A stretch of 64,000 nucleotides of DNA from Thermococcus camini (GTDB taxonomy: Archaea; Methanobacteriota_B; Thermococci; Thermococcales; Thermococcaceae). The DNA lies in the NCBI RefSeq assembly GCF_904067545.1, contig NZ_LR881183.1, positions 1,368,277 through 1,432,276 of the forward strand. Reading direction: 5' to 3'. Below, piece by piece: positions 1-64,000 of this stretch. The notes beneath the pieces were generated by a model that searched no databases, had not been told where the DNA came from, and saw nothing but the letters and a program-made list of their open reading frames with translations. Both the position numbers and the translations under genes were made by a program. Numbering within the stretch: the stretch's first letter is position 1; each line of letters opens with the position of its first letter.

Positions 1-610
1 TGTCAGCTAACTGCTCCGCCTCGTCCATGTAGTGCGTCGTGAGGAAAATCGTCATGTTGTGCTCTTCCTTCATGGCCCTTATGTAGTCCCAGATGTGGGC
101 CCTGGTCTGCGGGTCGAGGCCTATCGTGGGCTCATCGAGGAACAGTATTTCGGGCTCGTGAAGAAGGGAGCGCGCTATCTCAAGCCTTCTCTGCATTCCG
201 CCGGAGAAGAACTTAAGGGGCCTGTCCTTGAACTCCCAGAGCTCGACGAACTTGAGGAGGCGCTCGATTTTTTCCTTCAGTTCGTTTCCACTCAGGCCGT
301 ATATCCTGCCGTGGATGAGCATGTTCTCATAGGCGGTAAGCTCTCTATCAACGCTCGGATCCTGAAAGACTATGCCTATCTTCTTCCTAACCGCTATCGG
401 CTCCTTAACGACGTCATGACCGGCAACTATGGCCTTTCCGGCCGTCGGCTTCAACAATGTAGTGAGGACGTGGACGGTTGTGGTCTTCCCGGCCCCGTTG
501 GGACCCAGAAAGGCAAATATCTCGCCCCGTCTCACGTTGAAGGATATTCCCTTAACGGCTTCAAAATCCCCGTACTTCTTCACCAGGTTCTCAACCTCAA
601 TCGCGTTCAT
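1..610 (-). CDS. ABC transporter ATP-binding protein, C-terminus cut by window edge
   Basis: This is the ATPase of an ABC exporter and would power drug or lipid export with a membrane subunit lying left of the window. From the ATG at 610 it reads MNAIEVENLVKKYG, then Walker A GPNGAGKTT, signature FSGGMQRR, Walker B EILFLDEPT and a switch His in FLTTHYMDEAEQ. About 203 residues are present and the C-terminus is missing. Its start overlaps the end of the upstream PadR-type regulator gene by 14 bases, so the two are almost certainly co-transcribed. That arrangement is typical of PadR-controlled multidrug exporters. The substrate cannot be read from the ATPase. Confidence 0.93.
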   Translation of the reverse strand, partial: MNAIEVENLVKKYGDFEAVKGISFNVRRGEIFAFLGPNGAGKTTTVHVLTTLLKPTAGKAIVAGHDVVKEPIAVRKKIGIVFQDPSVDRELTAYENMLIHGRIYGLSGNELKEKIERLLKFVELWEFKDRPLKFFSGGMQRRLEIARSLLHEPEILFLDEPTIGLDPQTRAHIWDYIRAMKEEHNMTIFLTTHYMDEAEQLAD

Positions 611-1061
611 ACCGTCCACCTCCAAGTAGAATCAGCCTGAGTTTCTTCGCGCAGCCGGTGAACAGCTCCTTGATCTCCTCCCTCTGCTCGTCCGTCAGGT
701 CATCCATCGACTCAAAGAGCTCCCTAAAGGCGGCCTTCAGCTCGTCGCCCCCCAGCTCAAGGAATGCCTTGTAGGCGCGCATTCTTCGTTTTGCCTCAAT
801 TAGCTCTTCCGCGTGCTCTGAGAGGTACTCCAGTCCCTTCTCGGTGATCACGTAGGTTTTTTTCTCCCTCTCCCCCCTGCCGGCCACCTCAATGAGCCCA
901 CTCCTCTTCAGGGACGCGAGGATTGGATAGACCGTGCCAGCGCTGAGCTTCATACCGTACCTTTCTTCCAGCTCCGCCATTATGCCGTAGCCGTGCATCG
1001 GCTCCCGGAGGAGGTCGAGGATAAGTACCTTCATATGACCGCGAAAACTTGGGCGCTCCAT
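597..1061 (-). CDS. PadR-family transcriptional regulator
   Basis: A winged-helix repressor of about 154 residues. The N-terminal half carries the PadR signature (ILDLLREPMHGYGIMAELEE, then AGTVYPILASLKRSGLI and a wing ending in KTYVITEKG). The C-terminal helices (residues about 85-150) would form the dimer arm. I use the ATG at 1061; an in-frame GTG at 1070 is possible. The gene overlaps the ABC ATPase gene and probably represses the operon, including itself. A palindrome lies just upstream (1075-1088). Confidence 0.9.
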   Translation of the reverse strand: MERPSFRGHMKVLILDLLREPMHGYGIMAELEERYGMKLSAGTVYPILASLKRSGLIEVAGRGEREKKTYVITEKGLEYLSEHAEELIEAKRRMRAYKAFLELGGDELKAAFRELFESMDDLTDEQREEIKELFTGCAKKLRLILLGGGRYERD

Positions 1062-1074
1062 TTTCTCCACCGAT

Positions 1075-1088
1075 ATATCGTTCGATAT
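1075..1088. promoter_or_regulatory. Palindromic candidate operator between PadR gene and divergent gene
   Basis: ATATCG-TT-CGATAT is a perfect 6-bp inverted repeat with a 2-base centre. It lies about 14 bases upstream of the PadR start and about 45 bases upstream of the divergent gene at 1133. PadR proteins commonly bind such palindromes in their own promoters, so this is a candidate autoregulatory operator. It could control both directions, because a TATA-like CTTATAAA for the + strand gene follows at about 1095. Confidence 0.5.
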
Positions 1089-1132
1089 GTCATCCTTATA
1101 AACCTTCCCTCAGAGTACTCACGGGTGATAAG

Positions 1133-1564
1133 ATGCGGCTGGTTCTCAAGCCCCTCTTCGAGGCCGAGCTGCCGGCCGATTTCAGCGAGGTCATAAAGGG
1201 CAAGCTCATGGGAGAAGAACTCAGGACAGGTGAGGAAATCGAAGTGGAGCTCCTCGGAAAGCCCCTCCGATTCAAGGTCGTCCTCGCGGAGCCCTCGCCG
1301 CTGAAAGTCAGAAGAAACACGAGGATAGAGTTCTCGCATGGGGAGGTTGAAGTCGTTGATTTTGAGTTCGATGAACCGGTTAATGATGTAATCCCCTTCG
1401 ATGGTGGCTTCGTTGTTGTGCTCGAGAGAGAGGTTCTGATTCTGAACCAGGACTGGCAAAAGATTTATAGCGATGAGTTCGAGGACCTTAACAAAGTTAG
1501 GGTTTCCAAAGGAAAGGTGGTGATAATCCATGGAGAAAGAAAAATCAGGCTCGTTAAGCCTTGA
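1133..1564 (+). CDS. Hypothetical protein upstream of endonuclease III
   Basis: A 143-residue protein I do not recognise. It begins MRLVLKPLFEAELPADF and is predicted mostly beta-strand, with many alternating hydrophobic residues and a basic C-terminus ending RKIRLVKP. No signal peptide or membrane segment is visible. The start is the ATG at 1133, preceded by a GGTGAT ribosome site at 1125-1130 and a TATA-like CTTATAAA near 1095. Its 3' end overlaps the endonuclease III gene by 35 bases, so the two form an operon. A repair role is only guilt by association. Confidence 0.75.
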   Translation: MRLVLKPLFEAELPADFSEVIKGKLMGEELRTGEEIEVELLGKPLRFKVVLAEPSPLKVRRNTRIEFSHGEVEVVDFEFDEPVNDVIPFDGGFVVVLEREVLILNQDWQKIYSDEFEDLNKVRVSKGKVVIIHGERKIRLVKP

Positions 1565-2246
1565 AAAGTTCACCTTCGATGAAAGCTGGGAGGAGAAGAG
1601 AAAGCGTGCGGAGAGAATCGTCGAGATTCTGATGGAGACGCACCCCAGGGAAAAGCTCCTCATCGGCGACCCCTACAGGACCTTAGTCCACTGCATAATC
1701 TCACAGCGCATGAGGGACGAGGTAACTTACCGCGTCTGGGAGGAGTTATTCAAGAAGTATCACGACATCGAGACGATAGCAAAAACACCGGTTGAGGAGA
1801 TGCAGGAGTTTCTAAGGAAGAACGGGGTCGGCCTCTGGAAGACCAAGGGCGAGTGGATTGTCAAGGTCTCGCAGATAATCCTCGAAAAGTACGGCGGAAA
1901 GGTTCCAGATGACATTAGAAAGCTGATGGAGCTTCCTGGAATCGGAAGAAAGTGCGCCAACATAGTCTTAGCTTATGGCTTCGGAAGGCAGGCCATTCCA
2001 GTGGATACACACGTGAACAGGATAAGCAAGCGACTTGGTTTAGCTCCGCCGCGCGTTCAGCCGGAGAAGGTTGAGGAGTATCTTGCAAAGCTGATTCCCT
2101 ACGAGAAGTGGATTTACGTGAACCACGCAATGGTGGACCACGGGAGGTCAATATGCAAACCAATAAAGCCGAAGTGCAATGAGTGCCCCCTCAGAGAGCT
2201 CTGCCCCTACGCGAAGGGCTTAGTTGGGGACGGGGACGTCAGGTAG
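1530..2246 (+). CDS. nth: Endonuclease III, DNA glycosylase/AP lyase
   Basis: Base-excision repair enzyme removing oxidised pyrimidines and nicking at AP sites. The 238 residues contain the helix-hairpin-helix LPGIGRKCA with the catalytic Lys at about residue 141. The catalytic Asp is at about 159 in VDTHVNR. A C-terminal 4Fe-4S site has the classic C-X6-C-X2-C-X5-C spacing (Cys 209, 216, 219, 225). Length and motifs match the family. It overlaps the preceding unknown gene by 35 bases and the convergent gene that follows by 8. Confidence 0.96.
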   Translation: MEKEKSGSLSLEKFTFDESWEEKRKRAERIVEILMETHPREKLLIGDPYRTLVHCIISQRMRDEVTYRVWEELFKKYHDIETIAKTPVEEMQEFLRKNGVGLWKTKGEWIVKVSQIILEKYGGKVPDDIRKLMELPGIGRKCANIVLAYGFGRQAIPVDTHVNRISKRLGLAPPRVQPEKVEEYLAKLIPYEKWIYVNHAMVDHGRSICKPIKPKCNECPLRELCPYAKGLVGDGDVR

Positions 2247-2964
2247 TGCCCGTCCCAACGTCGTGGAGTTCAAGCCTCAAGGGGAACTCCAGCCTCACCC
2301 ACCTTTTTTCTGCAGTGAAGAGGCCGGTTCTGACCTCGTACTCGACCGCTACCACGAAGGTAACATTACCCGAGTAAGCCGGCGGGTTTCCGTTCACTAT
2401 GAAGTCCGGCCACGCCTCAAAGAGCAGTCTCCGCCCCCATGCCGGTTCGTTGGGTGTGGCGACCATGCAGCCCACCTCGTTGGGATCACCACACGACCTG
2501 GCCTCCACCCGGAACGGCCCGTCGAGGGACTTGAAAACGGGGAACCCCACGAAGTTGTCGGGAATCACATCGCCGAGCCAGGTGTTGCCGGACGCTAGGA
2601 CCCTAACCTCCGCCCGCGTGATCTGGACGGAGGAGTTGAGGGGCAGGGCCTCGACGGTCACCGGGGCCGAGATGCGGACCTGAGTGCCGGCGACGTTCCT
2701 ACGCCCGGAGAGTCTGATTCCCAGGCAAACCCTGATGTCGGTCTCGACGCAGGAGGTCCTCAGTGCCCCAATCAGCTCCCACCTGTCAATTCTCGCTGGG
2801 AAGGTTGAGGCGTTGATGGTGAGGGTCTCGCCCCGAAGGTCGAAGTCCTCCCGGCCACCCGGATCAGCAATAGGATTTAGATGGAGCCAGTGGAGGGCAT
2901 AAGCAACGGTCGCAGTTAGGAATATTAGAACGACGAGAAAGACGTGCTTTCTTCCAACCTTCAT
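2239..2964 (-). CDS. Membrane-anchored extracellular hypothetical protein
   Basis: About 241 residues. An N-terminal hydrophobic segment (residues about 6-25, VFLVVLIFLTATVAYAL) should act as a signal anchor, followed by a mostly beta extracellular domain. The domain has two cysteine pairs (TSCVETDIRVC and RSCGDPNEVGC) and N-glycosylation-type sequons such as NASTF, NSSV and NVTF. I do not recognise the family. I prefer the ATG at 2964 (MKVGRKHV) to 2988, because a TATA-like CTTTTATG near 2990 would put the transcript start close to 2964. It is convergent with nth, overlapping by 8 bases. Confidence 0.7.
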   Translation of the reverse strand: MKVGRKHVFLVVLIFLTATVAYALHWLHLNPIADPGGREDFDLRGETLTINASTFPARIDRWELIGALRTSCVETDIRVCLGIRLSGRRNVAGTQVRISAPVTVEALPLNSSVQITRAEVRVLASGNTWLGDVIPDNFVGFPVFKSLDGPFRVEARSCGDPNEVGCMVATPNEPAWGRRLLFEAWPDFIVNGNPPAYSGNVTFVVAVEYEVRTGLFTAEKRWVRLEFPLRLELHDVGTGTT

Positions 2965-2997
2965 GGGGAAAAGTTGGAAGAAGGGCATAAAAGCCTT

Positions 2998-3573
2998 TCA
3001 CTCCTCCTCCACTTCCTCGCCGGCGAGCTTCCTCAGCTTGTCGAGGTCGGAGCCAACCGCTATGAGAACGTCGCCCTCCTGTATTGTGTCGTTTCTGCCT
3101 GGGTTGTAGATGTACCTGCTCCCGCGCTTTATTGCCAGTATTCTGGTTCCTATTTTACTGGGGAGCTTGAGCTGTTCGAGTGTCCTGCCGTGCAGAACCG
3201 AGCCCTTGTGAACCGTTACTCTTCCGAGCTCCTCCTCGGTGTCCTCCATAATCTTCCTGATTATCGGGTGGGGCTCAACGTCCCTCAGCACGAGGTCGGA
3301 TATTTTATAGGCGGCGTCGCTTATCTGCTCGTTTATCTCTGCCATGTCTATGACGCTGAGAAGCCTGAGGGGGTCGTCCTCCTTCTTGGCCAGCAGGAGG
3401 GCCAGCTTCTTAACCTTGAGGGTCAGCTCGTCCATACGCTCCTCGAGGAGATAGACCTCCTCAGCTATGTCCTCGCTGTTGTACATGACGGAGGAGAAGG
3501 CTAAATCCACCATGAGCGATGACAGGTCTTTCATCTCTATGAGGCAGTTTCTGATCTCCTCAAGCTCACTCAT
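2998..3573 (-). CDS. PhoU-like/TrkA C-terminal domain protein
   Basis: 191 residues in two parts. An N-terminal alpha-helical PhoU-like region (about 1-105) has repeated Glu-rich helices around LMVDLAFSS and EEVYLLEERMDEL. A C-terminal RCK_C/TrkA_C domain (about 110-185) reads GRTLEQLKLPSKIGTRILAI then GDVLIAVGS. RCK_C domains bind small ligands and gate ion transporters. It overlaps the next gene, a paralogue, by 8 bases and has a GGTGAT ribosome site. The pair is divergent from an MgtE-type cation transporter, so they are probably its cytoplasmic regulators; this is inference. Confidence 0.85.
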   Translation of the reverse strand: MSELEEIRNCLIEMKDLSSLMVDLAFSSVMYNSEDIAEEVYLLEERMDELTLKVKKLALLLAKKEDDPLRLLSVIDMAEINEQISDAAYKISDLVLRDVEPHPIIRKIMEDTEEELGRVTVHKGSVLHGRTLEQLKLPSKIGTRILAIKRGSRYIYNPGRNDTIQEGDVLIAVGSDLDKLRKLAGEEVEEE

Positions 3574-4174
3574 TGCCCATCACCTTGATGTTGCCCCTCG
3601 CTATCTCCTTCAGGTAGTCTATGGAAGTGTTCGTGCCCCTGCCGATGAGTATGTCGCCTGGGAAGATTTTGAAGTCCCCGTCGGGGTCAAAAATCCAGCG
3701 TTTGCCCCGCCTCACCGCCACTATCCAGACGCCGGTGTTGGCCGCGAGGTCCAGCTCCTCCAGCGTTTTTCCGACGAGTATAGACTCGGCCGAGACAAAA
3801 ATCTTGCCGATTATCTCCTCGCTGCCGAGAATAGCCTCGGTTATGACGGGGTGGAGCTCGACGCCGTCGATGACCATTTTCGCGAGGTCAGCTGCGGCGT
3901 TGGACATGTCGTCTATGGCGTGCGCCATGTGGAGGATGGACGTTATCTGCTCCGCCTCCTTCGGCCTCCGTGCGGCAAGAACCGCATGGACCATGAGGTG
4001 ATAGTTGAGCAAATCGAGGTACTCCTCGAGTTCGAGCACCTCCTCGGCCATCTCCTCCTCGTTGAAGAGTATCGAAGAGTATGCCAGATCAACCATCAGC
4101 TCTGCGGTGTTCTTCATTTCAACGAAGATATCCTTAACGTTCCTTGGAACCTCGATTTCGTCCCACTCTTCCAC
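3566..4174 (-). CDS. PhoU-like/TrkA C-terminal domain protein, paralogue
   Basis: 202 residues with the same order as its neighbour: PhoU-like helices (NTAELMVDLAYSSILFNEEE, about 18-120), then an RCK_C domain (GKTLEELDLAANTGVWIVAV and GDILIGRGT, about 125-195). The start appears to be GTG at 4174, followed by GAA GAG. This is the first gene of a two-gene operon transcribed away from the MgtE-like gene at 4281. The two regulators probably arose by tandem duplication and may work as a heterodimer on the divergent transporter. Confidence 0.85.
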   Translation of the reverse strand: MEEWDEIEVPRNVKDIFVEMKNTAELMVDLAYSSILFNEEEMAEEVLELEEYLDLLNYHLMVHAVLAARRPKEAEQITSILHMAHAIDDMSNAAADLAKMVIDGVELHPVITEAILGSEEIIGKIFVSAESILVGKTLEELDLAANTGVWIVAVRRGKRWIFDPDGDFKIFPGDILIGRGTNTSIDYLKEIARGNIKVMGNE

Positions 4175-4280
4175 CCGGCTCTCACCGATGTGGGGAAAGA
4201 TGGGAAATCTTATTTAGTTTTCGCCTTCGAAAACTTTAAACCTTCAAAGGTCAATGCCCATGGGGTGAGGGCTATGGAGA

Positions 4281-5474
4281 GTGATGGCAGTGATCGGCGA
4301 GATTACGGGGGAGCTGAGGGAAAAGGTCAAGGAAGCCTACAGGGTTACGCTACCGTCCCTGTTCACCTCCCAGATATTCGGCCTGTTCGGCGGTACGTTT
4401 CTGGGTAAGTACTTCGAGATCATGAGAACCCAGTTTCCAGGTCTTCTGGTGGTCCTACCGGGCATAATGGGCCTTCGCGGCAACGTTTTCGGCTCGATGG
4501 CATCGCGCTTCTCGACCATGCTCTACCTCGGTGACCTCGAACCCTCCCTTCGGGACAGGAAGGTTCTCAAGGAGATAGTCCTGCGGATGCTCATCTCGCT
4601 CATCCCGATAGTCCTGCTGTGGGCCATAGGTGTTGCCACTGGGGTAAAGAAGAACGCCCTTGACGTCCTCCTCATAGTGGTCACCTCCACGATACTCGTG
4701 TCCTTCATCCTCGGCTACTTCACCTCCTTCGTCACGATATTCGCGTTCAAGCGCGGTACCGACCCGGACAGCGTTGCAGCACCGCTGGTCGCTTCAATGG
4801 GCGATTTCCTAACTGTTCCTTCACTGGTGCTGTTCATCCTCCTCATTGAGCACTCGCCGGAGGGATTCAGGCTCTTCAACTACGCGGTGCTGGCTCTCTT
4901 TGCCGCCGTGGCTGCTATAAGCCGGGTCAGGAAGGCGGAGTTCGTTGAGCTCAAGCAGGTCTTCATAACGATAACCGGGCTGGCGCTCCTCTCGACGGTA
5001 TCGGGTTCAATACTCGCGAGGTTCAGCGGGATAATCCAGGCGTCGGTTATACTGAGCTTCATATACCCCTCTCTCCTCAGCAGCTTTGGAAACTATGGCT
5101 CTATAATAGCTGCAAAAACCTCTACCAAGCTCCACCTCGGTGAGATAGAGAGCTTCGTCTGCTGGAAGCCCCTCACAGACATCCTGGCGCTCTTCACGAC
5201 GGCGCCCATCATTGGAGCGACGAAGCTCCTCATAGGTATCGCCCTGGTGAAGCTGACTACCGGGATGACGGTTCCGGGCTCCGCGTGGTTGGTGGTTCTC
5301 ACGTATCCGTTCATGGTACTGTTCATCATGCTCTACTCGTACACGGTCTCCTACTTCCTCTTCAGGAAGAACATAGACCCCGACCACGTGGCGATACCGC
5401 TCATCTCGAACAACAGCGATATATTCGGCACGATATACGTTGTACTGATGGCCAAGCTCATGGTGGGTGGTTGA
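4281..5474 (+). CDS. MgtE/SLC41-type divalent cation transporter, duplicated domain
   Basis: A roughly 397-residue polytopic membrane protein with two tandem MgtE-like integral domains. The first carries PGIMGLRGNVFGSMASRF and DSVAAPLVASMGDFL. The second carries YPSLLSSFGNYGSIIAAK and DPDHVAIPLISNNSDIFG. Paired Gly/Asn and Asp motifs of this kind line the MgtE ion path. There is no cytoplasmic CBS region. Start is GTG at 4281 or ATG at 4284 after the GGTGAGG site at 4264. The neighbouring divergent PhoU/TrkA_C genes suggest separately encoded regulation. Likely substrate is Mg2+ or another divalent cation. Confidence 0.87.
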   Translation: MMAVIGEITGELREKVKEAYRVTLPSLFTSQIFGLFGGTFLGKYFEIMRTQFPGLLVVLPGIMGLRGNVFGSMASRFSTMLYLGDLEPSLRDRKVLKEIVLRMLISLIPIVLLWAIGVATGVKKNALDVLLIVVTSTILVSFILGYFTSFVTIFAFKRGTDPDSVAAPLVASMGDFLTVPSLVLFILLIEHSPEGFRLFNYAVLALFAAVAAISRVRKAEFVELKQVFITITGLALLSTVSGSILARFSGIIQASVILSFIYPSLLSSFGNYGSIIAAKTSTKLHLGEIESFVCWKPLTDILALFTTAPIIGATKLLIGIALVKLTTGMTVPGSAWLVVLTYPFMVLFIMLYSYTVSYFLFRKNIDPDHVAIPLISNNSDIFGTIYVVLMAKLMVGG

Positions 5475-6242
5475 ATGATAGGTCTCTCCATGACGGCCTA
5501 TCCCGGAAGAAACCTCCTCGGATTTGAGGAATGGGTGGGCAGGGCGAAAAAGCTTGGCTTTGATTTCGTTGAGATCCTGAGTGAATGGCCCCACTACCTG
5601 ACGGGGAACAGCTACCGCCTCTTCGCCGAGGTTCTTGACAGCTGGGGCATGAAAAGAACGGTCCATGCACCCTTCAGCGACGTCAACATAGGCTCCTTCA
5701 ACGACAGGCTGAGGAGAATCTCGCTGGAGATAATCCATGAAACAATCGAACTGGCGGCCGAGCTCGACGCACTCTCCGTCACGATACACCCCGGGCACTG
5801 CTCGCCGGTCAGCGTGAAGAACAGGAGAAAGTACCTGGAGATACACAGAAAATCCCTGAGGAAAATCTCCGAGTGGGGGCTTGAATACGGAATAAAGATT
5901 GGCGTCGAGAACATGCCCCGCTTTCCAATCCTCGATGCGCAAACCTGTGAGAGGCTGTGGGAAATACTCGATGACGTCGATATAGGGGTGACTTTCGACG
6001 TTGGGCACCTGAACACCACAACGAGGAACTTTGAACGTTTCCTCGATCTCTTTGGGGATAAAATCGTCCACGTCCACCTCCACGACAACTCCGGGGATAA
6101 AGACGAGCACCTGGCCCTGGGCGATGGAACTGTCCCCTGGGTCAGGGTGCTGCCAAAGCTCCCAAGGGTGACGTGGGCGCTTGAAGTCAACGACATCGAA
6201 TCTGCCAGGAGAAGCCTCGAATTTTTGAAAAGCCTGCATTGA
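5475..6242 (+). CDS. Sugar phosphate isomerase/epimerase-like TIM-barrel protein
   Basis: 255 residues of the xylose isomerase-like/AP endonuclease 2 TIM-barrel superfamily. Probable metal ligands appear in strand-end motifs: TVHAPF, VTIHPGH, GVENMPR, FDVGHLN, VHLHDN and the final ALEVND. Length fits single-domain members. The ATG follows the stop of the MgtE-like gene without a gap, so the two are translationally coupled. The superfamily covers sugar isomerases, epimerases and endonuclease IV; the substrate cannot be decided here. Confidence 0.85.
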   Translation: MIGLSMTAYPGRNLLGFEEWVGRAKKLGFDFVEILSEWPHYLTGNSYRLFAEVLDSWGMKRTVHAPFSDVNIGSFNDRLRRISLEIIHETIELAAELDALSVTIHPGHCSPVSVKNRRKYLEIHRKSLRKISEWGLEYGIKIGVENMPRFPILDAQTCERLWEILDDVDIGVTFDVGHLNTTTRNFERFLDLFGDKIVHVHLHDNSGDKDEHLALGDGTVPWVRVLPKLPRVTWALEVNDIESARRSLEFLKSLH

Positions 6243-6345
6243 TGGACGTTTCAGTTCATTGGCGTCCCATTTTTACAAAACGCAACTCTTTTATACATTT
6301 AAAATGAAGTTCTTGCGAGAAGCAGTTTCTGGCGGAGGGATACCA

Positions 6346-7764
6346 ATGGCGGAAAAGATAGTTGAGGAAATGAGGCCCTTCTTCGACCCGAAGGCGGTCG
6401 CTATCATCGGCGCAACCAACAAGAAGGGTAAAGTTGGAAACGTCATCTTTGAGAACTTCAAGATGAACAAGGAGCGCGGAATCTTCAAGGGCAACATATA
6501 CCCAGTTAACCCCAAGCTCGACGAGATAGAGGGTTACAAGGTCTACAAGAGTGTCGAAGAGCTCCCAGAGGACACGGACCTGGCGGTCATTTCGATTCCG
6601 GCCCCTTTCGTTCCAGACACAATGAGGCAGATAGCGAAAAAGGGAATAAAGTCAGTTATCATCATCACCGGCGGCTTCGGTGAGCTCGGTGAGGAAGGAA
6701 AGAAGCTGGAGCGCGAGATCCTTGAGATAGCAAGGGAGAACGGGATAAGGGTCATCGGCCCGAACTGTGTCGGTGTTTACGTTCCGGACACAGGTGTTGA
6801 CACCGTCTTCCTGCCCGAGAGCAAGATGGACAGGCCGAAGAGTGGACCGATAGCCTTCGTCAGCCAGAGCGGAGCATTCGCGGCAGCCATGCTCGACTGG
6901 GCGGCCATGGCGGGCATAGGAATAGGTAAGATGGTCAGCTACGGCAACAAGCTTGACGTTGATGATGCCGATTTAATGGACTACTTCATCCACGACGACG
7001 GCATAAACGTCGTCACCTTCTACATCGAGGGCGTCAAGGAGGGTAGGAAGTTCATTGAAGCAGCAAAGAGGATAACCAAGGTCAAGCCGGTCATAGCCCT
7101 CAAGAGCGGAAGGACCGAGTACGGTGCCAAGGCGGCCTCTTCTCACACGGGTTCATTGGCTGGAGCCGACACTATTTACGATGCCGTCTTCAAGCAGACC
7201 GGAATAATCCGCGCTGAGGACTTCGAGCACATGTTCGACCTCGCAAAGGCCTTTGCCGCGCTTAAGGACAAGCTCCCGAAGGGCGACAGGATAGGCATCA
7301 TCACCGATGGCGGTGGAGCGGGCGTCATGGCCAGCGACGCCGTTGCTAAGTTCGGCCTCAGGATGGCCGACCTCAGCGAGGAGACCCTCAAGTACCTGAG
7401 GGAGAACTTCCCGCCGCACGCCGTAGCTGGCAACCCGACCGACGTCGTCGGCGACACCGACGCCGAGAGGTATAGGATCGCCATCGAGGGCTTCGTCAAT
7501 GACCCGAACGTCGATGCTATCCTCGTCATAGTCCTCTTCCAGGTCCCACTCCTTGAGGAGGAGAAGATAATCGACATCCTAGCGGAGTACCAGAAGAAGA
7601 GCGACAAGCCGATCGTTGCCGTTGCCATGGGTGGTAAAAAGACCGACCACTACGCAAGGCTCCTGGAGGACAAGGGGGTTCCAGTTTACCCGACCCCCGA
7701 GAGGGGAGTTAGAGCCCTGGCGGGCCTTGTTAAGTATGCTGAATACCTCAGGAGGGGGGCCTAA
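6346..7764 (+). CDS. Acyl-CoA synthetase (ADP-forming), alpha subunit
   Basis: Catalyses acyl-CoA + ADP + Pi to acid + ATP + CoA, the main ATP-yielding step after sugar and peptide fermentation in Thermococcales. The 472 residues show a CoA-binding Rossmann region (AVAIIGATNKKGKVG, then ITGGFGELGEEGK), a ligase-type domain (VSQSGAFAAAMLDW) and the phosphorylated-histidine motif SSHTGSLAG (His about residue 267). I start at ATG 6346 behind GGAGGG; an upstream in-frame extension to 6259 overlaps the TATA box TTTATAC (about 6290). The beta subunit follows 26 bases later. Confidence 0.95.
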   Translation: MAEKIVEEMRPFFDPKAVAIIGATNKKGKVGNVIFENFKMNKERGIFKGNIYPVNPKLDEIEGYKVYKSVEELPEDTDLAVISIPAPFVPDTMRQIAKKGIKSVIIITGGFGELGEEGKKLEREILEIARENGIRVIGPNCVGVYVPDTGVDTVFLPESKMDRPKSGPIAFVSQSGAFAAAMLDWAAMAGIGIGKMVSYGNKLDVDDADLMDYFIHDDGINVVTFYIEGVKEGRKFIEAAKRITKVKPVIALKSGRTEYGAKAASSHTGSLAGADTIYDAVFKQTGIIRAEDFEHMFDLAKAFAALKDKLPKGDRIGIITDGGGAGVMASDAVAKFGLRMADLSEETLKYLRENFPPHAVAGNPTDVVGDTDAERYRIAIEGFVNDPNVDAILVIVLFQVPLLEEEKIIDILAEYQKKSDKPIVAVAMGGKKTDHYARLLEDKGVPVYPTPERGVRALAGLVKYAEYLRRGA

Positions 7765-7790
7765 TCCCCCAATCTTCCGGTGGTGGTATC

Positions 7791-8552
7791 ATGAAGGAGG
7801 AAGCCCTTAAAGTTATTGAAGAGGTTTTGAAGTCCGGAAGGACTTCGCTCGTTGAGTACGAGGCAAAGCAGGTTCTCAAAGCCTACGGACTCCCGGTTCC
7901 GGAGGAAAAGCTCGCCAAGACCCTTGATGAGGCACTCCGTTATGCGGAGGAAATCGGCTATCCCGTCGCCATGAAACTGATGTCCCCACAGATTCTCCAC
8001 AAGAGCGATGCCAAGGTGGTTCTCCTCAACATAAAGACCCCCGAGGAGCTGAAGGAGAAGTGGGAGCTCATCCACGAGAACGCGCGCAAATACCGCCCGG
8101 ACGCCGAGATACTCGGTGTCCTCATCGCACCGATGCTCAAGGTCGGAAGGGAGATAATCATAGGCGTCACCGAAGACCCGCAGTTCGGGCATGCAATAAT
8201 GTTCGGCCTCGGCGGAATCTTCGTGGAGGTTCTCAAGGACGTCACCTTCCGCATAGTGCCGATAACCGAGCGCGACGCCAGGAAGATGATCCAGGAGATA
8301 AAGAGCTATCCGATTCTCGCCGGGGCGAGGGGCGAGGAGCCGGCCGACATAGACGCCATAGTCAACCTCCTCCTCAAGGTCAGCGAGCTGGTCGACGACC
8401 TCAGGGACTACATCAAGGAGATGGATCTCAACCCGGTCTTCGTCTACGAGAAGGGCAAGGGTGCCGTCGTCGTTGACGCCAGGATAATCGTCAAGGAGCC
8501 GGTCGAGAAGAAGGACGAGATAAGCACCGAATACAGGGAGAGGTGCGCCTGA
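7791..8552 (+). CDS. Acyl-CoA synthetase (ADP-forming), beta subunit
   Basis: 253-residue ATP-grasp subunit pairing with the alpha gene just upstream. MSPQILHKSDAK carries the conserved His (about residue 70) that relays phosphate to ADP in this family. The ATP-grasp core follows (VGREIIIGVTEDPQFG, MFGLGGIFVE, EMDLNPVFVY). GGTGGT precedes the ATG at 7791. In Pyrococcus furiosus the characterised ACD isoform genes are not side by side, so this adjacent pair may be a different isoform; the acyl substrate cannot be assigned from sequence alone. Confidence 0.95.
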   Translation: MKEEALKVIEEVLKSGRTSLVEYEAKQVLKAYGLPVPEEKLAKTLDEALRYAEEIGYPVAMKLMSPQILHKSDAKVVLLNIKTPEELKEKWELIHENARKYRPDAEILGVLIAPMLKVGREIIIGVTEDPQFGHAIMFGLGGIFVEVLKDVTFRIVPITERDARKMIQEIKSYPILAGARGEEPADIDAIVNLLLKVSELVDDLRDYIKEMDLNPVFVYEKGKGAVVVDARIIVKEPVEKKDEISTEYRERCA

Positions 8553-8972
8553 TTACTTCGGTTTCTCGCTTTTTGTTTCTTCCCCGTTTTTGTCCCCCGG
8601 AGAGCACATGGAGAGCGTTTCTATAATCTCATCCCAGTTAGAGGGTTCTATGGAAAGAATATTCAGAGTTTCCCTCCTGAAGATTACCCTGTAAATAGAG
8701 CCATTTCTGGGTTCGTAGCCATTCCACACTCTTACAAGTGTGTAGTTGACCCTGAGGAAGGCAATGGAAGTATCATTTTTGTATTCAACACAGCCTGCGA
8801 TCCCATCGCATGTAGCGTTGGGGAAATACTTGTCACAAAGCACCTCCATGGTGTAGATAAAGCTGTGCTCTCCCGTGATGCCCTTATCTTCCTTTGGGGA
8901 GCCAAAGTATAATGACAGGACGATCAAAAAAGAGAAAATGCCAACGGCGAGGAGCTTTTTTATGCTAATCAT
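8553..8972 (-). CDS. Small secreted or membrane-anchored hypothetical protein
   Basis: 139 residues with an N-terminal hydrophobic segment (KKLLAVGIFSFLIVLSLYFG) acting as signal peptide or anchor. Three cysteines (VLCDKYFPNATC...GC) and sequons (NATC, NDTS, NYTL) fit an extracellular domain. I do not recognise it. The codons are AT-richer than neighbouring genes. Its start overlaps the end of the disrupted secreted-protein gene by 8 bases, so they were one operon. It is convergent with, and abuts, the beta subunit gene. Confidence 0.7.
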   Translation of the reverse strand: MISIKKLLAVGIFSFLIVLSLYFGSPKEDKGITGEHSFIYTMEVLCDKYFPNATCDGIAGCVEYKNDTSIAFLRVNYTLVRVWNGYEPRNGSIYRVIFRRETLNILSIEPSNWDEIIETLSMCSPGDKNGEETKSEKPK

Positions 8973-9966
8973 CTATGTTCACCCTCACTCCCACGGGATC
9001 CTCGATGAAATATATCGGTTTATTGGAAGTCTTAAGTCTTTGAATCGTTCTCTTATCTAGTCCAACCTTTTTCCCATAGTCACTTAATGCATCCGGTTGG
9101 ATTTTATATATTGTCACTCGATGGCCATGGTATGTAATATAAAACTTCTCTATTTTTCCCCTGTACCGGAGTTTGTAATAGAATCCTGTCAGAGCATTGA
9201 GGATCTTATCAGAAGTGCTTTGCATTGAAATAACCTCGGGGTCTGATGGGCTAGGCAGGACATCTATCATTACATACCAAGTAACAGCACTGTCTGGGTT
9301 GCCCGTGTTGACTATGTCCTTAACCTTAAATTCAATAAGATGGCCTGGATGGGCTTTTATGTCGAATTGGAAATAGTGTGTTGCGTTTCTCTTTGCGCCA
9401 TTCCAGAATCCCCAATCCCAGTGGACCACCACATAATCTTTATTCTCTCCTCCTGACTTACTACTTACTCCCACAGCCAAATCCCTTAGAAGCTGCCCTA
9501 CATTTAGGATGGTTCCAAGGTCTGAACTTATCTGTGAGGCTGCTATATTAAAAATGTCCCATGCCACCCTTTTATACGTCGAATAGTCATGGGGGCCGCT
9601 ATGGGGCCATGCCCCAGCATATTCTGAATCGTAGGGTGCTGAGAATATTGCAAAATATTGGTTACCTCCAATCTCTTCTACTCTCACACCAAGATCCCCG
9701 ATTAGAGGTATAGGATCACCTTCAGAGGCTATTGCCTCTCCAATTGATGCAACCCCAAACACATACACTCATTTACCTTCTTCTGCGGCATACGCTCCCA
9801 CATATTTTAACACTGCACTATTGCATACCTTGTAAGTAATGGAATAGTCTGGAGAATATGAAGTAGCACATTTAACCTTAGACCAAGTCCTCCCAGGAGT
9901 TGCAGCAGACGTCAGTGGTAGGGCCAACATTAATGTTATTACCACAAATGCTAAAAACTTTTTCAT
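8965..9966 (-). pseudogene. Secreted protein gene interrupted by an in-frame TGA
   Basis: The reading frame from ATG 9966 encodes a signal peptide (MKKFLAFVVITLMLALPLTSA) and reaches TGA at 9769-9771 after 65 codons. It then continues in exactly the same frame for 267 more codons to 8965. A GTG follows the TGA at once, but the downstream part alone would lack a signal peptide. So this looks like one about 333-residue secreted protein with a nonsense change, perhaps Trp or Arg to stop. The family is unknown. A TATA box CTTTATATG lies near 10015 and GGAGATGAT precedes the start. Sequencing error is possible. Confidence 0.7.
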
Positions 9967-10036
9967 TAGATCATCTCCATTAATTTTTTATCTAATTATT
10001 ACCTAGAAACCATATAAAGTTTTCCATAGTAATTCA

Positions 10037-10816
10037 CATACTGTTAGGATAAGCAGTTAGGTGTGGTGTTAAGTTTAAGTTTCTGACGAATCTTTAGTAA
10101 AAAGATTATGACGTATAAAAGTCGTAATCCCTCTTTACTTGGTAGTTTCAGCCTTAAAACCTTTTCGCCAGAATAAAGTCCAGGTAGAGAAGAAGATCAG
10201 GGCGGTGGAATTATACTTGAAGGATCTCAGTTACAGGCAAGTTGTCAGGATCCTCGGAATCAGTCACACGACGGTCTGGGAAACAGTCCAAAAACTCGCG
10301 GAAGCAGTTTACCGGTCGATAACACTGGCGGTGAGGAAACGGAGGAGTTTTATCGCGGTTGACGAGACTGTGATTAAGATTAATGGGCAGAAGAGATACC
10401 TCTGGGTGGCTATTGATGTTGAGAGCAGGGAGTTCTCGCGGTCGGATCACTCCCATGAGGAGCTGGTGGACTGCCAGGGAGTTCATTAAAGCTGTGTTAG
10501 AGTCCTGCGTTAATAAGCCGGTTTTTCTGGTTGATGGTGGCCCGTGGTATAAGTCGGCGTTTAATACTCTGGGTGGATTACATTCATGTGACTTTCGGGC
10601 CGAGGAACAGTATTGAGCGCTGGTTCAAGACGGTGAAGGAACGGACAAAGCGTTTCTGGAATAATTTCACGAGTAAAAGCTGGAGGCAGGTTCAAGGGGT
10701 TTATTTTCCTGTTCGCCTTCTGGTATAATTTTGTTTGGTTTCATTCTAGGTTTGGTGGGTCCCGGTGATGTGACTGAATGGCTCCAGGAGGTGATGCTCC
10801 AGTTATCCTGAGTATG
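10037..10816 (+). mobile_element. Degenerate IS6-type insertion sequence
   Basis: About 780 bp bounded by imperfect inverted ends. The left end is CATACTGTTAGGATAA at 10037-10052. The right end, read inverted, is CATACTCAGGATAA at 10803-10816; the two differ by a short indel. Inside is a decayed DDE transposase. The size fits IS6-family elements known in Pyrococcus. I found no convincing target duplication. The element sits in an AT-rich accessory patch beside the interrupted secreted-protein gene. Confidence 0.6.
10139..10768 (+). pseudogene. IS6-family DDE transposase, multiply frameshifted
   Basis: The transposase is recognisable but spread over three or more frames. The first part (to about 10440) has a helix-turn-helix (SYRQVVRILGISHTTVWETV) and the first Asp in FIAVDETVIKINGQKRYLWV. 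A second frame gives AREFIKAVLESC and the second Asp in PVFLVDGGPWYKSAF. A third gives the catalytic Glu in GPRNSIERWFKTVKERTKRF. A fourth gives FIFLFAFWYNFVWFHSRFGG up to TGA at 10766. Shifts fall near 10440-10470, 10580 and 10685. It cannot make active enzyme. Confidence 0.85.
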
Positions 10817-10870
10817 GTATTTAGTAACGTGGCTTAGGGGCTTGCTCCCACTCAGCAGTATGAGGAGGCA

Positions 10871-11986
10871 CTATCGGGTATTTACATCCCTAATAACAAA
10901 CACTCCCAGCGCGGCGATTCCAAATATTCCCACCGCTAGGAAGCCGGTTTTAAGCCCCAGGAAGCCTATGATGACCGGCCCCAGCGCCTGGCCAATGTCC
11001 TTTATGCTCTCCAAAAAGCCTAATGCAGTTCCACGGAGCTTCGAGACTTCCGTGGCCAGGGGCTTCGTTGAGGCCTCGCTTATCGAGGCGCCCACCGAAA
11101 AGACCACCGCACCCAGAACCACCAGCGGAAGGGAATCCGAGAGGGCAAGCATGAACATCGCCAGGCCAACCATCGTCATGCCCACCGCTATCGGCTTCGC
11201 CCTGCCAACCCTATCGCTGAGATACCCCGCGTAGGGTTTAACGACCGCCATTATGGCTATCTCCACCGTCAGTATCAGCCCGGAGAGCCATGCCTTGTCC
11301 TGAAGGTAGTAGAAGAGGGGCAGGAACGTTTCTATGCCCTGGTAGGCCATGTATACTGCCGCATCTAGGAGGCCAATCAAGAGAAGCTCCCCGCTGAACG
11401 TGAACTCGAACCTCCTGAGTTCACCTCCTGTATCGGGGAATCTGAAGGTGAGGACAAAAACGGCCAGCCCAGTCAGCGAACAGAGGATGAAGACGACGGA
11501 AAACCCAAGGAAGTAGATGATGCTCCCCGCGAGGACTGGGGCAAGGGCGCGGCCGACGAGGGTTGACGAGCTCAGGAAACCCATGAAGGTGCCCTTCCTA
11601 TCTGGATAAAGGTCGCTGACCAGGGCAAAGGATACCGGGACGAAGATGGCGGTCGCGACGCCGTAGTAAACCCTGACGAGGGCGAGGCTCAAGGCGTCGC
11701 CCGCAAGAAAGTACAGCAACGGTGCACTGAGAAAAACGAAGCCGCTCATCTTAAGGAGTTTCTTTCTCCCGTAGAGGTCGCTGAGAAGGCCCGATGTGAA
11801 GTTTATGAAGATCCCCGTCACGGTTGATGCGGCCGCAACGAGGCCGATTTCTCCCTTTCCGAGCCCTATGCTCTGGGCGTAGAGGGGAAGCGTTGGGGAC
11901 TTGCTCATTGTGGAACCAAGTATCGCGAAGAATCCCGCGATAAGGATGAGGCAGAGGGCCTTGGAGTCGGTTCTCACTCCCCGCAT
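10871..11986 (-). CDS. Major facilitator superfamily transporter
   Basis: A 371-residue membrane protein with about 12 hydrophobic segments. The MFS loop 2-3 motif is present as GLLSDLYGRKKLLK, and its second-half counterpart as GYLSDRVGRAKPIA. That gives the usual two-bundle arrangement, at the short end of the family. Substrate unknown, most likely drug or metabolite export. It lies 24 bases downstream of a small membrane protein gene and probably shares that transcript. Confidence 0.9.
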   Translation of the reverse strand: MRGVRTDSKALCLILIAGFFAILGSTMSKSPTLPLYAQSIGLGKGEIGLVAAASTVTGIFINFTSGLLSDLYGRKKLLKMSGFVFLSAPLLYFLAGDALSLALVRVYYGVATAIFVPVSFALVSDLYPDRKGTFMGFLSSSTLVGRALAPVLAGSIIYFLGFSVVFILCSLTGLAVFVLTFRFPDTGGELRRFEFTFSGELLLIGLLDAAVYMAYQGIETFLPLFYYLQDKAWLSGLILTVEIAIMAVVKPYAGYLSDRVGRAKPIAVGMTMVGLAMFMLALSDSLPLVVLGAVVFSVGASISEASTKPLATEVSKLRGTALGFLESIKDIGQALGPVIIGFLGLKTGFLAVGIFGIAALGVFVIRDVNTR

Positions 11987-12010
11987 CCCCAGTTGTTTAC
12001 GAGAGACAAT

Positions 12011-12355
12011 TCACCCATCCCCCACGCCGGCTTCAGACTCTTCCTCACCTTCCTCCGGTACCACCACCTTGATGTAGCCCAGAATGTCGTGGAGTATGAA
12101 GAAGCTTATCGCGGCATCGATCGCTGAAAAGAGGTTGCCGGCGATAAGGAACAGCAGGGCGAAGAAAAACTCGATGGCCGCATAGATGAGCGCCACCTTC
12201 ACTGCAGTTCTGTTTTCCATCCCCACCCCGTATGCAAGGACCAGGCTCAGGAGGGCGAAGGCCAGGTAAACCAGGGAGCCCCAGGAATATGCGTAGTACA
12301 GTAGCAGTACTCCATTGATTGAAAGAAGGAGAGTGGCAAGGGCAAGTCGCTTCAT
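12011..12355 (-). CDS. Small four-helix membrane protein
   Basis: 114 residues, almost entirely hydrophobic: segments at about 5-25, 28-48, 53-75 and 77-95, then an acidic cytoplasmic-type tail (EEGEEESEAGVGDG). I do not recognise the family. The start overlaps the stop of the cysteine-synthase-like gene by 4 bases (ATGA type), so it is translationally coupled to it. Confidence 0.75.
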   Translation of the reverse strand: MKRLALATLLLSINGVLLLYYAYSWGSLVYLAFALLSLVLAYGVGMENRTAVKVALIYAAIEFFFALLFLIAGNLFSAIDAAISFFILHDILGYIKVVVPEEGEEESEAGVGDG

Positions 12356-13249
12356 GTCATCCCCAGATAGCTCTCAAATACCTCCACGTATTTAAACCCA
12401 TCGTCCGGGAAGATGAGGACGTAGGTCTTCTCGCCGAGTTCTCCGGCGATCTTCTCATAGGCCCTGAAAACGGCACCGGAGCTTAGGCCTATGAGAAGGC
12501 CGTCGCTTCTGGCAACGCGGATGGCTCCTTCGATGGCCTCTTTTCTCGTTATCTCCACGACCCTGTCTATCTCAACCTGGAAGTACCACTTGGGCTTCGT
12601 CTCAAGTCTCTTGATGCCGGGTATCTTCTCACCCTTCGCTGGAACGACGCCGATAACCTGCGTGTCGTAGCGCTCCTTGAAGTAGCTCGCTATGCCTGCT
12701 ATGTGGCCCGAAGTGCCTATGCCTGCTATTATGACGTCGGGGGTTTTCCCTATGCTCCTCAGCTGTTCCTCTATCTCCCTGGCGGTGAAGCGGTGAGCCA
12801 GAAAGTTGTCGTCGTTTTCGAACTGGTTCAGGTTCACCGCGCCGGCTTTTCTGGCTTCTTCCTCCACAAAGCGCACCATCGTCGGATCTATGGTCTCAAA
12901 CTCGGTCATGACGACTTCAGCACCGAGAACCCTCAGGAGAACCTGCGTGGCCTTGGGCGTTGGATTCGGCAGATATGCCCTGAACTCGATGCCAAAAACG
13001 TTGCTCAAAGCCGCCAGAGAAATCCCGACGTTGCCGGAGGTTGCCTCAAAAAGGGGCTTTCCTTTGATGTCCCCGCGTTCCAGGGCCTTCATAAGCATGT
13101 TAAAAACGGCCCTGTCCTTTATGCTCCTACTGAAGGGGTTAAAGAACTCCAGCTTGGCAAAAGACATCCCCCCTCTCGGCTGAGAGTTTGACCAAGGGGG
13201 TCGGCTTGTACTTCTCGTAAAGCTCCAGCGTGCTGTTAAACACGTTCAT
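12352..13249 (-). pseudogene. Cysteine synthase-like PLP enzyme with a +1 frameshift near its N-terminus
   Basis: PLP-dependent beta-family enzyme (cysteine synthase/O-phosphoserine sulfhydrylase type). The expected start is ATG 13249 behind GGTGAT, giving MNVFNSTLELYEKYKPTPLVKLS, which hits a run of six G and leaves frame. The rest is in the next frame from about 13167: FNPFSRSIKDR (PLP Lys), ATSGNVGISLA, GIGTSGHIAG, LSSGA. One G fewer would restore about 299 residues. Translation from the internal ATG 13167 would give 271 residues without the first strand. Frameshift, sequencing error and slippage are all possible. Confidence 0.75.
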
Positions 13250-13327
13250 TTGCCATCACCGGAAACGGGTTAGAAGGGGGCTTTAAAAACTTTCCTAAAA
13301 CGAACAGTTATGGACAGAATTGGGTAA

Positions 13328-13918
13328 TCAGAGCACCCCTTCCCTTACGAGCTTCTCTTTTATCTTCTCAAACTCTCCGAGCGAGCCCCTGACAACAGGA
13401 TACCTCGGCACGAAGGGGCACGGCTCTTCAGGTTGGATGCTTATCTCGAACGTCCCTACCTCCTTTGCAATTCTAACTATATCCTCCTTGTCCATCCCTA
13501 TGAGCGGCCGCAGAATGGGCAAATCGCTCGCGGTGCTTATTATCATGAGGTTGTCAAGTGTCTGGGAAGCCACTTGGCCAAGGCTGTCGCCGGTTACTAT
13601 GGCCATGGCACCGATCTCATGTCCCACCCTGCACGCCTTCCTTAGCATCATGTATTTACAGAAGAGGCACGTCCACTTGGCCTTTCCAATCTCGGCGAGC
13701 TTTGAGAAAACCGGCGCCTGCTCCTCGTAGGCGTCAACTATTACCGGCTCGTTGAGTTTCCCGTAGCGCTTAAGAATCTCGTAAAGCTCAAAAACCTTGG
13801 ACTCCTTTTTGGGGCTCTGTCTGAAGTGAATTGGCGTTACTTCCATCCCCTTTCTAAGCATAAGGTATATCGCCGCCGGCGAGTCAATGCCCGAGCTTAA
13901 GAGCGACACTGCCTTCAT
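13328..13918 (-). CDS. Stand-alone ThiI-type PP-loop protein
   Basis: 196 residues equal to the C-terminal PP-loop domain of ThiI without the THUMP part. The ATP motif reads LLSSGIDSPAA, where ThiI has SGGIDSP. CLFCKYMM and GDSLGQVASQTLDN are conserved with the full ThiI encoded at 15533-16678. It probably activates a tRNA base or a related substrate for sulfur transfer; function unproven. I start at ATG 13918: a TATA-like TTCATATATAA about 25 bases upstream would give a leaderless transcript. The longer start at 13960 overlaps that promoter. Confidence 0.8.
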   Translation of the reverse strand: MKAVSLLSSGIDSPAAIYLMLRKGMEVTPIHFRQSPKKESKVFELYEILKRYGKLNEPVIVDAYEEQAPVFSKLAEIGKAKWTCLFCKYMMLRKACRVGHEIGAMAIVTGDSLGQVASQTLDNLMIISTASDLPILRPLIGMDKEDIVRIAKEVGTFEISIQPEEPCPFVPRYPVVRGSLGEFEKIKEKLVREGVL

Positions 13919-13967
13919 GATTGACGAAAGCGGGGAAATTATATATGAAGCTTTCCTCAACTTAAGG

Positions 13968-14612
13968 TTAAGGTCTCACGATACCCTCTTCAATCCTCCA
14001 GTCCTTGGACTCGTATAGGGTCCCAAACATCAGGTAGAGCTCGTAAGGTACCTTCCACATTTTCAGGAACTCCTTGAAGCTGTAGGTAACCTCCACGGGG
14101 AGGAGAACCACCCACGGGGCGAGATAGCGTCCCCCCAGGTCTCTCAATATTCCGGTTTTCCCATCTCTACCCCTGAGTGCGAAGCTGAACTTGTTCTTTT
14201 CGTTTTTTGTCATTCCGCGGACATCGAGGATGAACAACGCATACCCCTCACCGTTCATCAACTCATGAAGGGGACGCCTCCTGATAAGCGAATAGCCGGT
14301 GATAATCAGCCCTGGAACGGCGAGGTAGTTCGGATCCCACATCTGCTCAAGGTTCATCGCCTTAACGTCCAGCCTTTCGTGTGGGAATCCCCTGTCAATC
14401 AGCATCTCCTTGAACTCGAAGGCAAGTTCAAACCTCTCCACATCATCTGCTCCGGTGAGGAGCACCATGAAGTCGAGATCGTTTGGGGCTTCTTTCCCCT
14501 GGGTCACGGAGCCATAGAGGATCACGTCAAAGACCCTCTCGTGCTCCCTCCTAAATTCCTCCGCGGCCTTTTCCAGTTCACTTAATCCTATCGGTAAGTT
14601 TGAGAACCTCAT
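13968..14612 (-). CDS. MNT-type nucleotidyltransferase, partner of HEPN gene
   Basis: 214 residues. The N-terminal nucleotidyltransferase fold has the active-site pattern LYGSVTQGKEAPNDLDFMVL (GS...DxD, about residues 33-50). The C-terminal half (about 110-214) is unfamiliar. In HEPN/MNT modules the MNT protein is the antitoxin and can modify its HEPN partner. The start overlaps the HEPN-like gene by 35 bases. It is longer than minimal MNT antitoxins (about 100-140 residues), so an added domain is present. Confidence 0.75.
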   Translation of the reverse strand: MRFSNLPIGLSELEKAAEEFRREHERVFDVILYGSVTQGKEAPNDLDFMVLLTGADDVERFELAFEFKEMLIDRGFPHERLDVKAMNLEQMWDPNYLAVPGLIITGYSLIRRRPLHELMNGEGYALFILDVRGMTKNEKNKFSFALRGRDGKTGILRDLGGRYLAPWVVLLPVEVTYSFKEFLKMWKVPYELYLMFGTLYESKDWRIEEGIVRP

Positions 14613-14913
14613 TCCTCAACGCCCCCACCTCGTCCCTCGTGAGCCTCCTCTCATATGCATCCCTGTAGAAATCAAAGAACTTACTGACGATACGGTATAG
14701 GTCACGGTAGTGGAGCCTCAAAATTGCGAATCGCTCACCGTGATTCTTGGGTTCTAGGTTCAAATCCCGCTTGATAATGTAGTCACATATTCCCACGAGA
14801 GCCTTGAAATACAGAATTGACGCGGAGTTGTACCTGCCCTTCTTGAAAGCGTCTTCTCCAGTTTCTATATACTCCCAGATGTTCTCCTTCAGGTCATCCA
14901 GGTCCACGGGCAC
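14578..14913 (-). CDS. HEPN-like protein, probable toxin of HEPN/MNT pair
   Basis: About 111 all-helical residues (LKENIWEYIETGEDAFKKGR, YNSASILYFKALVGICDYII, then DLYRIVSKFFDFYRD) in the style of HEPN proteins, many of which are RNases. A possible RX6H motif is RFAILRLH. GGTGA followed by AAGGAC points to GTG 14913 as start. TTG 14949 would extend it but lies at the promoter. The gene overlaps the nucleotidyltransferase gene downstream and has two palindromes around its TATA box. Confidence 0.65.
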   Translation of the reverse strand: MPVDLDDLKENIWEYIETGEDAFKKGRYNSASILYFKALVGICDYIIKRDLNLEPKNHGERFAILRLHYRDLYRIVSKFFDFYRDAYERRLTRDEVGALRNEVLKLTDRIK

Positions 14914-14925
14914 GTCCTTCACCGC

Positions 14926-14978
14926 GTAGCCATTCCTACGGGATCGCAATATTTAAAGGTTTCTGTAGGAATTCCTAC
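14926..14978 (-). promoter_or_regulatory. HEPN/MNT promoter with two palindromic operators flanking the TATA box
   Basis: On the minus strand, GTAGGAATTCCTAC (14978-14965, perfect palindrome) lies upstream and GTAGGAATGGCTAC (14939-14926, 12 of 14 identical) downstream of a TATA box TTTAAATATT at about 14947-14956. The centres are 39 bp apart. The arrangement would let a dimeric repressor, perhaps the toxin-antitoxin complex, block promoter access and elongation. The repeat is seen directly; the regulator is inferred. Confidence 0.6.
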
Positions 14979-15523
14979 GAACATCTGAGCTGGAGCAGGC
15001 CGATGTAGACGAACCACGCAAGTATTGTAAAAGCCCCAACCAGCTCCGGAATCGCGAGCCCTTTGAAAATCCTTGCATTAACGAGGTAGAGCATCAGGGC
15101 AAACGTAAAGACGGCCAGGGCGGACCAGATGTAGCCCGCCGAGATGCCGTTTCTGCCAAGTTTTATTCCGACGATGGCTATATCAGTCAGGGCCAGAACG
15201 TAGAATAAGATCGCCGCCGGGGCATGGGGTGCGTACTCCTCCGGAAAGACCCCCACGAGGAACAGGAGAACCATAGCGAGGGGCATCAGGTAGCTCAGGC
15301 CGCTTCTCAGGGTTCCGATGGCGGCTATGAAACCGAGAACCGCGAAGATCATCAGGAAGCCGTTGAAGTAGTAGTTCACGGGGTTCCGTATTGAACCCAT
15401 GTCGCTCAGGGCGTTGTCTGTGAAGGAGAACCATGGGTTCTGGCTCAGGACGATGAGCAACCCCACGATGAAGATGAGGGGAAGGGATAGGCTGATGTAT
15501 GCAGAGAGCTTGGCGAAGTCCAT
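14975..15523 (-). CDS. DUF998-type membrane protein
   Basis: 182 residues with six hydrophobic segments. The family-typical region DNALSDMGSIRNPVNYYFNG follows the first helix, and VGVFPEEYAPHAPAA lies mid-protein. DUF998 proteins are of unknown function. The gene starts 9 bases after the ThiI stop and is the last of a three-gene run (small membrane protein, thiI, this gene). Confidence 0.8.
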   Translation of the reverse strand: MDFAKLSAYISLSLPLIFIVGLLIVLSQNPWFSFTDNALSDMGSIRNPVNYYFNGFLMIFAVLGFIAAIGTLRSGLSYLMPLAMVLLFLVGVFPEEYAPHAPAAILFYVLALTDIAIVGIKLGRNGISAGYIWSALAVFTFALMLYLVNARIFKGLAIPELVGAFTILAWFVYIGLLQLRCS

Positions 15524-15532
15524 GGAATCACC

Positions 15533-16678
15533 TCAGCACTGCCTTTTCCGGGGTTCCTCCCCAAAGACGGCTTTGTAGATCTTCCTGAACTCCTCCCAAG
15601 AGCCCCTTATAACGGGGTGCTTTGGAATGAAAGGTATCTCGTCCTCCGGCAGGGTTGAAAGCTCGAAAGTGCCAATTTTCTTGGCTATACTTACTATTTC
15701 CTCCTTATCCATGCCGATTAGCGGACGATATATCGGCAGGTCCGTTGCCTGGCTGACTATGTACATGTTCTCAAGGGTCTGCGAGGCGACCTGTCCGAGG
15801 GAATCGCCCATGACGATGCCCTTCGCCCCGAACTCCCTCGCTACTCTATCTGCGTGCTTCACCATCATGTACTTGCAGAAGACGCAGGTGTACTTCTCCT
15901 TCTTCATCTCGCGCAGCTTCTCAATGATTCTCTCGCGCTCCTTAGGTTTAACCACTATCAGCTCGCCCTTTCCGCCGTAGTTGTACTTTTTCAGCTGGTT
16001 CCATATCCTCCTGACCTTCTCAAGGGTCTTCTCACCCATGTAGATGTGGACGGGAATGACTTCAACGCCGCGCTTCATCATGAGGAACGCTGCCACCGGC
16101 GAATCTATGCCGCCGCTGAGGAGGGCAACAACCTTGCCCTGCGTCCCTATTGGAAGGCCTCCCCAGGCGTAGATTTTATCAACGAAGACGTAGGCTTTAC
16201 CCTCCATCAGCTCGACGCCGATTTCGATGTCGTACTCGTGCAGATTAACCTCGCTCTCCTCGTTCTCGAGGATGTATTCCCCAACCTTCGCCTGAACCTC
16301 AGGGCTCTTGAGCGGAAACTCCTTGGTGATTCTCCTTCCAGTGACTCTAAAGCGCGGTCTTTCAAGGCCCAGCTCGCGCTTCTTCCTCCTGAAGAGCTTG
16401 AGGGCCGTCCGGTTAATCTTTTCCAGCTCGGCATCGACTTCCATCGCCGGGGAGAGCGACACTATGCCAAAAACTCTCCCAAGAACATCAACGGCATCTC
16501 TCGCTTTATTCGTCTTCACGAGGATCCTTCCGTGCTTCGCTTCGACCTTTTTGAACCCGATCCCCTCGCTCACCAGGGCCTCGCGGATGTTGTTCATGAG
16601 TATGCTCTCGAACCATCTCCTTGTCTGCCGGGATTTCGTTCCTATCTCTCCGTATCTGACGATCACCACGTTGAACAT
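15533..16678 (-). CDS. thiI: tRNA 4-thiouridine synthetase ThiI
   Basis: 381 residues: an N-terminal ferredoxin-like/THUMP region (about 1-165, RYGEIGTKSRQTRRWFESIL near the start) binds tRNA. A PP-loop ATPase (VVALLSGGIDSPVAAFLMM, about 180-200) adenylates U8. Cysteines occur in YTCVFCKYMM. There is no rhodanese domain, as in other archaeal ThiI. It thiolates uridine 8 of tRNA and may help thiamine synthesis. Four bases separate it from the upstream small membrane gene. A second PP-loop paralogue lies 1.6 kb away at 13328. Confidence 0.93.
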   Translation of the reverse strand: MFNVVIVRYGEIGTKSRQTRRWFESILMNNIREALVSEGIGFKKVEAKHGRILVKTNKARDAVDVLGRVFGIVSLSPAMEVDAELEKINRTALKLFRRKKRELGLERPRFRVTGRRITKEFPLKSPEVQAKVGEYILENEESEVNLHEYDIEIGVELMEGKAYVFVDKIYAWGGLPIGTQGKVVALLSGGIDSPVAAFLMMKRGVEVIPVHIYMGEKTLEKVRRIWNQLKKYNYGGKGELIVVKPKERERIIEKLREMKKEKYTCVFCKYMMVKHADRVAREFGAKGIVMGDSLGQVASQTLENMYIVSQATDLPIYRPLIGMDKEEIVSIAKKIGTFELSTLPEDEIPFIPKHPVIRGSWEEFRKIYKAVFGEEPRKRQC

Positions 16679-16682
16679 AGAA

Positions 16683-17009
16683 TCACCCCACCATACCCGG
16701 GAACTTGATGATTATCTCCACGTACTTCTGTATGCCCTCGTAGAGGAGCAGAGAAACCAGATACGAGGACAGCAGGATGAGCTCGTTCATCTCAAAGATG
16801 TGCGCCGCTATGGCCTTGGCCCTCGGTGTGGCATCGACTATGGCGTGCATGTACTTCTCCTTGAGCCAGTGGTTTATCTGAATCGCCGCGACCAAGAGGA
16901 GCACACCCGCTAACCCCCAGGTCTTGCCCAGGGCCAGCATGAGGAAGAGGGTTGATGCGACGATTATCCAGCCGCCAATGACGCCAAGTAGGATAACGAA
17001 CTCTATCAT
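16683..17009 (-). CDS. Small membrane protein upstream of thiI
   Basis: 108 residues with three or four hydrophobic segments (about 3-30, 32-48, 72-92). A conserved-looking patch IQINHWLKEKYMHAIVDATP lies in the loop. GGTGGAAGG precedes the ATG at 17009. I do not recognise it. The close spacing to thiI suggests co-transcription only. Confidence 0.75.
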   Translation of the reverse strand: MIEFVILLGVIGGWIIVASTLFLMLALGKTWGLAGVLLLVAAIQINHWLKEKYMHAIVDATPRAKAIAAHIFEMNELILLSSYLVSLLLYEGIQKYVEIIIKFPGMVG

Positions 17010-17050
17010 CCTTCCACCAGGAGGAGTTGGGGTGGAGGGAATAAAAACGT

Positions 17051-17659
17051 TTAGATGAAGACCAGCACCTCATCGAGGGTCTTTCTCCTCTTCCGGGGTT
17101 TGACTTCGTCCTTGGGATAGCCGACCGGGATGACTCCAACGAGGTAGTGGTTCTCATCGAGGCCTGCCAGCTCCCTGACCCCCTCCTCTATTCCGGGAAA
17201 ATTTGTAACCCCTATGTAAACCGTCCCGAGGCCGAGCTCAACGGCCTTGAGCATGAGGTTCTGAATCGCCATCGCGGCACTCTCAACGCTCCAGATGAAC
17301 TCGGGCTCATCGAATTCTTCCCCGGGGAGGAAGCGGACGTTCTTGTCGATAAAGACGGCGATGTATACGGGCGCACGGTACATACCATGTTCGTACATAC
17401 GCCTTCCGAGCTTCCCTATCTTCTCCTCCGGGAGGTTCACGGCGCGGTAGTATCTGATCATGCCTTCAGATATGAGGCCATAGAGATTTTCCCTCGCTTT
17501 TTTACTCCCGAAGACCACGAACTTCCAGTTCTCCAGGCCGCTCGCGGTGGGCGCCCTTATCGCCGCCTCGATCAGCGCCCTAATGTCCTCCTCCGGAACG
17601 TCTCTCTCTTCGAAATACCGCACGGAGGTTCTCTTCAGTATCGCATCCTCAAGCTCCAC
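17051..17659 (-). CDS. Nitroreductase-family flavoprotein
   Basis: About 202 residues of the FMN-dependent nitroreductase fold. The N-terminal signature is AILKRTSVRYFEERDVPEEDI, followed by IRAPTASGLENWKFVVF and the C-terminal GLGTVYIG...VGVIPVGYPKDEVKPRKRR. It would form a dimer and reduce nitro or quinone-like compounds with NAD(P)H; the physiological substrate is unknown. GGTGAT followed by ACC favours GTG 17659 as start, with ATG 17671 as alternative. Confidence 0.88.
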   Translation of the reverse strand: MELEDAILKRTSVRYFEERDVPEEDIRALIEAAIRAPTASGLENWKFVVFGSKKARENLYGLISEGMIRYYRAVNLPEEKIGKLGRRMYEHGMYRAPVYIAVFIDKNVRFLPGEEFDEPEFIWSVESAAMAIQNLMLKAVELGLGTVYIGVTNFPGIEEGVRELAGLDENHYLVGVIPVGYPKDEVKPRKRRKTLDEVLVFI

Positions 17660-17754
17660 GGTATCACCCATGAAGCTTTCCCACAGGCCTTAATCAGCCT
17701 TTCCGAAACCAAAGGTTTAAGAGAACCCCCGAGTAATCTCCAGGAGGTGAAAGC

Positions 17755-18468
17755 ATGTACGGATGGAGAGGCAGGCTTGGTCTTATCGTTCCATCATCGA
17801 ACACCACCATGGAGATGGAGCTTCACTCCGCGCTCCCGGAGGGGGTCTCTCTTCACACGGCGAGGGTTCCGCTGAAGAACGTCACGGAGGAAGAACTGGT
17901 CAAGATGAACGCCATGGCCGTTGAGAGCGCCAGGCTTCTGCGTGACGCGGGCGTTGAGCTTATCCTCTACGGCTGCACGAGCGGCTCCTTCATCGGGGGG
18001 AAGGACTACGAAAAGGAAATCGAGGCGAAGATCGAGGAAGAGGTAAACGTTCCCGTTGTCAGCACGAGTACGGCCGTTGTCGAGGCCCTCAGGATACTCG
18101 ATGTCCAGGCGGTACTCGTGATAACCCCATACACTGACGAGATAAACGCGCGGGAGAGGGAGTTCCTCGAGGCTAACGACTTCGAGGTCCTTGACATAAG
18201 GGGGCTGGGGATAGAGGACAACACCCAGATTGGAAGGCTCGAACCCCACGAGGCCTACCGCCTCGCCAAGGCGAGCTTCATGGACGAGGCCGATGCAATT
18301 TTCGTCAGCTGCACCAACCTCAGAACCTTCGAGATAATCGAAGTTCTCGAGGAGGACCTCGGCGTCCCGGTCGTTACGAGCAACCAGGCCTCGCTCTGGC
18401 TCGCGCTGAGGCAGATGGACGTCATGGAGCGGATCCCCGGGTTAGGGAAGCTGCTCATCGATTTTTGA
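17755..18468 (+). CDS. Maleate isomerase/Asp-Glu racemase superfamily protein
   Basis: 237 residues with the two pseudo-symmetric cysteine motifs of the cofactor-free racemase/isomerase superfamily: LILYGCTSGSFIGG (about residue 76) and IFVSCTNLRTFEII (about 184). The N-terminal GLIVPSSNTTMEME is typical of the maleate cis-trans isomerase/arylmalonate decarboxylase branch. The substrate is uncertain. A GGAGGTGAA site and a TATA-like GTTTAAG upstream support ATG 17755. Confidence 0.85.
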   Translation: MYGWRGRLGLIVPSSNTTMEMELHSALPEGVSLHTARVPLKNVTEEELVKMNAMAVESARLLRDAGVELILYGCTSGSFIGGKDYEKEIEAKIEEEVNVPVVSTSTAVVEALRILDVQAVLVITPYTDEINAREREFLEANDFEVLDIRGLGIEDNTQIGRLEPHEAYRLAKASFMDEADAIFVSCTNLRTFEIIEVLEEDLGVPVVTSNQASLWLALRQMDVMERIPGLGKLLIDF

Positions 18469-18534
18469 CCCCATTCTTTCCACCCCTTTCATTCCGAAAT
18501 CCTTTTAAGAACTCCCCCACATTTCTTAGGTGTT

Positions 18535-18551
18535 AGTCACTGAGGGTGATA
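18535..18551. promoter_or_regulatory. Thermococcales glycolytic motif (TGM)-like site upstream of pfkC
   Basis: AGTCAC-TGAGG-GTGATA matches 10 of the 12 fixed positions of TATCAC-N5-GTGATA, the known site of the sugar-responsive regulator Tgr/TrmBL1. It lies downstream of a TATA-like CTTTTAAG (about 18502-18509), the position used for repression of glycolytic genes. The right half also serves as the GGTGAT ribosome site, so only the left half is independent evidence. Confidence 0.55.
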
Positions 18552-18554
18552 CAT

Positions 18555-19934
18555 ATGGGGCTCCTGGACGAGGCAAGGAAGCTTTCGGTATACACGGCCT
18601 ACAACACGAACGTCGATGCGATAACCTTTCTGAATGGGGAGGTAGTGCAGAGGCTCATAGACGAGTTTGGGGCCGAGGCGGTCAGGAAAAGGATGGACGA
18701 CTATCCCAGGGAGATAAACGAGCCCTTGGACTTCGTTGCCAGGCTGGTACACGCCCTCAAGACGGGCAAGCCCATGGCGGTGCCCCTCGTCAACGAGGAG
18801 CTCCACACCTGGTTCGATTCTCACTTCAAATACGATGTTGAGAGGATGGGCGGCCAGGCAGGAATCATAGCCAACCTCCTGACGAATCTGGATTTCAGGC
18901 GGGTGATGGTCTACACTCCCCACCTCGCGAGGAAGCAGGCCGAGATGTTCGTGGACAAGCCAAACCTGCTTTATCCTGTAGTGGAGAACGGGGGGCTGAC
19001 CTTCAAACACCCCCGCGAGGCATACAGGGAGGGCGACCCAATTAAGGTGAACCGCATCTTTGAATTCCGGGCCGGAACAACCTTCAAGCTCGGGGACGAG
19101 ACGATTACCGTCCCCTTCTCGGGCAGGTTCATCGTCTCGGCCCGCTTCGAGAGCATAAGGATTTACACCGAGCCCGAACTTAAACCGTTCCTGCCAGAGA
19201 TAGGCCTTCAAGTTGATGGGGCCATTCTGTCTGGCTACCAGGGAATAAAGCTCCGCTATTCGGACGGGAAAGATGCCAACCACTACCTCAGGGAGGCCAA
19301 AAAGGACATACTCCTGCTCAAGCGGGAGAAGGACGTTAAGGTTCACCTCGAGTTCGCCTCGATACAGAACCGCGAGCTCAGGAAGAAGGTTATCTACAAC
19401 CTCTTCCCCCTCGTTGACAGTGTCGGCATGGACGAGGCGGAGATAGCCCACGTCCTCAACGCCCTCGGCTACTCCAAGCTCTCGGACAGGATTTTCACCT
19501 ACAACCGCATCGAAGACACGGTTCTCGGCGGAAAAATCCTCATAGACGAGATGAACCTTGAGGTGCTCCAGATTCATACGATTTACTACATCATGTACAT
19601 CACCCACTCGGACAACCCGCTTAGCGAGGACGAGCTGAGGAGCAGTCTTGAGCTTGCAACAACCCTGGCCGCTGCCCGCGCGTCCCTCGGGGAAATCCGC
19701 TCGCCGGAGGACTTCAAAGTGGGCACCAGCGTACCGTACAACGAGCGCGGAGAGTACGTCAAACTGCGCTTCGAGGAGGCAAAGAGAAGGCTTAGAACCA
19801 GGGAGTACAAGGTCGTTATAATCCCAACGAGGCTCGTGAAGAACCCGGTCTCAACGGTGGGCCTGGGCGACACGATTTCAGCTGGGGCATTCACGAGCTA
19901 CCTCGCGATGCTGAAGAAGAAGGGTGAGCTTTGA
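18555..19934 (+). CDS. pfkC: ADP-dependent phosphofructokinase
   Basis: Phosphorylates fructose 6-phosphate with ADP in the modified Embden-Meyerhof pathway of Thermococcales. The 459 residues show YTAYNTNVDAI near the N-terminus, INEPLDFVARLVHALKTGKP, GGQAGIIANLL, and the C-terminal catalytic NPVSTVGLGDTISAGAF (Asp of GLGD as base). I call PFK rather than glucokinase because the N-terminal and central segments match my memory of Pyrococcus PFK. Start is ATG 18555 behind GGTGAT; an in-frame GTG at 18546 falls inside that site. A TGM-like motif precedes it. Confidence 0.93.
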   Translation: MGLLDEARKLSVYTAYNTNVDAITFLNGEVVQRLIDEFGAEAVRKRMDDYPREINEPLDFVARLVHALKTGKPMAVPLVNEELHTWFDSHFKYDVERMGGQAGIIANLLTNLDFRRVMVYTPHLARKQAEMFVDKPNLLYPVVENGGLTFKHPREAYREGDPIKVNRIFEFRAGTTFKLGDETITVPFSGRFIVSARFESIRIYTEPELKPFLPEIGLQVDGAILSGYQGIKLRYSDGKDANHYLREAKKDILLLKREKDVKVHLEFASIQNRELRKKVIYNLFPLVDSVGMDEAEIAHVLNALGYSKLSDRIFTYNRIEDTVLGGKILIDEMNLEVLQIHTIYYIMYITHSDNPLSEDELRSSLELATTLAAARASLGEIRSPEDFKVGTSVPYNERGEYVKLRFEEAKRRLRTREYKVVIIPTRLVKNPVSTVGLGDTISAGAFTSYLAMLKKKGEL

Positions 19935-19939
19935 ATATT

Positions 19940-20007
19940 CGTACCATATTTTTGGTACGGTATGGCGTACCAAATGCTTTTTAAAGATTGGTACAGCACA
20001 GCGTACC
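19940..20007. repeat. Three GTACC/GGTAC inverted repeats in the pfkC-xerA convergent gap
   Basis: The 78-bp gap between the pfkC and xerA stop codons holds CGTACCA-6-TGGTACG (19940-19959), TTTGGTAC-N8-GTACCAAA (19951-19974) and GGTAC-N8-GTACC (19990-20007). The last two share the 5-8-5 layout, have centres 36 bp apart, and bracket TTTTTAAA (19978-19985), which could be a TATA box. They may be operators of an unmapped transcript or hairpins at the two gene ends. Confidence 0.5.
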
Positions 20008-20012
20008 GTTCT

Positions 20013-20855
20013 CTACTCCATCAACCCCTCCATCAGCCTCGCCTTCTCCTGCGCCTTTCTGAGGTGCTCAACGGTAACCCTGGTGTAAATCTGCGTCGTT
20101 GAGAGGTTCGAGTGGCCAAGGAGCTCCTGAATGGCTCTGATATCGACGCCGTTTTCGAGCATGTGAGTCGCGAAGCTGTGGCGGAGCCTGTGAGGCGTGA
20201 CCTCAACGCCGGCCCTGACTCCATAGCGCTTCAGGAGGTACCACACTGTTTTGGTGGAGAGCCGGTCCTTTTCCCTCCTTCTCTCCTCAACGATGAGGTA
20301 CTCGCTGTCATCGGAGCGCGTTTCGAGGTATGCCCGTATCTCCCTCGCAAGGAACTCCGGAATGGGTATGACGCGGTCCTTGGCACCCTTGCCGCCCCGA
20401 ACCACGATGGTGGAGCGCTCCAGGTCAACATCGCGCCTCTTGAGGTTACACAGCTCGCTGACGCGCAGACCGGCGCCGTAGAGGAGGAGAACTATGAGTC
20501 TATCGCGCTTTCTCGTCGGCGGAATAGCTGAGAGAAGCCTCTTAACCTCATCGCGCGTCAGAGCCTTTGGAAGACTCCTGGGGACCTTTGGGGGCTTGAG
20601 CTTCTCGGCCTCCTCATCGTAACCCTCGAAGCGGAAGTAGGAGCGCAGGGCCTGAACCACGAGGTTGAGGCTCCTGTTGGAGTAGCCTTCCTTTCTAAGC
20701 CTCGCGAGAAAACGGAGGGCGGAGCGGGAGTTAAGCTTTCCACCCCACTCCAGATACCGGCGCACGTAGTAGGAGTACATCCTAATCGTGTTGGGACTCT
20801 TCCCCTCGAGGTCGAGGTAGGTCTCGTACTCTTCCAATACCCCGGGAAGGTCCAT
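20013..20855 (-). CDS. xerA: Tyrosine recombinase XerA
   Basis: 280-residue XerC/D-type recombinase that resolves chromosome dimers at the archaeal dif site. The N-terminal SAM-like core-binding domain covers about 1-90. The catalytic set is complete: Arg131 (GAGLRVSEL), Lys in GGKGAKDR, His222-x-x-Arg225 (TPHRLRHSF), His248 (LLGHSN) and nucleophile Tyr257 (TTQIYTRV). It starts one base after the TOPRIM gene stop, so both are one operon. I saw no dif-like sequence next to it. Confidence 0.95.
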
Positions 20856-20856
20856 G

Positions 20857-21759
20857 TCACAGCCCCTTCAGGAGTCCCTCAATGTCCTCGGGCTTTACTT
20901 CCGCACTCTCGGCAACCTCTTCCTCCCCGGCTGGCTCGGCCCGTGCGGGGGGCTCTTCCTTTGGAGGCTCAGGCCGGGGCGGCTTTGGCTCCGGCTCTTC
21001 CCGGATGGCTATGCTAAGGTAGACGGTTCTGAGGAGCTCGTCCACAAGAGACCCGTCCTCGGCGAAGATGTATCCCTGACCCACTATGACTCTGCCGGTA
21101 AGTCCGAGCTTCTCGACGGCCTTTCCAATGTACGCCTCGTCAGGGACTGGCTCGGCGGGGAAGAGGGACTTCCAGGCTTCTTCAACGCGATAAACGTTCT
21201 TACTGTTCTCAAGGAGGGCTTTAAGGCCCGAGTTCTCCTCGGCGAGCTTTTCACTCTCGGCCTTTAACTCGTCGTAAGCCTTGCTCAGAGCCTCGTACTC
21301 GCCGTGAAGGCGCTTGTATTCGTCCGTGAGACCATCGTAGCGCCCCTTGAGGTCGAGGAGCTGGTTCCTGAGCGCCATATACTCCGGGAGTATCTGGAGG
21401 CTCTTGAGGCCCGCTCTGACGAGGGTGTTCTTGAGCTCCTTTCTGACGAGCTCAACGTCAACGTGCTCCAAATCGTGGCCAAGGGGGAGCTTCATCCTTT
21501 CAACGTGCCCGACCATCTCCCCCAGCTCGCTGAAGAGCCTCTCGGCCAGGTCCCTTCCGACCCTGTCCGCATCGGTTGCTATGATGAGGAGATCAGCGCC
21601 CGCGGCGGCGCTCTTCGCTATCTCCACGTTGGTCGTCGGGATTATCGCAGAAATCGTGATGTTGTACTCGCTTCCCAAAGCCAAGCCCTGAAGGGCCTTA
21701 CTTACAACCTCAACGTCGCTCGCACCTTCAACTAGGATTCTAACATCGACTATGGCCAT
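20857..21759 (-). CDS. TOPRIM-domain protein with coiled coil
   Basis: About 300 residues. An N-terminal TOPRIM domain has the Glu motif [18 protein letters not shown] and the acidic motif [21 protein letters not shown] (about 60-80). A coiled coil (about 125-180), a globular region, and a Pro/Glu-rich linker ([16 protein letters not shown]) follow. TOPRIM domains cut, join or prime nucleic acids. GGTGAT sets ATG 21759. Its operon partner is xerA, so a role in DNA processing or chromosome maintenance is reasonable but unproven. Confidence 0.8.
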
Positions 21760-21856
21760 ACGCATCACCTGACTTTCTCTCCCCCTTCGGGTTTAAAACG
21801 CTTCCGCGTTGAGGCAGGCTTATAAGGACAAAGAACATAACAACAGGGAGGGGAGC

Positions 21857-23095
21857 ATGGAGCCGCTAACCGGTGCCGTGGACATCGTAGTGTCCGTCCT
21901 CCGCTTCATCTGGCTGTTCTCAGTTGCGATTATCTACCCGGTGTTCTTCTACTACATAGTCCTGACGATAGCAGGTTTAAGGTACAACTCAAAGTTCAAG
22001 GGGCCCGAGATTCCAGAGGAGCTTCCCTCCGTCACCATCCTCATCCCCGCCCGGAACGAGGCAGTGGTGATAAGGGACACGCTTCTGGCGATGGCAAACC
22101 TCGACTACCCAAAGAATAAACTGGAGGTTCTCCTCCTGGACGACGGCTCCACTGATGACACGGTGAGGATAGCCGAGGAAGTTGCTGGGGAGTACCCGTT
22201 CATCAGGGTAGTCCGCGTTGAGAATGGAGGTAGGGGAAAGAGCTACGTCCTGAACTACGGCCTGAAGCTGGCGAGGGGAGAAGTCATTGCGGTCTACGAC
22301 GCGGACAACAGACCCGAGCCCGGGGCGCTCAAGGCTCTGGTGGCGATGCTGAGCGACGAGACTCCTGCTGTGACCGGAAAAGTCCGGACTATAAACTGGA
22401 AGAAGAACATCCTCACGAGGTTCATATGCATGGAGTACCTCTACTTCCAGCTGGCTGGCCAGAGCGGAAAGAGCAGGCTCTACAAAACCGCGGTGCTCCC
22501 CGGGACAAACTTCGTAATCAGAAAAGACCTGCTCGAAGAGCTCGGCGGCTGGGACGAGGAAGCGCTTGCCGAGGACCTGGAGCTGTCCTTCAGGATAATA
22601 GCCACAGGCAAGAGGATAGCCTACAATCCACTCGCTGTTACCTGGGAGCAGGAGCCCGAGAGCTGGCGCGTGTGGTTCAGACAGCGGACGCGCTGGGCGG
22701 CCGGAAACGTCTACACCGTGAGGGAGCACATAAAGAGGTTTCGCGAGATTCCCGGCTGGGGCCTGCGCTTTGACCTGCTCCTCACGCTGATGGTGTACTA
22801 CCTCCTGGCGATAGCGGTCATAGTGGCGGACGTGGCCTTCGTAGCGCTCCTGGTAACCTTCGGAAACGTTACATGGTTCACGGGGCTCATTCTGAGCTTC
22901 GTTTACTTATCATTCCTGCTGGAGATATTTGCCGGCCTCCACGATGGAAAGATAAGAAGCATTGGCTGCTGGCTCCTCGCGCCGCTCATGTACTACACCT
23001 ACTCCCAGATATGGATACTCATTTCGCTGGCCGGCCTGTGGGAGGCCCAAAAAGCCAAGAAGGTATGGTACAAAACCCCGCGGACGGCGGTTTAG
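21857..23095 (+). CDS. Membrane-bound family 2 glycosyltransferase
   Basis: 412 residues: an N-terminal membrane helix (about 15-40), a GT-A catalytic domain, and four C-terminal helices. Catalytic motifs are LLLDDGSTDDT, AVYDADNRPEPG, LAEDLELSFRI and the processive-type RQRTRWAAG. This resembles the cellulose/hyaluronan synthase branch, so it may make and export a polysaccharide or modify a lipid-linked sugar. The start is ATG 21857 after GGAGGGGAG; a TATA-like CTTATAAG lies near 21820. Confidence 0.88.
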   Translation: MEPLTGAVDIVVSVLRFIWLFSVAIIYPVFFYYIVLTIAGLRYNSKFKGPEIPEELPSVTILIPARNEAVVIRDTLLAMANLDYPKNKLEVLLLDDGSTDDTVRIAEEVAGEYPFIRVVRVENGGRGKSYVLNYGLKLARGEVIAVYDADNRPEPGALKALVAMLSDETPAVTGKVRTINWKKNILTRFICMEYLYFQLAGQSGKSRLYKTAVLPGTNFVIRKDLLEELGGWDEEALAEDLELSFRIIATGKRIAYNPLAVTWEQEPESWRVWFRQRTRWAAGNVYTVREHIKRFREIPGWGLRFDLLLTLMVYYLLAIAVIVADVAFVALLVTFGNVTWFTGLILSFVYLSFLLEIFAGLHDGKIRSIGCWLLAPLMYYTYSQIWILISLAGLWEAQKAKKVWYKTPRTAV

Positions 23096-23799
23096 AGCTC
23101 GACCTCAAGGCCCGGCCTCTCAAGAACGACCCTCCCATCCCGCAGGAGGGAGATGCTGAGCGCATGGATTTCAACGCCCGCCCCCTCTGCCTCTTTAAGG
23201 AGCCTCGCTATCTCCGGGTCGCCCCTCTCGAAGGGTTTAAATTTCTCAACGCCGGGCATCGCACCTATGAAGAAAATCATGGCCCTCTTTCCGGCTTTTG
23301 AAAGCTCTATAAGCTCCTTTATGTGTTTCTGTCCCCTGACGCTCGGACAGTCCGGGTACATCGCGTACTCCCCTTTTTCACCTCCGCGCAGGACGGCGCT
23401 CTTCATCTCGGCGTAGACCTCGCCTTGTGGACATTCAAAGAGGTAATCGAGGCGCGATTTGCCGACCGTAATTTCCTTCCGTTTTATCCGACAGTTCCTC
23501 AGCCACGGAACCAGACCGAGCTCCAAAGCCCGCTCGAAGGCTTTGGCCTGGGTTCTGGTGTCTATTATAGCACCTTTTCCCTCCAAGTCCTCGAAGGCCA
23601 CCAGCACGAAGTCCGTCTTTCCACCGGACTTGGGCCTGCAGAAGGCCCTCCTGCCGGGAACCATGAACTCCTCCAAGCGACCGGTGTTGGTCACCAGGGC
23701 TCTCCTCTCCTGGCCCTCAACCTCGACCAGTGCCACGAAGCGGTTGAGCCTTTTGAGGAAGGTGCAGGGGACGACTTTGAGTTTGAGCAGGGCCCGCAT
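23092..23799 (-). CDS. sfsA: SfsA family protein
   Basis: 235 residues with an N-terminal OB-like part and a nuclease-like core. Recognisable parts are FVALVEVEGQERRALVTNTGRLEE near residue 25, VGKSRLDYLFE and EMKSAVL with the YPDCPSVRGQKH motif. SfsA proteins were first linked to sugar fermentation in E. coli and carry a nuclease-type fold; the true role is unsettled. A TATA box AGCTTATATC about 25 bases upstream suggests a leaderless transcript. It overlaps the glycosyltransferase end by 4 bases, tail to tail. Confidence 0.9.
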   Translation of the reverse strand: MRALLKLKVVPCTFLKRLNRFVALVEVEGQERRALVTNTGRLEEFMVPGRRAFCRPKSGGKTDFVLVAFEDLEGKGAIIDTRTQAKAFERALELGLVPWLRNCRIKRKEITVGKSRLDYLFECPQGEVYAEMKSAVLRGGEKGEYAMYPDCPSVRGQKHIKELIELSKAGKRAMIFFIGAMPGVEKFKPFERGDPEIARLLKEAEGAGVEIHALSISLLRDGRVVLERPGLEVEL

Positions 23800-23859
23800 G
23801 GTCTAATCTCAGGATGTGGAGATATAAGCTTTTGGAACCCAAAACTCTCGAAAGCTTTA

Positions 23860-23876
23860 TATCCTGTTACAGGATA
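23860..23876. promoter_or_regulatory. 17-bp perfect palindrome in the AAA ATPase promoter
   Basis: TATCCTGT-T-ACAGGATA is an 8-bp perfect inverted repeat around one base. It directly overlaps the end of the TATA-like GCTTTATAT (23854-23862) and ends 19 bases before the ATPase start. Its position fits an operator that would block promoter opening. No regulator gene lies adjacent. Confidence 0.55.
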
Positions 23877-23895
23877 ATCCAGTTGGTGGATATAA

Positions 23896-25251
23896 ATGAG
23901 GTTCTACGACAGGGAGCGCGAGATGGAATCTCTCCGGAAGGCACTCGAACTGTCCCGCTCTCGGCTTGTGGTGGTGACCATAACTGGACGCCGGCGCGTT
24001 GGTAAGACAAGGCTGGTGAGGGAGTTTTTTGAAAGGGAGGGCGTTGATTATCTTGACTTCTTTATCCCAGTCAAAAGCGAAAAACTAATCTTGGAGGACT
24101 TTTCCAGGGAGATTAGGGTAAAGCTAGGGTACTCCCCCAGGTTCGGAACCTTCCCGGAGATGTTTGAATACCTGGAGGTAGCCAACGTCGAGACAATTTT
24201 CTTTGACGAGTTTCAGAACGTTCTCAGGGTAAATCCAGCTATAGCCTTTGACCTTCAGCGTTTTATAGATAGAAACCAGGATAAGCCACTTCTTATAATA
24301 CTGTCAGGTTCATATCTTGGAATGATGAGGAAACTGCTTATGTCCAGGAAAGCCCCCCTCTACGGAAGAAGCACTATCTTCATAGGGCTACAGCCTCTGC
24401 GTCCAAAATGGGTTTTCAATATGCTCCGGGACCTTGGAATCAATGAACCCACCCAGCAGGTTGAGTTTTACGGTATTTTCGGTGGGATTCCCAAATATTA
24501 CGAACTCATGGAAGTGTTCGAGGCTGATAACCCGCTGGACTTCATTACAGATGCGATTAAGTACTCCACAATCCTCTCGGCAGAGGGAGAAGGACTTCTC
24601 ATGGACGAGTTTGGTAAGGCGTACAGAACCTACTTCTCCATCCTTGATGCGATAGCCTCCGGGAAAAACAGGCTCGTTGAGATTGCCAATGCCGTCGGGA
24701 TGAAACCGGGAAGCATAACAAAATACCTCGAAGCACTGGAGGATTACTATGGGATACTAACCCGTGAAAGGCCCCTCCTCGGTGGCAGACGTTCGAGGTA
24801 CCTAATCAGCGACTACTTCCTTAACTTTTGGTTCAGCATGATAGAACCCAACCGCAGGCACATTGAAGCCGGGGATTTTGAGACCCTTAAAAAGAACCTC
24901 AAGAGGAAGTTTCCAGAGTTCTTCGGAAGGGTCTTTGAGAGGGTGATGCTTGACCTCCTTCACGATCTGAACGGGAAGCTCATTACCTTCGATAGCATTG
25001 GCCCCCAGTGGGGAAGAAACTACGAGGTAGACTTGGTTGCAGTCAATAGGGAAGAGAACACTGCCACGTTTATAGAGACAAAGTGGAAGGCCAACGTCGA
25101 TGGTCCGAGGGAAATCGGCAGGCTTATTGCAAAGACTCACAACGTCCCGTGGGGCGGGGAAAAACGCTACCTCCTAATAGCGAGGGACTTCCGGAGGGAG
25201 TGTGCTGACTGTATCACAATTGATGAAGTTCTGGAGCACCTAAAACCTTAA
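23896..25251 (+). CDS. Archaeal AAA ATPase with DUF234-type nuclease-like C-terminus
   Basis: 451 residues. An N-terminal STAND/MoxR-like archaeal ATPase domain has Walker A TGRRRVGKTRLVREF (about 31-45), Walker B IFFDEFQNV and sensor IILSGSYLGMM. A winged-helix part follows (LVEIANAVGMKPGSITKYLEAL). The C-terminal domain (YEVDLVAVNREENTATFIETKWK) has the D...ExK pattern of restriction-like nucleases. Such ATPases are common in archaeal genomes, often in mobile or defence settings, with unknown targets. GGTGGAT precedes the ATG. Confidence 0.88.
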   Translation: MRFYDREREMESLRKALELSRSRLVVVTITGRRRVGKTRLVREFFEREGVDYLDFFIPVKSEKLILEDFSREIRVKLGYSPRFGTFPEMFEYLEVANVETIFFDEFQNVLRVNPAIAFDLQRFIDRNQDKPLLIILSGSYLGMMRKLLMSRKAPLYGRSTIFIGLQPLRPKWVFNMLRDLGINEPTQQVEFYGIFGGIPKYYELMEVFEADNPLDFITDAIKYSTILSAEGEGLLMDEFGKAYRTYFSILDAIASGKNRLVEIANAVGMKPGSITKYLEALEDYYGILTRERPLLGGRRSRYLISDYFLNFWFSMIEPNRRHIEAGDFETLKKNLKRKFPEFFGRVFERVMLDLLHDLNGKLITFDSIGPQWGRNYEVDLVAVNREENTATFIETKWKANVDGPREIGRLIAKTHNVPWGGEKRYLLIARDFRRECADCITIDEVLEHLKP

Positions 25252-25266
25252 ATATCTCAGGCATGA

Positions 25267-26349
<1,083 letters not shown>

Positions 26350-26439
26350 GCTTTCCTCTGTTTTTTCATCGTTTTCCATCGCCAAATTTAAAAACCCGTT
26401 CGAGTACATTCTGGGGACGAATGCACAAGGGTGCGCCCC

Positions 26440-27138
26440 ATGGAGTCAAGGACGGCAGAGGTGCCCTTCTCGGCAGGGTGGGAGGCGCTTGTGGGGGTGG
26501 CCTCGAGGCCAGAGAGGGTTTTCTCAACGTTTCCGTATGAGGCCGGGGCAACCCAGAGGGGCGAAAAGGTTTTCGCCAGATTTGCCATCAGGAAGTTTCT
26601 GCTCAGGTTCGAGTTTGAGGGAGTTCTCGAGTTCACCTTTAACGAACCCCACGTCACCTACGTCGTGAAGGGACCCAGGGGGCTTCTGATACTCTCCTTC
26701 GCCGCAGAAGGGAGGCTCATCGCGAAGGCCTCCGCCGACATCCCCGGTGAGAGAATGCTGGGCAAGAAGCTTGAGTTTCTGGCGAAGGGCTCCGGTACCG
26801 CCCTGGCCAGAATGGCGGAGAGCCACGGCATCATAGCGGTCAGGGCCTTTGGATCACCCAGAGACTTTATAATCAGGAACTTCGAGCCGTCCCTAATGGC
26901 ACACACGATAAGGTACGTCCGGTTCAATATCGGAAGCCCCTCGTTCACCCTCAGGGGCGAGAACGGAGGGGAGTGGTTCACGGTCACGGTGGAGAATGAC
27001 ATCGTGAGAAGGGTCGAGTACGGGTCTGATTCAGGGAGTTCAATCATCGAGGTGGGGAAGGGGATTCTAAACGTGGGGGCGGAGGATTTTGAGGGGATAG
27101 ATGCGAGGGGAGAGTACGTCATCAGGATCAGGGAGTAG
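26440..27138 (+). CDS. Hypothetical protein, possibly SRPBCC-like
   Basis: About 232 residues. The N-terminal 130 residues, with alternating strands and a long late helix (MLGKKLEFLAKGSGTALARMAE), resemble START/SRPBCC lipid- or ligand-binding domains, but the match is weak. The second half is a separate beta-rich region (SPSFTLRGENGGEWFTVTV). No signal peptide. I use ATG 26440 behind GGGTG, with GTG 26431 possible. A TATA-like ATTTAAAAA lies near 26384. The tail overlaps the opposite gene by 11 bases. Confidence 0.65.
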   Translation: MESRTAEVPFSAGWEALVGVASRPERVFSTFPYEAGATQRGEKVFARFAIRKFLLRFEFEGVLEFTFNEPHVTYVVKGPRGLLILSFAAEGRLIAKASADIPGERMLGKKLEFLAKGSGTALARMAESHGIIAVRAFGSPRDFIIRNFEPSLMAHTIRYVRFNIGSPSFTLRGENGGEWFTVTVENDIVRRVEYGSDSGSSIIEVGKGILNVGAEDFEGIDARGEYVIRIRE

Positions 27139-27460
27139 TCCCTTCGCTTTCTCCCGTCTCCGAGGCCCCTTCGGAGGGCCCCTCAGGGGGATTCAAGCTT
27201 CTGGAAACCACCGGGATCGCAGACTCGCTGGCGGCTTCCTCCCTCTTAGCGAGCTCTTTCTCGAACCTGTTCCACTCGTACCAGAAGAACAGAATCCCAA
27301 GGATTACTCCGAGGAGGATGAACGGGAATCTGGAAGGCAGCGGGAGACCACGGTGCCACCGGTAGAGAAGGTAGTTCTGGTAGAGGAACAGGTATCCCAG
27401 CCACGTCACCACGATGGCCTCAACCGCGTATTCGATGAACCTGCCCGTCTTCTCGTCCAT
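27128..27460 (-). CDS. Small two-helix membrane protein
   Basis: 110 residues with two hydrophobic segments (EAIVVTWLGYLFLYQNYLLY and FPFILLGVILGILFFWYEW). A charged stretch and a Ser/Pro/Gly/Glu-rich disordered tail follow. GGTGA five bases upstream fixes ATG 27460. It is divergent from the XPD gene 50 bases away. The family is unknown to me. Confidence 0.7.
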   Translation of the reverse strand: MDEKTGRFIEYAVEAIVVTWLGYLFLYQNYLLYRWHRGLPLPSRFPFILLGVILGILFFWYEWNRFEKELAKREEAASESAIPVVSRSLNPPEGPSEGASETGESEGTTP

Positions 27461-27509
27461 TACTGTCACCTGGGGAAAAGTTAAAAGCGAGCCGTTAAAA
27501 CTCTTTCCC

Positions 27510-29450
27510 ATGACCGACTACTTTCCATACGAAAACCTGCGACCGAACCAGCGCGATTTCATAGAACTGGTCTCAAAGGCAGTTGAAAACGGAGAGAACG
27601 TCATCATCGAGGCACCCACAGGATTCGGAAAGACCGTGAGCGTCCTGGCGGGAGTACTCCCCCACGCCAAGGAGATGGGCTACAAGGTGCTCTACCTGGC
27701 CAGAACCCACCGGCAGATGGACAGAGTCATTGAGGAGCTGAAGGCGATAAGCAGGAAGAGCCCCGTTTCCGGCGTTGAGCTCAGGAGCAGGAAGGACCTC
27801 TGCCTTCACACCTACCTCACCCAGTTCACGAGCGACGCCTACACCGCCATGGTCGTCTGCAAGAACCTCAAGAAGCTCGGCAAATGTGAGTTCTACGAGA
27901 ACGAGAAGAAGAAAAAGACGGAGTTCGACGAGCTGGTGAAGTTCTTCCTGAGCGAGCCGAGTCACCCCGCGGAGATACTCGACTACTCCCAGACCCTGGA
28001 GCTGTGCCCCTACGATTTAACCAAGAGGATAGCGGAGAAGGCGGACGTGATAGTCGCCAGCTACCTCTATCTCCTCAGCCCCACCATACGGGAGAACTTC
28101 ATAAGCTCCCTGGACCTCGATTACTCCGACCTCATAGTCGTCTTTGACGAGGCCCACAACCTTCCGGACCAGGCGATTTCAGCACTCAGCGATAAAATAA
28201 GCATAAACACAATCAACGGGGCAATAAAAGAGGCCGACGAATACAACGAACACGAGATAGCAAACTTCCTGAGCATCCTGGGCAGGGGGCTGGAGATACT
28301 GTTCCAGGAAAAACTTGCCCCCAAGGACATCCAGGAGACCGCCATCCAGCCGGAGCTGGTGTTCTCCCACGTTGTCGAGGTTCTTGGGTTGGACACGAGG
28401 TGGCTCGTCAAGACACTCAACGACATGGTAGCGGTCGGGGATTCGATAAGGGAGGACAGGATAGAAAAGGGTAAACCTCCCCGCTCCTACATCGGGCGCG
28501 TCGGCGAGTTCCTTCTCCTGTGGCTCTCCCTCATCGGAAGGGAGGACTACCTGTTCCTCATGAGCAGGGACAGGGGGCTGAGCCTCGAGCTCGTTGCCCT
28601 CGATCCATCCAAGGCCCTGGGTTTCATAAAGGACGTCCAGAGCGCGATATTCATGTCCGGAACACTCACCCCCCTTGAGGCCTTCCGCGATGTCATGGGC
28701 GTGGAAAACGCCCGCCTGAAGAAGTTCCCGAGGATGGTAAAGCGCGAGAACGCCCAGGTTCTTGTTGCTAAAGACGTCTCGACTAGGGGCGATGAGCGCT
28801 CGCTCCAGGTTTACAGGAAGATGGTGGACTACATAGTGGAAGCGGCGAGGATAATCCCGAAGAACGTCGGGGTTTTCGCGGCATCCTACGAGGTTCTCCA
28901 GGGCCTTCTATCTGCGAACCTCCAGGTTAGGCTGGAGGAGACGGGAAAAGCGGTCTTCATCGAGAAGCAGGGCGCCTCTTCGGCCGAGAACGACCTCATG
29001 GTCGCCCAGTTCAAGGCCCACGCGAGGGGCAACGGGGCGGTCCTGCTCGGAGTGATGGGCGGCAGGAACAGCGAGGGACAGGACTACAGCGGGGACGAAA
29101 TGAACGGAGTTATACTCGTCGGAATCCCTTACGCGAGGCCGACGCCGAGGGTTCAGGCCCAGATAAGGTACTTCGAACGCAAGTTCCCGGAGAAGGGCAG
29201 GTACTACGGCTACTATTTACCCGCCCACCGGAAGCTGGTTCAGGCTGCTGGAAGGGTGCACCGTTCGGCGGAGGAAAAGGGTTCAATAGTGGTCCTCGAC
29301 TACCGCCTGCTCTGGAGGGGGATAAAGAAAGACCTGCCGGACTGGATGGTGGAAACGGTGAGACCCGTTGATCTGGGAAGAATGAGACTCTACCTCAAGA
29401 GGTTCTGGGAAAATGGCGAAAGATTTAAAAAGGCCCCCCGAAAGGTATAA
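27510..29450 (+). CDS. XPD/Rad3-type DNA helicase
   Basis: 646-residue 5'-3' superfamily 2 helicase of the XPD class, used in nucleotide-excision-type repair. Walker A APTGFGKT (35-42), DEAH box VVFDEAHNL (about 213), and four cysteines (98, 117, 126, 166) placed to hold the 4Fe-4S cluster. Motif IV-VI elements include SAIFMSGTLTPL, EGQDYSG and QAAGRVHRS. A longer in-frame start at 27414 is rejected because the TATA-like AGTTAAAAG lies about 25 bases before ATG 27510. tRNA-Met follows. Confidence 0.93.
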   Translation: MTDYFPYENLRPNQRDFIELVSKAVENGENVIIEAPTGFGKTVSVLAGVLPHAKEMGYKVLYLARTHRQMDRVIEELKAISRKSPVSGVELRSRKDLCLHTYLTQFTSDAYTAMVVCKNLKKLGKCEFYENEKKKKTEFDELVKFFLSEPSHPAEILDYSQTLELCPYDLTKRIAEKADVIVASYLYLLSPTIRENFISSLDLDYSDLIVVFDEAHNLPDQAISALSDKISINTINGAIKEADEYNEHEIANFLSILGRGLEILFQEKLAPKDIQETAIQPELVFSHVVEVLGLDTRWLVKTLNDMVAVGDSIREDRIEKGKPPRSYIGRVGEFLLLWLSLIGREDYLFLMSRDRGLSLELVALDPSKALGFIKDVQSAIFMSGTLTPLEAFRDVMGVENARLKKFPRMVKRENAQVLVAKDVSTRGDERSLQVYRKMVDYIVEAARIIPKNVGVFAASYEVLQGLLSANLQVRLEETGKAVFIEKQGASSAENDLMVAQFKAHARGNGAVLLGVMGGRNSEGQDYSGDEMNGVILVGIPYARPTPRVQAQIRYFERKFPEKGRYYGYYLPAHRKLVQAAGRVHRSAEEKGSIVVLDYRLLWRGIKKDLPDWMVETVRPVDLGRMRLYLKRFWENGERFKKAPRKV

Positions 29451-29468
29451 CCCGAGCGCTCGGGCAGT

Positions 29469-29576
29469 GCCGGGGTAGCTTAGCCTGGTCAGAGCGCTCG
29501 GCTCATAGGGCCGCTCCCCTTCGGGGGAGCCTGAGAAACCGAGAGGTCCGGGGTTCAAAGCCCCGCCCCGGCACCA
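29469..29576 (+). tRNA. tRNA-Met (CAT), elongator, with a 30-nt intron
   Basis: Acceptor GCCGGGG pairs with CCCCGGC at the 3' end, and CCA is encoded (29574-29576). The anticodon arm is CUCGG/CCGAG with loop C-U-CAU-A-A. A 30-base intron at 29508-29537, right after position 37, folds into a GC-rich hairpin around CTCCCCTTCGGGGGAG. That is the canonical archaeal intron site cut by the splicing endonuclease. The G1-C72 pair argues for elongator rather than initiator tRNA. Elongator tRNA-Met introns are known in Pyrococcus. Confidence 0.95.
29508..29537 (+). other. Intron of tRNA-Met
   Basis: Thirty bases between A37 and A38 of the tRNA, self-complementary over GCTCCCC and GGGGAGC. The boundary is ambiguous by one or two bases, because A residues flank the 3' splice point. 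Confidence 0.85.
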
Positions 29577-30052
29577 TTCAAACTTCGCCTTCACGAAGTT
29601 TGATCAAGTTCGTGATTCCCTTCTAATGCACTTCTCTGGGAGGGTTTGCCTCTTTGAGTGTGGTTTTTACTGAGGAATTCCTTTTGAAGTTGCTTTGTTT
29701 GAGTGGGTTTACCTTACCCGCGCTCCGTTGGAGCGCTTTAGGAGTTTAAACCCATGTTTCAGGGGCTCTGAGGGTGAATTCCTGCTTGAAAAGGATAGTC
29801 TGGCAATACAAACTCCCCCCAACTGCACTTTAAGGAAGAATCACAAACTTTGACGAAACTTTACGCAGGTAAAGTTTCTTTGGTGAAACTTTTAGAAAAA
29901 GCTTCAGCGCTGACAGGAGATCACGTGCTATTCTAAAAATATTTCAGATTTACTCCCTAAATACCGTTCCACAACGTTTTACTCTCCAGGGATTAACTGG
30001 GCACTGGGGAGTTGTGACCCTCAGACATTCGTAAAAATTGAAAAACGAGACG
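29577..30052 (+). repeat. tRNA-linked structured non-coding element, copy A
   Basis: There is no credible gene in these 476 bases. They begin two bases after the tRNA-Met CCA with a 9-bp hairpin CAAACTTCG/CGAAGTTTG (29579-29602). Then come a nested hairpin TGGGTTTA/TAAACCCA around GCGCTCC/GGAGCGC (29704-29754) and a 10-bp hairpin GAAACTTTAC/GTAAAGTTTC (29855-29878). Bases 29841-29912 match 50541-50612 at 64 of 72 positions without gaps. GTTTTACTCTCC near 29976 also recurs in the other copy. Probably one transcript with the tRNA; function unknown. Confidence 0.7.
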
Positions 30053-30667
30053 TCACCACCCGTACCCATACATCCTCGCCATCAGGTGCCTCTTGATCCG
30101 CCTGCCGTAGTAGTAGCCTATGGCCATTCCAACGAGGAGTCCGCCCAGGTGGGCGTAGACGTTGACGCCCGGCAGGATGCTGTTTATCAGGAAGAGCACG
30201 AAGGCGTTTATCAGCGCGGCCTGCATGTTGCCTCCGACGACGCCCGTTATGAGTATCAGTGCCCCGACTATGCCGAAGAGGGCTCCACTCGCACCGGCGC
30301 TCACTGAGTTGGCCGGCAGCAGGAGGAGCGTCAGCAGGTTTCCGGCTAAACCAGAGACGAGGTAGACCATGACGAGCCTCTTCGGCCCGAGTATGCCCTC
30401 GAGCTGTCTGCCCATCATCAGGAGGAAGTACATGTTGAAGCCTATGTGGAGTATGCCGACGTGCACGAACATGGCCGTGATTAACTGCCACCACCAGCCG
30501 TAGTTGAGGACTGCGTAGTTCCACTGGCCGAGCCTCGCCAAGACGTCGATGCTTATGCTGAGCGGGTTCCCGCTGAGGATTGCCTCGACTATGTAAACGG
30601 CCACGTTTATCAGGAACAGCGTAAACGTCGCCTTCCCGTAGCGAGCAAAATACCTCTCAAGGCTCAT
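30053..30667 (-). CDS. Rhomboid-family intramembrane serine protease
   Basis: 204 residues with six membrane helices. The catalytic Ser is in GASGALFGIVGA (about residue 127) and the catalytic His in NVYAHLGGLLVG (about 172). HVGILHIGFNMYFLLMMG provides the conserved HxxxHxxxN of helix 2. It cleaves membrane-spanning substrates in the lipid bilayer. The ATG at 30667 overlaps the end of the IMPase gene by 11 bases; the run DUF63, IMPase/FBPase, rhomboid is one operon. Confidence 0.93.
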   Translation of the reverse strand: MSLERYFARYGKATFTLFLINVAVYIVEAILSGNPLSISIDVLARLGQWNYAVLNYGWWWQLITAMFVHVGILHIGFNMYFLLMMGRQLEGILGPKRLVMVYLVSGLAGNLLTLLLLPANSVSAGASGALFGIVGALILITGVVGGNMQAALINAFVLFLINSILPGVNVYAHLGGLLVGMAIGYYYGRRIKRHLMARMYGYGW

Positions 30668-31439
30668 TTTTCAGCTCCTCCAGAATCATGTCGAGCAGGT
30701 AGCGGTCGTTGACGGCTATTACGTTTGTCTTGCTCGTTGCGTCGAGCCTCAGCTCCAGCTCCTTCCCCCTCTCGTCCGTAACTATCGCCCCCGCCTCCCT
30801 CGCTATCAGCACTCCTGCCGCTATATCCGTCGTTCTCACGTAGTTCCTTATGTCCAGGACGCCGTCGAGGGCACCCTTTGCCAGGTAGGTAAGCTCAACG
30901 GCTATCGCACCGAGGACGCGGACGCGTTTGACCCTCTCTATCAGCCCGAGACATCTTCCGCGCGTGTAGAAGCTGAGTGCCTCCTTCCCGCGCTCCGGCT
31001 TCCCGACCTTTACGGGCTTTCCGTCCATGTAGGCGCCTTCCCCCGGCAGGGCCTCGTAAAACGTCTTTGTGGCGAACTCGTATATCGCACCATAGATGGG
31101 CTTCCTTCCTTTAAAGACGGCGAAGCTGAAGGCGAATATTGGTATGCCTGCGGCGAAGTTGTACGAGCCGTCTATGGGGTCAACGATGACAGTGTAGTCG
31201 CTCCCGTTGTCTATGAAGCCTATCTCCTCGCTGACAACGTTGACGCCCAGGGGCTGAAGTCTGCTAAGAACAACGTCCTCGGCCACTTTGTCAACGTACT
31301 TGGTAACGTCTCCGCTGACGTTCTCTCCCATCGTCTCTCCGGCCTTTGAAGTGCCGAAGAGGGGCATCACTTCCTTTTCAACCTCCCTCGCGGTTTCGAG
31401 GGCGACCTCGTTCCACGGGATTTCCGTATTAATTTCCAT
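30657..31439 (-). CDS. Inositol monophosphatase/fructose-1,6-bisphosphatase
   Basis: 260 residues of the Mg2+-dependent IMPase/FBPase family. Metal-binding motifs are VVSEEIGF and VDPIDGSYNFAAGIP (about 80-95) plus RTTDIAAGVLI near 205. Archaeal members hydrolyse both inositol 1-phosphate and fructose 1,6-bisphosphate, and support solute synthesis. A start at 31448 is possible, but ATG 31439 sits behind GGTGG and fits best. It overlaps rhomboid downstream and lies one base from the DUF63 stop. Confidence 0.9.
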   Translation of the reverse strand: MEINTEIPWNEVALETAREVEKEVMPLFGTSKAGETMGENVSGDVTKYVDKVAEDVVLSRLQPLGVNVVSEEIGFIDNGSDYTVIVDPIDGSYNFAAGIPIFAFSFAVFKGRKPIYGAIYEFATKTFYEALPGEGAYMDGKPVKVGKPERGKEALSFYTRGRCLGLIERVKRVRVLGAIAVELTYLAKGALDGVLDIRNYVRTTDIAAGVLIAREAGAIVTDERGKELELRLDATSKTNVIAVNDRYLLDMILEELKNEP

Positions 31440-31440
31440 A

Positions 31441-32250
31441 CTAACCACCCATCAGCATTATCAGCAGGTTCCTCGTTCCCGGCCCGAAGCCGAGGATGAA
31501 CATCGTGAGCTTCACGAAGTTGATCAGATCTGGATCCTCGTCCTTCATCCACCTGTCGAGTATCCACACCACAGGCAACAGTATTAGGAACTTCTCGGCG
31601 TACATAACCGCCGGCGTCCCGAAGGCATCCATAAGCCACCTTGCGAGGACGTGCTGCTCCCAGAAGCCGAGGAACTGGATCCCGACAAAGGTCGTGGTGG
31701 CGTCGTAGAAGTGGGTGTAGAAGAGAAGCGAGTTGTCCCTGACGAGGGTGAGCTTCTTTGAGACGAGCCATATAAATGTCTCGGCTATTATCAGCGCCGG
31801 AATGAAGTACTTGAAGACCTCCGGGTTGAAGTTAACCCTTCCCAGGTTTATTATCAGGACGAAGACTAACCCACCTAGCAGAACCCAGCCGAAGTCCCTA
31901 TAGAGAGGATAAAATGTCTCTCCAGAGCAATGCCTCCACACGACGTAGAGAGACGCTATCGCAAAGGCCGCTATAACGAAGTAGCCGCCGGGGCTGACGG
32001 TCAGGTAAGTCCTTGGTAGAATCCCCACGTCGGTCATGCTCCGCATCAGCGGGCCAAGGATTATGTACGGAATGAGCGCTTTGAAGAAGCGGTTATCAAC
32101 CTTTATTCCCATCCGTTTGAGCATCTTGTAGAGGAGCATCACAGCTATGCCCAGGATTATGGCGTAGACAACCGTGTTCACGGGATTGTAACCCTGGTTT
32201 TCCTGTATCGGTTTTATGAAGTACTCGTAAAAGAACTCGTAGAGCCCCAT
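31441..32250 (-). CDS. DUF63-type membrane protein
   Basis: 269 residues with about seven hydrophobic segments. Motifs seen are GYNPVNTVVYAIILG at the first helix, YIILGPLMRSMTDVG, and HFYDATTTFVGIQFLG (about 190-205), which I associate with the archaeal DUF63 family of unknown function. ATG 32250 is preceded by GGTGGTCGA; the 17-codon upstream extension lacks a ribosome site. First gene of the operon. Confidence 0.82.
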   Translation of the reverse strand: MGLYEFFYEYFIKPIQENQGYNPVNTVVYAIILGIAVMLLYKMLKRMGIKVDNRFFKALIPYIILGPLMRSMTDVGILPRTYLTVSPGGYFVIAAFAIASLYVVWRHCSGETFYPLYRDFGWVLLGGLVFVLIINLGRVNFNPEVFKYFIPALIIAETFIWLVSKKLTLVRDNSLLFYTHFYDATTTFVGIQFLGFWEQHVLARWLMDAFGTPAVMYAEKFLILLPVVWILDRWMKDEDPDLINFVKLTMFILGFGPGTRNLLIMLMGG

Positions 32251-32324
32251 TCGACCACCATAGACCGTTGTTCCGATAGCCTTAAAGCTTTTCCCACCCA
32301 TTATCTATCTGGACGGTGGTTGAG

Positions 32325-33365
32325 ATGCATCTGATGCAGCTGCCCAGAGAGGTGCTGCTGGGCGAAAATCTGAAGGGAGAAGCCGTTAACGTCGCGAAGA
32401 GGCTTGGTCTGGGTGAGAGAGCTTTAGTGCTCTATGGGCCGAAGACAAAAGAGATAGCCGGAAAGGACATCGAAAAGAGTCTCAGGGAGTCGTTTGAGGT
32501 GAGCGCGCTGGTAATCCGGGAGGCCAGCATGGAAGAGGTCGAGAAGACCCTGACTAAAATTAGGGACGATAACTCTGACTGGCTCATAGCCGTTGGAGGG
32601 GGTAGCATAATCGACGTCGCCAAGCTCGCCTCGTTTAAAGCCGGAGTTCCTTTCATCAGCTTTCCCACCACGGCTTCCCACGACGGCATAGCGAGTGCAA
32701 ACGCATCCATCAAGGACCTCGGAACCAAAACGTCGGTCAAGGCCGTGCCTCCGGTGGCGGTCATAGCCGACGTGAGGGTCATCAAGACCGCCCCCTACCG
32801 CTACCTCGCAGCTGGCGTTGGCGACATGATAAGCAACCTGACCGCTGTAAAGGACTGGCAGCTGGCCCACAGGATAAAGGGCGAGTACTACAGCGAGTAC
32901 GCGGCTTCACTGAGCCTGATGAGCGCCAAGATGGTGATAAAGAACGCGGACATAATACGCCTCGGCAACGAGGAGAGCGTGAGGAAGGTTGTGAAAGGCC
33001 TCATTTCCTGCGGCGTGGCCATGAGCATAGCCGGCTCTTCGAGGCCAGCGAGCGGTGCGGAGCACCTCTTCAGCCATGCGCTCGATGCCATAGCGCCGAA
33101 GCCTGCCCTTCACGGCGAGCAGGTCGGAGTTGGGACGATAATAATGGCGTATCTCCACGGGCTCAAGTGGGAGCGGATTAGGGAAACCTTAAAGAAGGTC
33201 GGGGCGCCAACTAACGCATACGAGCTTGGGATCGACCCGGAGTATATAATCGAGGCCCTCACGATTGCCCACACGATACGGCCCGAGAGATACACGATCC
33301 TCGGAAAGGATGGCCTCACACGGGAGGCAGCGGAGAAGGCCGCTAAAATCACCGGAGTCATCTGA
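32325..33365 (+). CDS. egsA: sn-Glycerol-1-phosphate dehydrogenase
   Basis: Makes the glycerol-1-phosphate backbone of archaeal membrane lipids from dihydroxyacetone phosphate with NAD(P)H. The 346 residues show the nucleotide motif AVGGGSIIDVAKL (about 90) and the substrate region PTTASHDGIASANAS. Probable Zn ligands are in GVGDMISN, SGAEHLFSHAL and ALHGEQVGVG. GGTGGT followed by TGAG fixes ATG 32325; the in-frame GTG at 32316 overlaps it. GGGP synthase, the next pathway step but one, is encoded at 47373. Confidence 0.95.
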   Translation: MHLMQLPREVLLGENLKGEAVNVAKRLGLGERALVLYGPKTKEIAGKDIEKSLRESFEVSALVIREASMEEVEKTLTKIRDDNSDWLIAVGGGSIIDVAKLASFKAGVPFISFPTTASHDGIASANASIKDLGTKTSVKAVPPVAVIADVRVIKTAPYRYLAAGVGDMISNLTAVKDWQLAHRIKGEYYSEYAASLSLMSAKMVIKNADIIRLGNEESVRKVVKGLISCGVAMSIAGSSRPASGAEHLFSHALDAIAPKPALHGEQVGVGTIIMAYLHGLKWERIRETLKKVGAPTNAYELGIDPEYIIEALTIAHTIRPERYTILGKDGLTREAAEKAAKITGVI

Positions 33366-33398
33366 AGATCACCGCTTCACAAAACGGAGGTGTTTGGA

Positions 33399-33833
33399 AT
33401 GGCAATAATCACGTTAGTTGGGGAAAAGCTGGCAAGACCAGGGGTTGAGTTCATATATTACGGCCCGGCAGAACCTTGCAAGACGTGCAAGCTCGCAGGG
33501 GTCTGCGTCGGAAACCTAGAACCCGGCAGGAGGTATAAAATCCTGCGCGTAAGGAGCATGCCCTCTCACTCCTGCCCGCTTCACGAGGGCAAGGTTCGCG
33601 TCGTCGAGGTCGTCGAGCCGAGCATCGAGGTCGCGATAGAGCCGAGGCTGGCCATAGCCGGTTCCGTGATAAAGCTTCACTTCGCGGACTGCAGTGACAG
33701 GGAAAAAGCAGATCTGTTCAGGCCAGAGGGCCTCTTCGAGGGCGACCACGTGAAGATAATAGAGATCCTCGACGACGTCGAGTGCGATGGCAGGACATAC
33801 AAGGTCGTCAAGGTCATGCGCAAGAAGGACTGA
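33399..33833 (+). CDS. UPF0179-family protein
   Basis: 144 residues, conserved in archaea with unknown function. A cysteine cluster [10 protein letters not shown] (about 27-36) with SCPLH further on could bind zinc or an Fe-S centre. The rest is strand-rich. GGAGGTG precedes ATG 33399. It follows egsA by 33 bases, so may be co-transcribed. Confidence 0.82.
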
Positions 33834-33835
33834 CC

Positions 33836-34837
33836 TCATTCTTTTTCCACTTTTGTGAACGCAATCAGCTCTTCTTCCCCCGTTCTTATTCTGTAAACGC
33901 GCATCTTCCCATCGAGGAAGTCCCTGATTGCCATCAGGATCTTTTCGCGCCTGATCAGAAGCTCCCGGGCTTCGTCAACACTCACCGCCTCAAACCTCAG
34001 CCTCTCCCCCGGCCGGCTCTGTGCAACGGTGGGAAGGTCTGCCGTTGCAACGACGGCTATCTTGGCGTAGCCGCCGGTCGTCTGGGCGTCGCGCATCATG
34101 ACTATAGGCTTTCCGCTGGCCGGCACCTGAACCGTTCCAGGCAGCAGGGGCTCCGTAACGATGTCCGCGCCCCTCTCGGAGTGTTCTATGGCCTTTCCAT
34201 CGAGGCGATACCCCATCCTGTCGGACTCGGGAGTCACGGTATAGGACTCGCTCAGGAAGGTCTCTATCCCCTCTCCGGTGAAGTGGTTGAGGTTCGGGCC
34301 GAGGACGACGCGGACTGTCTTTTCATTTGCTGAATAGTCGGGCCTCAGCTCGGGGGGAAGGTATCTCCCTTCCTTCCCGGCTAGTATCGCGTAGCCGAGG
34401 CTTAGCCTATCGCCGGCCTCCAGTGGCCTTCCGAGACCGGCCTTGGGATAGGCCGAGCAACTGCCGAGAAGCCGCTCACACCTTATCCCGCCGGCGAAGG
34501 CCATGTATCCGTAGAGGCCGCTCTTCAAGGCGCCAACCTCAAGGATGTCGCCCCTCTTGGCCCAGTGGCTCCTCCAGGGTTCAATTGGAACGTCGTTTAG
34601 CTTCACCTCAACGTCTCCAGCGATAGCAAAGACGGCCGAGGAATTGAATCTAAGCGTTGGGCCGGCCAGAAGGAACTCAAGGAGGGGTGCATCGCCGGGG
34701 TTTCCGACGAGGTAGTTCGCTATCCTCGCGGAGTAGTCGTCCATGAAGCCTGAAACCGGAACGCCGAGCTTTCGGTAGCCTCTCCTGCCTGAGTCCTGGA
34801 CGGTTAGAAGCGAGGGCACTTTTAGGAGCTCAATCAT
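33836..34837 (-). CDS. pxpC: 5-oxoprolinase subunit C (KipA/biotin-dependent carboxylase-like)
   Basis: 333 residues. PxpB and PxpC together with PxpA hydrolyse 5-oxoproline (pyroglutamate) to glutamate using ATP. Family motifs include LLTVQDSGRRGYRKLGVPVS at the start, GPTLRF, VVLGPNLNHF and SDRMGYRLDG, plus the late TTGGYAKIAVV. ATG 34837 behind GGTGAAAGGA overlaps the pxpB stop by 8 bases. Formerly annotated as urea amidolyase-related or allophanate hydrolase subunit 2. Confidence 0.92.
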   Translation of the reverse strand: MIELLKVPSLLTVQDSGRRGYRKLGVPVSGFMDDYSARIANYLVGNPGDAPLLEFLLAGPTLRFNSSAVFAIAGDVEVKLNDVPIEPWRSHWAKRGDILEVGALKSGLYGYMAFAGGIRCERLLGSCSAYPKAGLGRPLEAGDRLSLGYAILAGKEGRYLPPELRPDYSANEKTVRVVLGPNLNHFTGEGIETFLSESYTVTPESDRMGYRLDGKAIEHSERGADIVTEPLLPGTVQVPASGKPIVMMRDAQTTGGYAKIAVVATADLPTVAQSRPGERLRFEAVSVDEARELLIRREKILMAIRDFLDGKMRVYRIRTGEEELIAFTKVEKE

Positions 34838-35516
34838 TCCTTTCACCCCATTCACGCTCGTAGAGCTCCCTGAATTCCTCTTCGTCTACTGGGACGAACC
34901 TCACCCTGTCACCCGGCTGGAGAAGAGTTGGCGGCTCTTTCGATGGATCGAAGAGTTTCAGCGGAGTTCTGCCTATGAGCCTCCAACCCCCGGGGCTTCC
35001 GAGGGGGTAGATGCCCGTCTGCTTCCCGGCTATCCCCACAGAGCCTGCTGGCACTTTCAGGCGGGGCTTCTCCAGGCGGGGCGTCGCTATCCTATCGTCC
35101 ATTCCGCCGAGGTATGCAAACCCGGGAAGGAATCCGAGGAAGTAGACGCGGTAGGTTGGCTTGGAATGTATCTCGATAACGTCATCGACGGTCAGGCCGT
35201 TGTGCTCTGCCACGAACTCCAAATCGGGACCGTATTCGCCACCGTAAACGACTGGAACCTCCACGAGTTTCCCCTCGAAGCGCTCTGAAGTGAACTCGAC
35301 CCCCTCAACGGCCCGCTTGACGCTTTCGAAGTCTATCAACACAGGATCGTAGATTACCGCGAGGGATGAATAGGCCGGAACTACCTCGATGAGCCACTCA
35401 AAGTTAGCCTTCTCTATCGCCCTCGCGAGGGAGTGTATCCTCTCGTTTATCTCCTCGTCTATAACCTCGCCGAGGGAAATCAGCAGGGTGGAATCGCCGA
35501 GGGGTTTGAACTCCAT
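34830..35516 (-). CDS. pxpB: 5-oxoprolinase subunit B (KipI/allophanate hydrolase subunit 1-like)
   Basis: 228 residues with the KipI-type pattern: LGDSTLLISLG near the N-terminus, then PVVYGGEYGPDL, YRVYFLGFLPGFAYLGGM and RLKVPAGSVGIAGKQTGIYP (about 130-185). It is a cyclophilin-like partner of PxpC. The gene lies 4 bases after the PIN toxin gene, which interrupts the usual pxpA-pxpB-pxpC order. Confidence 0.92.
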   Translation of the reverse strand: MEFKPLGDSTLLISLGEVIDEEINERIHSLARAIEKANFEWLIEVVPAYSSLAVIYDPVLIDFESVKRAVEGVEFTSERFEGKLVEVPVVYGGEYGPDLEFVAEHNGLTVDDVIEIHSKPTYRVYFLGFLPGFAYLGGMDDRIATPRLEKPRLKVPAGSVGIAGKQTGIYPLGSPGGWRLIGRTPLKLFDPSKEPPTLLQPGDRVRFVPVDEEEFRELYEREWGERND

Positions 35517-35520
35517 GCTC

Positions 35521-35898
35521 TCACCGATAGGAAGGTTTCAGAATAGATAGTCCCCCAACCCTTTCGAAGTGCCTGATGTTGCCCGTAACAACAGTCAGGC
35601 CATGAACTATTGCGGTTGCAGAGATTACCGCGTCGCCAAGATGGAGCCCATAATCCCTACGGATTTCCCCGGCGAGGATTGCTATCTCTGAATCAACTGG
35701 AATCACCTCAAAGTGTCTGAGGAGTTTGAGGACTTTTTCCCTCTTAACGGGGTCCTTGGTGTCCCTACCCGAGAAGAGCTCGGAGATGGTTATCACAGAG
35801 ACAGCAAGGCCTTCTCCGGCCAGTTCGGTCAGGTACAGCTTTGCCTCTTTTACACCCCTCAGAACGTCTATCAGAACGTCAGTGTCCACTAGATACAT
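35521..35898 (-). CDS. PIN-domain toxin (VapC-type RNase)
   Basis: 125 residues. The start MYLVDTDVLIDVLRG has the first active-site Asp, TISELFSG the Glu, and HLGDAVISATA the third acidic residue. The final position reads TGNIRHFERV, with Asn where Asp is common. It should be a Mg2+-dependent RNase held by the antitoxin encoded upstream, whose gene it overlaps by 20 bases. I use ATG 35898 rather than 35931. The pair lies inside the pxp operon. Confidence 0.88.
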   Translation of the reverse strand: MYLVDTDVLIDVLRGVKEAKLYLTELAGEGLAVSVITISELFSGRDTKDPVKREKVLKLLRHFEVIPVDSEIAILAGEIRRDYGLHLGDAVISATAIVHGLTVVTGNIRHFERVGGLSILKPSYR

Positions 35899-36082
35899 CC
35901 CTGTCCCACTCCTCGCGCAGTTTTCTGACATTTACATCCTCTTCGAAGATTCCAAAGGCGTTTTCGAGGTCTCTTATGAACTCGTCTATCACGATGAGCT
36001 TCACACGTCTTTTCTCGGGGATGTTGGGCTTTTTGGTTGGCTTGAAAACGCCGTTTTCATAGACCGCCTCAATAACCTCCAT
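35879..36082 (-). CDS. DUF104-type antitoxin
   Basis: 67 residues starting MEVIEAVYENGVFKPTKKP, the hallmark of DUF104/AF2212-like antitoxins paired with PIN toxins. An N-terminal beta hairpin is followed by a helix-rich toxin-binding tail. GGTGGAAGAA precedes ATG 36082. A TATA-like GTTTATACATG in the short gap after pxpA (about 36110-36122) gives the pair its own promoter. Confidence 0.85.
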   Translation of the reverse strand: MEVIEAVYENGVFKPTKKPNIPEKRRVKLIVIDEFIRDLENAFGIFEEDVNVRKLREEWDRDVSSGH

Positions 36083-36123
36083 TTCTTCCACCAAATACTC
36101 TTGCATGCTTCCCATGTATAAAC

Positions 36124-36891
36124 CTAACGAATTATCTCTTTCATAGGCACAACTTTAACGCCCTCCTCCTCAAGGACCTCCCTGATGTGCTTTGCTATCT
36201 CAACAGCTTTTGGATTGTCGCCGTGGACGCAGATGGTATCGGCTTTTAACTCGACCCACTCGCCGTTTATCGCTTTCACTCTTCCCTCCTTGACCATCGA
36301 GATAACGCGCTCGGCTATCTCTTCCTCCTCGTGGATTACCGAACCCGGCTGGGAGCGCGGAACCAAAGTTCCGTCCGGGTTGTAAGCTCTATCGGCAAAA
36401 ACCTCGTGGGCTACTTTAACTCCCATCTCCCCGGCTATTTCAGCCGGCCTTGAGCCGGAGAGGGCCACGAAGATTAGGTTCTTATCGAAGTCCGCTATCC
36501 CCTCTATCACAGCTCTCGCGAGTTTCTCCTCTCCAACGAGGGCGTTGTACAGAGCACCGTGTGGCTTGACGTGCTGGAGTTCGATTCCTTCCGCCTTTGT
36601 AAACGCATAGAGCGCCCCAATCTGGTAGAGAATATAGTTCCTCGCTTCCTCAGGGGTGAGCTTCATATACCTCCTGCCGAAGCCGAGAAGATCCGGATAG
36701 CCAGGGTGGGCACCAACCGCGACGCCCTTCTCCTTCGCGAGCCTGACCGTCCTTCTCATGACTATCGGGTCGCCGGCGTGCCAGCCGGTAGCTACGTTCG
36801 CGCTCGTGATGTGGTTCATGACCTCTTCGTCGAGGCCGAGCTTGTACCGACCAAAGCTCTCTCCCAAGTCGGAGTTCAGGTCAACTTTCAT
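36124..36891 (-). CDS. pxpA: 5-oxoprolinase subunit A (LamB/YcsF family)
   Basis: 255 residues starting [19 protein letters not shown], followed by [38 protein letters not shown] and [17 protein letters not shown], all diagnostic for the LamB/YcsF TIM-like fold. It opens the lactam ring together with PxpB and PxpC. The gene is the first of the operon and is split from pxpB by the toxin-antitoxin pair. Confidence 0.94.
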
Positions 36892-36949
36892 GCTCCCACC
36901 GATGACGTTTCGACGGAAATCTAAAAAAGGGTTTCTCCGAGTTTAGGTC

Positions 36950-37444
36950 ATGAAGGTTCAGGTCATCGATGCGGCGGTCTTCATTCAGGGGTTCGATGTG
37001 GAGGGCGTTACGACTCCTAAGGTCGTCGATGAAGTCAAGGATCCCGAGTCAAGGCTTTTCCTTGAGGGTTTAATCAGCGCCGGCAAGGTTAGGGTTCTCC
37101 AGCCGTCGAGGGAAAGCATTAGAGCCGTGATGGAAGCTGCCAAAAAGACGGGAGAACTTGGAGAACTCAGCGAGGCAGACCTTGAGGTTCTTGCCCTGGC
37201 TTACGAGCTTAAAGGGGTTCTCTTCACCGACGACTACAACCTCCAGAACATAGCGAAGACCTTAGGAATAGAGTTTAAAACCCTCAAGAGGGGGATAAAG
37301 CGCGTAATCAGGTGGAACTACGTCTGCATTGGCTGTGGGAAGCGCTTCAAGGAGGAACCGCCCGGCGGAACATGCCCTGACTGCGGCAGTCCAGTGAGGC
37401 TGATACCTAAGAGAAAACGAAAAAAGAGGAGGTTTCATCCGTAG
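36950..37444 (+). CDS. nob1: rRNA maturation endonuclease Nob1
   Basis: 164 residues: a PIN domain ([10 protein letters not shown] at the N-terminus, [13 protein letters not shown] and [16 protein letters not shown] later) and a zinc ribbon (CIGCGKRF...CPDCGSP, about 125-150) ending in a basic tail. Nob1 cuts the 3' end of 16S rRNA in small-subunit maturation. The end overlaps the convergent amidase gene by 10 bases. Size matches archaeal Nob1. Confidence 0.92.
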
Positions 37445-38409
37445 ATATCGACGACTATTCTATCCGGGCCGCTCAGCGTGAAGTCCCTGTATGGAAGGTA
37501 TGGAGTGTTCAGCTCAACGACGATGAAGACGTAGCCGCTGCTCTCGGTGGCGTATATCACAGGGGCGATGTAGGAACCCGTGTAGGTGTACTGCCAGTTG
37601 CCGTAGGTCTGCCAGCCGAGGTCCGAAAGCCTAGCGTTATCAAGCTGGATAACGAGATGGTAGCCGTTCGAATAGGAGGTGTAGTAGGTGTGGTAGCTAA
37701 CCGCCTTGCTGAGGTCAACCACCAGCCTGAAGTAGCCGTCGTGCTGGGCGAACCTTATGCCCATAACCGTCGGAACCGGGTCGTGAACCGGAACACCGAA
37801 GTACCGCTGAACCCCGTGGAGTATCGCGTAAGCGTAGCGCCACTGGTAGTTCTCGTCGGTTATTACCCTCACGTCGTAGGTGTTCGTCACAAAGCCGGTC
37901 TCGATGAGTATTGCCGGCATGGAGGTATACTTGAGGACGTAGAAGCCGGCCTCCTTAACGCCCCTGTTGTTGAGCGGGATCACCTTGGCTATTTCCTCAT
38001 CAACGTAGGTCGCGAGGAGGCTGCCCCTGTACGAGCCGTAGTAATGGTAGACCTCAAAGCCGCTCGCGGAACTCGGCCCGGAGTTAGCGTGTATGCTGAT
38101 GAAGATATCGCAACCGGCGGAGTTTGCTATCTGCACCCTTCCGGAGAGGGTGACGAAGTAGTCACCGTCCCTGGTGAGGACAACCCGCGCGCCGTCATCT
38201 TGGAGGACCTCAGCGACTTTGAGGGCTATTGCAAGGTTGATGTCCTTCTCCTGAACGCCGTTGGCGACCGCTCCCGGGTCAGTTCCGCCGTGTCCTGCAT
38301 CGACACAGATGGTGTAGCCGCTTAAGTCTGTCCCCGAGGCGGAAGTGGGGACCGGGACTATGGCGAGTGCCAGCAGAACTATAACCAAAACCACGGCAGC
38401 TTTCCTCAT
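37435..38409 (-). CDS. Secreted N-acetylmuramoyl-L-alanine amidase-like protein (Amidase_3)
   Basis: 324 residues with a clear signal peptide ([22 protein letters not shown]). An Amidase_3 domain (about 30-215) has zinc-site motifs [12 protein letters not shown], the glutamate in [16 protein letters not shown] and [12 protein letters not shown] beta-rich AMIN-like C-terminus follows (VVDLSKAV...[13 protein letters not shown]). In bacteria this fold cleaves peptidoglycan, which Thermococcales lack, so the target must be another glycopeptide, an S-layer linkage or rival bacterial walls. Confidence 0.9.
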
Positions 38410-38569
38410 ATTATACCCCCCCAGATAGCGAAACTAACTTCTAAATCTCTTTCCAAGCTTTATAAAATTTGTCAGAATTGTTCTGTTCATGACATTGATG
38501 GACAAAAATGAGCATGAATAAGGACATAGAACGCCTTTAATTAGAAATGGCAGATTAGCGTCCCGGACG

Positions 38570-38630
38570 GGCTCGGCGCTCATAGGGTACGTCACCGCTA
38601 TTGCTCAGCCCGTCTTGGAATCGTCACGGC
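38570..38630 (-). ncRNA. Predicted C/D box guide sRNA 2
   Basis: Minus strand: C-like GTGACGA (38627-38621), 12-nt guide TTCCAAGACGGG, D' box CTGA (38608-38605), C'-like GTGACGT (38595-38589), 12-nt guide ACCCTATGAGCG, D-like CCGA (38576-38573). Both guides are exactly 12 nt, the normal archaeal length. The first is complementary at 11 of 12 positions to the conserved LSU rRNA stretch I recall as CCCGTCTTGAAA, predicting 2'-O-methylation at its U. Boxes are imperfect. Confidence 0.5.
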
Positions 38631-38642
38631 CCGTCCAGGACG

Positions 38643-38700
38643 GCGTCAGGGCCAGTCCTCGTCATCACAACGCTCGGTGCAATTCGCTGTCATCATCCGC
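38643..38700 (-). ncRNA. Predicted C/D box guide sRNA 1
   Basis: Minus strand: C box ATGATGA (38696-38690), 12-nt guide CAGCGAATTGCA, D'-like CCGA (38677-38674), 5-nt linker, C' box GTGATGA (38668-38662), 12-nt guide CGAGGACTGGCC, D box CTGA (38649-38646). The exact 12-nt spacings and good C, C' and D boxes make a convincing archaeal C/D sRNA of about 58 nt. It lies just after the ribbon-helix-helix gene stop at 38704. Targets not determined. Confidence 0.62.
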
Positions 38701-38703
38701 GGT

Positions 38704-39102
38704 TCAACCTTGGAGGTAGTAGGATATAAGCTTTCTCAGCTCGAGGTTGCGCTCAGGCTTCATTCTCAGAAACCTCTTTAGTTGATTGTTCTCGGCAACT
38801 AACCCCAAAAGCTCAATGGCGAGTACCTTGTTGTCCTCGCTAAGACCGTAGGCCTTGAAGCGGAGAGGAGCATAGGTTTTCTCAAGCTCCCATGTTTTTT
38901 CCTCAAGCTCCCGTGCTTTTCTTTCAAGCTCCTCAAGGTTTCCCTCCGGCTCACGGAACTCGCCGGTCAGGGCAATCTCAATTATTCTTTCGGGGGAAAC
39001 GCCATACCTCTCACTGAGGCGCTCTATCTCCCCCCACAGTTCTTCGTTTATCTCGACCTCGATTTTCCCGAAGCCCTTGTTCGGCTTGATGATGAGCTTC
39101 AT
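38704..39102 (-). CDS. Ribbon-helix-helix-like coiled-coil protein
   Basis: About 132 residues. The N-terminus (KIEVEINEELWGEIERLSERYGVSPERIIEIAL, written here in parts: strand KIEVEI, helix EELWGEIERLSERYG, helix SPERIIEIALTG) fits a ribbon-helix-helix DNA-binding fold. A Glu/Lys coiled coil (about 50-85) and a helical tail follow. ATG 39102 lies 8 bases after GGAGTG. Two GTTCAC-type palindromes sit immediately upstream, so it probably represses its own gene. Family not recognised beyond the fold. Confidence 0.65.
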   Translation of the reverse strand: MKLIIKPNKGFGKIEVEINEELWGEIERLSERYGVSPERIIEIALTGEFREPEGNLEELERKARELEEKTWELEKTYAPLRFKAYGLSEDNKVLAIELLGLVAENNQLKRFLRMKPERNLELRKLISYYLQG

Positions 39103-39105
39103 TAC

Positions 39106-39144
39106 GTTCACACTCCATGAACAATTCGTTCACGATCAGTGAAC
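39106..39144. promoter_or_regulatory. Tandem 17-bp GTTCAC-N5-GTGAAC palindromes
   Basis: Perfect copy GTTCAC-GATCA-GTGAAC at 39128-39144 and near-perfect copy GTTCAC-ACTCC-ATGAAC at 39106-39122. Their centres are 22 bp apart, two helical turns, so bound dimers would sit on one DNA face. They fill the gap between the coiled-coil gene stop (39136) and the ribbon-helix-helix gene start (39102). Probable operator for that protein. Confidence 0.6.
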
Positions 39145-39459
39145 TTTCTCAAGTTCTCTCCTTTTCTCCTCGACCCTCTTCCTCAGTTCAGCGTTTTCTA
39201 CCCTGAGTCTGTCGCGTTCGGCCATCATGCGCTCCTTATCCCTCAAAGCCTTCTCGTAGAACTCTCTAAGCTCTTCAATCTCCCCCTCCATCTCGTGGAG
39301 CTTCTCCTCCAGCTTGGCTATTCTCTCCAGTAGGGCCTCCTCGCGCTCGGCCCTCAGGGTATCCTCAACACGGGGAAGGCTCTCCTCGATGAGAACCTTA
39401 ACGTTCCTTCTTCTCAGGGATCTGAATCTCTCGCGTGGAAGGATGAGCTCAACCTTCAT
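39136..39459 (-). CDS. Coiled-coil protein of unknown function
   Basis: About 107 residues. A short strand-rich, basic N-terminus (MKVELILPRERFRSLRRRNVK) may bind nucleic acid. From residue about 30 to the end it is a continuous heptad-like coiled coil. GTGATG precedes ATG 39459, which overlaps the PIN-fragment gene by 11 bases. Clustered with an antitoxin-like ORF and a short PIN protein, it may be part of a toxin-antitoxin locus; not recognised. Confidence 0.6.
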   Translation of the reverse strand: MKVELILPRERFRSLRRRNVKVLIEESLPRVEDTLRAEREEALLERIAKLEEKLHEMEGEIEELREFYEKALRDKERMMAERDRLRVENAELRKRVEEKRRELEKVH

Positions 39460-39661
39460 GTTCATCACTCTTTGAAAACCACTCGAGAAACTCCTCAGGG
39501 GTCATCATCGTTATTTGCCCTTTCGCTTTCTTTCGAAAATCATCGTCTCTCGTTATGAGTACATCGCAGCGTGCCGCCAATGCGGATGCAAGTGCCACCG
39601 AGTCGTAGGGGTCGGTGCCGAGGTTTAACTGAAAGGAGAACGCGTCTATCAAGCTAATCAT
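39449..39661 (-). CDS. Short PIN-domain protein, likely truncated toxin
   Basis: 70 residues. TDPYDSVALASALAARCDVLITRDDDFRK is the C-terminal half of a PIN domain with its Asp residues, here quoted only to show the segment: DSVALASALA and LITRDDDF. The N-terminal strand with the first Asp (normally LDTNV...) is missing, so it is probably inactive or uses a very reduced fold. ATG 39661 overlaps the stop of the small ORF upstream by 8 bases, the usual antitoxin-toxin layout. Confidence 0.6.
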   Translation of the reverse strand: MISLIDAFSFQLNLGTDPYDSVALASALAARCDVLITRDDDFRKKAKGQITMMTPEEFLEWFSKSDEHEG

Positions 39662-39821
39662 ACTCCTCCTCCCTCAACTTTCGGATTAGCTTCACGCTGG
39701 TCATTCCCTTGGGCAATTTTCCTTCCAGTATCCCGAGCATTCTTTCAGCGGCGCCCCTCTTGGCTCGTTTTCTTTTCCTCATCTCCATCAGGAAGGAGAG
39801 GGTCTCCATATCCACAAGCAT
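39654..39821 (-). CDS. Small antitoxin-like protein
   Basis: 55 residues starting MLVDMETLSFLMEMRKRKRA and ending SVKLIRKLREEEYD. GGTGATG lies just before ATG 39821. Size, charge and the overlap with a PIN-domain gene fit a VapB-like antitoxin, which normally wraps the toxin. No known family identified. It starts five bases after the stop of the DNA glycosylase gene. Confidence 0.6.
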   Translation of the reverse strand: MLVDMETLSFLMEMRKRKRAKRGAAERMLGILEGKLPKGMTSVKLIRKLREEEYD

Positions 39822-39825
39822 CTCA

Positions 39826-40683
39826 TCACCGTGAGTTCTTTCGGCGGTTCCTTATTTTAATCTTCCTCTCCATCTCGGTCTTCCTGTCGTAGCAGAGGAC
39901 GTAGAAGGCCAAAAGCCCCTTCCACCTCCCGTAGGGCTCGATTACCTCGCGAACGTCCTTTTCGTTTACCTCCTTCACCCTCTTCCCGAAGATCTTTGCG
40001 ATGCCTCGCCTCAGTCCGAGGTCTCCAGCGGGATAGACGTTCTTTCTGAGGCCATACGCGAGGAAGAGCTCGGCGCTCCACTTTCCTATGCCCCGGAACT
40101 TTGTGAGGTACTTAATGGCCTCCTCAACGTCCCGGTCCCAGAGTTCGAGGTTAAGCTTTTTGGCGAGATAAAGCTCCGTCAGGGACTTTATGTAGCCCGC
40201 CCTATAGCCGAGCTTGGCCCTTTTCAGCTCCTCCTCACTCAGGGAAGCTATCCTCTCCGGAGAGGGGAACGCGTGTAAATCCCCCACCTGCCTGCCCGCG
40301 AGCCTCACGAGGTTCGCGATAGTTCTCTGGGCGAACTCAAAGCTCACCTGCTGCTGGGCTATTGTCTCAACCAGCGCCTGGTACGGGCTCGGCGCGGCGG
40401 GGACGGTCAGACCGTAGAACTCGTCAATCAGGAAGGAAAATGGGGAGTCGATTATCGCGGCATAGAAGGAATCCAGGTCCGTATCGAGGCCGAGGATGAA
40501 GGTCAGCTTTTCCTTCGCTGATTTTCGTTCCCTTCTGCCCCACGAGTCGGGAAAAATGAAGTTTCCTCCATCGTAGCCGGCAATACCGCTCTCAAAAGCT
40601 TGATAGAAAACACCGTCTTCGAACTTCCACGTGCCGTTGCGTATCATCTCGCCTGTGGTCTTCTTCAGGTCAATCCCAGCCAT
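39826..40683 (-). CDS. AlkA-like HhH-GPD DNA glycosylase
   Basis: 285 residues. The core has the helix-hairpin-helix FRGIGKWSAELFLAYGL and catalytic Asp in YPAGDLGLRRG (about 222), as in 3-methyladenine/8-oxoguanine glycosylases. QALVETIAQQQVSFEFAQRT is the family's N-terminal core helix. A basic tail (KIKIRNRRKNSR) may add DNA affinity. It removes alkylated or oxidised bases. The gene overlaps the small winged-helix gene upstream by 19 bases. Confidence 0.88.
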   Translation of the reverse strand: MAGIDLKKTTGEMIRNGTWKFEDGVFYQAFESGIAGYDGGNFIFPDSWGRRERKSAKEKLTFILGLDTDLDSFYAAIIDSPFSFLIDEFYGLTVPAAPSPYQALVETIAQQQVSFEFAQRTIANLVRLAGRQVGDLHAFPSPERIASLSEEELKRAKLGYRAGYIKSLTELYLAKKLNLELWDRDVEEAIKYLTKFRGIGKWSAELFLAYGLRKNVYPAGDLGLRRGIAKIFGKRVKEVNEKDVREVIEPYGRWKGLLAFYVLCYDRKTEMERKIKIRNRRKNSR

Positions 40684-40964
40684 CGGTCGAGCCTAACGGG
40701 GTTCTTCCTTATATCCTTTAGGGTCGAGACGTAAAGTCTCTTACCGTCAATGGAGCGTTTGATCTGGAGCTCTCCCGTTTCTTCGAGGAAGCGGAGGGCG
40801 TCTTTAACCTCTTCCGCACGAACCTCGAAGTTCTCTCTCAGGAAGTCCCAGTAGGGTTCGCGCAGGCTGTATCTGGCGGCCGCACGGACGAGCTCCCAGG
40901 CCCTCGCGACCTTTTCATCACCCCTGGCGACGCGGTAGAGCTTGGCCAGAGTTTTCAGCCCCAT
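40665..40964 (-). CDS. Small winged-helix-like hypothetical protein
   Basis: 99 residues, mostly helical, with a winged-helix-like second half (ALRFLEETGELQIKRSIDGKRLYVSTL). No known family. A TATA-like ATTTATATG about 25 bases upstream suggests a leaderless transcript from ATG 40964. Overlap with the glycosylase gene shows co-expression. Confidence 0.65.
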   Translation of the reverse strand: MGLKTLAKLYRVARGDEKVARAWELVRAAARYSLREPYWDFLRENFEVRAEEVKDALRFLEETGELQIKRSIDGKRLYVSTLKDIRKNPVRLDRWLGLT

Positions 40965-41055
40965 GTTGCCGAATTCCCGCACAACATATAAATCACTTTT
41001 GGAAATCAGGCAAAAGATTTAAACCCCTTGGTGGTATTTAGTATAGGCGGTAGTC

Positions 41056-42408
41056 ATGAAGTCCAGGGTCGCGATGGTTGCAGTCGTTCTTCTTTTCGTC
41101 TTGCTTTTCCAGCCGGCAGTCCACGGCCAGGAAAAGGTGGTCTATGTCGCAAAGGTAGACGGCATGATAACCGGATACACCGTTGACCAGTTCGACAGGT
41201 ACATCAGCGAAGCGGAGAGGAACAACGCGGAAGCTATAATAATAGAGCTCAACACCCCCGGCGGCAGGGGCGACGCAATGCAGGAGATAGTAACGCGGAT
41301 TGAGAGCGCCAGAATCCCGGTTATCATCTACGTCTACCCCTCGGGCGGAATGGCCGCATCCGCGGGAACGTACATCGCCCTGAGTTCTCACCTCATCGCC
41401 ATGGCCCCGGGGACGGTGATAGGGGCCTGCAGGCCGATACTCGGCTACGGTCAGAACGGGAGCATAGTGGAGGCACCGCCAAAGATAACGAACTTCTACG
41501 TGGCCTACCTCCGCGAGCTGGCCCGGATGAGCGGCAGAAACGAGACGCTCGCGGCGGAGTTTATAACCGAGGATAGGAGCGTAACCCCTGAGGAGGCCAT
41601 GAAGTACGGGGTCATTGAGGTCATAGCGACCGACCTTGACGACCTCCTCCAGAAAGCCGACGGCATGGAGACAAAGATGCCGGTCGAGGGCAAGGGGAAG
41701 GTAGTGCTGCACATCAAAAACGCAGACGTGGTTTACCTGGAACCATCCTTCAGGGACACAGTGGTGAAGTACATAACCGACCCAACCATAGCTTACCTCC
41801 TTCTGAACATAGGCTTCATAGGACTGATATTCGGCTTTTTAACCCCCGGCTGGCACGTGCCGGAAACCATAGGGGCCATACTCCTGGTGCTCGGCCTCAT
41901 CGGACTGGGCTACTTCGGATACCGCAGCGCGGGCCTGATACTCATAGTCCTGGCGATGATATTCTTCATAGCCGAGGCACTGACGCCGACCTTTGGCTTG
42001 TTCACAGTTGCGGGGGTCGTGACCTTCGTCATAGGGGGTATTCTGCTCTTCAGCGGAACCGGAGCGGGGGGTGAGTACCTGGTGACGAGTGAGACGTACT
42101 CAGTACTGCGCATAGCGATACTGGTCATGGCAATACTGCTCGGACTGTTCTTCCTTTTCGGTGCAGCCACTGTGGTCAGAGCCCACCGGAAAAAGCCCGA
42201 AGCTGGAAAAGAGGAGCTCATCGGAAAAGTCGGGAAGGTTGTGGAAGACGTCGATCCTGAGGGCGTCATCAAGCTTCATGGGGAGCTCTGGAAAGCGGAG
42301 AGCAGGGATGGGAGCAGAATTCCGGTCGGGGAGAAGGCCAAAGTTGTTGAAGTCAGGGGATTAACCCTTATCGTCGAAAAAGTTGGGGGAGTGAAGGAGG
42401 GAGAATGA
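41056..42408 (+). CDS. NfeD-type membrane serine protease (PH1510-like)
   Basis: 450 residues: signal peptide (about 1-24), ClpP-like Ser-Lys protease domain with Ser102 in MAASAGTY and Lys143 in PPKITNFY, four or five membrane helices (about 245-385) and a C-terminal OB-like NfeD domain. The 41-residue Ser-Lys spacing equals that of Pyrococcus PH1510-N (Ser97/Lys138). PH1510 cleaves the partner stomatin. The stomatin gene follows with no gap, matching the known pair. Confidence 0.95.
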   Translation: MKSRVAMVAVVLLFVLLFQPAVHGQEKVVYVAKVDGMITGYTVDQFDRYISEAERNNAEAIIIELNTPGGRGDAMQEIVTRIESARIPVIIYVYPSGGMAASAGTYIALSSHLIAMAPGTVIGACRPILGYGQNGSIVEAPPKITNFYVAYLRELARMSGRNETLAAEFITEDRSVTPEEAMKYGVIEVIATDLDDLLQKADGMETKMPVEGKGKVVLHIKNADVVYLEPSFRDTVVKYITDPTIAYLLLNIGFIGLIFGFLTPGWHVPETIGAILLVLGLIGLGYFGYRSAGLILIVLAMIFFIAEALTPTFGLFTVAGVVTFVIGGILLFSGTGAGGEYLVTSETYSVLRIAILVMAILLGLFFLFGAATVVRAHRKKPEAGKEELIGKVGKVVEDVDPEGVIKLHGELWKAESRDGSRIPVGEKAKVVEVRGLTLIVEKVGGVKEGE

Positions 42409-43254
42409 ATGGCCATAACGGCAAGTACCGTGGTTATTTCAATTGTTTTGTTGTTTGTTTTGATTATACTGGCGACGGCAATAAAGATAGTCAAGGAGTA
42501 CGAGAGGGCGGTTATATTCCGCCTCGGTAGGGTCGTGGGAGCAAGGGGTCCCGGACTGTTCTTCATCATCCCAATATTCGAGAAGGCTGTCATAGTGGAC
42601 CTCCGTACGCGCGTCCTCGACGTGCCTGTGCAGGAGACCATAACCAAGGACAACGTTCCAGTTAGGGTCAACGCTGTCGTTTACTTCCGCGTGGTTGATC
42701 CCGTCAAGGCGGTTACCCAGGTGGCGAACTACATAATGGCCACCAGCCAGATTGCCCAAACGACCCTGAGGAGCGTCATCGGTCAGGCACACCTCGACGA
42801 GCTGCTGAGCGAAAGGGAGAAGCTTAACCTTCAGCTTCAGAAGATCATCGACGAGGCCACGGATCCGTGGGGAATAAAGGTCAGCACGGTTGAGATAAAA
42901 GACGTAGAACTGCCAAGTGGAATGCAGAGGGCAATGGCAAGGCAGGCCGAGGCAGAGCGTGAGAGGCGCGCAAGGATAACCCTGGCGGAGGCAGAGCGCC
43001 AGGCAGCGGAGAAGCTCCGCGACGCCGCTGAGATAGTGTCCCAGCACCCGATGGCCCTTCAGCTCAGGACGCTTCAGACCATAAGCGATGTTGCCAGCGA
43101 CAAGAGCAACGTGATCATCCTGCCGCTCCCGATGGAGATGCTCAAGCTCTTCAGGAGCCTGGCGGACACCGCGGAGATGGCCAGGGTAAAGCTTGAAAAG
43201 GAGGTCCAGGAGAAGCTGGAGGCCGAGGCCAGGGCAAAGGCCGGGGAGGAGTGA
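42409..43254 (+). CDS. Stomatin/prohibitin-family membrane protein
   Basis: 281 residues: N-terminal membrane helix (about 8-28), SPFH/band 7 domain ([38 protein letters not shown], about 30-190) and a long C-terminal coiled coil rich in Ala/Glu/Arg. It should form oligomeric rings at the membrane and is the expected substrate of the upstream protease, which cleaves near the hydrophobic C-terminal region. T-rich sequence at 43264-43286 follows the stop and may end transcription. Confidence 0.95.
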
Positions 43255-43262
43255 AATACGAA

Positions 43263-43286
43263 TAGTTTTTCTTCTATCTTTTTCCC
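43263..43286 (+). terminator. T-rich candidate terminator after stomatin
   Basis: AGTTTTTCTTCTATCTTTTT follows 9 bases after the stomatin stop. Oligo-T tracts terminate archaeal RNA polymerase without a required hairpin. Context supports the end of the protease-stomatin operon. Confidence 0.45.
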
Positions 43287-43428
43287 GCGTTTCTAGATGA
43301 ACCGCAAAAAATAAAAGCATTGCCTGCATAGTTCATACACGCAAACTGGATACTCCGTATAAAATCGAAGGCCCCAGGGATTATTACAGAAAAAGGGTGG
43401 TTACCGCTTTGCACTGGAGGTGTTAACT

Positions 43429-44208
43429 TTGGAAGGCCGTTCAATTGTTTTTGCATCTGGAAAAGGCGGAACTGGTAAAACAACGACGGTTGCAAACCTG
43501 GGTGTTGCTCTGGCCCAGTTTGGAAAGGAGGTCATTCTGCTGGACGCGGACATCACGATGGCGAACCTGAGCCTCGTCCTCGGAATGGAGGACATCCCAA
43601 TAACTCTCCACGACGTTCTTGCGGGCGAGGCGGACCTCAAGGACGCCATCTACGAGGGTCCAGCAGGAGTCAAGGTCATACCGGGAGGACTGAGCCTGGA
43701 GAAGATAAAGAAGGCCAAGCCGGAAAAGCTCAGGCAGCTCATCAGGGAGATAGGCCAGATGGCTGACTTCGTCCTCATCGATGCCCCCGCTGGTCTCGAG
43801 ATGACCTCCGTTACAGCACTCCTCATTGGTAAGGAGCTCATAATCGTTACCAACCCCGAGATATCCGCCATCACGGACTCCCTCAAAACCAAGCTCATAG
43901 CTGAGAAGCTCGGAACGCTTCCCCTCGGAGCCATACTCAACAGGGTCACCAACGAGAAGACCGAGCTCACCCAGGAGGAGATTGAGGCCATCCTCGAGGT
44001 TCCGGTTCTCGCGATGATACCTGAGGACCCGGAGGTAAAGAGAGCAAGCGCCTACGGTGTTCCCCTGGTAATCAAGAACCCGACCAGCCCGTCGGCGATA
44101 GCCATTAAGCAGCTCGCGGCTAAACTTGCGGGAATCAAGTGGCAGGCACCGGAGCCGGAGAGCCCCATTAAGAGGGTCTTCAAAGCACTCTTCGGGGGGA
44201 AGAAGTGA
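43429..44208 (+). CDS. MinD/ParA-family ATPase
   Basis: 259 residues with the deviant Walker A GKGGTGKTTTVANLG at the N-terminus, VILLDADITMANLSLVLG (switch I region) and DFVLIDAPAGLE (Walker B). The C-terminus is short and basic (PIKRVFKALFGGKK) and could be a membrane-targeting amphipathic helix as in MinD. The start is TTG 43429, six bases after GGAGGTG; the GTG at 43420 falls within that site. A TATA-like CGTATAAAA lies near 43358. It may position cell-surface machines or segregation factors. Confidence 0.88.
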   Translation: MEGRSIVFASGKGGTGKTTTVANLGVALAQFGKEVILLDADITMANLSLVLGMEDIPITLHDVLAGEADLKDAIYEGPAGVKVIPGGLSLEKIKKAKPEKLRQLIREIGQMADFVLIDAPAGLEMTSVTALLIGKELIIVTNPEISAITDSLKTKLIAEKLGTLPLGAILNRVTNEKTELTQEEIEAILEVPVLAMIPEDPEVKRASAYGVPLVIKNPTSPSAIAIKQLAAKLAGIKWQAPEPESPIKRVFKALFGGKK

Positions 44209-44456
44209 TGGCCACCGCACTCGTGTATGGAATCGTGATCATCCTCATAATCCTCAACATAATCCTGCTGATGCTCTACTACTCAGCCAAAAGCAACCCC
44301 TACTACGTCGTCTACGACGAAGAGACCAAGAGCGCTCTGAAGAGACGTGTCTCAAGCCTCAAGGAGGATCTCGAGAGCGAGCTCGTTGACTTTGATGTTG
44401 AGGAATGGGAGAAGACCCTCGAAGAATCCATAGACGAGGAAGTCAGGAACCTTTGA
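44208..44456 (+). CDS. Small single-pass membrane protein coupled to MinD
   Basis: 82 residues: one long N-terminal membrane helix (GIVIILIILNIILLMLYYSA) then a soluble acidic region of about 50 residues. The ATG shares a base with the MinD stop (TGATG), so translation is coupled. It may be the membrane partner or anchor of the MinD-like ATPase; family unknown. Confidence 0.7.
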   Translation: MATALVYGIVIILIILNIILLMLYYSAKSNPYYVVYDEETKSALKRRVSSLKEDLESELVDFDVEEWEKTLEESIDEEVRNL

Positions 44457-44545
44457 GATTTTTAACCATTTTGTTATTAAACATTTTTGAGGCGTTAAAT
44501 TTTAAAAGGTCTGTTCTATTAACTCTAAAATGGGGGTGGGTCATT

Positions 44546-44794
44546 ATGAAGGTCCGGCTCGGCTATCCAGACAGGATAGTCGAGGTTGATGATGGGACCG
44601 TCCGGGTCTTCAGGGGAAGACTCGTGAGCGCCCCCCTGAGCGAGGTTGTGAGCTACTACCTGAGGGGCGATGGACTTCTGCCCCCCGCGGTCAGGGAGAT
44701 CGCGCGGGACATAGTTGCGGTTCTTCTCAGAACGGGCGAGATGAAGGGCGAGTACCCTGGAGTTATAGAGCAGCTCCACGGCCTCAGCAGATGA
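44546..44794 (+). CDS. Small hypothetical protein
   Basis: 82 residues starting MKVRLGYPDRIVEVDDGTV. A strand-rich N-terminus is followed by two helices (PAVREIARDIVAVLLRTGEM). No cysteine, signal or membrane part. A GGGGTGG site and a TATA-like TTTTAAAAG about 45 bases upstream support ATG 44546; a longer in-frame start lacks a promoter. Not recognised. Confidence 0.65.
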   Translation: MKVRLGYPDRIVEVDDGTVRVFRGRLVSAPLSEVVSYYLRGDGLLPPAVREIARDIVAVLLRTGEMKGEYPGVIEQLHGLSR

Positions 44795-44911
44795 TTTTTA
44801 CATTTATCCTGCAAGGCCAGTCCCCTATTTAAGAACGTTTTTCCCGCACATCAGTTGAAAAGGTTTAAGTATTCTTCTGCACAATACCGGGAACTAAACT
44901 CACAGGAGGGA

Positions 44912-46429
44912 ATGGAAGTGAAGGCAAAGGTCAGGATACTGGATGTGTACAGCGGGAGGTACTCGGTTTTCATAAACGAGAAAGAGGCCATGAGAGCCAA
45001 GCTTCACCCGGATGATCTTGTAAAGCTTGAGGCCGGCAAGAAGACGGTTTACGGCAGCGTGGTCATAAGCGGTCTTGTCAAGGAGGGGGAGATCGGAATA
45101 AGCAGGGACGTCCTTCAGCTCCACAGCTTCTCGGAGGGTGAGGTGGTCACGGTCATCCCGAGCAGCACTCCCGAGAGCGTCCGCTACATAAAGAAGAAAA
45201 TGAACGGAGGAAAGCTCCGGAAGGTGGAGATAGAGACGATAATCAAGGACATCGTTGACAGGAAGCTCCGCGACATTGAGATAAGCTCATTCGTCACCTC
45301 ACTCGAGATAAACGGCCTCGATATGGACGAGATAGCCGCCCTGACGATAGCCATGGCCGAGACAGGCGATATGCTCGACATAGACAGAAAGCCAATAATG
45401 GATGTCCACAGCATTGGAGGCGTCCCCGGCAACAAGACCAACATCCTCGTCGTGCCTATCGTTGCCGCCGCAGGCCTCACCATCCCCAAGACCAGTTCCC
45501 GCGCAATAACCAGCGCGGCCGGAACGGCGGACGTCGTGGAGGTCTTTGCGGACGTCAGCTTCTCCCTCGACGAGATAAAGCGCATCGTGGAGAAAATAGG
45601 CGCCTGTATGGTATGGGGAGGAGCGCTTAACCTCGCTCCGGCCGACGATATAACCATCAAATCGGAACGCGCCCTCAGCATCGACCCGACCGGTCTGATG
45701 CTGGCCAGCATAATGTCAAAGAAGTACGCCATGGGCAGCCAGTACGTTCTCATTGACATTCCAACCGGCAAGGGTGTCAAGGTCGAGAGTGTGGACCAGG
45801 CCAGGGCCCTGGCGAGGGACTTCATTGAGCTGGGTAAGAGGCTCGGTCAGTACGTCGAGGTGGCCATAACCTACGGCGGACAGCCGATTGGACACACCGT
45901 TGGCCCGGCCCTTGAGGCGAGGGAGGCGCTCCAGGCCCTTATGGCCGGCACCGGTCCGGGCAGCCTCATAGAGAAGGCCACCGGGCTCGCTGGAGTCCTC
46001 CTGGAAATGGGCGGTGTTGCACCCTCCGGAATGGGCAAGAAGATGGCGCGCGAGATACTTGAGAGCGGAAAGGCCTACCAGAAGATGCGCGAGATAATAG
46101 AGGAGCAGGGAGGCAACCCGGACATTAAGCCGGAGGAAATACCAGTCGGCGACAAGACCTACACGTTCACCGCACCGACCAGCGGCTACATCACCGCCAT
46201 AGACAACAAGGCCATCACCGGAATAGCCAGGGCCGCCGGAGCGCCGGAGGACAAAGGCGCGGGAATCGAGCTGTACGTCAAGGTTGGGGAGAAGGTCAAG
46301 GAGGGCGATCCGCTCTTCACAATCCACGCGGAGAGTGAGGCAAGGCTCGACCAGGCGATAGTCTTTGCAAGAAGAACAGAACCCATAAGAATAGAGGGGA
46401 TGGTCCTTCAGAGGATAGGCAACATCTGA
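44912..46429 (+). CDS. deoA: AMP phosphorylase
   Basis: 505 residues. Converts AMP + phosphate to adenine + ribose 1,5-bisphosphate, the first step of the archaeal AMP route to type III RuBisCO. An archaea-specific N-terminal domain (about 1-85) precedes the thymidine-phosphorylase fold: [56 protein letters not shown] and [28 protein letters not shown] precedes ATG 44912. The isomerase and RuBisCO genes are not in this window. Confidence 0.94.
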
Positions 46430-46431
46430 AC

Positions 46432-46456
46432 GGTGCTTTTCTCTTCTTTTCAAATT
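46432..46456 (+). terminator. T-rich candidate terminator after AMP phosphorylase
   Basis: TGCTTTTCTCTTCTTTTCAA follows 4 bases after the stop codon. An oligo-T tract of this kind is the main archaeal termination signal. It also separates the gene from the convergent DUF2095-like gene. Confidence 0.4.
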
Positions 46457-46487
46457 TAATGAAAGATCGCAGGGCGGAAAAGCGGTG

Positions 46488-46871
46488 TTATCCCCGCTTC
46501 CTGTGCCTCTCGTACCATCCCCACTCTTTTTTGGAGCCAAAGGCCCTAACTCCCTTCTCGACCAGGGTTATCCTGAGCTCCTTGGCCATCTCGTGGGTTA
46601 TCTCACCGCGCTCCTCCATCCAGTTTATTATCTCAAGCGCCTCGTCATCAGTACTGCATCTTCTGAGGAAATCTATGACGGTTGGATTGTAGCCGGAGAA
46701 GTTCATCTCCTCCTCGTCGATGGCCTTCTTCTCATCGGTTCTGTAAGCGTCTATTGAAACCCCTTCCTCCTCGAGCTCCCTCGCAAGGGCAGGGAAGGTC
46801 TGTTCAAACTCCTCTTTGTCGTACTCCTGCCAGGCGAAGTCGTCCATAGCTCTCTTTTTCTTTTCGTCCAT
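46488..46871 (-). CDS. DUF2095-like protein
   Basis: 127 residues, acidic and helical, starting MDEKKKRAMDDFAWQEYDKE, with YNPTVIDFLRRCSTDDEALEIINWM centrally. I connect it tentatively with the archaeal DUF2095 family; function unknown. GGTGTGGAGA precedes ATG 46871. It is divergent from the DUF123 gene 61 bases away. Confidence 0.7.
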   Translation of the reverse strand: MDEKKKRAMDDFAWQEYDKEEFEQTFPALARELEEEGVSIDAYRTDEKKAIDEEEMNFSGYNPTVIDFLRRCSTDDEALEIINWMEERGEITHEMAKELRITLVEKGVRAFGSKKEWGWYERHRKRG

Positions 46872-46932
46872 TCTCCACACCAGACTCGTTTGGGGCCAGG
46901 GGTTTATAAATGATGAGTAGAATCCTCCCACC

Positions 46933-47376
46933 ATGAGAGGATCATACCTCCTCGTAGTCCTGCTGGAGAACGATAAAACCATCAAAACCAAGGGGCGGGA
47001 GTTCCATCTAGGGAAGGGCCACTACGTGTACGTCGGCTCGGCGATGAACTCCCTCGAAAAACGCGTTGCCCGGCATTTCAGCGAGAACAAGAGGTTCCAC
47101 TGGCATATAGACTTCCTCCTGAAGGAGGCCGAGCTTTTGAGGGCGTACCTCATCCCCAGTGAGGAGCGGTTGGAGGAAAAGCTCTCGCTGGAGGTGGCAA
47201 AGTACGGGGAGCCCGTCGAGGGATTCGGTGCGGGGGACGTCAGGGTCAGCACCAACCTCTACCGCTTCGAAGGGGAACCCGATGGGGCTCTCACTGCCAT
47301 TCTAAGCGGACTCGGGCTGGAGTGGAAAAGGGTTAAAAGCAGAGAGGAAGTTATAGGGTTCGGTGAGAGAAAATGA
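46933..47376 (+). CDS. DUF123/GIY-YIG-like protein
   Basis: 147 residues. GKGHYVYVGSAMNSLEKRVARHF has the GIY-YIG-like core (here YVYVG) and the conserved Arg, followed by FHWHIDFLLKEAEL, a DUF123 signature found in archaeal small proteins and fused to some endonuclease III. It may nick DNA, but activity is unproven. The stop overlaps the GGGP synthase ATG by 4 bases. Confidence 0.85.
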   Translation: MRGSYLLVVLLENDKTIKTKGREFHLGKGHYVYVGSAMNSLEKRVARHFSENKRFHWHIDFLLKEAELLRAYLIPSEERLEEKLSLEVAKYGEPVEGFGAGDVRVSTNLYRFEGEPDGALTAILSGLGLEWKRVKSREEVIGFGERK

Positions 47377-48134
47377 GACTACAGCTCGGAAAGGTCGAAA
47401 GCTACATTCACGAGAAGCTCAAAAATGAGAAGCTCCACTTCGTTCTCCTCGATCCCGATGACGTGACGCCCGAGGAAGCCGCCAGGATAGCGGAGATGAG
47501 CGAGGAGATAGGGGTAGATGCCATAATGATAGGCGGCTCGACGGGGGCGGAGGGGGATGTCCTCGACGGCGTTGTGAGGGCGATAAAGAAATCCTCCAGC
47601 CTGCCGACGATACTGTTCCCCGGCTCCCACGGCGGGATAAGCAAACACGCCGATGCCATATTCTTCATGAGCCTGCTCAATTCGACCAATCCCTTCTTCA
47701 TAACCGGCTCCCAGGCCCTGGGAGCCTTCACCGTCAAGCGCTATGGAATAGAGCCAATACCAATGGCGTACCTCATAGTCGAGCCTGGAGAGACCGTTGG
47801 CTGGGTCGGCGATGCCAAGCCCATCCCGCGCCACAAGCCCAAGATCGCCGCCGCCTACGCCCTGGCGGGCCAGTACCTTGGAATGCGCCTGGTGTACCTC
47901 GAGGCAGGAAGCGGGGCGCCACAGCCCGTTCCCCCCGAGATGATAGCGCTCGTGAAGCGCGTCATAGACGTTCCCCTCATAGTCGGGGGCGGCATAAGAA
48001 CCGGGGAGCAGGCGCGGGCGGCTGTGAGGGCCGGCGCCGACATAATCGTCACAGGAACCGCGATAGAAAAGGCTGGCTCTCTGGGGAAGGCCAGGGAAAA
48101 GCTGGTGGAGCTGAACAGGGGAATAAAGGGATGA
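47373..48134 (+). CDS. Geranylgeranylglyceryl phosphate synthase
   Basis: 253-residue TIM barrel that joins geranylgeranyl diphosphate to sn-glycerol 1-phosphate, forming the first ether bond of archaeal lipids. Motifs: FVLLDPDDVTPEEA near the start, IMIGGSTGA, ILFPGSHGGISKHADA, LVYLEAGSGAPQPVP and the phosphate-binding IVGGGIRTGEQARAA and IIVTGTAIE. ATGA overlap with the DUF123 gene. Works downstream of the G1P dehydrogenase encoded at 32325. Confidence 0.95.
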   Translation: MRLQLGKVESYIHEKLKNEKLHFVLLDPDDVTPEEAARIAEMSEEIGVDAIMIGGSTGAEGDVLDGVVRAIKKSSSLPTILFPGSHGGISKHADAIFFMSLLNSTNPFFITGSQALGAFTVKRYGIEPIPMAYLIVEPGETVGWVGDAKPIPRHKPKIAAAYALAGQYLGMRLVYLEAGSGAPQPVPPEMIALVKRVIDVPLIVGGGIRTGEQARAAVRAGADIIVTGTAIEKAGSLGKAREKLVELNRGIKG

Positions 48135-48137
48135 GAC

Positions 48138-48377
48138 TCAGACCTCGGAGAGAACCTTGAACGTTATCTTTCCGTTCCGGACTATCTTTTTGAGGTCGGA
48201 GAGAAGCTTTGGAGCGTTGTCCTCGACCACTTCCATCTTGATTTCGCTTATGCCCTCGGCATCGGGCGGGAAGAAGTGAATGTCGCGAATCCTGCCCTTA
48301 ACCTTGCCATACAAACGGCTCAGAATCTTTCCCCTTCCTTCGTAGGGCAATTTTATGTCGAGTTCAACAATTTGCAT
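48138..48377 (-). CDS. Small conserved-looking hypothetical protein
   Basis: 79 residues, alternating strand/helix (MQIVELDIKLPYEGRG...EIKMEVVEDNAP...ITFKVLSEV), resembling a small ferredoxin-like fold. GGTGAT four bases upstream fixes ATG 48377, and a TATA-like GGTTATATAGG lies about 30 bases further up. Not recognised. Confidence 0.65.
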   Translation of the reverse strand: MQIVELDIKLPYEGRGKILSRLYGKVKGRIRDIHFFPPDAEGISEIKMEVVEDNAPKLLSDLKKIVRNGKITFKVLSEV

Positions 48378-48510
48378 GCATATCACCGCTCTATTTTATG
48401 AAAGAAGGCCTATATAACCCTTTTCATGAACGGGAATTATCGGGCGGGTATAAAAATAGTCCTGGCAGTTATAACCCTGGAGGCAACGCGAGCGGAACAT
48501 CCACGGATAA

Positions 48511-48533
48511 AGTTTAAGTTCTGCATGCAGAAC
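48511..48533 (+). promoter_or_regulatory. Promoter with a 16-bp palindrome for the predicted H/ACA RNA
   Basis: TATA-like AGTTTAAG at 48511-48518 lies 27 bases (centre) before 48541, the 5' end of the predicted RNA. GTTCTGCATGCAGAAC at 48518-48533 is a perfect 16-bp palindrome filling the space between TATA box and transcript start, a blocking position for a repressor. Confidence 0.5.
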
Positions 48534-48540
48534 AGAAAAT

Positions 48541-48612
48541 GCCCCCGGGAAACCGCGGGGGATGAGCGCCTCGGCGAGCGATGATTTCCCTTCGCTCCCC
48601 GGGGGCACACTC
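48541..48612 (+). ncRNA. Predicted H/ACA box guide RNA
   Basis: The 5' GCCCCCGGG (48541-48549) pairs perfectly with CCCGGGGGC (48598-48606). ACA follows at once (48607-48609), three bases from the expected 3' end. Between them lie unpaired segments that could form the guide pocket (AAACCGC and CTTCGCT), an upper stem, and two ATGA elements (GATGAGC and CGATGATT) suitable for a kink-turn bound by L7Ae. The length of about 72 nt is typical of single-hairpin archaeal H/ACA RNAs. Target uridine not identified. Confidence 0.6.
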
Positions 48613-48629
48613 ATAACAGGAAAAAGGAA

Positions 48630-49889
48630 TCACCACTTTCCTCGGGAGCCGTTGGTTCTCGAATAGCCTCCCGAGTAGTTTCTCCTCCCCCGTTTTCCGC
48701 CGTTACCGCGTCTTGGGTTCCGGGAGTAGCTCCTCTGGTTTTCCCTCTCATACCTCTCGCGGTACTCGCGTGGAATCTCCTCGCTCAGCTCGGACTTGCG
48801 TATCTCAACGCCCGCAGTCTGGGCGATGTAGCGGAGCCTCCTGAACTCGCCAGGCATTATGAAGGTCACCGCCCTTCCTTTCTTGCCCATCCTGCCAGTT
48901 CTGCCTATCCTGTGGACGTAGTCCTCGGCCGTCATTGGCAGGGAGTAGTTCACGACGTAGTTTATGTCCTGCACATCGAGGCCCCTGGCGGCGACGTCCG
49001 TCGCAACGAGAACCCTGGTTTTTTTGGTCTTGAAGCGCCAGAAGGTTCTCTCGCGCGCGGCCTGGCTCATATCCCCGTTTAAAGCCTCGGCGCTGTAGCC
49101 AGCCCTCCTGAGCTTCTCACTGAGCTCCCTGGTTTCCCTCTTGGTGGCGCAGAAGACTATGCCGTAGAAGTCCCCGGCGCCATCGAGTATCTTCCTGAGC
49201 ATCGTGAGCTTCCTCGCCGGGACGACCTCTATGTACTCCTGATCCACCATCTCAGGGACGAGCTCGTCGCTGCTGACGCTTACCACCTCGTAGTCACCCA
49301 TGTAGCGCCTCGCGAGCCTCTTTATCTCCAGTGGCATCGTGGCGGAGAACATCAGCACACGCTTCTTTCTCGGTGTCTCCCTGAAAATCGCCTCTATGTC
49401 GTCTATGAATCCCATGTCGAGCATCCTGTCGGCCTCATCGAGGATGAAGAACTTTACGGAGCTCAGGTCGAGGGTTCCGCGCCTTATGTGGTCGAGAACC
49501 CTTCCAGGGGTTCCGACTACAACATGGGTCCCCCGCTCAAGTGCCCTTATCTGAGGCCCTATCGGCTGGCCGCCGTAAACGGCGTAAACGTACACCCTCT
49601 TCCTCCCGCGGAGGCTCTTTATCTCGTCCGCGACCTGAAGGGCAAGCTCCCTCGTGGGCGTCAGTATTATCGCCTGAACCGCCTTCACCTTCGGATCGAT
49701 GGCCTCGATTATTGGAAGCGCAAAGGCGGCAGTCTTTCCCGTTCCGGTCTGGGACTGGCCGATTATATCGACGTCGCCCGATAGAAGGCGCGGGATTACC
49801 TCCCTCTGAATATCCGTCGGACTTGAGAAGCCCTTCTGCCTGACAGCCACTAACGTGGCCTCTGATAAGCCTAAGCTTTCAAAACTCAT
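48630..49889 (-). CDS. DEAD-box RNA helicase
   Basis: 419 residues with the full motif set: Q motif (FSSPTDIQREVIP), I QSQTGTGKT, Ia PTRELALQ, Ib TPGRVLDH, II LDEADRML, III FSATMP, IV FCATKRE, V ATDVAARGLDV and VI HRIGRTGRMG. The last 45 residues are Arg/Gly/Ser-rich (RRGNGGKRGRRNYSGGYSR), a likely RNA-binding tail. It unwinds RNA in ribosome assembly or cold response. Encoded just downstream of tRNA-Lys on the same strand. Confidence 0.95.
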   Translation of the reverse strand: MSFESLGLSEATLVAVRQKGFSSPTDIQREVIPRLLSGDVDIIGQSQTGTGKTAAFALPIIEAIDPKVKAVQAIILTPTRELALQVADEIKSLRGRKRVYVYAVYGGQPIGPQIRALERGTHVVVGTPGRVLDHIRRGTLDLSSVKFFILDEADRMLDMGFIDDIEAIFRETPRKKRVLMFSATMPLEIKRLARRYMGDYEVVSVSSDELVPEMVDQEYIEVVPARKLTMLRKILDGAGDFYGIVFCATKRETRELSEKLRRAGYSAEALNGDMSQAARERTFWRFKTKKTRVLVATDVAARGLDVQDINYVVNYSLPMTAEDYVHRIGRTGRMGKKGRAVTFIMPGEFRRLRYIAQTAGVEIRKSELSEEIPREYRERYERENQRSYSRNPRRGNGGKRGRRNYSGGYSRTNGSRGKW

Positions 49890-49958
49890 TTTTCTAACTC
49901 CTTACGTTACTCAAACGCATCCCTTCTCAAACGGAACGCGTCGAGAAGAAACGCGGTC

Positions 49959-50036
49959 TGGCGGGCCGGGGGGGATTCGAACCCCCGACCACGGGATTAA
50001 GAGTCCCGCGCTCTAACCATGCTGAGCTACCGGCCC
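49959..50036 (-). tRNA. tRNA-Lys (CTT)
   Basis: Read on the minus strand: acceptor GGGCCGG pairs with CCGGCCC, discriminator G, and CCA is encoded. The anticodon arm CGGGA-CTCTTAA-TCCCG gives anticodon CTT. T arm GGGGG-TTCGAAT-CCCCC. No intron. A TATA-like AATTTATAAAGC on the minus strand lies near 50064-50074. Divergent from tRNA-Leu. Confidence 0.95.
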
Positions 50037-50147
50037 TCAACCCGAAACCATAGACGGGAGGTTGCTTTATAAATTTTTCGGTCGGCGACCAGGTCGGAGG
50101 GAACAGAAAAATTTATAAAGGCTCCACGAGCCTTATAGTTTGGCGAC

Positions 50148-50235
50148 GCGGGGGTTGCCAAGCCTGGTCAAAGGCGCGGGATTGAGGGTCCCGTCCCGTA
50201 GGGGTTCCGGGGTTCAAATCCCCGCCCCCGCACCA
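50148..50235 (+). tRNA. tRNA-Leu (GAG)
   Basis: Acceptor GCGGGGG pairs with CCCCCGC, discriminator A, CCA encoded at 50233-50235. Anticodon loop TTGAGGG between CGGGA and TCCCG gives GAG. The long variable arm (TCCCGTAGGGGTT region) is typical of class II tRNA. A TATA box ATTTATAAAG lies at about 50111-50120. A structured repeat begins two bases after CCA. Confidence 0.95.
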
Positions 50236-50959
50236 CACAAACTTCGCCTTCGCGACGTTGAAGCGAAGCTTCAACGCACGGGACGACAGTCCCGTTGAGT
50301 TTGATCAAGGTCGGTGATTCCTGTTTGAGTTGTCTTCTCGGGAGTGTTTGCCTTTCAAGCCAAGCTCTTTGGGTTGGAATTCCTTTTAATTGGGTAAGCG
50401 TGTTGAGGTTTACACTCTTCCGCACTCCTTCGGAGCGCTTTTAGAGTTAACCTCTTGTTTTGATGCCTTGGAGAGGGAATTTCCGATTAGGGGGCCGTTT
50501 GAGAGTGCAAACGTTCTCCAAGTTACATTTTTGAAAGGAATCACGAACTTTGACGAAACTTTTCTCCAGAAAAGTTTCTTTGGTGAAGCTTTTGGAAAAA
50601 GCTTCAGCGCTGGCGGAAATTGGGGTGCTTTTTGGAGATTGCAAGTTCTGAAGTGGGTTTCTCATTCACTTGCTCATCAGCGAGTGTTTCACTTTCCAAA
50701 GGCGCCCTTCGGGCGCCGATAAAAATATGAAAACCACCCCCTAAACAGGAACCCAAAATGGTTCTCACTTGAAACATCACCCTCAAGTCTGGAAACCACA
50801 TTTCCAGTTACAACATAGAGAAGAGCTACAAACTCCAGCGAAGCTTTCTAAGACAGAAAAATGATTGTCAGGTAAGTTGTTTCCAGGTTTTACTCTCCCA
50901 AGAACGCACAGGCCAAACATATTTAAACCTTCTGTGCGTAAAATCCATCGGTGACTTTG
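50236..50959 (+). repeat. tRNA-linked structured non-coding element, copy B, and its flank
   Basis: There is no credible gene in 724 bases. Elements: CAAACTTCG from 50238, two extra hairpins CGTTGAAGC/GCTTCAACG (50256-50276) and ACGGGAC/GTCCCGT (50278-50295), AGTTTG closing at 50298-50303, a nested hairpin GAGGTT/AACCTC with ACTCT/AGAGT (50405-50454), and a 10-bp hairpin GAAACTTTTC/GAAAAGTTTC (50555-50578). The part to about 50612 is homologous to copy A after tRNA-Met. Beyond it lie a GGCGCCC-TTC-GGGCGCC hairpin near 50700 and GTTTTACTCTCC near 50887, also found in copy A. Confidence 0.7.
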
Positions 50960-51673
50960 ATGAAAGGAATCTCCCGAGAGCTGGTGGTTGGTATTTTCGT
51001 GGGAATCGCGATCGGGGCGGTTCTCTCCTACGCCCTCGCCGTCCACGACAGCACCTCCGGCGATATCCGCACCTGTCCCTTAGTCAGCCATGAAACCCTG
51101 ATGGAATACAGGTTGATGGCGAGCCCCGTTAGCGGCGAGGCCACCGCCCGGGCGGCGGAGAGAGCATATCTAGAGCAGCGCAGCCCCAACTACCCCCTCG
51201 AACTATTCAGGGAGATGTACCGTGATGTTCCGGGGAGAAAGGAATTCATCGGGCTTTCATACGTTTTCACCAATGACAACCTTCTTTACGGGCGATTCGC
51301 CATCTCCAACGAAACGCCTCCGGAGTTTGAGTTCGCAAGCCCTGCTCCGGGCATGAGCCAGAGGATAGACGGAGCGGGAATAATAACCCCCAAGTGGGCC
51401 GTTATCTTCGTGAGCCTCTATGATTTCAGGGGAATGAACGGCGTTGAGGAGCTCCGGCTCATCGTGCCGGAAGAATGGAAGCTCATGTACTACGGGGGAA
51501 CGGGAGACATTCTGACCGGAGACGTGCTCCGCGTTAGGTTCTCCAGCATGAAAAGGGACAACTACGTAGTCCTGGCCTTCGAGACCGACGGCTCCCTTGA
51601 TCACCCACCGCAAATAGAAGTCGTCGTTGATGGGGACAGCTACCGGCTGCTGAGGAGCTATTCCTCCACGTAG
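50960..51673 (+). CDS. Membrane-anchored hypothetical protein
   Basis: About 237 residues: an N-terminal anchor (ELVVGIFVGIAIGAVLSYALA) then an extracellular region without known domain; a beta-rich part lies at about 120-235. GGTGA five bases upstream fixes ATG 50960; a TATA-like ATATTTAAAC lies about 40 bases before it. It converges on the Hef gene, overlapping by 16 bases. Not recognised. Confidence 0.7.
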   Translation: MKGISRELVVGIFVGIAIGAVLSYALAVHDSTSGDIRTCPLVSHETLMEYRLMASPVSGEATARAAERAYLEQRSPNYPLELFREMYRDVPGRKEFIGLSYVFTNDNLLYGRFAISNETPPEFEFASPAPGMSQRIDGAGIITPKWAVIFVSLYDFRGMNGVEELRLIVPEEWKLMYYGGTGDILTGDVLRVRFSSMKRDNYVVLAFETDGSLDHPPQIEVVVDGDSYRLLRSYSST

Positions 51674-53994
51674 GGTGCGGTTATCACCTTCCTTATCTCC
51701 CTCGCCTTCTTCGGACCTATTCCCTCGACCTCCTTCAGCTCCTCCTCCGTGGCGGTGAAAACCCGTTCAACGTTTCCGAAGTGCGCGAGGAGGCGCTTGG
51801 CGAGGGTTGCGGAGACGTTGGGCAGGCCCTCGACTATCAAGCGCTGCCTCTCAGCGAGGGTTAGCGCCTTCTTCTCGCTCCTCAGCCTTACCTCCTTCTT
51901 CCTCTCCTCCTGCTCGCGTTTGGCCATGAGGTAAATGAACTGGGCAGTCTCTTCTGTCCCGGAGGAGAACAGTATCGGCACGCCCCAGTCGAGGGTCACC
52001 GCCGCTATGGCACCCCTGATGGCGTTGGGGTGGACGTTCCTTATACCATAAAGCTCGCCCTCGATGACTATGACCGGCTTCTCGTAGGCCTTCTTCAGCC
52101 TCTCGACCTGGTCAAAGAGTCTGCCGTCGATGATTGACTGGATGAAGTCGTTGGCGCTCTTACGCTCTATGCCGACATCCTCACTCACCACGTAGTCGGC
52201 AACGTCGAGCGTCCTGACCTCGACCTCGGCGCCAAGCTCGCGGAGGTGCTTCGGCACCCCGCTCCTCAGCTCGCGGCTGTCGGCGTAGATCACTATAGCC
52301 CGCGGTTTCTTTACGAAAACCCCTTTCTTCGGAGTCTTTTCGGAAGCCCCGGATTTCTCCTCAGTTTTCGGGGCACCCTTGGGCTTCAGAAACGCATCAA
52401 GGGAAGTTATCTTTCCCCTGCTCATCCAGGCACGCTCCGGTGTTTTTTCAGCGATTTCAGCAGGTTCCGACCGCCCCCGGGGGCGGGCCCTTTCGAGCTC
52501 CCTCGCTATGGTCCTTATTGCGTCGAACATACCCTTCTCCTTTCGCTTCGAGCTCCAGTAGTAGGCTTCATCGCGCGTCCCCCGGGCCATCAGGATTACA
52601 ACCTTCCCCGGCCTGTGTCTGCCGGTCCTGCCACGCCTCTGGATGCTCCTTATGGCCGAAGGCACCGGCTCGTAGAAGACGACCAGGTCTACCTCTGGAA
52701 CGTCCAGCCCTTCCTCGCCAACGCTTGTAGCGACGAGGACGTTGAACTCGGCGCGGGAGAAGCGGTCGAGGACTTCTTTCTGCTTCTTCTGGCTCATGCC
52801 CTTGTCCTTCCCCCTGCTCGCCTGGCCGATGAACCTCTCGGCCGCGATTCCCATCGCCTTCAGTTCTTCCACTATTCTCCTCCCCGTGTCCCGGTAGTTG
52901 GTGAAGACGATTACCTTGGAATCCGGCTTTCTTTCGAGCTGCCTTTTGACGAGCTCCTTCAGCCGCTCCATCTTCGGATGGTCCACCCCGTTCTCCTTGG
53001 CCTGAACGAGGAGGTAAACCACCTTCCTCATTCGCGGGTCTTCCATAAGCTGTCTGCTGGATTTCGTCCTCTTGTCCTCCCTGAGCTTCTTGAGATAGGC
53101 ACGGAGAGCTGTCAGCCCCTGCGTCTCAAGCAGTTCTATCGCGTGCTGCAGCTTCACCGCCTTGGCCTGGTGCATTCTAAGCCGGCCGATCTCATAGTTG
53201 CCCCTCGCGACCTCCTGGTTTATCTTCGAGCCCGCCTGGAGGACTTCCCTCTTTGAGATGTCCGGCGAGTAAGTCGAGACAAGCCCGAACTGGGCGAGGG
53301 GCTTGAGGCTCTCCTTCAGCATCTCGCGGAGGAGTTTTCTAACCTCCTTATATATCTCTGGCAGCTCGACCTTCACCCACTCAAAGGAGATGCTTTGGAC
53401 GTAGGGTTTAACGTCCGGGGAAGCCTCGGTTCTCACCTCGACGTGTTCGATGCCGAGATTTTCCACTATCTCGCGGATCTTATCGGCGTCGCTCCCGGGG
53501 GATGCGGTCAAGCCGAGAACCAGCGGGTGCTTGGCGGTTTTGAGGTACTCCCTGGCGATGAAAACGTATGAGTAACCGCCAACAGCCCTGTGGGCCTCGT
53601 CGATTACCAGAAGGGAAACGTCCTCCAGCGAAATCCTGCCAGTGAGGATATCGTTCTCGACGGTCTGGGGGGTGGCGGTGATGATCGTGCTCTCCCCCCA
53701 CACCCGTCTGCGCTTTTCGGGGGAAAGTTCTCCAGTGAGGACGTTTATCTTCTCCGGGGAGATGTCAAAGAGCCGCCTGAAGCTCTCGGCGTGCTGGAGC
53801 GCTAAGGGCTTCGTCGGAGCGAGCATGAGGACTTTTCCCCCGTACTTCGAGAGCCTATAATCGGCTATGAGCATGGCTATCAGCGTCTTTCCCAGCCCCG
53901 TCGGGAGAACGACGAGGCAGCTGGTCTCTTTACAGCGGGCGTAAATTACCTCCTGGTAAACGCGGGGTTCGATGAGGTCTCGGCGAAGGTACAT
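51658..53994 (-). CDS. hef: Hef, fork-structure helicase/nuclease
   Basis: 778-residue archaeal member of the FANCM/XPF group, acting on stalled replication forks. N-terminal superfamily 2 helicase (Walker A LPTGLGKTL, about 31-39; DEAH in VIDEAHRAVGG, about 130; motif VI SIQRRGRTGRH). A linker with basic, PCNA-box-like SLDAFLKPK precedes the C-terminal XPF nuclease (VGIERKSANDFIQSIIDGR, about 620). A tandem helix-hairpin-helix closes it (LPNVSATLAKRLLAHFG, VEGIGPKKAREI). Full length. Confidence 0.95.
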   Translation of the reverse strand: MYLRRDLIEPRVYQEVIYARCKETSCLVVLPTGLGKTLIAMLIADYRLSKYGGKVLMLAPTKPLALQHAESFRRLFDISPEKINVLTGELSPEKRRRVWGESTIITATPQTVENDILTGRISLEDVSLLVIDEAHRAVGGYSYVFIAREYLKTAKHPLVLGLTASPGSDADKIREIVENLGIEHVEVRTEASPDVKPYVQSISFEWVKVELPEIYKEVRKLLREMLKESLKPLAQFGLVSTYSPDISKREVLQAGSKINQEVARGNYEIGRLRMHQAKAVKLQHAIELLETQGLTALRAYLKKLREDKRTKSSRQLMEDPRMRKVVYLLVQAKENGVDHPKMERLKELVKRQLERKPDSKVIVFTNYRDTGRRIVEELKAMGIAAERFIGQASRGKDKGMSQKKQKEVLDRFSRAEFNVLVATSVGEEGLDVPEVDLVVFYEPVPSAIRSIQRRGRTGRHRPGKVVILMARGTRDEAYYWSSKRKEKGMFDAIRTIARELERARPRGRSEPAEIAEKTPERAWMSRGKITSLDAFLKPKGAPKTEEKSGASEKTPKKGVFVKKPRAIVIYADSRELRSGVPKHLRELGAEVEVRTLDVADYVVSEDVGIERKSANDFIQSIIDGRLFDQVERLKKAYEKPVIVIEGELYGIRNVHPNAIRGAIAAVTLDWGVPILFSSGTEETAQFIYLMAKREQEERKKEVRLRSEKKALTLAERQRLIVEGLPNVSATLAKRLLAHFGNVERVFTATEEELKEVEGIGPKKAREIRKVITAPYVEE

Positions 53995-54053
53995 AGTTTA
54001 AGCTTGGATGGAGCGAATAAAAGCTTTCCCTCGAGATGGGGACGGTTCAGCCT

Positions 54054-54353
54054 TCACGTGCCCAGCAGGACTATGAGGTTGCTGAAGACTGGGAGCGCCT
54101 TGAGGAGAACGAAAAGCGATGGGAAGTAGCGCAGTGGGGATATAAATCGGGAGAGCCTGAAGACCACAACCAGCAGCAGAACTCCAAGGAGCGTAAAAAC
54201 AGCGTAGCTACCGAAGAACAAAGCGGGGAGGGAAAGTCTGGCCGCGATCAGAGGATTCGCCTCAGCAAGGCCCCGGTCTGCACCCACCCATGTCGTGATG
54301 GCATCCAGCGCGGAGAGGACCACAAAGGCAATCACGTACCACAGGGGGCGCAT
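54054..54353 (-). CDS. Small membrane protein, DUF5658-like
   Basis: 99 residues with three hydrophobic segments. The N-terminal LSALDAITTWVGADRGLAEANPL resembles the DUF5658 motif (D..T...G..E.NP). Function unknown. ATG 54353 is chosen because a TATA-like CTTTTAAG (about 54384-54391) lies 30 bases before it; an upstream extension to 54521 would run through that promoter. Confidence 0.7.
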   Translation of the reverse strand: MRPLWYVIAFVVLSALDAITTWVGADRGLAEANPLIAARLSLPALFFGSYAVFTLLGVLLLVVVFRLSRFISPLRYFPSLFVLLKALPVFSNLIVLLGT

Positions 54354-54450
54354 TGAAACCGCCGTATTGAGATACGCGCAGGTTCTTAAAAGCCTGTCCC
54401 CTGAAACCGGCATGCACAAATGATTTAAGCGGTTCGCCCCACCGGCCACC

Positions 54451-54921
54451 ATGCTCCTCACGAGGCACGCAAGGGAAAGGCTGATCAAGAGGCTGGCAAA
54501 GAGGAAGAAGCTCGAGCGCATCTACTCCGAGCTGTGGGCCTTCATCGACCGTTCGCGGAGGATTGACGTGAACGAGAAGGTGGTGATCTTCACAGACGAC
54601 CGGAAGAGTTTGGTCTGCGTTAGGCTCAAATGCGAGAGACTTCCACTTGAGGAAATCAGGGATAGGGTTTCCGGGATTTCCGAGCCCTACGACTGCGTCT
54701 TCTTCGATGGGAGGATTGCCAGGCATACAGTCCCCAGGAAATTTGTGGAGGGCCTTCCGGACGGAAGGTACTGCTTCTACATAAACCGGGAAAAGAAGAG
54801 CCTCTACATAGGGAGCGAAGAACCCCTGCTGGCCATAACGATAAGGCCGGCAAAGAGGGAGGAAAGAAATCAGGCCTCCTCCACTGGCACGACGAATATC
54901 TCCCCAAAGGGCTCCTCCTGA
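54451..54921 (+). CDS. Hypothetical protein
   Basis: 156 residues, basic at the N-terminus (MLLTRHARERLIKRLAKRKK), then mixed strand/helix ending in a Ser/Thr-rich tail. The last 17 residues are antisense to the ScpA C-terminus. A TATA-like GATTTAAGC about 28 bases before the ATG suggests a leaderless transcript. The start RHARERLIKR resembles small nuclease-like toxin folds, but I cannot assign it. Confidence 0.6.
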   Translation: MLLTRHARERLIKRLAKRKKLERIYSELWAFIDRSRRIDVNEKVVIFTDDRKSLVCVRLKCERLPLEEIRDRVSGISEPYDCVFFDGRIARHTVPRKFVEGLPDGRYCFYINREKKSLYIGSEEPLLAITIRPAKREERNQASSTGTTNISPKGSS

Positions 54922-55526
54922 ATGAGGTCCACCTTCCCCATGTTGGAGAGGAACAGGAGGTAGAGGAAGGTTCTGGCGACTATCTTCGGTGTCGGGTCGA
55001 AGACCAGGTCCCAGAAGTTTATGGGTTCCTTGGTCTCCCTGTACATGTCCACGACTATCTCGTGGAGCCTATAAACGTGCTTCTCGATGTCAACGCGGAA
55101 GTCGTCGACGACGAATACCTCCTCCTCTATCTCGACCTTCTTCCTCTTCCGCGGCTTCCTCTTCTCTGCCTCCTCAAGGGCGTCCATGAGTGCATCAAGC
55201 AGGTCGTCGAAGGTGTAGTAGCGCTCCACCCTGCGGAGGGGTGGGGCCAGCGGCTCGACATCAACGTGGAGCTTCTCCTCGTGCTCCTCCTCTTCCTCCT
55301 CGTCGGCATGAAGCAGGGCCTCGCTCTTCATCCTGACGAGGATTGATGCCGCTAAGATGGCCCTCGCTGAGACGCGGAGGTCGAGCTCCTTCATCTCCCT
55401 GAGTCTCTCGATATACTTCTCAGTCAGGTCGACGATGTCGATGTTCCAGGGGTCAACCTTCCCCATGGTGACGAGCTGGAGGAGAATGTCAACGGGCGTT
55501 ATCTCCTCCTCGCGGCGCGATTCCAT
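54870..55526 (-). CDS. scpA: Segregation and condensation protein ScpA (kleisin)
   Basis: 218 residues. N-terminal kleisin helix region (TPVDILLQLVTMGKVDPWNIDIVDLTEKYI), an acidic middle with a Glu run (about 75-90), a basic RKPRKRKK stretch, and a winged-helix C-terminus (ARTFLYLLFLSNMGKVDLIQ). It bridges the heads of the SMC dimer. ATG 55526 follows GGTGAAGCTT. It belongs to an operon with smc, but a HEPN/nucleotidyltransferase pair lies between. Confidence 0.92.
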   Translation of the reverse strand: MESRREEEITPVDILLQLVTMGKVDPWNIDIVDLTEKYIERLREMKELDLRVSARAILAASILVRMKSEALLHADEEEEEEHEEKLHVDVEPLAPPLRRVERYYTFDDLLDALMDALEEAEKRKPRKRKKVEIEEEVFVVDDFRVDIEKHVYRLHEIVVDMYRETKEPINFWDLVFDPTPKIVARTFLYLLFLSNMGKVDLIQEEPFGEIFVVPVEEA

Positions 55527-55531
55527 AAGCT

Positions 55532-55951
55532 TCACCTCTCAATCCTAATCCAGCCCCTCTCAAAGCGGCGGAACTTCCTCCTGGCTACCTTGAACATTGC
55601 CATAAGTTCTTTGAGATAATCTTCGTCCGCGTAGAGAACCTTCCCATCCGCCAGAGCGTCCATTATGAGGGGATGTCCATTGAGGAGCATCCTCTTAACT
55701 TCCTCTGGAGTGTATGCTTTGGCATCTATAGGCGCGTGGGTTCTGTCGAGCTCGTAGAGAAGCTTTAAGCGTTTGTTTGGATTCTTGGGGAGGTTTTCTG
55801 ATATTACGAGTATATCCACGTCACTCCCCAGCCCGAAGGTTCCCCTTGCCAGTGATCCGTATAACAATACTAATTTAGGCTGGAGTGCACCTTTGAGGGC
55901 CTCCACGTACTTCTTAACGTCTCCCTCGTAGGGCAGTTCACTTGACCTCAT
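55532..55951 (-). CDS. MNT-type nucleotidyltransferase antitoxin
   Basis: 139 residues with LLYGSLARGTFGLGSDVDILVI (GSxxxG...DxD, about 30-50), the minimal nucleotidyltransferase core, in the antitoxin size range. ATG 55951 overlaps the HEPN gene by 14 bases. Related modules can AMPylate the HEPN toxin. The stop lies 5 bases before the ScpA start. Confidence 0.85.
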   Translation of the reverse strand: MRSSELPYEGDVKKYVEALKGALQPKLVLLYGSLARGTFGLGSDVDILVISENLPKNPNKRLKLLYELDRTHAPIDAKAYTPEEVKRMLLNGHPLIMDALADGKVLYADEDYLKELMAMFKVARRKFRRFERGWIRIER

Positions 55952-56342
55952 CGGCCACCCTCCTGACGAAGGCGATAACCTCGCGTGCAGAATTGATGGC
56001 CTCAAGGGCATCCTTTTCCCCGTAGTACTCGTAGGGAGCACCTTCTATGTATGCGTCTGGGTATCGTGGAGGAATGTAATGCCTGTCCAGCATCCTGGCA
56101 TTGTCAAAAAGCTCCTCCGGAACTTCAATCTCCCTGGATAGTATGTCGAGCAGTTTCTTTATTGAATGGCCGTAAGCCATAACCCCCAGCCCAAAGAGCA
56201 AAGCCTTGACGGCGTACTCCGCCGCCTGCTGGGCCTTGAAGCACGCCCATGAATAAAATTTGAAATTTAGGTCATTCTCGGCACTCCTTAGGATATACTC
56301 GGCCTGAGACAGCCACCTCTCGAACTCTTCCCTGTCGAACAT
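55938..56342 (-). CDS. HEPN-domain protein, probable RNase toxin
   Basis: 134 residues, all helical: WLSQAEYILRSAENDLNFKF, SWACFKAQQAAEYAVKALLF, and the HEPN catalytic RX4H motif in NARMLDRHYIPPRYPDAY (Arg83, His88). GGTGAATCCA precedes ATG 56342. The stop of smc is 5 bases upstream, and the MNT gene overlaps its end, so it is expressed from the smc transcript unless it has an internal promoter. Confidence 0.87.
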   Translation of the reverse strand: MFDREEFERWLSQAEYILRSAENDLNFKFYSWACFKAQQAAEYAVKALLFGLGVMAYGHSIKKLLDILSREIEVPEELFDNARMLDRHYIPPRYPDAYIEGAPYEYYGEKDALEAINSAREVIAFVRRVADEVK

Positions 56343-56347
56343 TGGAT

Positions 56348-59300
56348 TCACCCGCTCAAATGTCCGAACATCTCAGCATGTTCGGCCTCACTTCTCTTCC
56401 TTGCCTCTTCCAGGATCTTCATTGCCTTCTCAAGGCTGAGGGCAACGACGCGCGAGACGCCCTTTCTCATGCTGACGCCAATTATCTTGTCCGCGTTGGC
56501 CATCATGACGTCCCTCAGGGTAACGACTATGAACTGGCTGTTCTGTGAGGCTTCCTTGATGAGGTCGGCGACGCGCTTGACGTTGGCGTCGTCGAGGTGT
56601 GCATCGATTTCATCGAAGAGGTAGAACGGCGCCGGCTTGTAGCGCTGGATGGCGAAGACGAAGGCGAGGGCAGTTAAAGCCTTCTCTCCGCCGCTCATGG
56701 CCTCTATGCGCTTGACGTCTTTTCCAGCGGGCTTGGCCTCTATCTCAAGGCCTCCTGCGAAGGGGTCGTCCTCGTTCTCAAGGATGAGCCTGGCGCTCCC
56801 TCCAGGGGAGAGCTTGGCGAAGAGCTCCGAGAAGTTTTTGGCTATCTCGCTGAGGGTCTGGAGGAACACCTGCTTCTTCTGCCCCTCTATCTCCTCGATG
56901 AACTCTTCTATGCTCTCCTTCTCGGCAACTACCTGCTCGCGCTTGCTCTTCAGCTCGAGGTAGCGCCTTTCCACAACTTCGAAGTCCTCAATGGCCTTCA
57001 TGTTGACTGGTTCAAGGGAACGTATCTCCTCCTCCATCTTCTCTATCTGCTCGCCCAGGGCGTCGAGCTCCAGCGGAACCTCTTTGATGCTCTTGATGAG
57101 CTTGGCATCGTGGTGCTTGAGCTCGTCCCTCTTCTCCTTCAGCGTTGCCTCGTACTGGGCCAGCTTTATCTTGAGCGTGTTGGCCTCTATGCGGAGCTCC
57201 TGGAGCTTGGAGCTCAGCTCATCCTTCTCGGCGCGGAGGTCGATAATCTCGTTCCTGAGCCTCTCACGCCTCTCACGGAGCTCCTTTAGCTCATCCTTGA
57301 CGTTCTCCTCAGCCTTCTTGAGCTCCTCCAGCTCGGCCTCAAAGTCCTTTATGGCCCTCTCGTTCTCCTCGATGTTGGCCTTGAGAGCGTTTATCCTGTT
57401 GATTAGACCCTCTATCTCCTCCTCCAGATCCGTCCTCCTCGGGAGCAGCTCCTCGTTTATCCTGACGTCGAGGCCCTCCAGTTTGCTCTCGACCTTGCCG
57501 AGCTCCTCGCGGAGCTTGCTTATCTCGGCCTCGACCTCCCTGATCCTCTGGTTCAGTTCCCTGGCCTCCGGATTCTCCAGGGCCTTCTTCAGCTTTGCCC
57601 TCTTCTTCTCCAGCCTCTCAATCCTGCCGCGGAGCTTTGCCATCTCACCCCGGGTATCGTGGATCTTCTTTTCCAGGGCCTCTATGAGTGCCTCGTTCTC
57701 CCTGATTTCCTCTTCAAGGGCCCTGTCCTCCGCAAGGAGGCGCTCCATCTCACGCTGGGTCACCTGGAGATCCTTGCTCAGCTCACTTCTCTTCATACGG
57801 AGTTCAAAGAGCTCGTTCTGAAGACCCTTGACTTCAACCCTGAGTGCATTAACGGCCGATTCCAGAGCCTCTTTCTCGTGCTCCAGCTTCTCAACACGCT
57901 TCCGTATCTCATCCACGTTAATCCCGAGCTTGCCCCTGGGCCTGTAGTGACCACCGGTTATCGCCCCGCTCCGCTCGAGAAGTTCCCCGCCAAGGGTTAC
58001 CATGCGGACCTTCCCTATGCCGACGGTTCTGGCCTCGTCCATGTCACTCACTATCAGGGTGTCGCCGAGGGCGTAGGCTACAGCGTTTCTGAAGCGCGGG
58101 TCGTACTGAACGACGTCCAGGGCCGGAACCCCGAGGGCGGGCTCCCCCTTCATGGAGCGCGGCTTTATCTTGTTGAGCGGGAGAAAAGTCAGCCTGCCGA
58201 GCTTCTTCTCCTTGAGCACCCTTATGGCTTTCTCGGCAACGCGGTCGTCCTCAACAACGACGTGGTCGTAGCTTCCACCGAGGGCAACCTCGACGGCCAG
58301 GGCGTAGCTCTCATCGCGAACGGTGATCAGCTCACCGAGGGAACCGTAGAGGCCCGGAATGTTCTGGGCCTTGAGGAATTCTATGGCACGGTTCCCGCGG
58401 ACCTCGCGCTGCGCCTCGGCTTTAATAAGTTCCTCCCTGGCTTTCGAGAGTTCACCCTCGAGCTTCTTGAGCTTTCTGCTCTTCTCCTCCAGCTCCTTCT
58501 CGGCCTTCTTCAGCCTCGTCTCTGCCCTGCCCATCCTGCCCTCTACCTCTCCCAGCTCCGAGCGTTTGGTCTCGAGGGCGCTTTTGGCCTCACCGATCTT
58601 GGACTTGAGCGCGACTTTCTTTGCATTGCTCTGGGCTATCCTGCCCTTTGCGCGCTCTATTTCCTCCTCGAACTTCTTGATATCGCTCTCCTTCATGTAG
58701 AGCTCCTTTTTGGCCTCCTCCAGCTCCTCTACCACGTGGTCAAAGTCCTGCTTCGCGATGGCAAAGTCCCTGTCTATCTCGCCCAGTTTAACAACAAGCT
58801 CGTTCTTGATGACTTCCTTCTCCTTTATTTCTGCCTTGAGCTTCTCGCGTCTCTTGCTCCAGCGGCTTATGGCATTTCTGCTCTTCTCTATCTCCTCTGA
58901 AACCTTCTTGAGTTCCTCCTTTGCCTTGGCAAGGCGGCGCTGGCCGTCCTCGATCTCCTTCTTGGCCAGCTCGATGTTCTTTCCGGCCATCTCTATCTTG
59001 GACTTGACCTCGCTGATCTTCCGGGTAACCTCAAGGATACCGTCCTCGCTCTTTTCCTCAAGCTCCTTCTCAATGGCGTTCAGCTCCTTCTCCTTTGCCA
59101 CGATCTCCCTGGCAATATCCTCGAGGCGGGCCTCCATGGCGGCTATCTCCGCCTCTATCTCCTTGTCGCGCAGGTTGCTTTCCTCTATCAGGGACTCGAG
59201 CTTTCTTATCTCGCCGAGGAGGAGCGTAACCTTCGCCCTCTCGACGCGGTCCTTGAGGTCAAGGTAGCGGAGTGCGTCGTTTCTCTCCTTCTCAAGCTTG

Positions 59301-59914
59301 TCAAGCTGGGTTTTGACCTCGCGGATGAGGAGGTCAACGCGCGCCAGGTTCTCCTCGGCCTGCTTCAGCTCCTTCAGGGCCTTCTCCTTCTTGGCATCGT
59401 ACTCCGCTATGCCGGAAATTTCGTCTATGAGCATCCTCCTCTCTGTGGGACTCATCTTGATGAACTTGGTGATGTCTCCCTGCAGAACGAGGTTGTAGCC
59501 TTCTGGTGAAATCATCGCCGCGCTGAGGACGTCGAGGATGTCGCTTCTGCTGCTCCTCTTGCCGTTGAGCCAGTAGGTGCTCCTGCCGTCGGGATAGACG
59601 CGCCGTTTTATGACGACCTCGTCCTCGTCGATGGGAAATCCCCTATCCTCGTTGTTGAAATACATGGCAACCTCAGCGTACTTTGCCGGCGCTTCCGTCT
59701 TGGTGCCCGCGAATATGAGGTCACTTATCCTCGTGGCACGCATCGCCTTGGCGGACAGGCCACCGAGGACGAAGAGCACGGCGTCACCGATGTTGCTCTT
59801 TCCAGAACCGTTGGCACCGACGATCGCTGTGAACCCCTTAGAAAGCGGAACGACGACTTTCCTGTTACCGTAAGATTTGAAGCCTTTCATTTCAATCTTC
59901 TCAATGTACGGCAT
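56348..59914 (-). CDS. smc: Chromosome segregation ATPase SMC
   Basis: 1188 residues. N-terminal head with KGFKSYGNRK and Walker A GANGSGKSNIGDAV (about 32-45). Coiled coil about 165-500, hinge about 510-680 (NIPGLYGSLGELI...GGHYRPRGKLG), return coil, then C-terminal head with signature AMSGGEKALTALAF and Walker B FYLFDEIDAHLD. Full length for an archaeal SMC. It compacts and segregates the chromosome with ScpA. A minus-strand TATA box AGTTATATAAC lies near 59952. Confidence 0.97.
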   Translation of the reverse strand: MPYIEKIEMKGFKSYGNRKVVVPLSKGFTAIVGANGSGKSNIGDAVLFVLGGLSAKAMRATRISDLIFAGTKTEAPAKYAEVAMYFNNEDRGFPIDEDEVVIKRRVYPDGRSTYWLNGKRSSRSDILDVLSAAMISPEGYNLVLQGDITKFIKMSPTERRMLIDEISGIAEYDAKKEKALKELKQAEENLARVDLLIREVKTQLDKLEKERNDALRYLDLKDRVERAKVTLLLGEIRKLESLIEESNLRDKEIEAEIAAMEARLEDIAREIVAKEKELNAIEKELEEKSEDGILEVTRKISEVKSKIEMAGKNIELAKKEIEDGQRRLAKAKEELKKVSEEIEKSRNAISRWSKRREKLKAEIKEKEVIKNELVVKLGEIDRDFAIAKQDFDHVVEELEEAKKELYMKESDIKKFEEEIERAKGRIAQSNAKKVALKSKIGEAKSALETKRSELGEVEGRMGRAETRLKKAEKELEEKSRKLKKLEGELSKAREELIKAEAQREVRGNRAIEFLKAQNIPGLYGSLGELITVRDESYALAVEVALGGSYDHVVVEDDRVAEKAIRVLKEKKLGRLTFLPLNKIKPRSMKGEPALGVPALDVVQYDPRFRNAVAYALGDTLIVSDMDEARTVGIGKVRMVTLGGELLERSGAITGGHYRPRGKLGINVDEIRKRVEKLEHEKEALESAVNALRVEVKGLQNELFELRMKRSELSKDLQVTQREMERLLAEDRALEEEIRENEALIEALEKKIHDTRGEMAKLRGRIERLEKKRAKLKKALENPEARELNQRIREVEAEISKLREELGKVESKLEGLDVRINEELLPRRTDLEEEIEGLINRINALKANIEENERAIKDFEAELEELKKAEENVKDELKELRERRERLRNEIIDLRAEKDELSSKLQELRIEANTLKIKLAQYEATLKEKRDELKHHDAKLIKSIKEVPLELDALGEQIEKMEEEIRSLEPVNMKAIEDFEVVERRYLELKSKREQVVAEKESIEEFIEEIEGQKKQVFLQTLSEIAKNFSELFAKLSPGGSARLILENEDDPFAGGLEIEAKPAGKDVKRIEAMSGGEKALTALAFVFAIQRYKPAPFYLFDEIDAHLDDANVKRVADLIKEASQNSQFIVVTLRDVMMANADKIIGVSMRKGVSRVVALSLEKAMKILEEARKRSEAEHAEMFGHLSG

Positions 59915-60010
59915 GCCCTACACCTAAACGGGAAAATGGCGAAGAAGGTTATATAACTTTACTCCTATTGAACGCCCCGTCCCCGGGGGCACGGAGTACC
60001 GGTTGCGTGT

Positions 60011-60586
60011 TCACTCGACTATCCTGCGGAGGATGTTCAGAACCCTGCTGTCGAGGCCGTCGCTGACGGTGACGTAAAAATCGGAGTTAGTGAGAAGGGT
60101 CATGTCCCGAAGCTTGCTGACAAACCTGAGCGTCGGCTCGACCCCGTTCTCGATCATGAGGTACTCGATGGCGTCCAGAATAACGTCCACGTCCTCATTC
60201 TGAAGCTGTTCCCACACCATCTGCTCGATGGCATGGAGCCTCGAGGGGGATACCGCGTTGGGGTAGGGAACTTTCGTGACCCATATCGGGCGTATGTTTG
60301 AACCATCGAGCTCCGATGGAGCCCTGCGGGTTATAAGAAGCTTCCTGCGGTGGTTATTTCTTCGGAGGATATCGTTAAGACGCCTGTAATCAACAACTTT
60401 CGACCCGAGGTACTTGGGCCGACCTCTCAGCAACATATCCATCACTTCTTCTCGAGGATTGTAAGGTGTGCCAACCGAACGTTCTCGCCAACCCAACTTC
60501 GTATCCAACTTTATAAGTGTTACTGTGTAAAATTGGAAGATTAGCAACGTACCAGAAATGCCCCATAGAACTGAAACAAAATACAA
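60011..60586 (-). CDS. DUF835-domain membrane-associated protein
   Basis: About 191 residues: an N-terminal hydrophobic segment (about 5-27) and a C-terminal DUF835-like domain (KLLITRRAPSEL, WVTKVPYPNAVSPSRLHAIE, VDVILDAIEYLMIENGVEPT, SDFYVTVSDGL). DUF835 proteins in Thermococcales are of unknown function, some linked to signalling. The start is uncertain; starts at residues about 10-30 are possible. Stands alone. Confidence 0.75.
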   Translation of the reverse strand: MYFVSVLWGISGTLLIFQFYTVTLIKLDTKLGWRERSVGTPYNPREEVMDMLLRGRPKYLGSKVVDYRRLNDILRRNNHRRKLLITRRAPSELDGSNIRPIWVTKVPYPNAVSPSRLHAIEQMVWEQLQNEDVDVILDAIEYLMIENGVEPTLRFVSKLRDMTLLTNSDFYVTVSDGLDSRVLNILRRIVE

Positions 60587-60617
60587 AATGTTGAGAACTA
60601 TAGAAAATTAAAATCGA

Positions 60618-61022
60618 TTACTCAGCCTTTCTTTCGCAAAGTTCGAGAAGCACACCGGTTACGGCCTTCGGGTGAACGAAGGCTATCCTTGCACCTCCTG
60701 CCCCGATCCTGGGCTGTTCATCGATCAGCCTGTAACCCTCTTCTTTGAGTTTCTCGAGGTGTCCCCCGATGTCATCAACGCCCAGTGCTATGTGGTGTAT
60801 TCCCTCACCGCGCTTGGCGATGAACTTGGCTATGGGCGAGTCCTCCGCGGTCGGCTCGAGGAGCTCAATCCTGCTCTCGCCGACGTGGATTATCGCAGTT
60901 CTAACCTTCTGATCGGGCACCTCCTCTATCTCCTCCACCTTGAGACCGAGGCCTTCCCAGACTTTGATGGCCTCTTCGAGGTTCTTAACGGCTATACCAA
61001 CGTGGTCTATCTTCTTTATCAT
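60618..61022 (-). CDS. mce: Methylmalonyl-CoA epimerase
   Basis: 134 residues of the glyoxalase/vicinal-oxygen-chelate fold: [54 protein letters not shown] and VLLELCE carry the metal ligands His, Glu/Gln, His and Glu. It interconverts (S)- and (R)-methylmalonyl-CoA. The ATG overlaps the MeaB gene end by 4 bases. Confidence 0.95.
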
Positions 61023-61978
61023 ACCTTCACCCCCAGAGCTTCTTCAAGTATCCTATCCGCGGCAGAGTACGGGTCGATCTCGCGCCTCACAACCATTTCT
61101 ATCAAAGACGAAATCTCTTCCTCACCGAGCTTCTCCCCCACTATCCTCGATATCCTCCCAGAGACTATCGTCTTGACTTCCTCCTCTGCCCTGAACTGCC
61201 TCCTCCGTCCTATCTCCCCGCTTCTCTCGAGGAACTCCCTGTGTTCGCTGATCGCGCTCCAGAGGTCGCGTATTCCCCTCATGGTCGTCGCGACCGTCTC
61301 CACGATCCGCGGCCTCCAACCAGTTCTCTCCCAGCGCTCCTTCTCAAGGTCAAGCATCATGCTGAGCTCGAAGTACGTGGCATCGGCCCCCTCCTTGTCG
61401 GCCTTGTTGATGACGAACACGTCGGCTATCTCCATGAGCCCGGCCTTTATCGCCTGTATGTCGTCGCCCAGGCCAGGAACCGTGACGAGGACGACCGTGT
61501 CGGCGGTCTTAACGATGTCGATCTCAATCTGGCCGACGCCGACGGTCTCCACAAAGATCACATCGCAGCCGTAGGCATCGAGGACCTTGATGGCATCGGC
61601 CGTGGCCTTGGCAAGGCCCCCGAGGGAGCCCCGTGTTGCCATGCTCCTGATGAAGACGCCCGGGTCCGTGGAGTGCCTCTGCATCCTTATCCTGTCCCCG
61701 AGCAAAGCGCCGCCGGTGAAGGGTGAGGTGGGGTCTATAGCTATAACGCCGACGACCTTGCCTTCCTCCCTCGCAACGCGGATGAGCTTGTCGAGAAGGG
61801 TGGACTTTCCGGCCCCGGGCGGGCCGGTGATGCCGACGATGTAGGCGCTGCCCGTGTGGGGATAGATTTTCGAGATTATCTCCCTCGCCTTCTCATCATC
61901 GTTTTCAACGAGGGTTATGAGGCGCGCAGTGGCGCGCTTGTCGCCGGTGAGCATCCTCTCTATGAGACCGTCTAACAT
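61019..61978 (-). CDS. meaB: MeaB/ArgK-type G-protein chaperone of methylmalonyl-CoA mutase
   Basis: 319 residues with Walker [17 protein letters not shown] (about 50-60), [34 protein letters not shown] (switch) and [12 protein letters not shown] (NKxD). It guards and reloads the B12 cofactor of the mutase. GGTGGCG and ATG 61978 are preferred over 61987. It follows the B12-binding subunit gene in one operon with mce. Confidence 0.95.
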
Positions 61979-62025
61979 CGCCACCACTGGGACAAATTAT
62001 CCAGGTAAGAAATTATAAAGTTTGC

Positions 62026-62457
62026 TCAGTTCTCCCTGAATTTCTTCAGCTTCGGCGCGTTCTCGTCTATGAAGCCAATTATCTCCTCAATCGGGCTGCC
62101 GGGGCCAAAAACCCTTGCCACACCCATCTTCTCTAGCTGTTCCGCGTCGTCGGGCGGGATTATCCCGCCGGCTATAACGAGAACGTCCTCGTTAATCTTA
62201 AGGCCGCGCTCTTCGAGGAGCCTGAGTATCTTCGGTATGAGGACCATGTGGGCCCCGGAGAGGATGCTTATTCCAAGGACATCAACGTCCTCCTGAACAA
62301 CGCTCTCGGCTATCTGCTCGGGGGTCTGCCTGATTCCAGTGTAGATGACCTCAAAACCGGCATCGCGCAGGGCCCTGGCGACGACCTTGGCCCCCCTGTC
62401 GTGACCGTCAAGTCCCGGTTTCGCAACGAGAATCCTAACCCTGGAGCGCTCGACCAT
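62026..62457 (-). CDS. Methylmalonyl-CoA mutase, B12-binding (small) subunit
   Basis: 143 residues. AKPGLDGHDRGAKVVARAL carries the DxHxxG motif whose His binds cobalt; LGISILSGAHM and VIAGGIIPPDDAEQL complete the Rossmann-like B12 fold. The large catalytic subunit is not in this window, matching archaea with split mutases. GGTGAAG sits before ATG 62457. First gene of the mutase accessory operon. Confidence 0.94.
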   Translation of the reverse strand: MVERSRVRILVAKPGLDGHDRGAKVVARALRDAGFEVIYTGIRQTPEQIAESVVQEDVDVLGISILSGAHMVLIPKILRLLEERGLKINEDVLVIAGGIIPPDDAEQLEKMGVARVFGPGSPIEEIIGFIDENAPKLKKFREN

Positions 62458-62578
62458 CTTCACCACCGCCCCACTTTTGTTTCCCGCGGTATTTAAAGAT
62501 TGTCAAAACTCAAGGTTAAGCTTTACGTTGGATATTTTGTCCAGAAGGCTTTATAACGTACCCACGAGAGGATAGAGC

Positions 62579-63235
62579 ATGCTCAGGTTTCCCCACGACG
62601 CCCACACCCACACCACATACTCGGACGGCATCGGGGAGATAGCCGAGAATATAGCGGCCGCCGAAGAGAAGGGGCTTAGACTGCTCGGGATAACCGACCA
62701 CAGCCACTACTTCGAACCCGGAACCCTCAGCCGCTACGTCCGGGAGGTCCGGTACTGGGGCGAGGACGCGGGGCTGACGATTCTGGCCGGGGTGGAGGGC
62801 AACATAACGGCCGGGGGTGTCGATGTCCCGGACTTTATGGCGGAGAAGCTTGACTACGTGATAGCGAGCGTCCACGAGTGGCTCGAGAGGCCGGAGGAAT
62901 ACGTGGAGCTGGTGAAGCTCGCCCTCGAAGACGACAACGTTGACGTCATCGGCCACTTCGGGGCCAGCTTCCCCTACATAGGCTTCCCGTCTGCCGACGG
63001 ACTGGAGGAAATACTCGAGCTGGCGGAGAAGAACGGAAAGGCCTTTGAGATAAGCTCCCGCTACAGAGTACCGGACATCGACTTCATCCGTGAGTGCATA
63101 AGGCGCGGGATAAAGCTCACCTTCGCGAGCGATGCCCATTATCCCCCCGCCGTTGGGAGCGTCTCCTGGAGCGAAAAGGTCTTTAGGAAAGCAGGAGGGA
63201 AAAAGGAGGACCTGCTCTTCGGGGAGTTCCTGTGA
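62579..63235 (+). CDS. PHP-domain phosphoesterase
   Basis: 218 residues: DAHTHTTYSDG at the N-terminus, ITDHSHYFEPG, GVEGNITAGG, SVHEWLE, IGHFG and ASDAHYPPAVG supply the metal-binding His/Asp set of the PHP fold. Single-domain size resembles histidinol phosphatase or other small-molecule phosphatases; substrate not assigned. A TATA-like CTTTATAAC about 30 bases upstream suggests a leaderless or short-leader transcript. Confidence 0.87.
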   Translation: MLRFPHDAHTHTTYSDGIGEIAENIAAAEEKGLRLLGITDHSHYFEPGTLSRYVREVRYWGEDAGLTILAGVEGNITAGGVDVPDFMAEKLDYVIASVHEWLERPEEYVELVKLALEDDNVDVIGHFGASFPYIGFPSADGLEEILELAEKNGKAFEISSRYRVPDIDFIRECIRRGIKLTFASDAHYPPAVGSVSWSEKVFRKAGGKKEDLLFGEFL

Positions 63236-63255
63236 GCAGCAAATCTTGATCTTTC

Positions 63256-63285
63256 CTTTTAATCCTCCAGGAGTCTTATTGTCCG
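63256..63285. repeat. Outlying degenerate CRISPR repeat
   Basis: AATCCTCCAGGAGTCTTATTG at 63261-63281 (first 20 bases AATCCTCCAGGAGTCTTATT) matches the middle of the CRISPR repeat with two changes, while both ends are lost. A short hairpin GGGGAC-GCTCC-GTCCCC (63286-63302) follows. This is the leader-distal relic of the array or the end of its transcript. Confidence 0.65.
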
Positions 63286-63333
63286 GGGGACGCTCCGTCC
63301 CCATACCCCTCGAACTTAAACGCATGAGAAACC

Positions 63334-64000
63334 TCCAGAATTCTCCTGGAGTCTTATTGCAACCCGATGATGATCGGGAAACGAAACCTCGTCTACGTCA
63401 TCGAGTTTCAATTCTCCTGGAGTCTTATTGCAACAGGTTTGGCGCTCCAAACCTTGACGGCGTCCTAATGGTTTCAATTCTCCTGGAGTCTTATTGCAAC
63501 CCGTCATGACCATGTAGATATTTGCGAGAACGGAAATTTGGTTTCAATTCTCCTGGAGTCTTATTGCAACGACATAACAGGTGCCTGTGTCAGAGTCCCA
63601 CTTCCCGCGTTTCAATTCTCCTGGAGTCTTATTGCAACGGTATCAATGTTGGAATCGCCTTGGGCCTTGTGTCAAGTTTCAATTCTCCTGGAGTCTTATT
63701 GCAACAAGCTCCAGTAGCTCATTATCCACTCTATGAGCTTCAGGTTTCAATTCTCCTGGAGTCTTATTGCAACCTATGAAACGCCTGTTCTTGAACTGCT
63801 GTTCACAGAGAAGGGTTTCAATTCTCCTGGAGTCTTATTGCAACTTGCATCGAAAAGCTCCTCGATGAGGTCCCTGGTAACCGTTTCAATTCTCCTGGAG
63901 TCTTATTGCAACGTAGTACCAAAGTTGGATAGACCTTACAAGAAACTGGCGTTTCAATTCTCCTGGAGTCTTATTGCAACGCTGTCCAAGAGGGCTTTGA
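63334..64000 (-). CRISPR. CRISPR array, trailer end, running off the right edge
   Basis: Nine perfect 30-bp repeats start at 63405, 63471, 63541, 63609, 63676, 63744, 63815, 63883 and 63951. In + strand order the repeat begins GTTTCAATTCTCCTGG and ends AGTCTTATTGCAAC. A degenerate copy (last 25 bases intact) lies at 63334-63363. Spacers are 41, 36, 40, 38, 37, 38, 41, 38 and 38 bases, then a partial one. Decayed repeats at the left and the ATTGAAAC end in minus-strand reading (the crRNA 5' handle of Thermococcales) place the leader to the right and transcription leftward. No cas genes in the window. Confidence 0.97.

Follow-up and report, generated by a model that had tools for sequence, protein, structure and literature searches.

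Palindromic, MITE-like repeats located behind tRNA genes in Thermococcus camini and other Thermococcaceae

The window analysed here, a stretch of 64,000 nucleotides from Thermococcus camini, carries two tRNA genes that are each followed, just past the encoded CCA, by a complete unit of a palindromic repeat, referred to below as copy A and copy B (Table 1). The tRNA gene in front of copy A contains an intron; its anticodon, read by eye, is CAU, which corresponds to Met, and the label given by ARAGORN with introns is Ser. In the neighbourhood of copy B, on the minus strand at 48630-50036, a DEAD-box RNA helicase gene is preceded just upstream by a tRNA-Lys gene; T. kodakarensis is reported to have the same order, with the tRNA located in the 5′-UTR of the helicase (PMC4247193). 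The spacer between tRNA-Lys and helicase is conserved in three further genomes (G002, G006 and G011), and the H/ACA RNA Pab160 (Rfam RF02796) at 48541-48609 neighbours the helicase gene.

Table 1. Features of the two repeat-bearing loci in the window (strand "." where none is assigned).
Feature	Position	Strand	Evidence
tRNA gene with intron; encoded CCA at 29574-29576	29469-29576	+	sequence, ARAGORN with introns
Copy A, complete unit (300-bp palindrome)	29579-29878	+	model R1 ends, unit pairing and length, fold
Copy A, left terminal hairpin CAAACTTCGCCTTCACGAAGTTTG, 2 nt past CCA	29579-29602	+	sequence, model R1
Copy A, central hairpin GCGCTCC-GTT-GGAGCGC, mid-unit	29720-29736	.	sequence
Copy A, right terminal hairpin GAAACTTTACGCAGGTAAAGTTTC, G-type; the hairpin of the preliminary description	29855-29878	+	model R1
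Extra hairpin GAAACTTTTAGAAAAAGCTTC adjoining the distal end of copy A	29885-29905	.	
Decayed fragment of the second repeat family (type II, AGCGCTGRC...)	29906-29990	+	similarity to type II ends
tRNA-Leu (GAG), host of copy B	50148-50235	+	ARAGORN
Copy B, second complete unit, 2 nt past CCA	50238-50578	+	
Copy B, compound left terminal hairpin	50238-50303	+	fold
Copy B, central hairpin	50422-50438	.	sequence
Copy B, right terminal hairpin, compensatory pair 50563/50570	50555-50578	+	
Extra hairpin GAAGCTTTTGGAAAAAGCTTC past copy B	50585-50605	.	sequence
Palindromic type II unit following copy B; right border approximate	50606-50880	+	sequence, type II ends

The segment 29577-29990 had been presented in the preliminary description as a single hairpin-rich element starting two bases behind the tRNA CCA and devoid of credible ORFs. 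Both statements hold, as the CCA and the first hairpin are two bases apart and no ORF of at least 60 aa is found inside the segment. Its extent, however, had to be redrawn: the element proper is copy A, and the remainder up to 29990 consists of a leftover hairpin and a type II fragment, identified by comparison with those type II ends that are flush with tRNAs in other genomes. The reported 72-base core (29841-29912) does match 50541-50612 at 64 of 72 positions without gaps, but it represents the right-hand terminal hairpin only, and the mirror-image left end beside the tRNA had been missed; in copy A this left, tRNA-facing end is of the C-type defined below. Copy B is built in the same way, with two small extra hairpins predicted by the fold to be nested inside its left terminal stem, and the type II unit behind it has a central hairpin of its own at 50701-50717. 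Compared with shuffled sequences, both the copy A segment (z = -5.2) and copy B (z = -9.3) fold more strongly.

In several units the terminal hairpin houses a mini-insert made up of two nested hairpins (GCGACGT..GCTCGACGCA and GGGACGACAGTCCC), so that the end is branched and T-shaped. Besides 50238-50303, it was observed in our genome at 316k, 502k, 782k and 203k (L083, L085, L089 and L096) and at one further locus (L109), and the same insert is found again in several species.

Copy A is a member of a family of non-coding palindromic repeats of about 300 bp that is present in most Thermococcaceae. The resemblance between copies is far from chance: a blastn search with the copy A segment returned 22 matches in its own genome, where R1, a covariance model of the conserved unit end comprising 44 positions, detected 41 ends at E<0.001. 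Across 94 Thermococcaceae genomes, the count of recognisable ends runs from 0 to about 42. Within the genus, R1 ends turned up in 58 of 61 genomes; four other genera have few copies (3/3, 7/13, 7/7 and 1/1 genomes positive), and no end was detected in the nine genomes of one further Thermococcaceae genus or in 24 genomes from outside the family. An exact-pattern scan over the genomes of 84,980 species, a collection that may omit records of or near our own genome, retrieved 57 stretches, every one from Thermococcus or Thermococcaceae. Plasmid and phage records yielded no unit matches, and two pattern matches in IMG/VR were set aside as probably due to chance, one of them lying in a phage coding ORF and neither contig carrying a tRNA.

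The 89 units whose ends could be paired are mostly 295-309 bp long, and the consensus of 70 units is an imperfect palindrome of 302 bp, which proceeds from a terminal hairpin through ATCAAAGTTNGTGATTC, an arm with GAATTC, and GGGTTT to the central GCGCTCCnnnGGAGCGC and then repeats this order in mirror image. Both ends carry a near-perfect hairpin, both arms contain the GAATTC block, and the GC central hairpin sits at 0.496 ± 0.033 of the unit length (n = 89 units). In being short, multicopy, non-coding and bounded by terminal inverted repeats, the units agree with miniature inverted-repeat transposable elements (MITEs). The family is apparently undescribed so far; our search of the open literature returned no description, and its novelty is provisional, as an older account may exist in subscription papers. 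A review of prokaryotic MITEs does not name Thermococcales or mention tRNA (PMC10969869), and neither repeats nor palindromes are mentioned in the main text of a transcriptome study of T. kodakarensis (PMC4247193).

Docking at tRNA genes was counted on 249 ends (E<1e-4) from our own and about 30 other genomes. One hundred of these ends begin 0-6 nt past a tRNA 3′ end, with a mode of 2-3, and the count was 73 of 186 after leaving out two genomes with deliberately chosen tRNA regions. At distances of up to 20 nt, a tRNA 3′ end is faced by 101 ends and a tRNA 5′ end by none; by chance, about 0.2 dockings at tRNA 3′ ends would be expected, even with the ends restricted to one tenth of the genome. 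Direct reading of the flanks gave 21 occupied tRNA genes out of 46 in our genome and 19 out of 44 in that of a sister species (G011), and 10 of 30 sampled ends were docked in the other four genera. Homologues away from tRNA genes and without pattern, which the preliminary description would have counted against its reading, do occur in part: about 60% of the ends are not at a tRNA, but many of these form the distal end of a docked unit or belong to arrays.

The docking is also polar. Ends are of two types, C-type (CAAACTT..AAGTTTG) and G-type (GAAACTT..AAGTTTC), and among 31 asymmetric units, which combine both types and have one of their ends at a tRNA, 26 turn the C-type end toward it (p=2e-4). 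C-type ends likewise make up 54 of 90 ends at tRNAs versus 17 of 110 elsewhere (p=6e-11), both p-values being optimistic because related loci are not independent.

Other gene ends are used as well. Units dock at the 3′ end of a sequence that has C/D-box-like motifs, read by eye, that ends in CTGAG and has no Rfam name; four Thermococcus genomes have a unit at this site, and one genome of another genus has it slightly displaced. The difference in position between the two genera suggests repeated independent docking. A few units adjoin protein stop codons, with three ORFs of >230 codons ending at the hairpin. Occurrences of a unit directly behind the C/D-box-like sequence (..GGTCACCACTGAG) were recorded at 1875062 in our genome (L101) and at four further loci (L104, L110, L111 and L370).

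Such a position recalls remnants of plasmids or viruses integrated in tRNA genes via tyrosine integrases, or derivatives of casposons, which also use tRNA gene ends. tRNA 3′ ends are indeed targets of archaeal integrases (PMC6972569), and SSV-type integrase elements, the pT26-2 and pTN3 families and casposons resemble our units in attaching there and leaving the tRNA intact. The units differ from all of these in lacking coding capacity and a duplicated tRNA end, and in docking by the ends of small-RNA and protein genes too. Past 100 docked ends no duplicated tRNA segment longer than 10 nt was found, the longest match of 10 nt being in the control range, in a comparison that can reveal a duplication of 2-4 nt only where a clean empty site exists. 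Together with the near-constant unit length and the plasmid and phage records devoid of matches, this makes an origin from integrases or casposons very improbable.

An equally slight chance is left for a palindrome derived from REP/RAYT or IS200/IS605 that a Y1 (HuH) transposase mobilises. In their polarity and their terminal DNA hairpins the units resemble IS200/IS605 ends, and like REP, BIME and REPIN sequences with their RAYT the units are extragenic, palindromic and arrayed, with covarying stems. However, they are about ten times the length of a REP, no fixed tetranucleotide tag adjoins the terminal hairpin, and the Y1 transposase domain PF01797 has no hit in our genome, is positive in 9 of 41 genomes of the genus and is lacking from most element-rich genomes. 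A candidate autonomous element of 0.9 kb was discarded, the three end-to-end spans checked being arrays of non-coding units; neither these spans nor the genome-wide search for the Y1 family yielded a transposase or recombinase linked to the units.

A further question was whether the hairpins are kept as RNA. The preliminary description had noted that the A-T pair 29863/29870 of copy A is a T-A pair (50563/50570) in copy B, and had taken it as a sign of selection on RNA structure. The exchange itself is confirmed, and compensatory changes occur in both terminal and central hairpins, several terminal-hairpin pairs covarying. Its interpretation is not supported, as the pair sits in a near-perfect Watson-Crick palindrome: in the terminal hairpins 1776 of 1800 cells (98.7%) are Watson-Crick paired, with 6 G.T and 8 A.C. 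For 47 docked units, the arm mismatches on the tRNA-sense strand comprise 381 G.U and 363 A.C (p=0.53). Since RNA selection should tolerate G.U and reject A.C, and a DNA palindrome maintained through recombination or the binding of proteins treats both alike, equal numbers are what is expected of a DNA palindrome decaying without RNA selection. Moreover, the arms of one unit pair with each other hardly better (0.653) than with those of other units (0.632), and therefore little co-evolution occurs inside a unit. Neither measure supports the reading as RNA under selection.

If the element were a structured RNA, selected for its fold, that shares a transcript with the tRNA and is cut free by tRNase Z, this would fit the start 0-6 nt past the CCA, the strong fold of both copies and the compensatory changes; a tRNA-snoRNA co-transcript has been reported in T. 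kodakarensis (PMC4247193). With tRNA-snoRNA precursors the units have in common the place directly 3′ of a tRNA. Unlike them, the units give no sign of selection at the RNA level, orthologous tRNAs differ in occupancy, and an Rfam search of the copy A segment matched no family; taken with the mismatch counts and arm pairing, these observations leave this explanation improbable.

We also consider it unlikely, if somewhat less so, that the repeat is a DNA or RNA signal useful to the host and kept by selection, such as a transcription stop, a 3′-end protector or a supercoil-absorbing DNA behind highly transcribed tRNAs. The location immediately behind tRNAs, in some cases behind a small RNA of C/D-like appearance and now and then flush with the stop codon of a protein gene, would agree with it, as would the fact that several unrelated palindromic families occupy the same position. 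Against it, the element is lacking from half of the tRNA genes, from 9/9 genomes of one genus and from some congeners. The uridine run needed for archaeal termination is not consistently present after the gene, so that an intrinsic terminator was rejected: the longest T run within 40 nt past the CCA is 2-4 with the element and 1-5 without. The transcription-stop role proposed earlier is weakened accordingly, and an essential benefit to the host is argued against by the roughly half occupancy, the absence in some species and the rapid exchange between species.

This exchange is seen when our genome is compared with that of the sister species, where the occupants differ at 9 of 41 well-matched orthologous tRNA pairs and, in several pairs with a unit in both species, the two are members of different subfamilies. 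The tRNA-Leu(CAA) locus has different units between the same tRNA and the same downstream DNA (92% identical), which in both species starts with the common leftover ...AAAAGCTTCAGCGCC, part of a hairpin of the extra type. Because this leftover is common to both species beyond two different units, the extra hairpins at 29885-29905 and 50585-50605 are probably scars of earlier occupants. Recent copying within a genome is suggested by the tRNA-Leu(CAA) unit, located outside the window in our genome, and copy B, which share 96.5% identity over 463 bp beginning at the first base of the tRNA, tRNA body included; a Val/Val tRNA pair in the sister species has the same near-identity pattern, and both cases would fit gene conversion through the tRNA sequence.

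Between the two genomes no clean pair of empty and filled sites with unchanged flanks was found, the candidates having rearranged flanks or another unit in place; the informative comparisons are exchanges of unit for unit, and movement is what this comparison of species points to. An apparent empty site at tRNA-Arg-TCT was rejected, as in our genome it seems to hold a different integrated element. The sequence downstream of tRNA-Arg at 1327816 (L054) is similar to one in another genome (G002, L134) and looks like an integrated element with a small antisense ORF; at the tRNA-Arg of the sister species (L136) there is a palindromic unit instead, whose far border coincides with the stop codon of an ORF interpreted as asnS.

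The docking point is shared with a second, unrelated palindromic family, type II, which has AAAGCGYTGRCGGAA beside its end hairpin. In one genome (G006), 22 exact type II matches were obtained with none in the control; 19 of the 22 are downstream of a tRNA, 18 of these 19 on the tRNA strand, and 8 are flush. Type II docks likewise, and therefore the docking point itself is special, not just the first family. Flush with tRNA 3′ ends we also observed a third repeat, which is GC-rich (ACGAAAGACAAGGGGGCTCCGCCCCC..., in many cases with CTGTACTCTCAAACCCCC..GTGGGG behind it), at 1685107 in our genome (L100), at three loci of G006 (L135, L141 and L155) and at tRNA-His of the sister species (L202); in G006 it is apparently inserted between the tRNA and type II units, which then lie at about 57 nt.

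The position of the units just behind tRNA genes and their swapping between species suggest a DNA-insertion process aimed at tRNA gene ends. We favour, with a probability of roughly two in three, the reading that the units are non-autonomous, MITE-like DNA elements that dock at the 3′ ends of tRNA genes and are exchanged by recombination. Among the roles offered in the preliminary description, that of a mobile non-coding element targeting tRNA ends is thus the one well supported, by the docking, the turnover between species and the bias to 3′ ends only. In a possible mechanism, a putative recombinase or transposase would recognise the terminal DNA hairpins and join the left end just downstream of a tRNA 3′ end, or occasionally of another small RNA or protein gene, and the host gene would stay intact. 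Units that arrive later may replace or push out earlier ones via recombination between similar ends, with the extra hairpin as a scar, and units may spread among isoacceptor tRNA genes via gene conversion through the tRNA sequence; an RNA product would not be needed. More tentatively, Thermococcaceae may possess a so far undescribed process of directional DNA docking, by which palindromic non-coding cassettes of at least two unrelated families are inserted and exchanged at the 3′ ends of stable RNA genes without duplicating the tRNA end, a broader view that we hold to be possible rather than probable.

As to kind, the repeat is a MITE-like palindromic repeat. Like MITEs (PMC10969869), the units are short, non-coding and multicopy, with inverted terminal repeats and no transposase of their own; unlike them, they come with neither an identifiable parent transposon nor a visible target-site duplication, they are palindromic throughout, with terminal and central hairpins, and they dock precisely and with polarity. 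The unusual part is this docking at the tRNA 3′ end. These observations also carry a warning, as compensatory changes within repeats are not in themselves proof of a structured RNA.

Archaeal integrases classically insert at tRNA 3′ ends and leave a duplicated tRNA end there. A small palindrome docked at nearly half of the tRNA genes of a genome, at a near-constant distance, in a preferred polarity and without such a duplication, points to gene ends being recognised in a different manner. As each genome has many sites and close relatives can be compared, the family offers a simple system for hunting the enzyme, and for asking how a hyperthermophile can maintain 300-bp palindromes in its DNA.

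Follow-up and report, generated by a model that had tools for sequence, protein, structure and literature searches.

A quasi-palindromic repeat family behind stable RNA genes of Thermococcaceae and the origin of its copy at tRNA-Leu(GAG)

How does a long palindromic element come to lie exactly two bases beyond the CCA end of a tRNA gene? The question is raised by a locus in the genome of Thermococcus camini (Thermococcaceae; 2.02 Mb, single contig; here G000), in which an element that we refer to as copy B directly follows tRNA-Leu(GAG). A preliminary description, based on a stretch of 64,000 nucleotides around this locus (the window; coordinates without a prefix refer to it, and all features listed are on its plus strand), had assigned copy B to 50236-50900, had recognized a relative, copy A, at the identical offset from another tRNA gene, and had proposed a defined linkage between the element and tRNA 3' ends.

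Copy B, its neighbor and copy A

The tRNA-Leu(GAG) gene, called by ARAGORN and Rfam and with its CCA encoded, occupies 50148-50235 and is followed by a two-base spacer, CA (50236-50237), which is common to the copy behind tRNA-Leu(CAA). Copy B thus starts, as described, two bases past CCA (CA/CAAACTTCG at 50236/50238). Its left end palindrome, of a type that we call P (CAAACTT...GAGTTTG; 50238-50303), has the arms CAAACT (50238-50243) and AGTTTG (50298-50303), and inside this kept stem lie the two extra hairpins of the preliminary description: CGTTGAAGC/GCTTCAACG at 50256-50276 (arms 50256-50264 and 50268-50276), for which compensated variants are present at other loci, and ACGGGAC/GTCCCGT at 50278-50295 (arms 50278-50284 and 50289-50295). 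The palindrome is followed by a rod-like quasi-palindrome (50297-50561) with a conserved inner inverted repeat (ATCAAGGTCGGTGATTCC/GGAATCACGAACTTTGAC), imperfect arms and a conserved center. The nested stem GAGGTT/AACCTC, claimed for 50405-50454, is indeed found there (50405-50410 and 50449-50454), as is the conserved central hairpin GCACTCC-TTC-GGAGCGC (50422-50438), the stem of which is invariant except at one base across 17 aligned units. The right end palindrome, again P (GAAACTTTTCTCCAGAAAAGTTTC), is at 50555-50578.

The predicted fold of 50236-50600 is one long rod with an MFE of -148.2 compared to -104.9 +/- 5.1 for shuffled sequences (z -8.4). In a palindrome scan of the window in which G-T was allowed, copies A and B ranked at the top with a score of 37 each, while the shuffled maximum was 21. 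Because a scan for plain matches without G-T gave copy B a score of only 14, not separated from shuffled sequence, scoring that allowed G-T or A-C was used.

Homology between copy B and its closest relative stops near 50610. Therefore, 50236-50900 is not one element but holds one full unit and most of a second, different unit. The latter (50600-50884) is a weak palindrome with a P'-type left edge (GCGCTGGCGGAA) and a central GGCGCCCTTCGGGCGCC; its left part matches units of the P' type at other loci and the right half shows orthology to the locus in G017, which suggests a hybrid that arose near the central hairpin. The sequence GTTTTACTCTCC (50887-50898) is shared by copies A and B, as had been noted, and lies outside the unit, in sequence flanking the next gene. 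As a candidate for the 3' boundary of the family it was rejected, because just 4 of 289 loci contain it: two overlapping loci that both represent copy B, the G017 orthologue of copy B and one further locus.

Copy A (29577-29912) starts at the same 2-nt offset from its CCA (29577/29579), has a plain P end without the hairpin insert and folds less strongly than copy B (z -5.1). The tRNA upstream of it (29471-29576) contains an intron, is missed by ARAGORN at default settings and is called Ser(AGA) with introns allowed; judging by sequence, it is probably tRNA-Met(CAT). The rhomboid-like gene after copy A (30060-30670) stands behind tRNA-Leu(GAG) in G013, G011, and G018 (L077, L103, and L171), pointing to a putative rearrangement with both breakpoints behind tRNA genes.

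A repeat family located behind stable RNA genes

Copy B is a member of a family of non-coding, quasi-palindromic repeats of ~300 bp that occur singly or in tandem arrays in the Thermococcaceae. BLAST with 50236-50900 gave matches in 23 of the 41 genomes searched, all of one genus. A 23-letter motif was present in 67 of 94 Thermococcaceae genomes, among which it was found neither in genus g9 nor in the single g12 genome; it had 29 matches in G000 versus none for reversed controls, and many species have up to 20-30 copies per genome. A search for the exact motif in one genome for each of 84,980 species returned 55 stretches, 55/55 from Thermococcaceae. By inspection, the unit contains no open frame of note. 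We found no description of the family in the open-access literature, outside of which most subscription journals lie and an earlier description may exist; the word "repeat" is absent from the T. kodakarensis transcriptome paper.

The family unit is an imperfect palindrome of ~300 bp in which both ends and a central hairpin are conserved. When 190 distinct tRNA flanks, drawn from many species, were scanned for palindromes, the first one mostly spanned about nt 3-20 to nt 285-312, with its center mostly at nt 148-158 after CCA, or at ~193 with the two-hairpin insert. This insert is a recurrent module that is present or absent between orthologous sister loci (e.g., tRNA-Lys(TTT) in G000 versus G013), and its hairpin variants are compensatory (CGTTGAAGC/GCTTCAACG, CGTTGGAGC/GCTCCAACG, and CGTCGAGC/GCTCGACG). 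Three end types were distinguished among 129 recognized elements, i.e., P (CAAACTT or GAAACTT; 99 elements), P' (CAGCCCTT...GCGCTGGCGG; 27), and a rare type IV (3).

Counting P and P' only, the element starts 2-3 nt past CCA in 108 of the 129 recognized cases (84%). The identical offset reported for copies A and B is therefore correct for these two, while for the family it is a range of 2-3 nt rather than a fixed 2 nt. There is strong support for a linkage to tRNA 3' ends, which reaches far beyond two copies: in G000, 24 of 46 tRNA genes have a unit, and 23 of the 29 motif matches are in units located immediately behind tRNA genes, within a zone of ~1.6% of the genome. The 55 public stretches contain 58 motifs, 50 of which are in arrays behind small RNA genes, with 23 at 19-22 nt from the RNA end. 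Units were also detected behind box C/D and H/ACA RNA genes at an almost equal offset.

Three motif clusters of G000 outside tRNA flanks were examined one by one. One lies between the box C/D RNA sR36 (2 nt away) and a second C/D-like RNA (~4 nt away). Another begins 2-3 nt past a conserved, GC-rich non-coding hairpin that is presumably a small RNA, and it stops 3 nt short of the BRE of the gene for ribosomal protein L37ae; this site has no unit in G018, a single one in G003 and at least three in G000. For the third, upstream of the L3 operon, no RNA was identified. The GC-rich hairpin and a TATA-like box upstream of it precede L37ae in most genomes that carry units and also in G018 (G000:782073-783186, L022; L260-L281); the hairpin has no match in Rfam and may be an undescribed small RNA. 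The H/ACA RNA Pab160 (48541-48609) has no unit behind it, and in another Thermococcus (L142) a P unit directly follows Pab160. At tRNA-Arg(CCG) (L050) and tRNA-Thr(GGT) (L088), a different short element, CGAAAGACAAGGGGG...CCCCCTTATCTCTCTGTACTCTCAAACCCCC, lies 3 nt past CCA between the tRNA and the unit.

Comparing tRNA 3' flanks among related genomes, as the preliminary description had advised, revealed presence or absence of units locus by locus. No unit start was detected in 33 tRNA flanks of G018, a small Thermococcus genome, or in 33 tRNA flanks of G045 (genus g9, probably Pyrococcus), where a single unrelated weak palindrome was counted from two tRNAs. Because a reduced Thermococcus and a related genus carry no units, the family is dispensable.

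Origin of copy B and spread of the family

Over 375 nt, copy B and the unit behind tRNA-Leu(CAA) in G000 are 98% identical. The alignment of the two loci has zero mismatches from nt 46 of the tRNA to nt 215, and the two remain homologous up to nt 463, the common segment (50148-50610; G000:502599-503061) being 97% identical over 463 nt including the tRNA. The two loci thus share an unbroken homologous tract from inside the tRNA through the unit; of note, tRNA 3' halves are naturally alike, and identity inside the tRNA alone proves no recombination. At the Leu(GAG) locus, G013 and G011 have GAAACGTTTCTGTCTCG and no unit, and G012 and G017 have other sequence starting with GAAACG, while in G013 a B-type unit sits behind Leu(CAA). 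Because sister genomes have no such unit at Leu(GAG) and G013 has the B-type behind Leu(CAA), copy B and its CA spacer were likely acquired from Leu(CAA) in the G000 lineage. Orthology of the copy B locus to G017 resumes beyond about 50740, as it should if a tract between two anchors was replaced. As far as sequence comparison can tell, these observations point to copy B being a recent duplicate generated by tRNA-anchored recombination rather than a fresh insertion. The shared offset, which the preliminary description had read as a sign of linkage, retains this meaning for the family, while that of copy B itself is explained by descent from tRNA-Leu(CAA). Parallel exchanges were detected between Leu(GAG) and Leu(CAA) in G056 (94%, 451 nt), between Val(GAC) and Val(CAC) in G013 (85%, 392 nt) and between Ser(GGA) and Ser(CGA) in G000 (98%, 122 nt).

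We favor, with reasonable but limited confidence, a joint reading in which ectopic recombination gave rise to copy B and drives spread and turnover of the family, the founder of which was a mobile foldback element. Specifically, gene conversion between the two tRNA-Leu genes would have delivered copy B, with the tRNA 3' half as anchor on one side and the end palindrome or linker repeats on the other; the same type of ectopic recombination between RNA-gene loci would account for spread and turnover, and a mobile, MITE-like foldback element would initially have entered RNA-gene 3' ends. According to the T. nautili paper, homologous recombination in T. kodakarensis is detected only for at least 500 bp (PMC5495485), and the exchange tracts described here are shorter than this limit, which counts against recombination. 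Also, conversion explains spread among RNA genes but neither the first arrival nor the 2-3 nt offset common to the unrelated P, P', and IV ends.

This common offset, which extends over three end types and over tRNA, C/D, H/ACA, and other RNA genes, would be expected if a trans-acting transposase or integrase inserted units at a fixed distance from RNA 3' ends in an attTn7-type or tRNA-targeting manner, most copies being direct insertions. The uniform unit size of ~300 nt with matching ends, the species without any unit, and the presence or absence of units per locus, with 0 to 3 or more at the L37ae site, fit such targeting as well. We nevertheless consider it unlikely, because the spacer bases of copy B and of Val(GAC) match the donor and not the recipient locus and because the plasmid, phage, and viral collections searched contained no unit match, no coding member, and no transposase-bearing relative. 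Moreover, no target-site duplication was found, and none of 290 flanks is a clean tRNA empty site with a duplicated target; at L37ae, the empty site of G018 has diverged too far to reveal one. Alternatively, units might accumulate neutrally where a compact genome tolerates insertion, i.e., between an RNA 3' end and the next stop codon or promoter, with flush borders reflecting purifying selection instead of targeting. Some arrays directly abut a convergent stop codon (Gln-TTG, Ser-CGA, and Leu-TAG) or end ~3 nt before the L37ae BRE, and short spacers are common in element-free G018 (e.g., 5 nt at Leu(GAG)); however, G018 also has spacers of 25-90 nt and more, so that nothing forces the 2-3 nt seen in 84% of cases, and in the motif survey no units were seen to belong to the far more numerous 3' ends of protein genes, making this explanation highly improbable.

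The location at the 3' end of stable RNA genes could also mean that the unit is a host RNA module, co-transcribed with the upstream RNA, in which the end hairpin or the rod serves 3'-end formation, termination, or RNA stability. The strong fold of copy B (z -8.4) and the compensated hairpin variants agree with this. In 17 aligned units, the outer inverted repeat and the central hairpin are nearly invariant while the intermediate arms are variable; the covariation score exceeds that of the controls, with two-sided change in 33 pairs versus 23.9 in shuffled and up to 30 in slid alignments, a modest excess. Furthermore, of 64 first units, 44 have more G-T than A-C on the strand of the tRNA (p 0.004). 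In 99 distinct rods, however, G-T and A-C mismatches both exceed expectation (1.44 and 1.28 times, respectively), both resembling transitions in a decaying DNA palindrome, and the strand bias is therefore largely compositional. For the same reason we rejected the wobble excess as a sign of RNA selection, convincing as it is in copy B alone (18 G-T versus 4 A-C). In pairwise comparison, one-sided changes break pairing in about half of the cases and pairing survives in the others. Templated correction within palindromes during replication could also keep the arms alike. Half of the tRNA genes in G000 and all those read in G018 and G045 manage without a unit; no run of at least four T is present in P ends with CAAACTTCGCC; and Rfam cmscan of the window and ten unit loci detected only tRNA, Pab160, and sR36, none of them inside a unit. 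Selection on RNA structure with pairs kept one by one is only weakly supported, and we regard a host RNA module as distinctly unlikely.

Relation to known systems

The favored reading, with ectopic recombination after arrival of a foldback element, would relate the family to tRNA-centered rearrangement. Thermococcus inversion breakpoints fall in tRNA genes, and the pTN3 integrase recombines Thermococcus tRNA genes, tRNA-Leu included; one sequenced in vitro crossover involved the 3' half of tRNA-Gly genes and conserved sequence just beyond (PMC5495485). Palindromes or intergenic repeats are unmentioned in that paper. Both systems have tRNA genes as recombination sites, but in G000 the repeat prolongs homology beyond the tRNA; the pTN3 integrase is a candidate enzyme that could use such tracts. 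A duplicated tRNA fragment (att) at the border, the hallmark of tyrosine-integrase insertion into a tRNA gene, is absent from the copies read, the far ends of which are P palindromes or unit-specific hairpins. By supplying shared tracts that could let tRNA genes recombine, the family may help to explain tRNA genes as rearrangement spots in Thermococcus genomes, and drivers of rearrangement thus become testable by comparing element-bearing with element-free species. We hold it unlikely that the repeats are a selfish or domesticated class that recognizes stable RNA 3' ends (tRNA, C/D, and H/ACA) and, through homology past tRNA genes, is a main driver of tRNA-centered genome scrambling in Thermococcus. 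With units 2-3 nt past stable RNA genes across most of the genus and a close relative without them, nature provides an experiment on how RNA-gene ends are addressed; the exchange of tRNA 3' flanks between loci in Thermococcus genomes is also a warning.

MITEs and foldback elements of archaea and bacteria are likewise short, non-coding, multi-copy, intergenic, and lineage-restricted with inverted termini. In the family, terminal inverted repeats are present as end palindromes and the inner inverted repeat, with 94-96% of cells in the outer helices of 17 units being paired, and the many dispersed copies are non-coding. Unlike for MITEs, neither target duplication nor a coding parent was found, and because of this no MITE membership is assigned; also unlike MITEs, the unit is palindromic throughout and has a fixed place after RNA genes, and copy B appears to have spread with tRNA-anchored homology. 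REP/BIME and similar bacterial intergenic repeats are palindromic, lie at 3' ends of transcription units, and occur in tandem with units of ~20-40 bp. The family shares palindromicity, location, and tandem arrangement with them, whereas its units are ~300 bp, tied to stable RNA genes, and found only in Thermococcaceae. The family comes closest to a MITE or REP-type repeat in how it works but is filed as a member of neither class.
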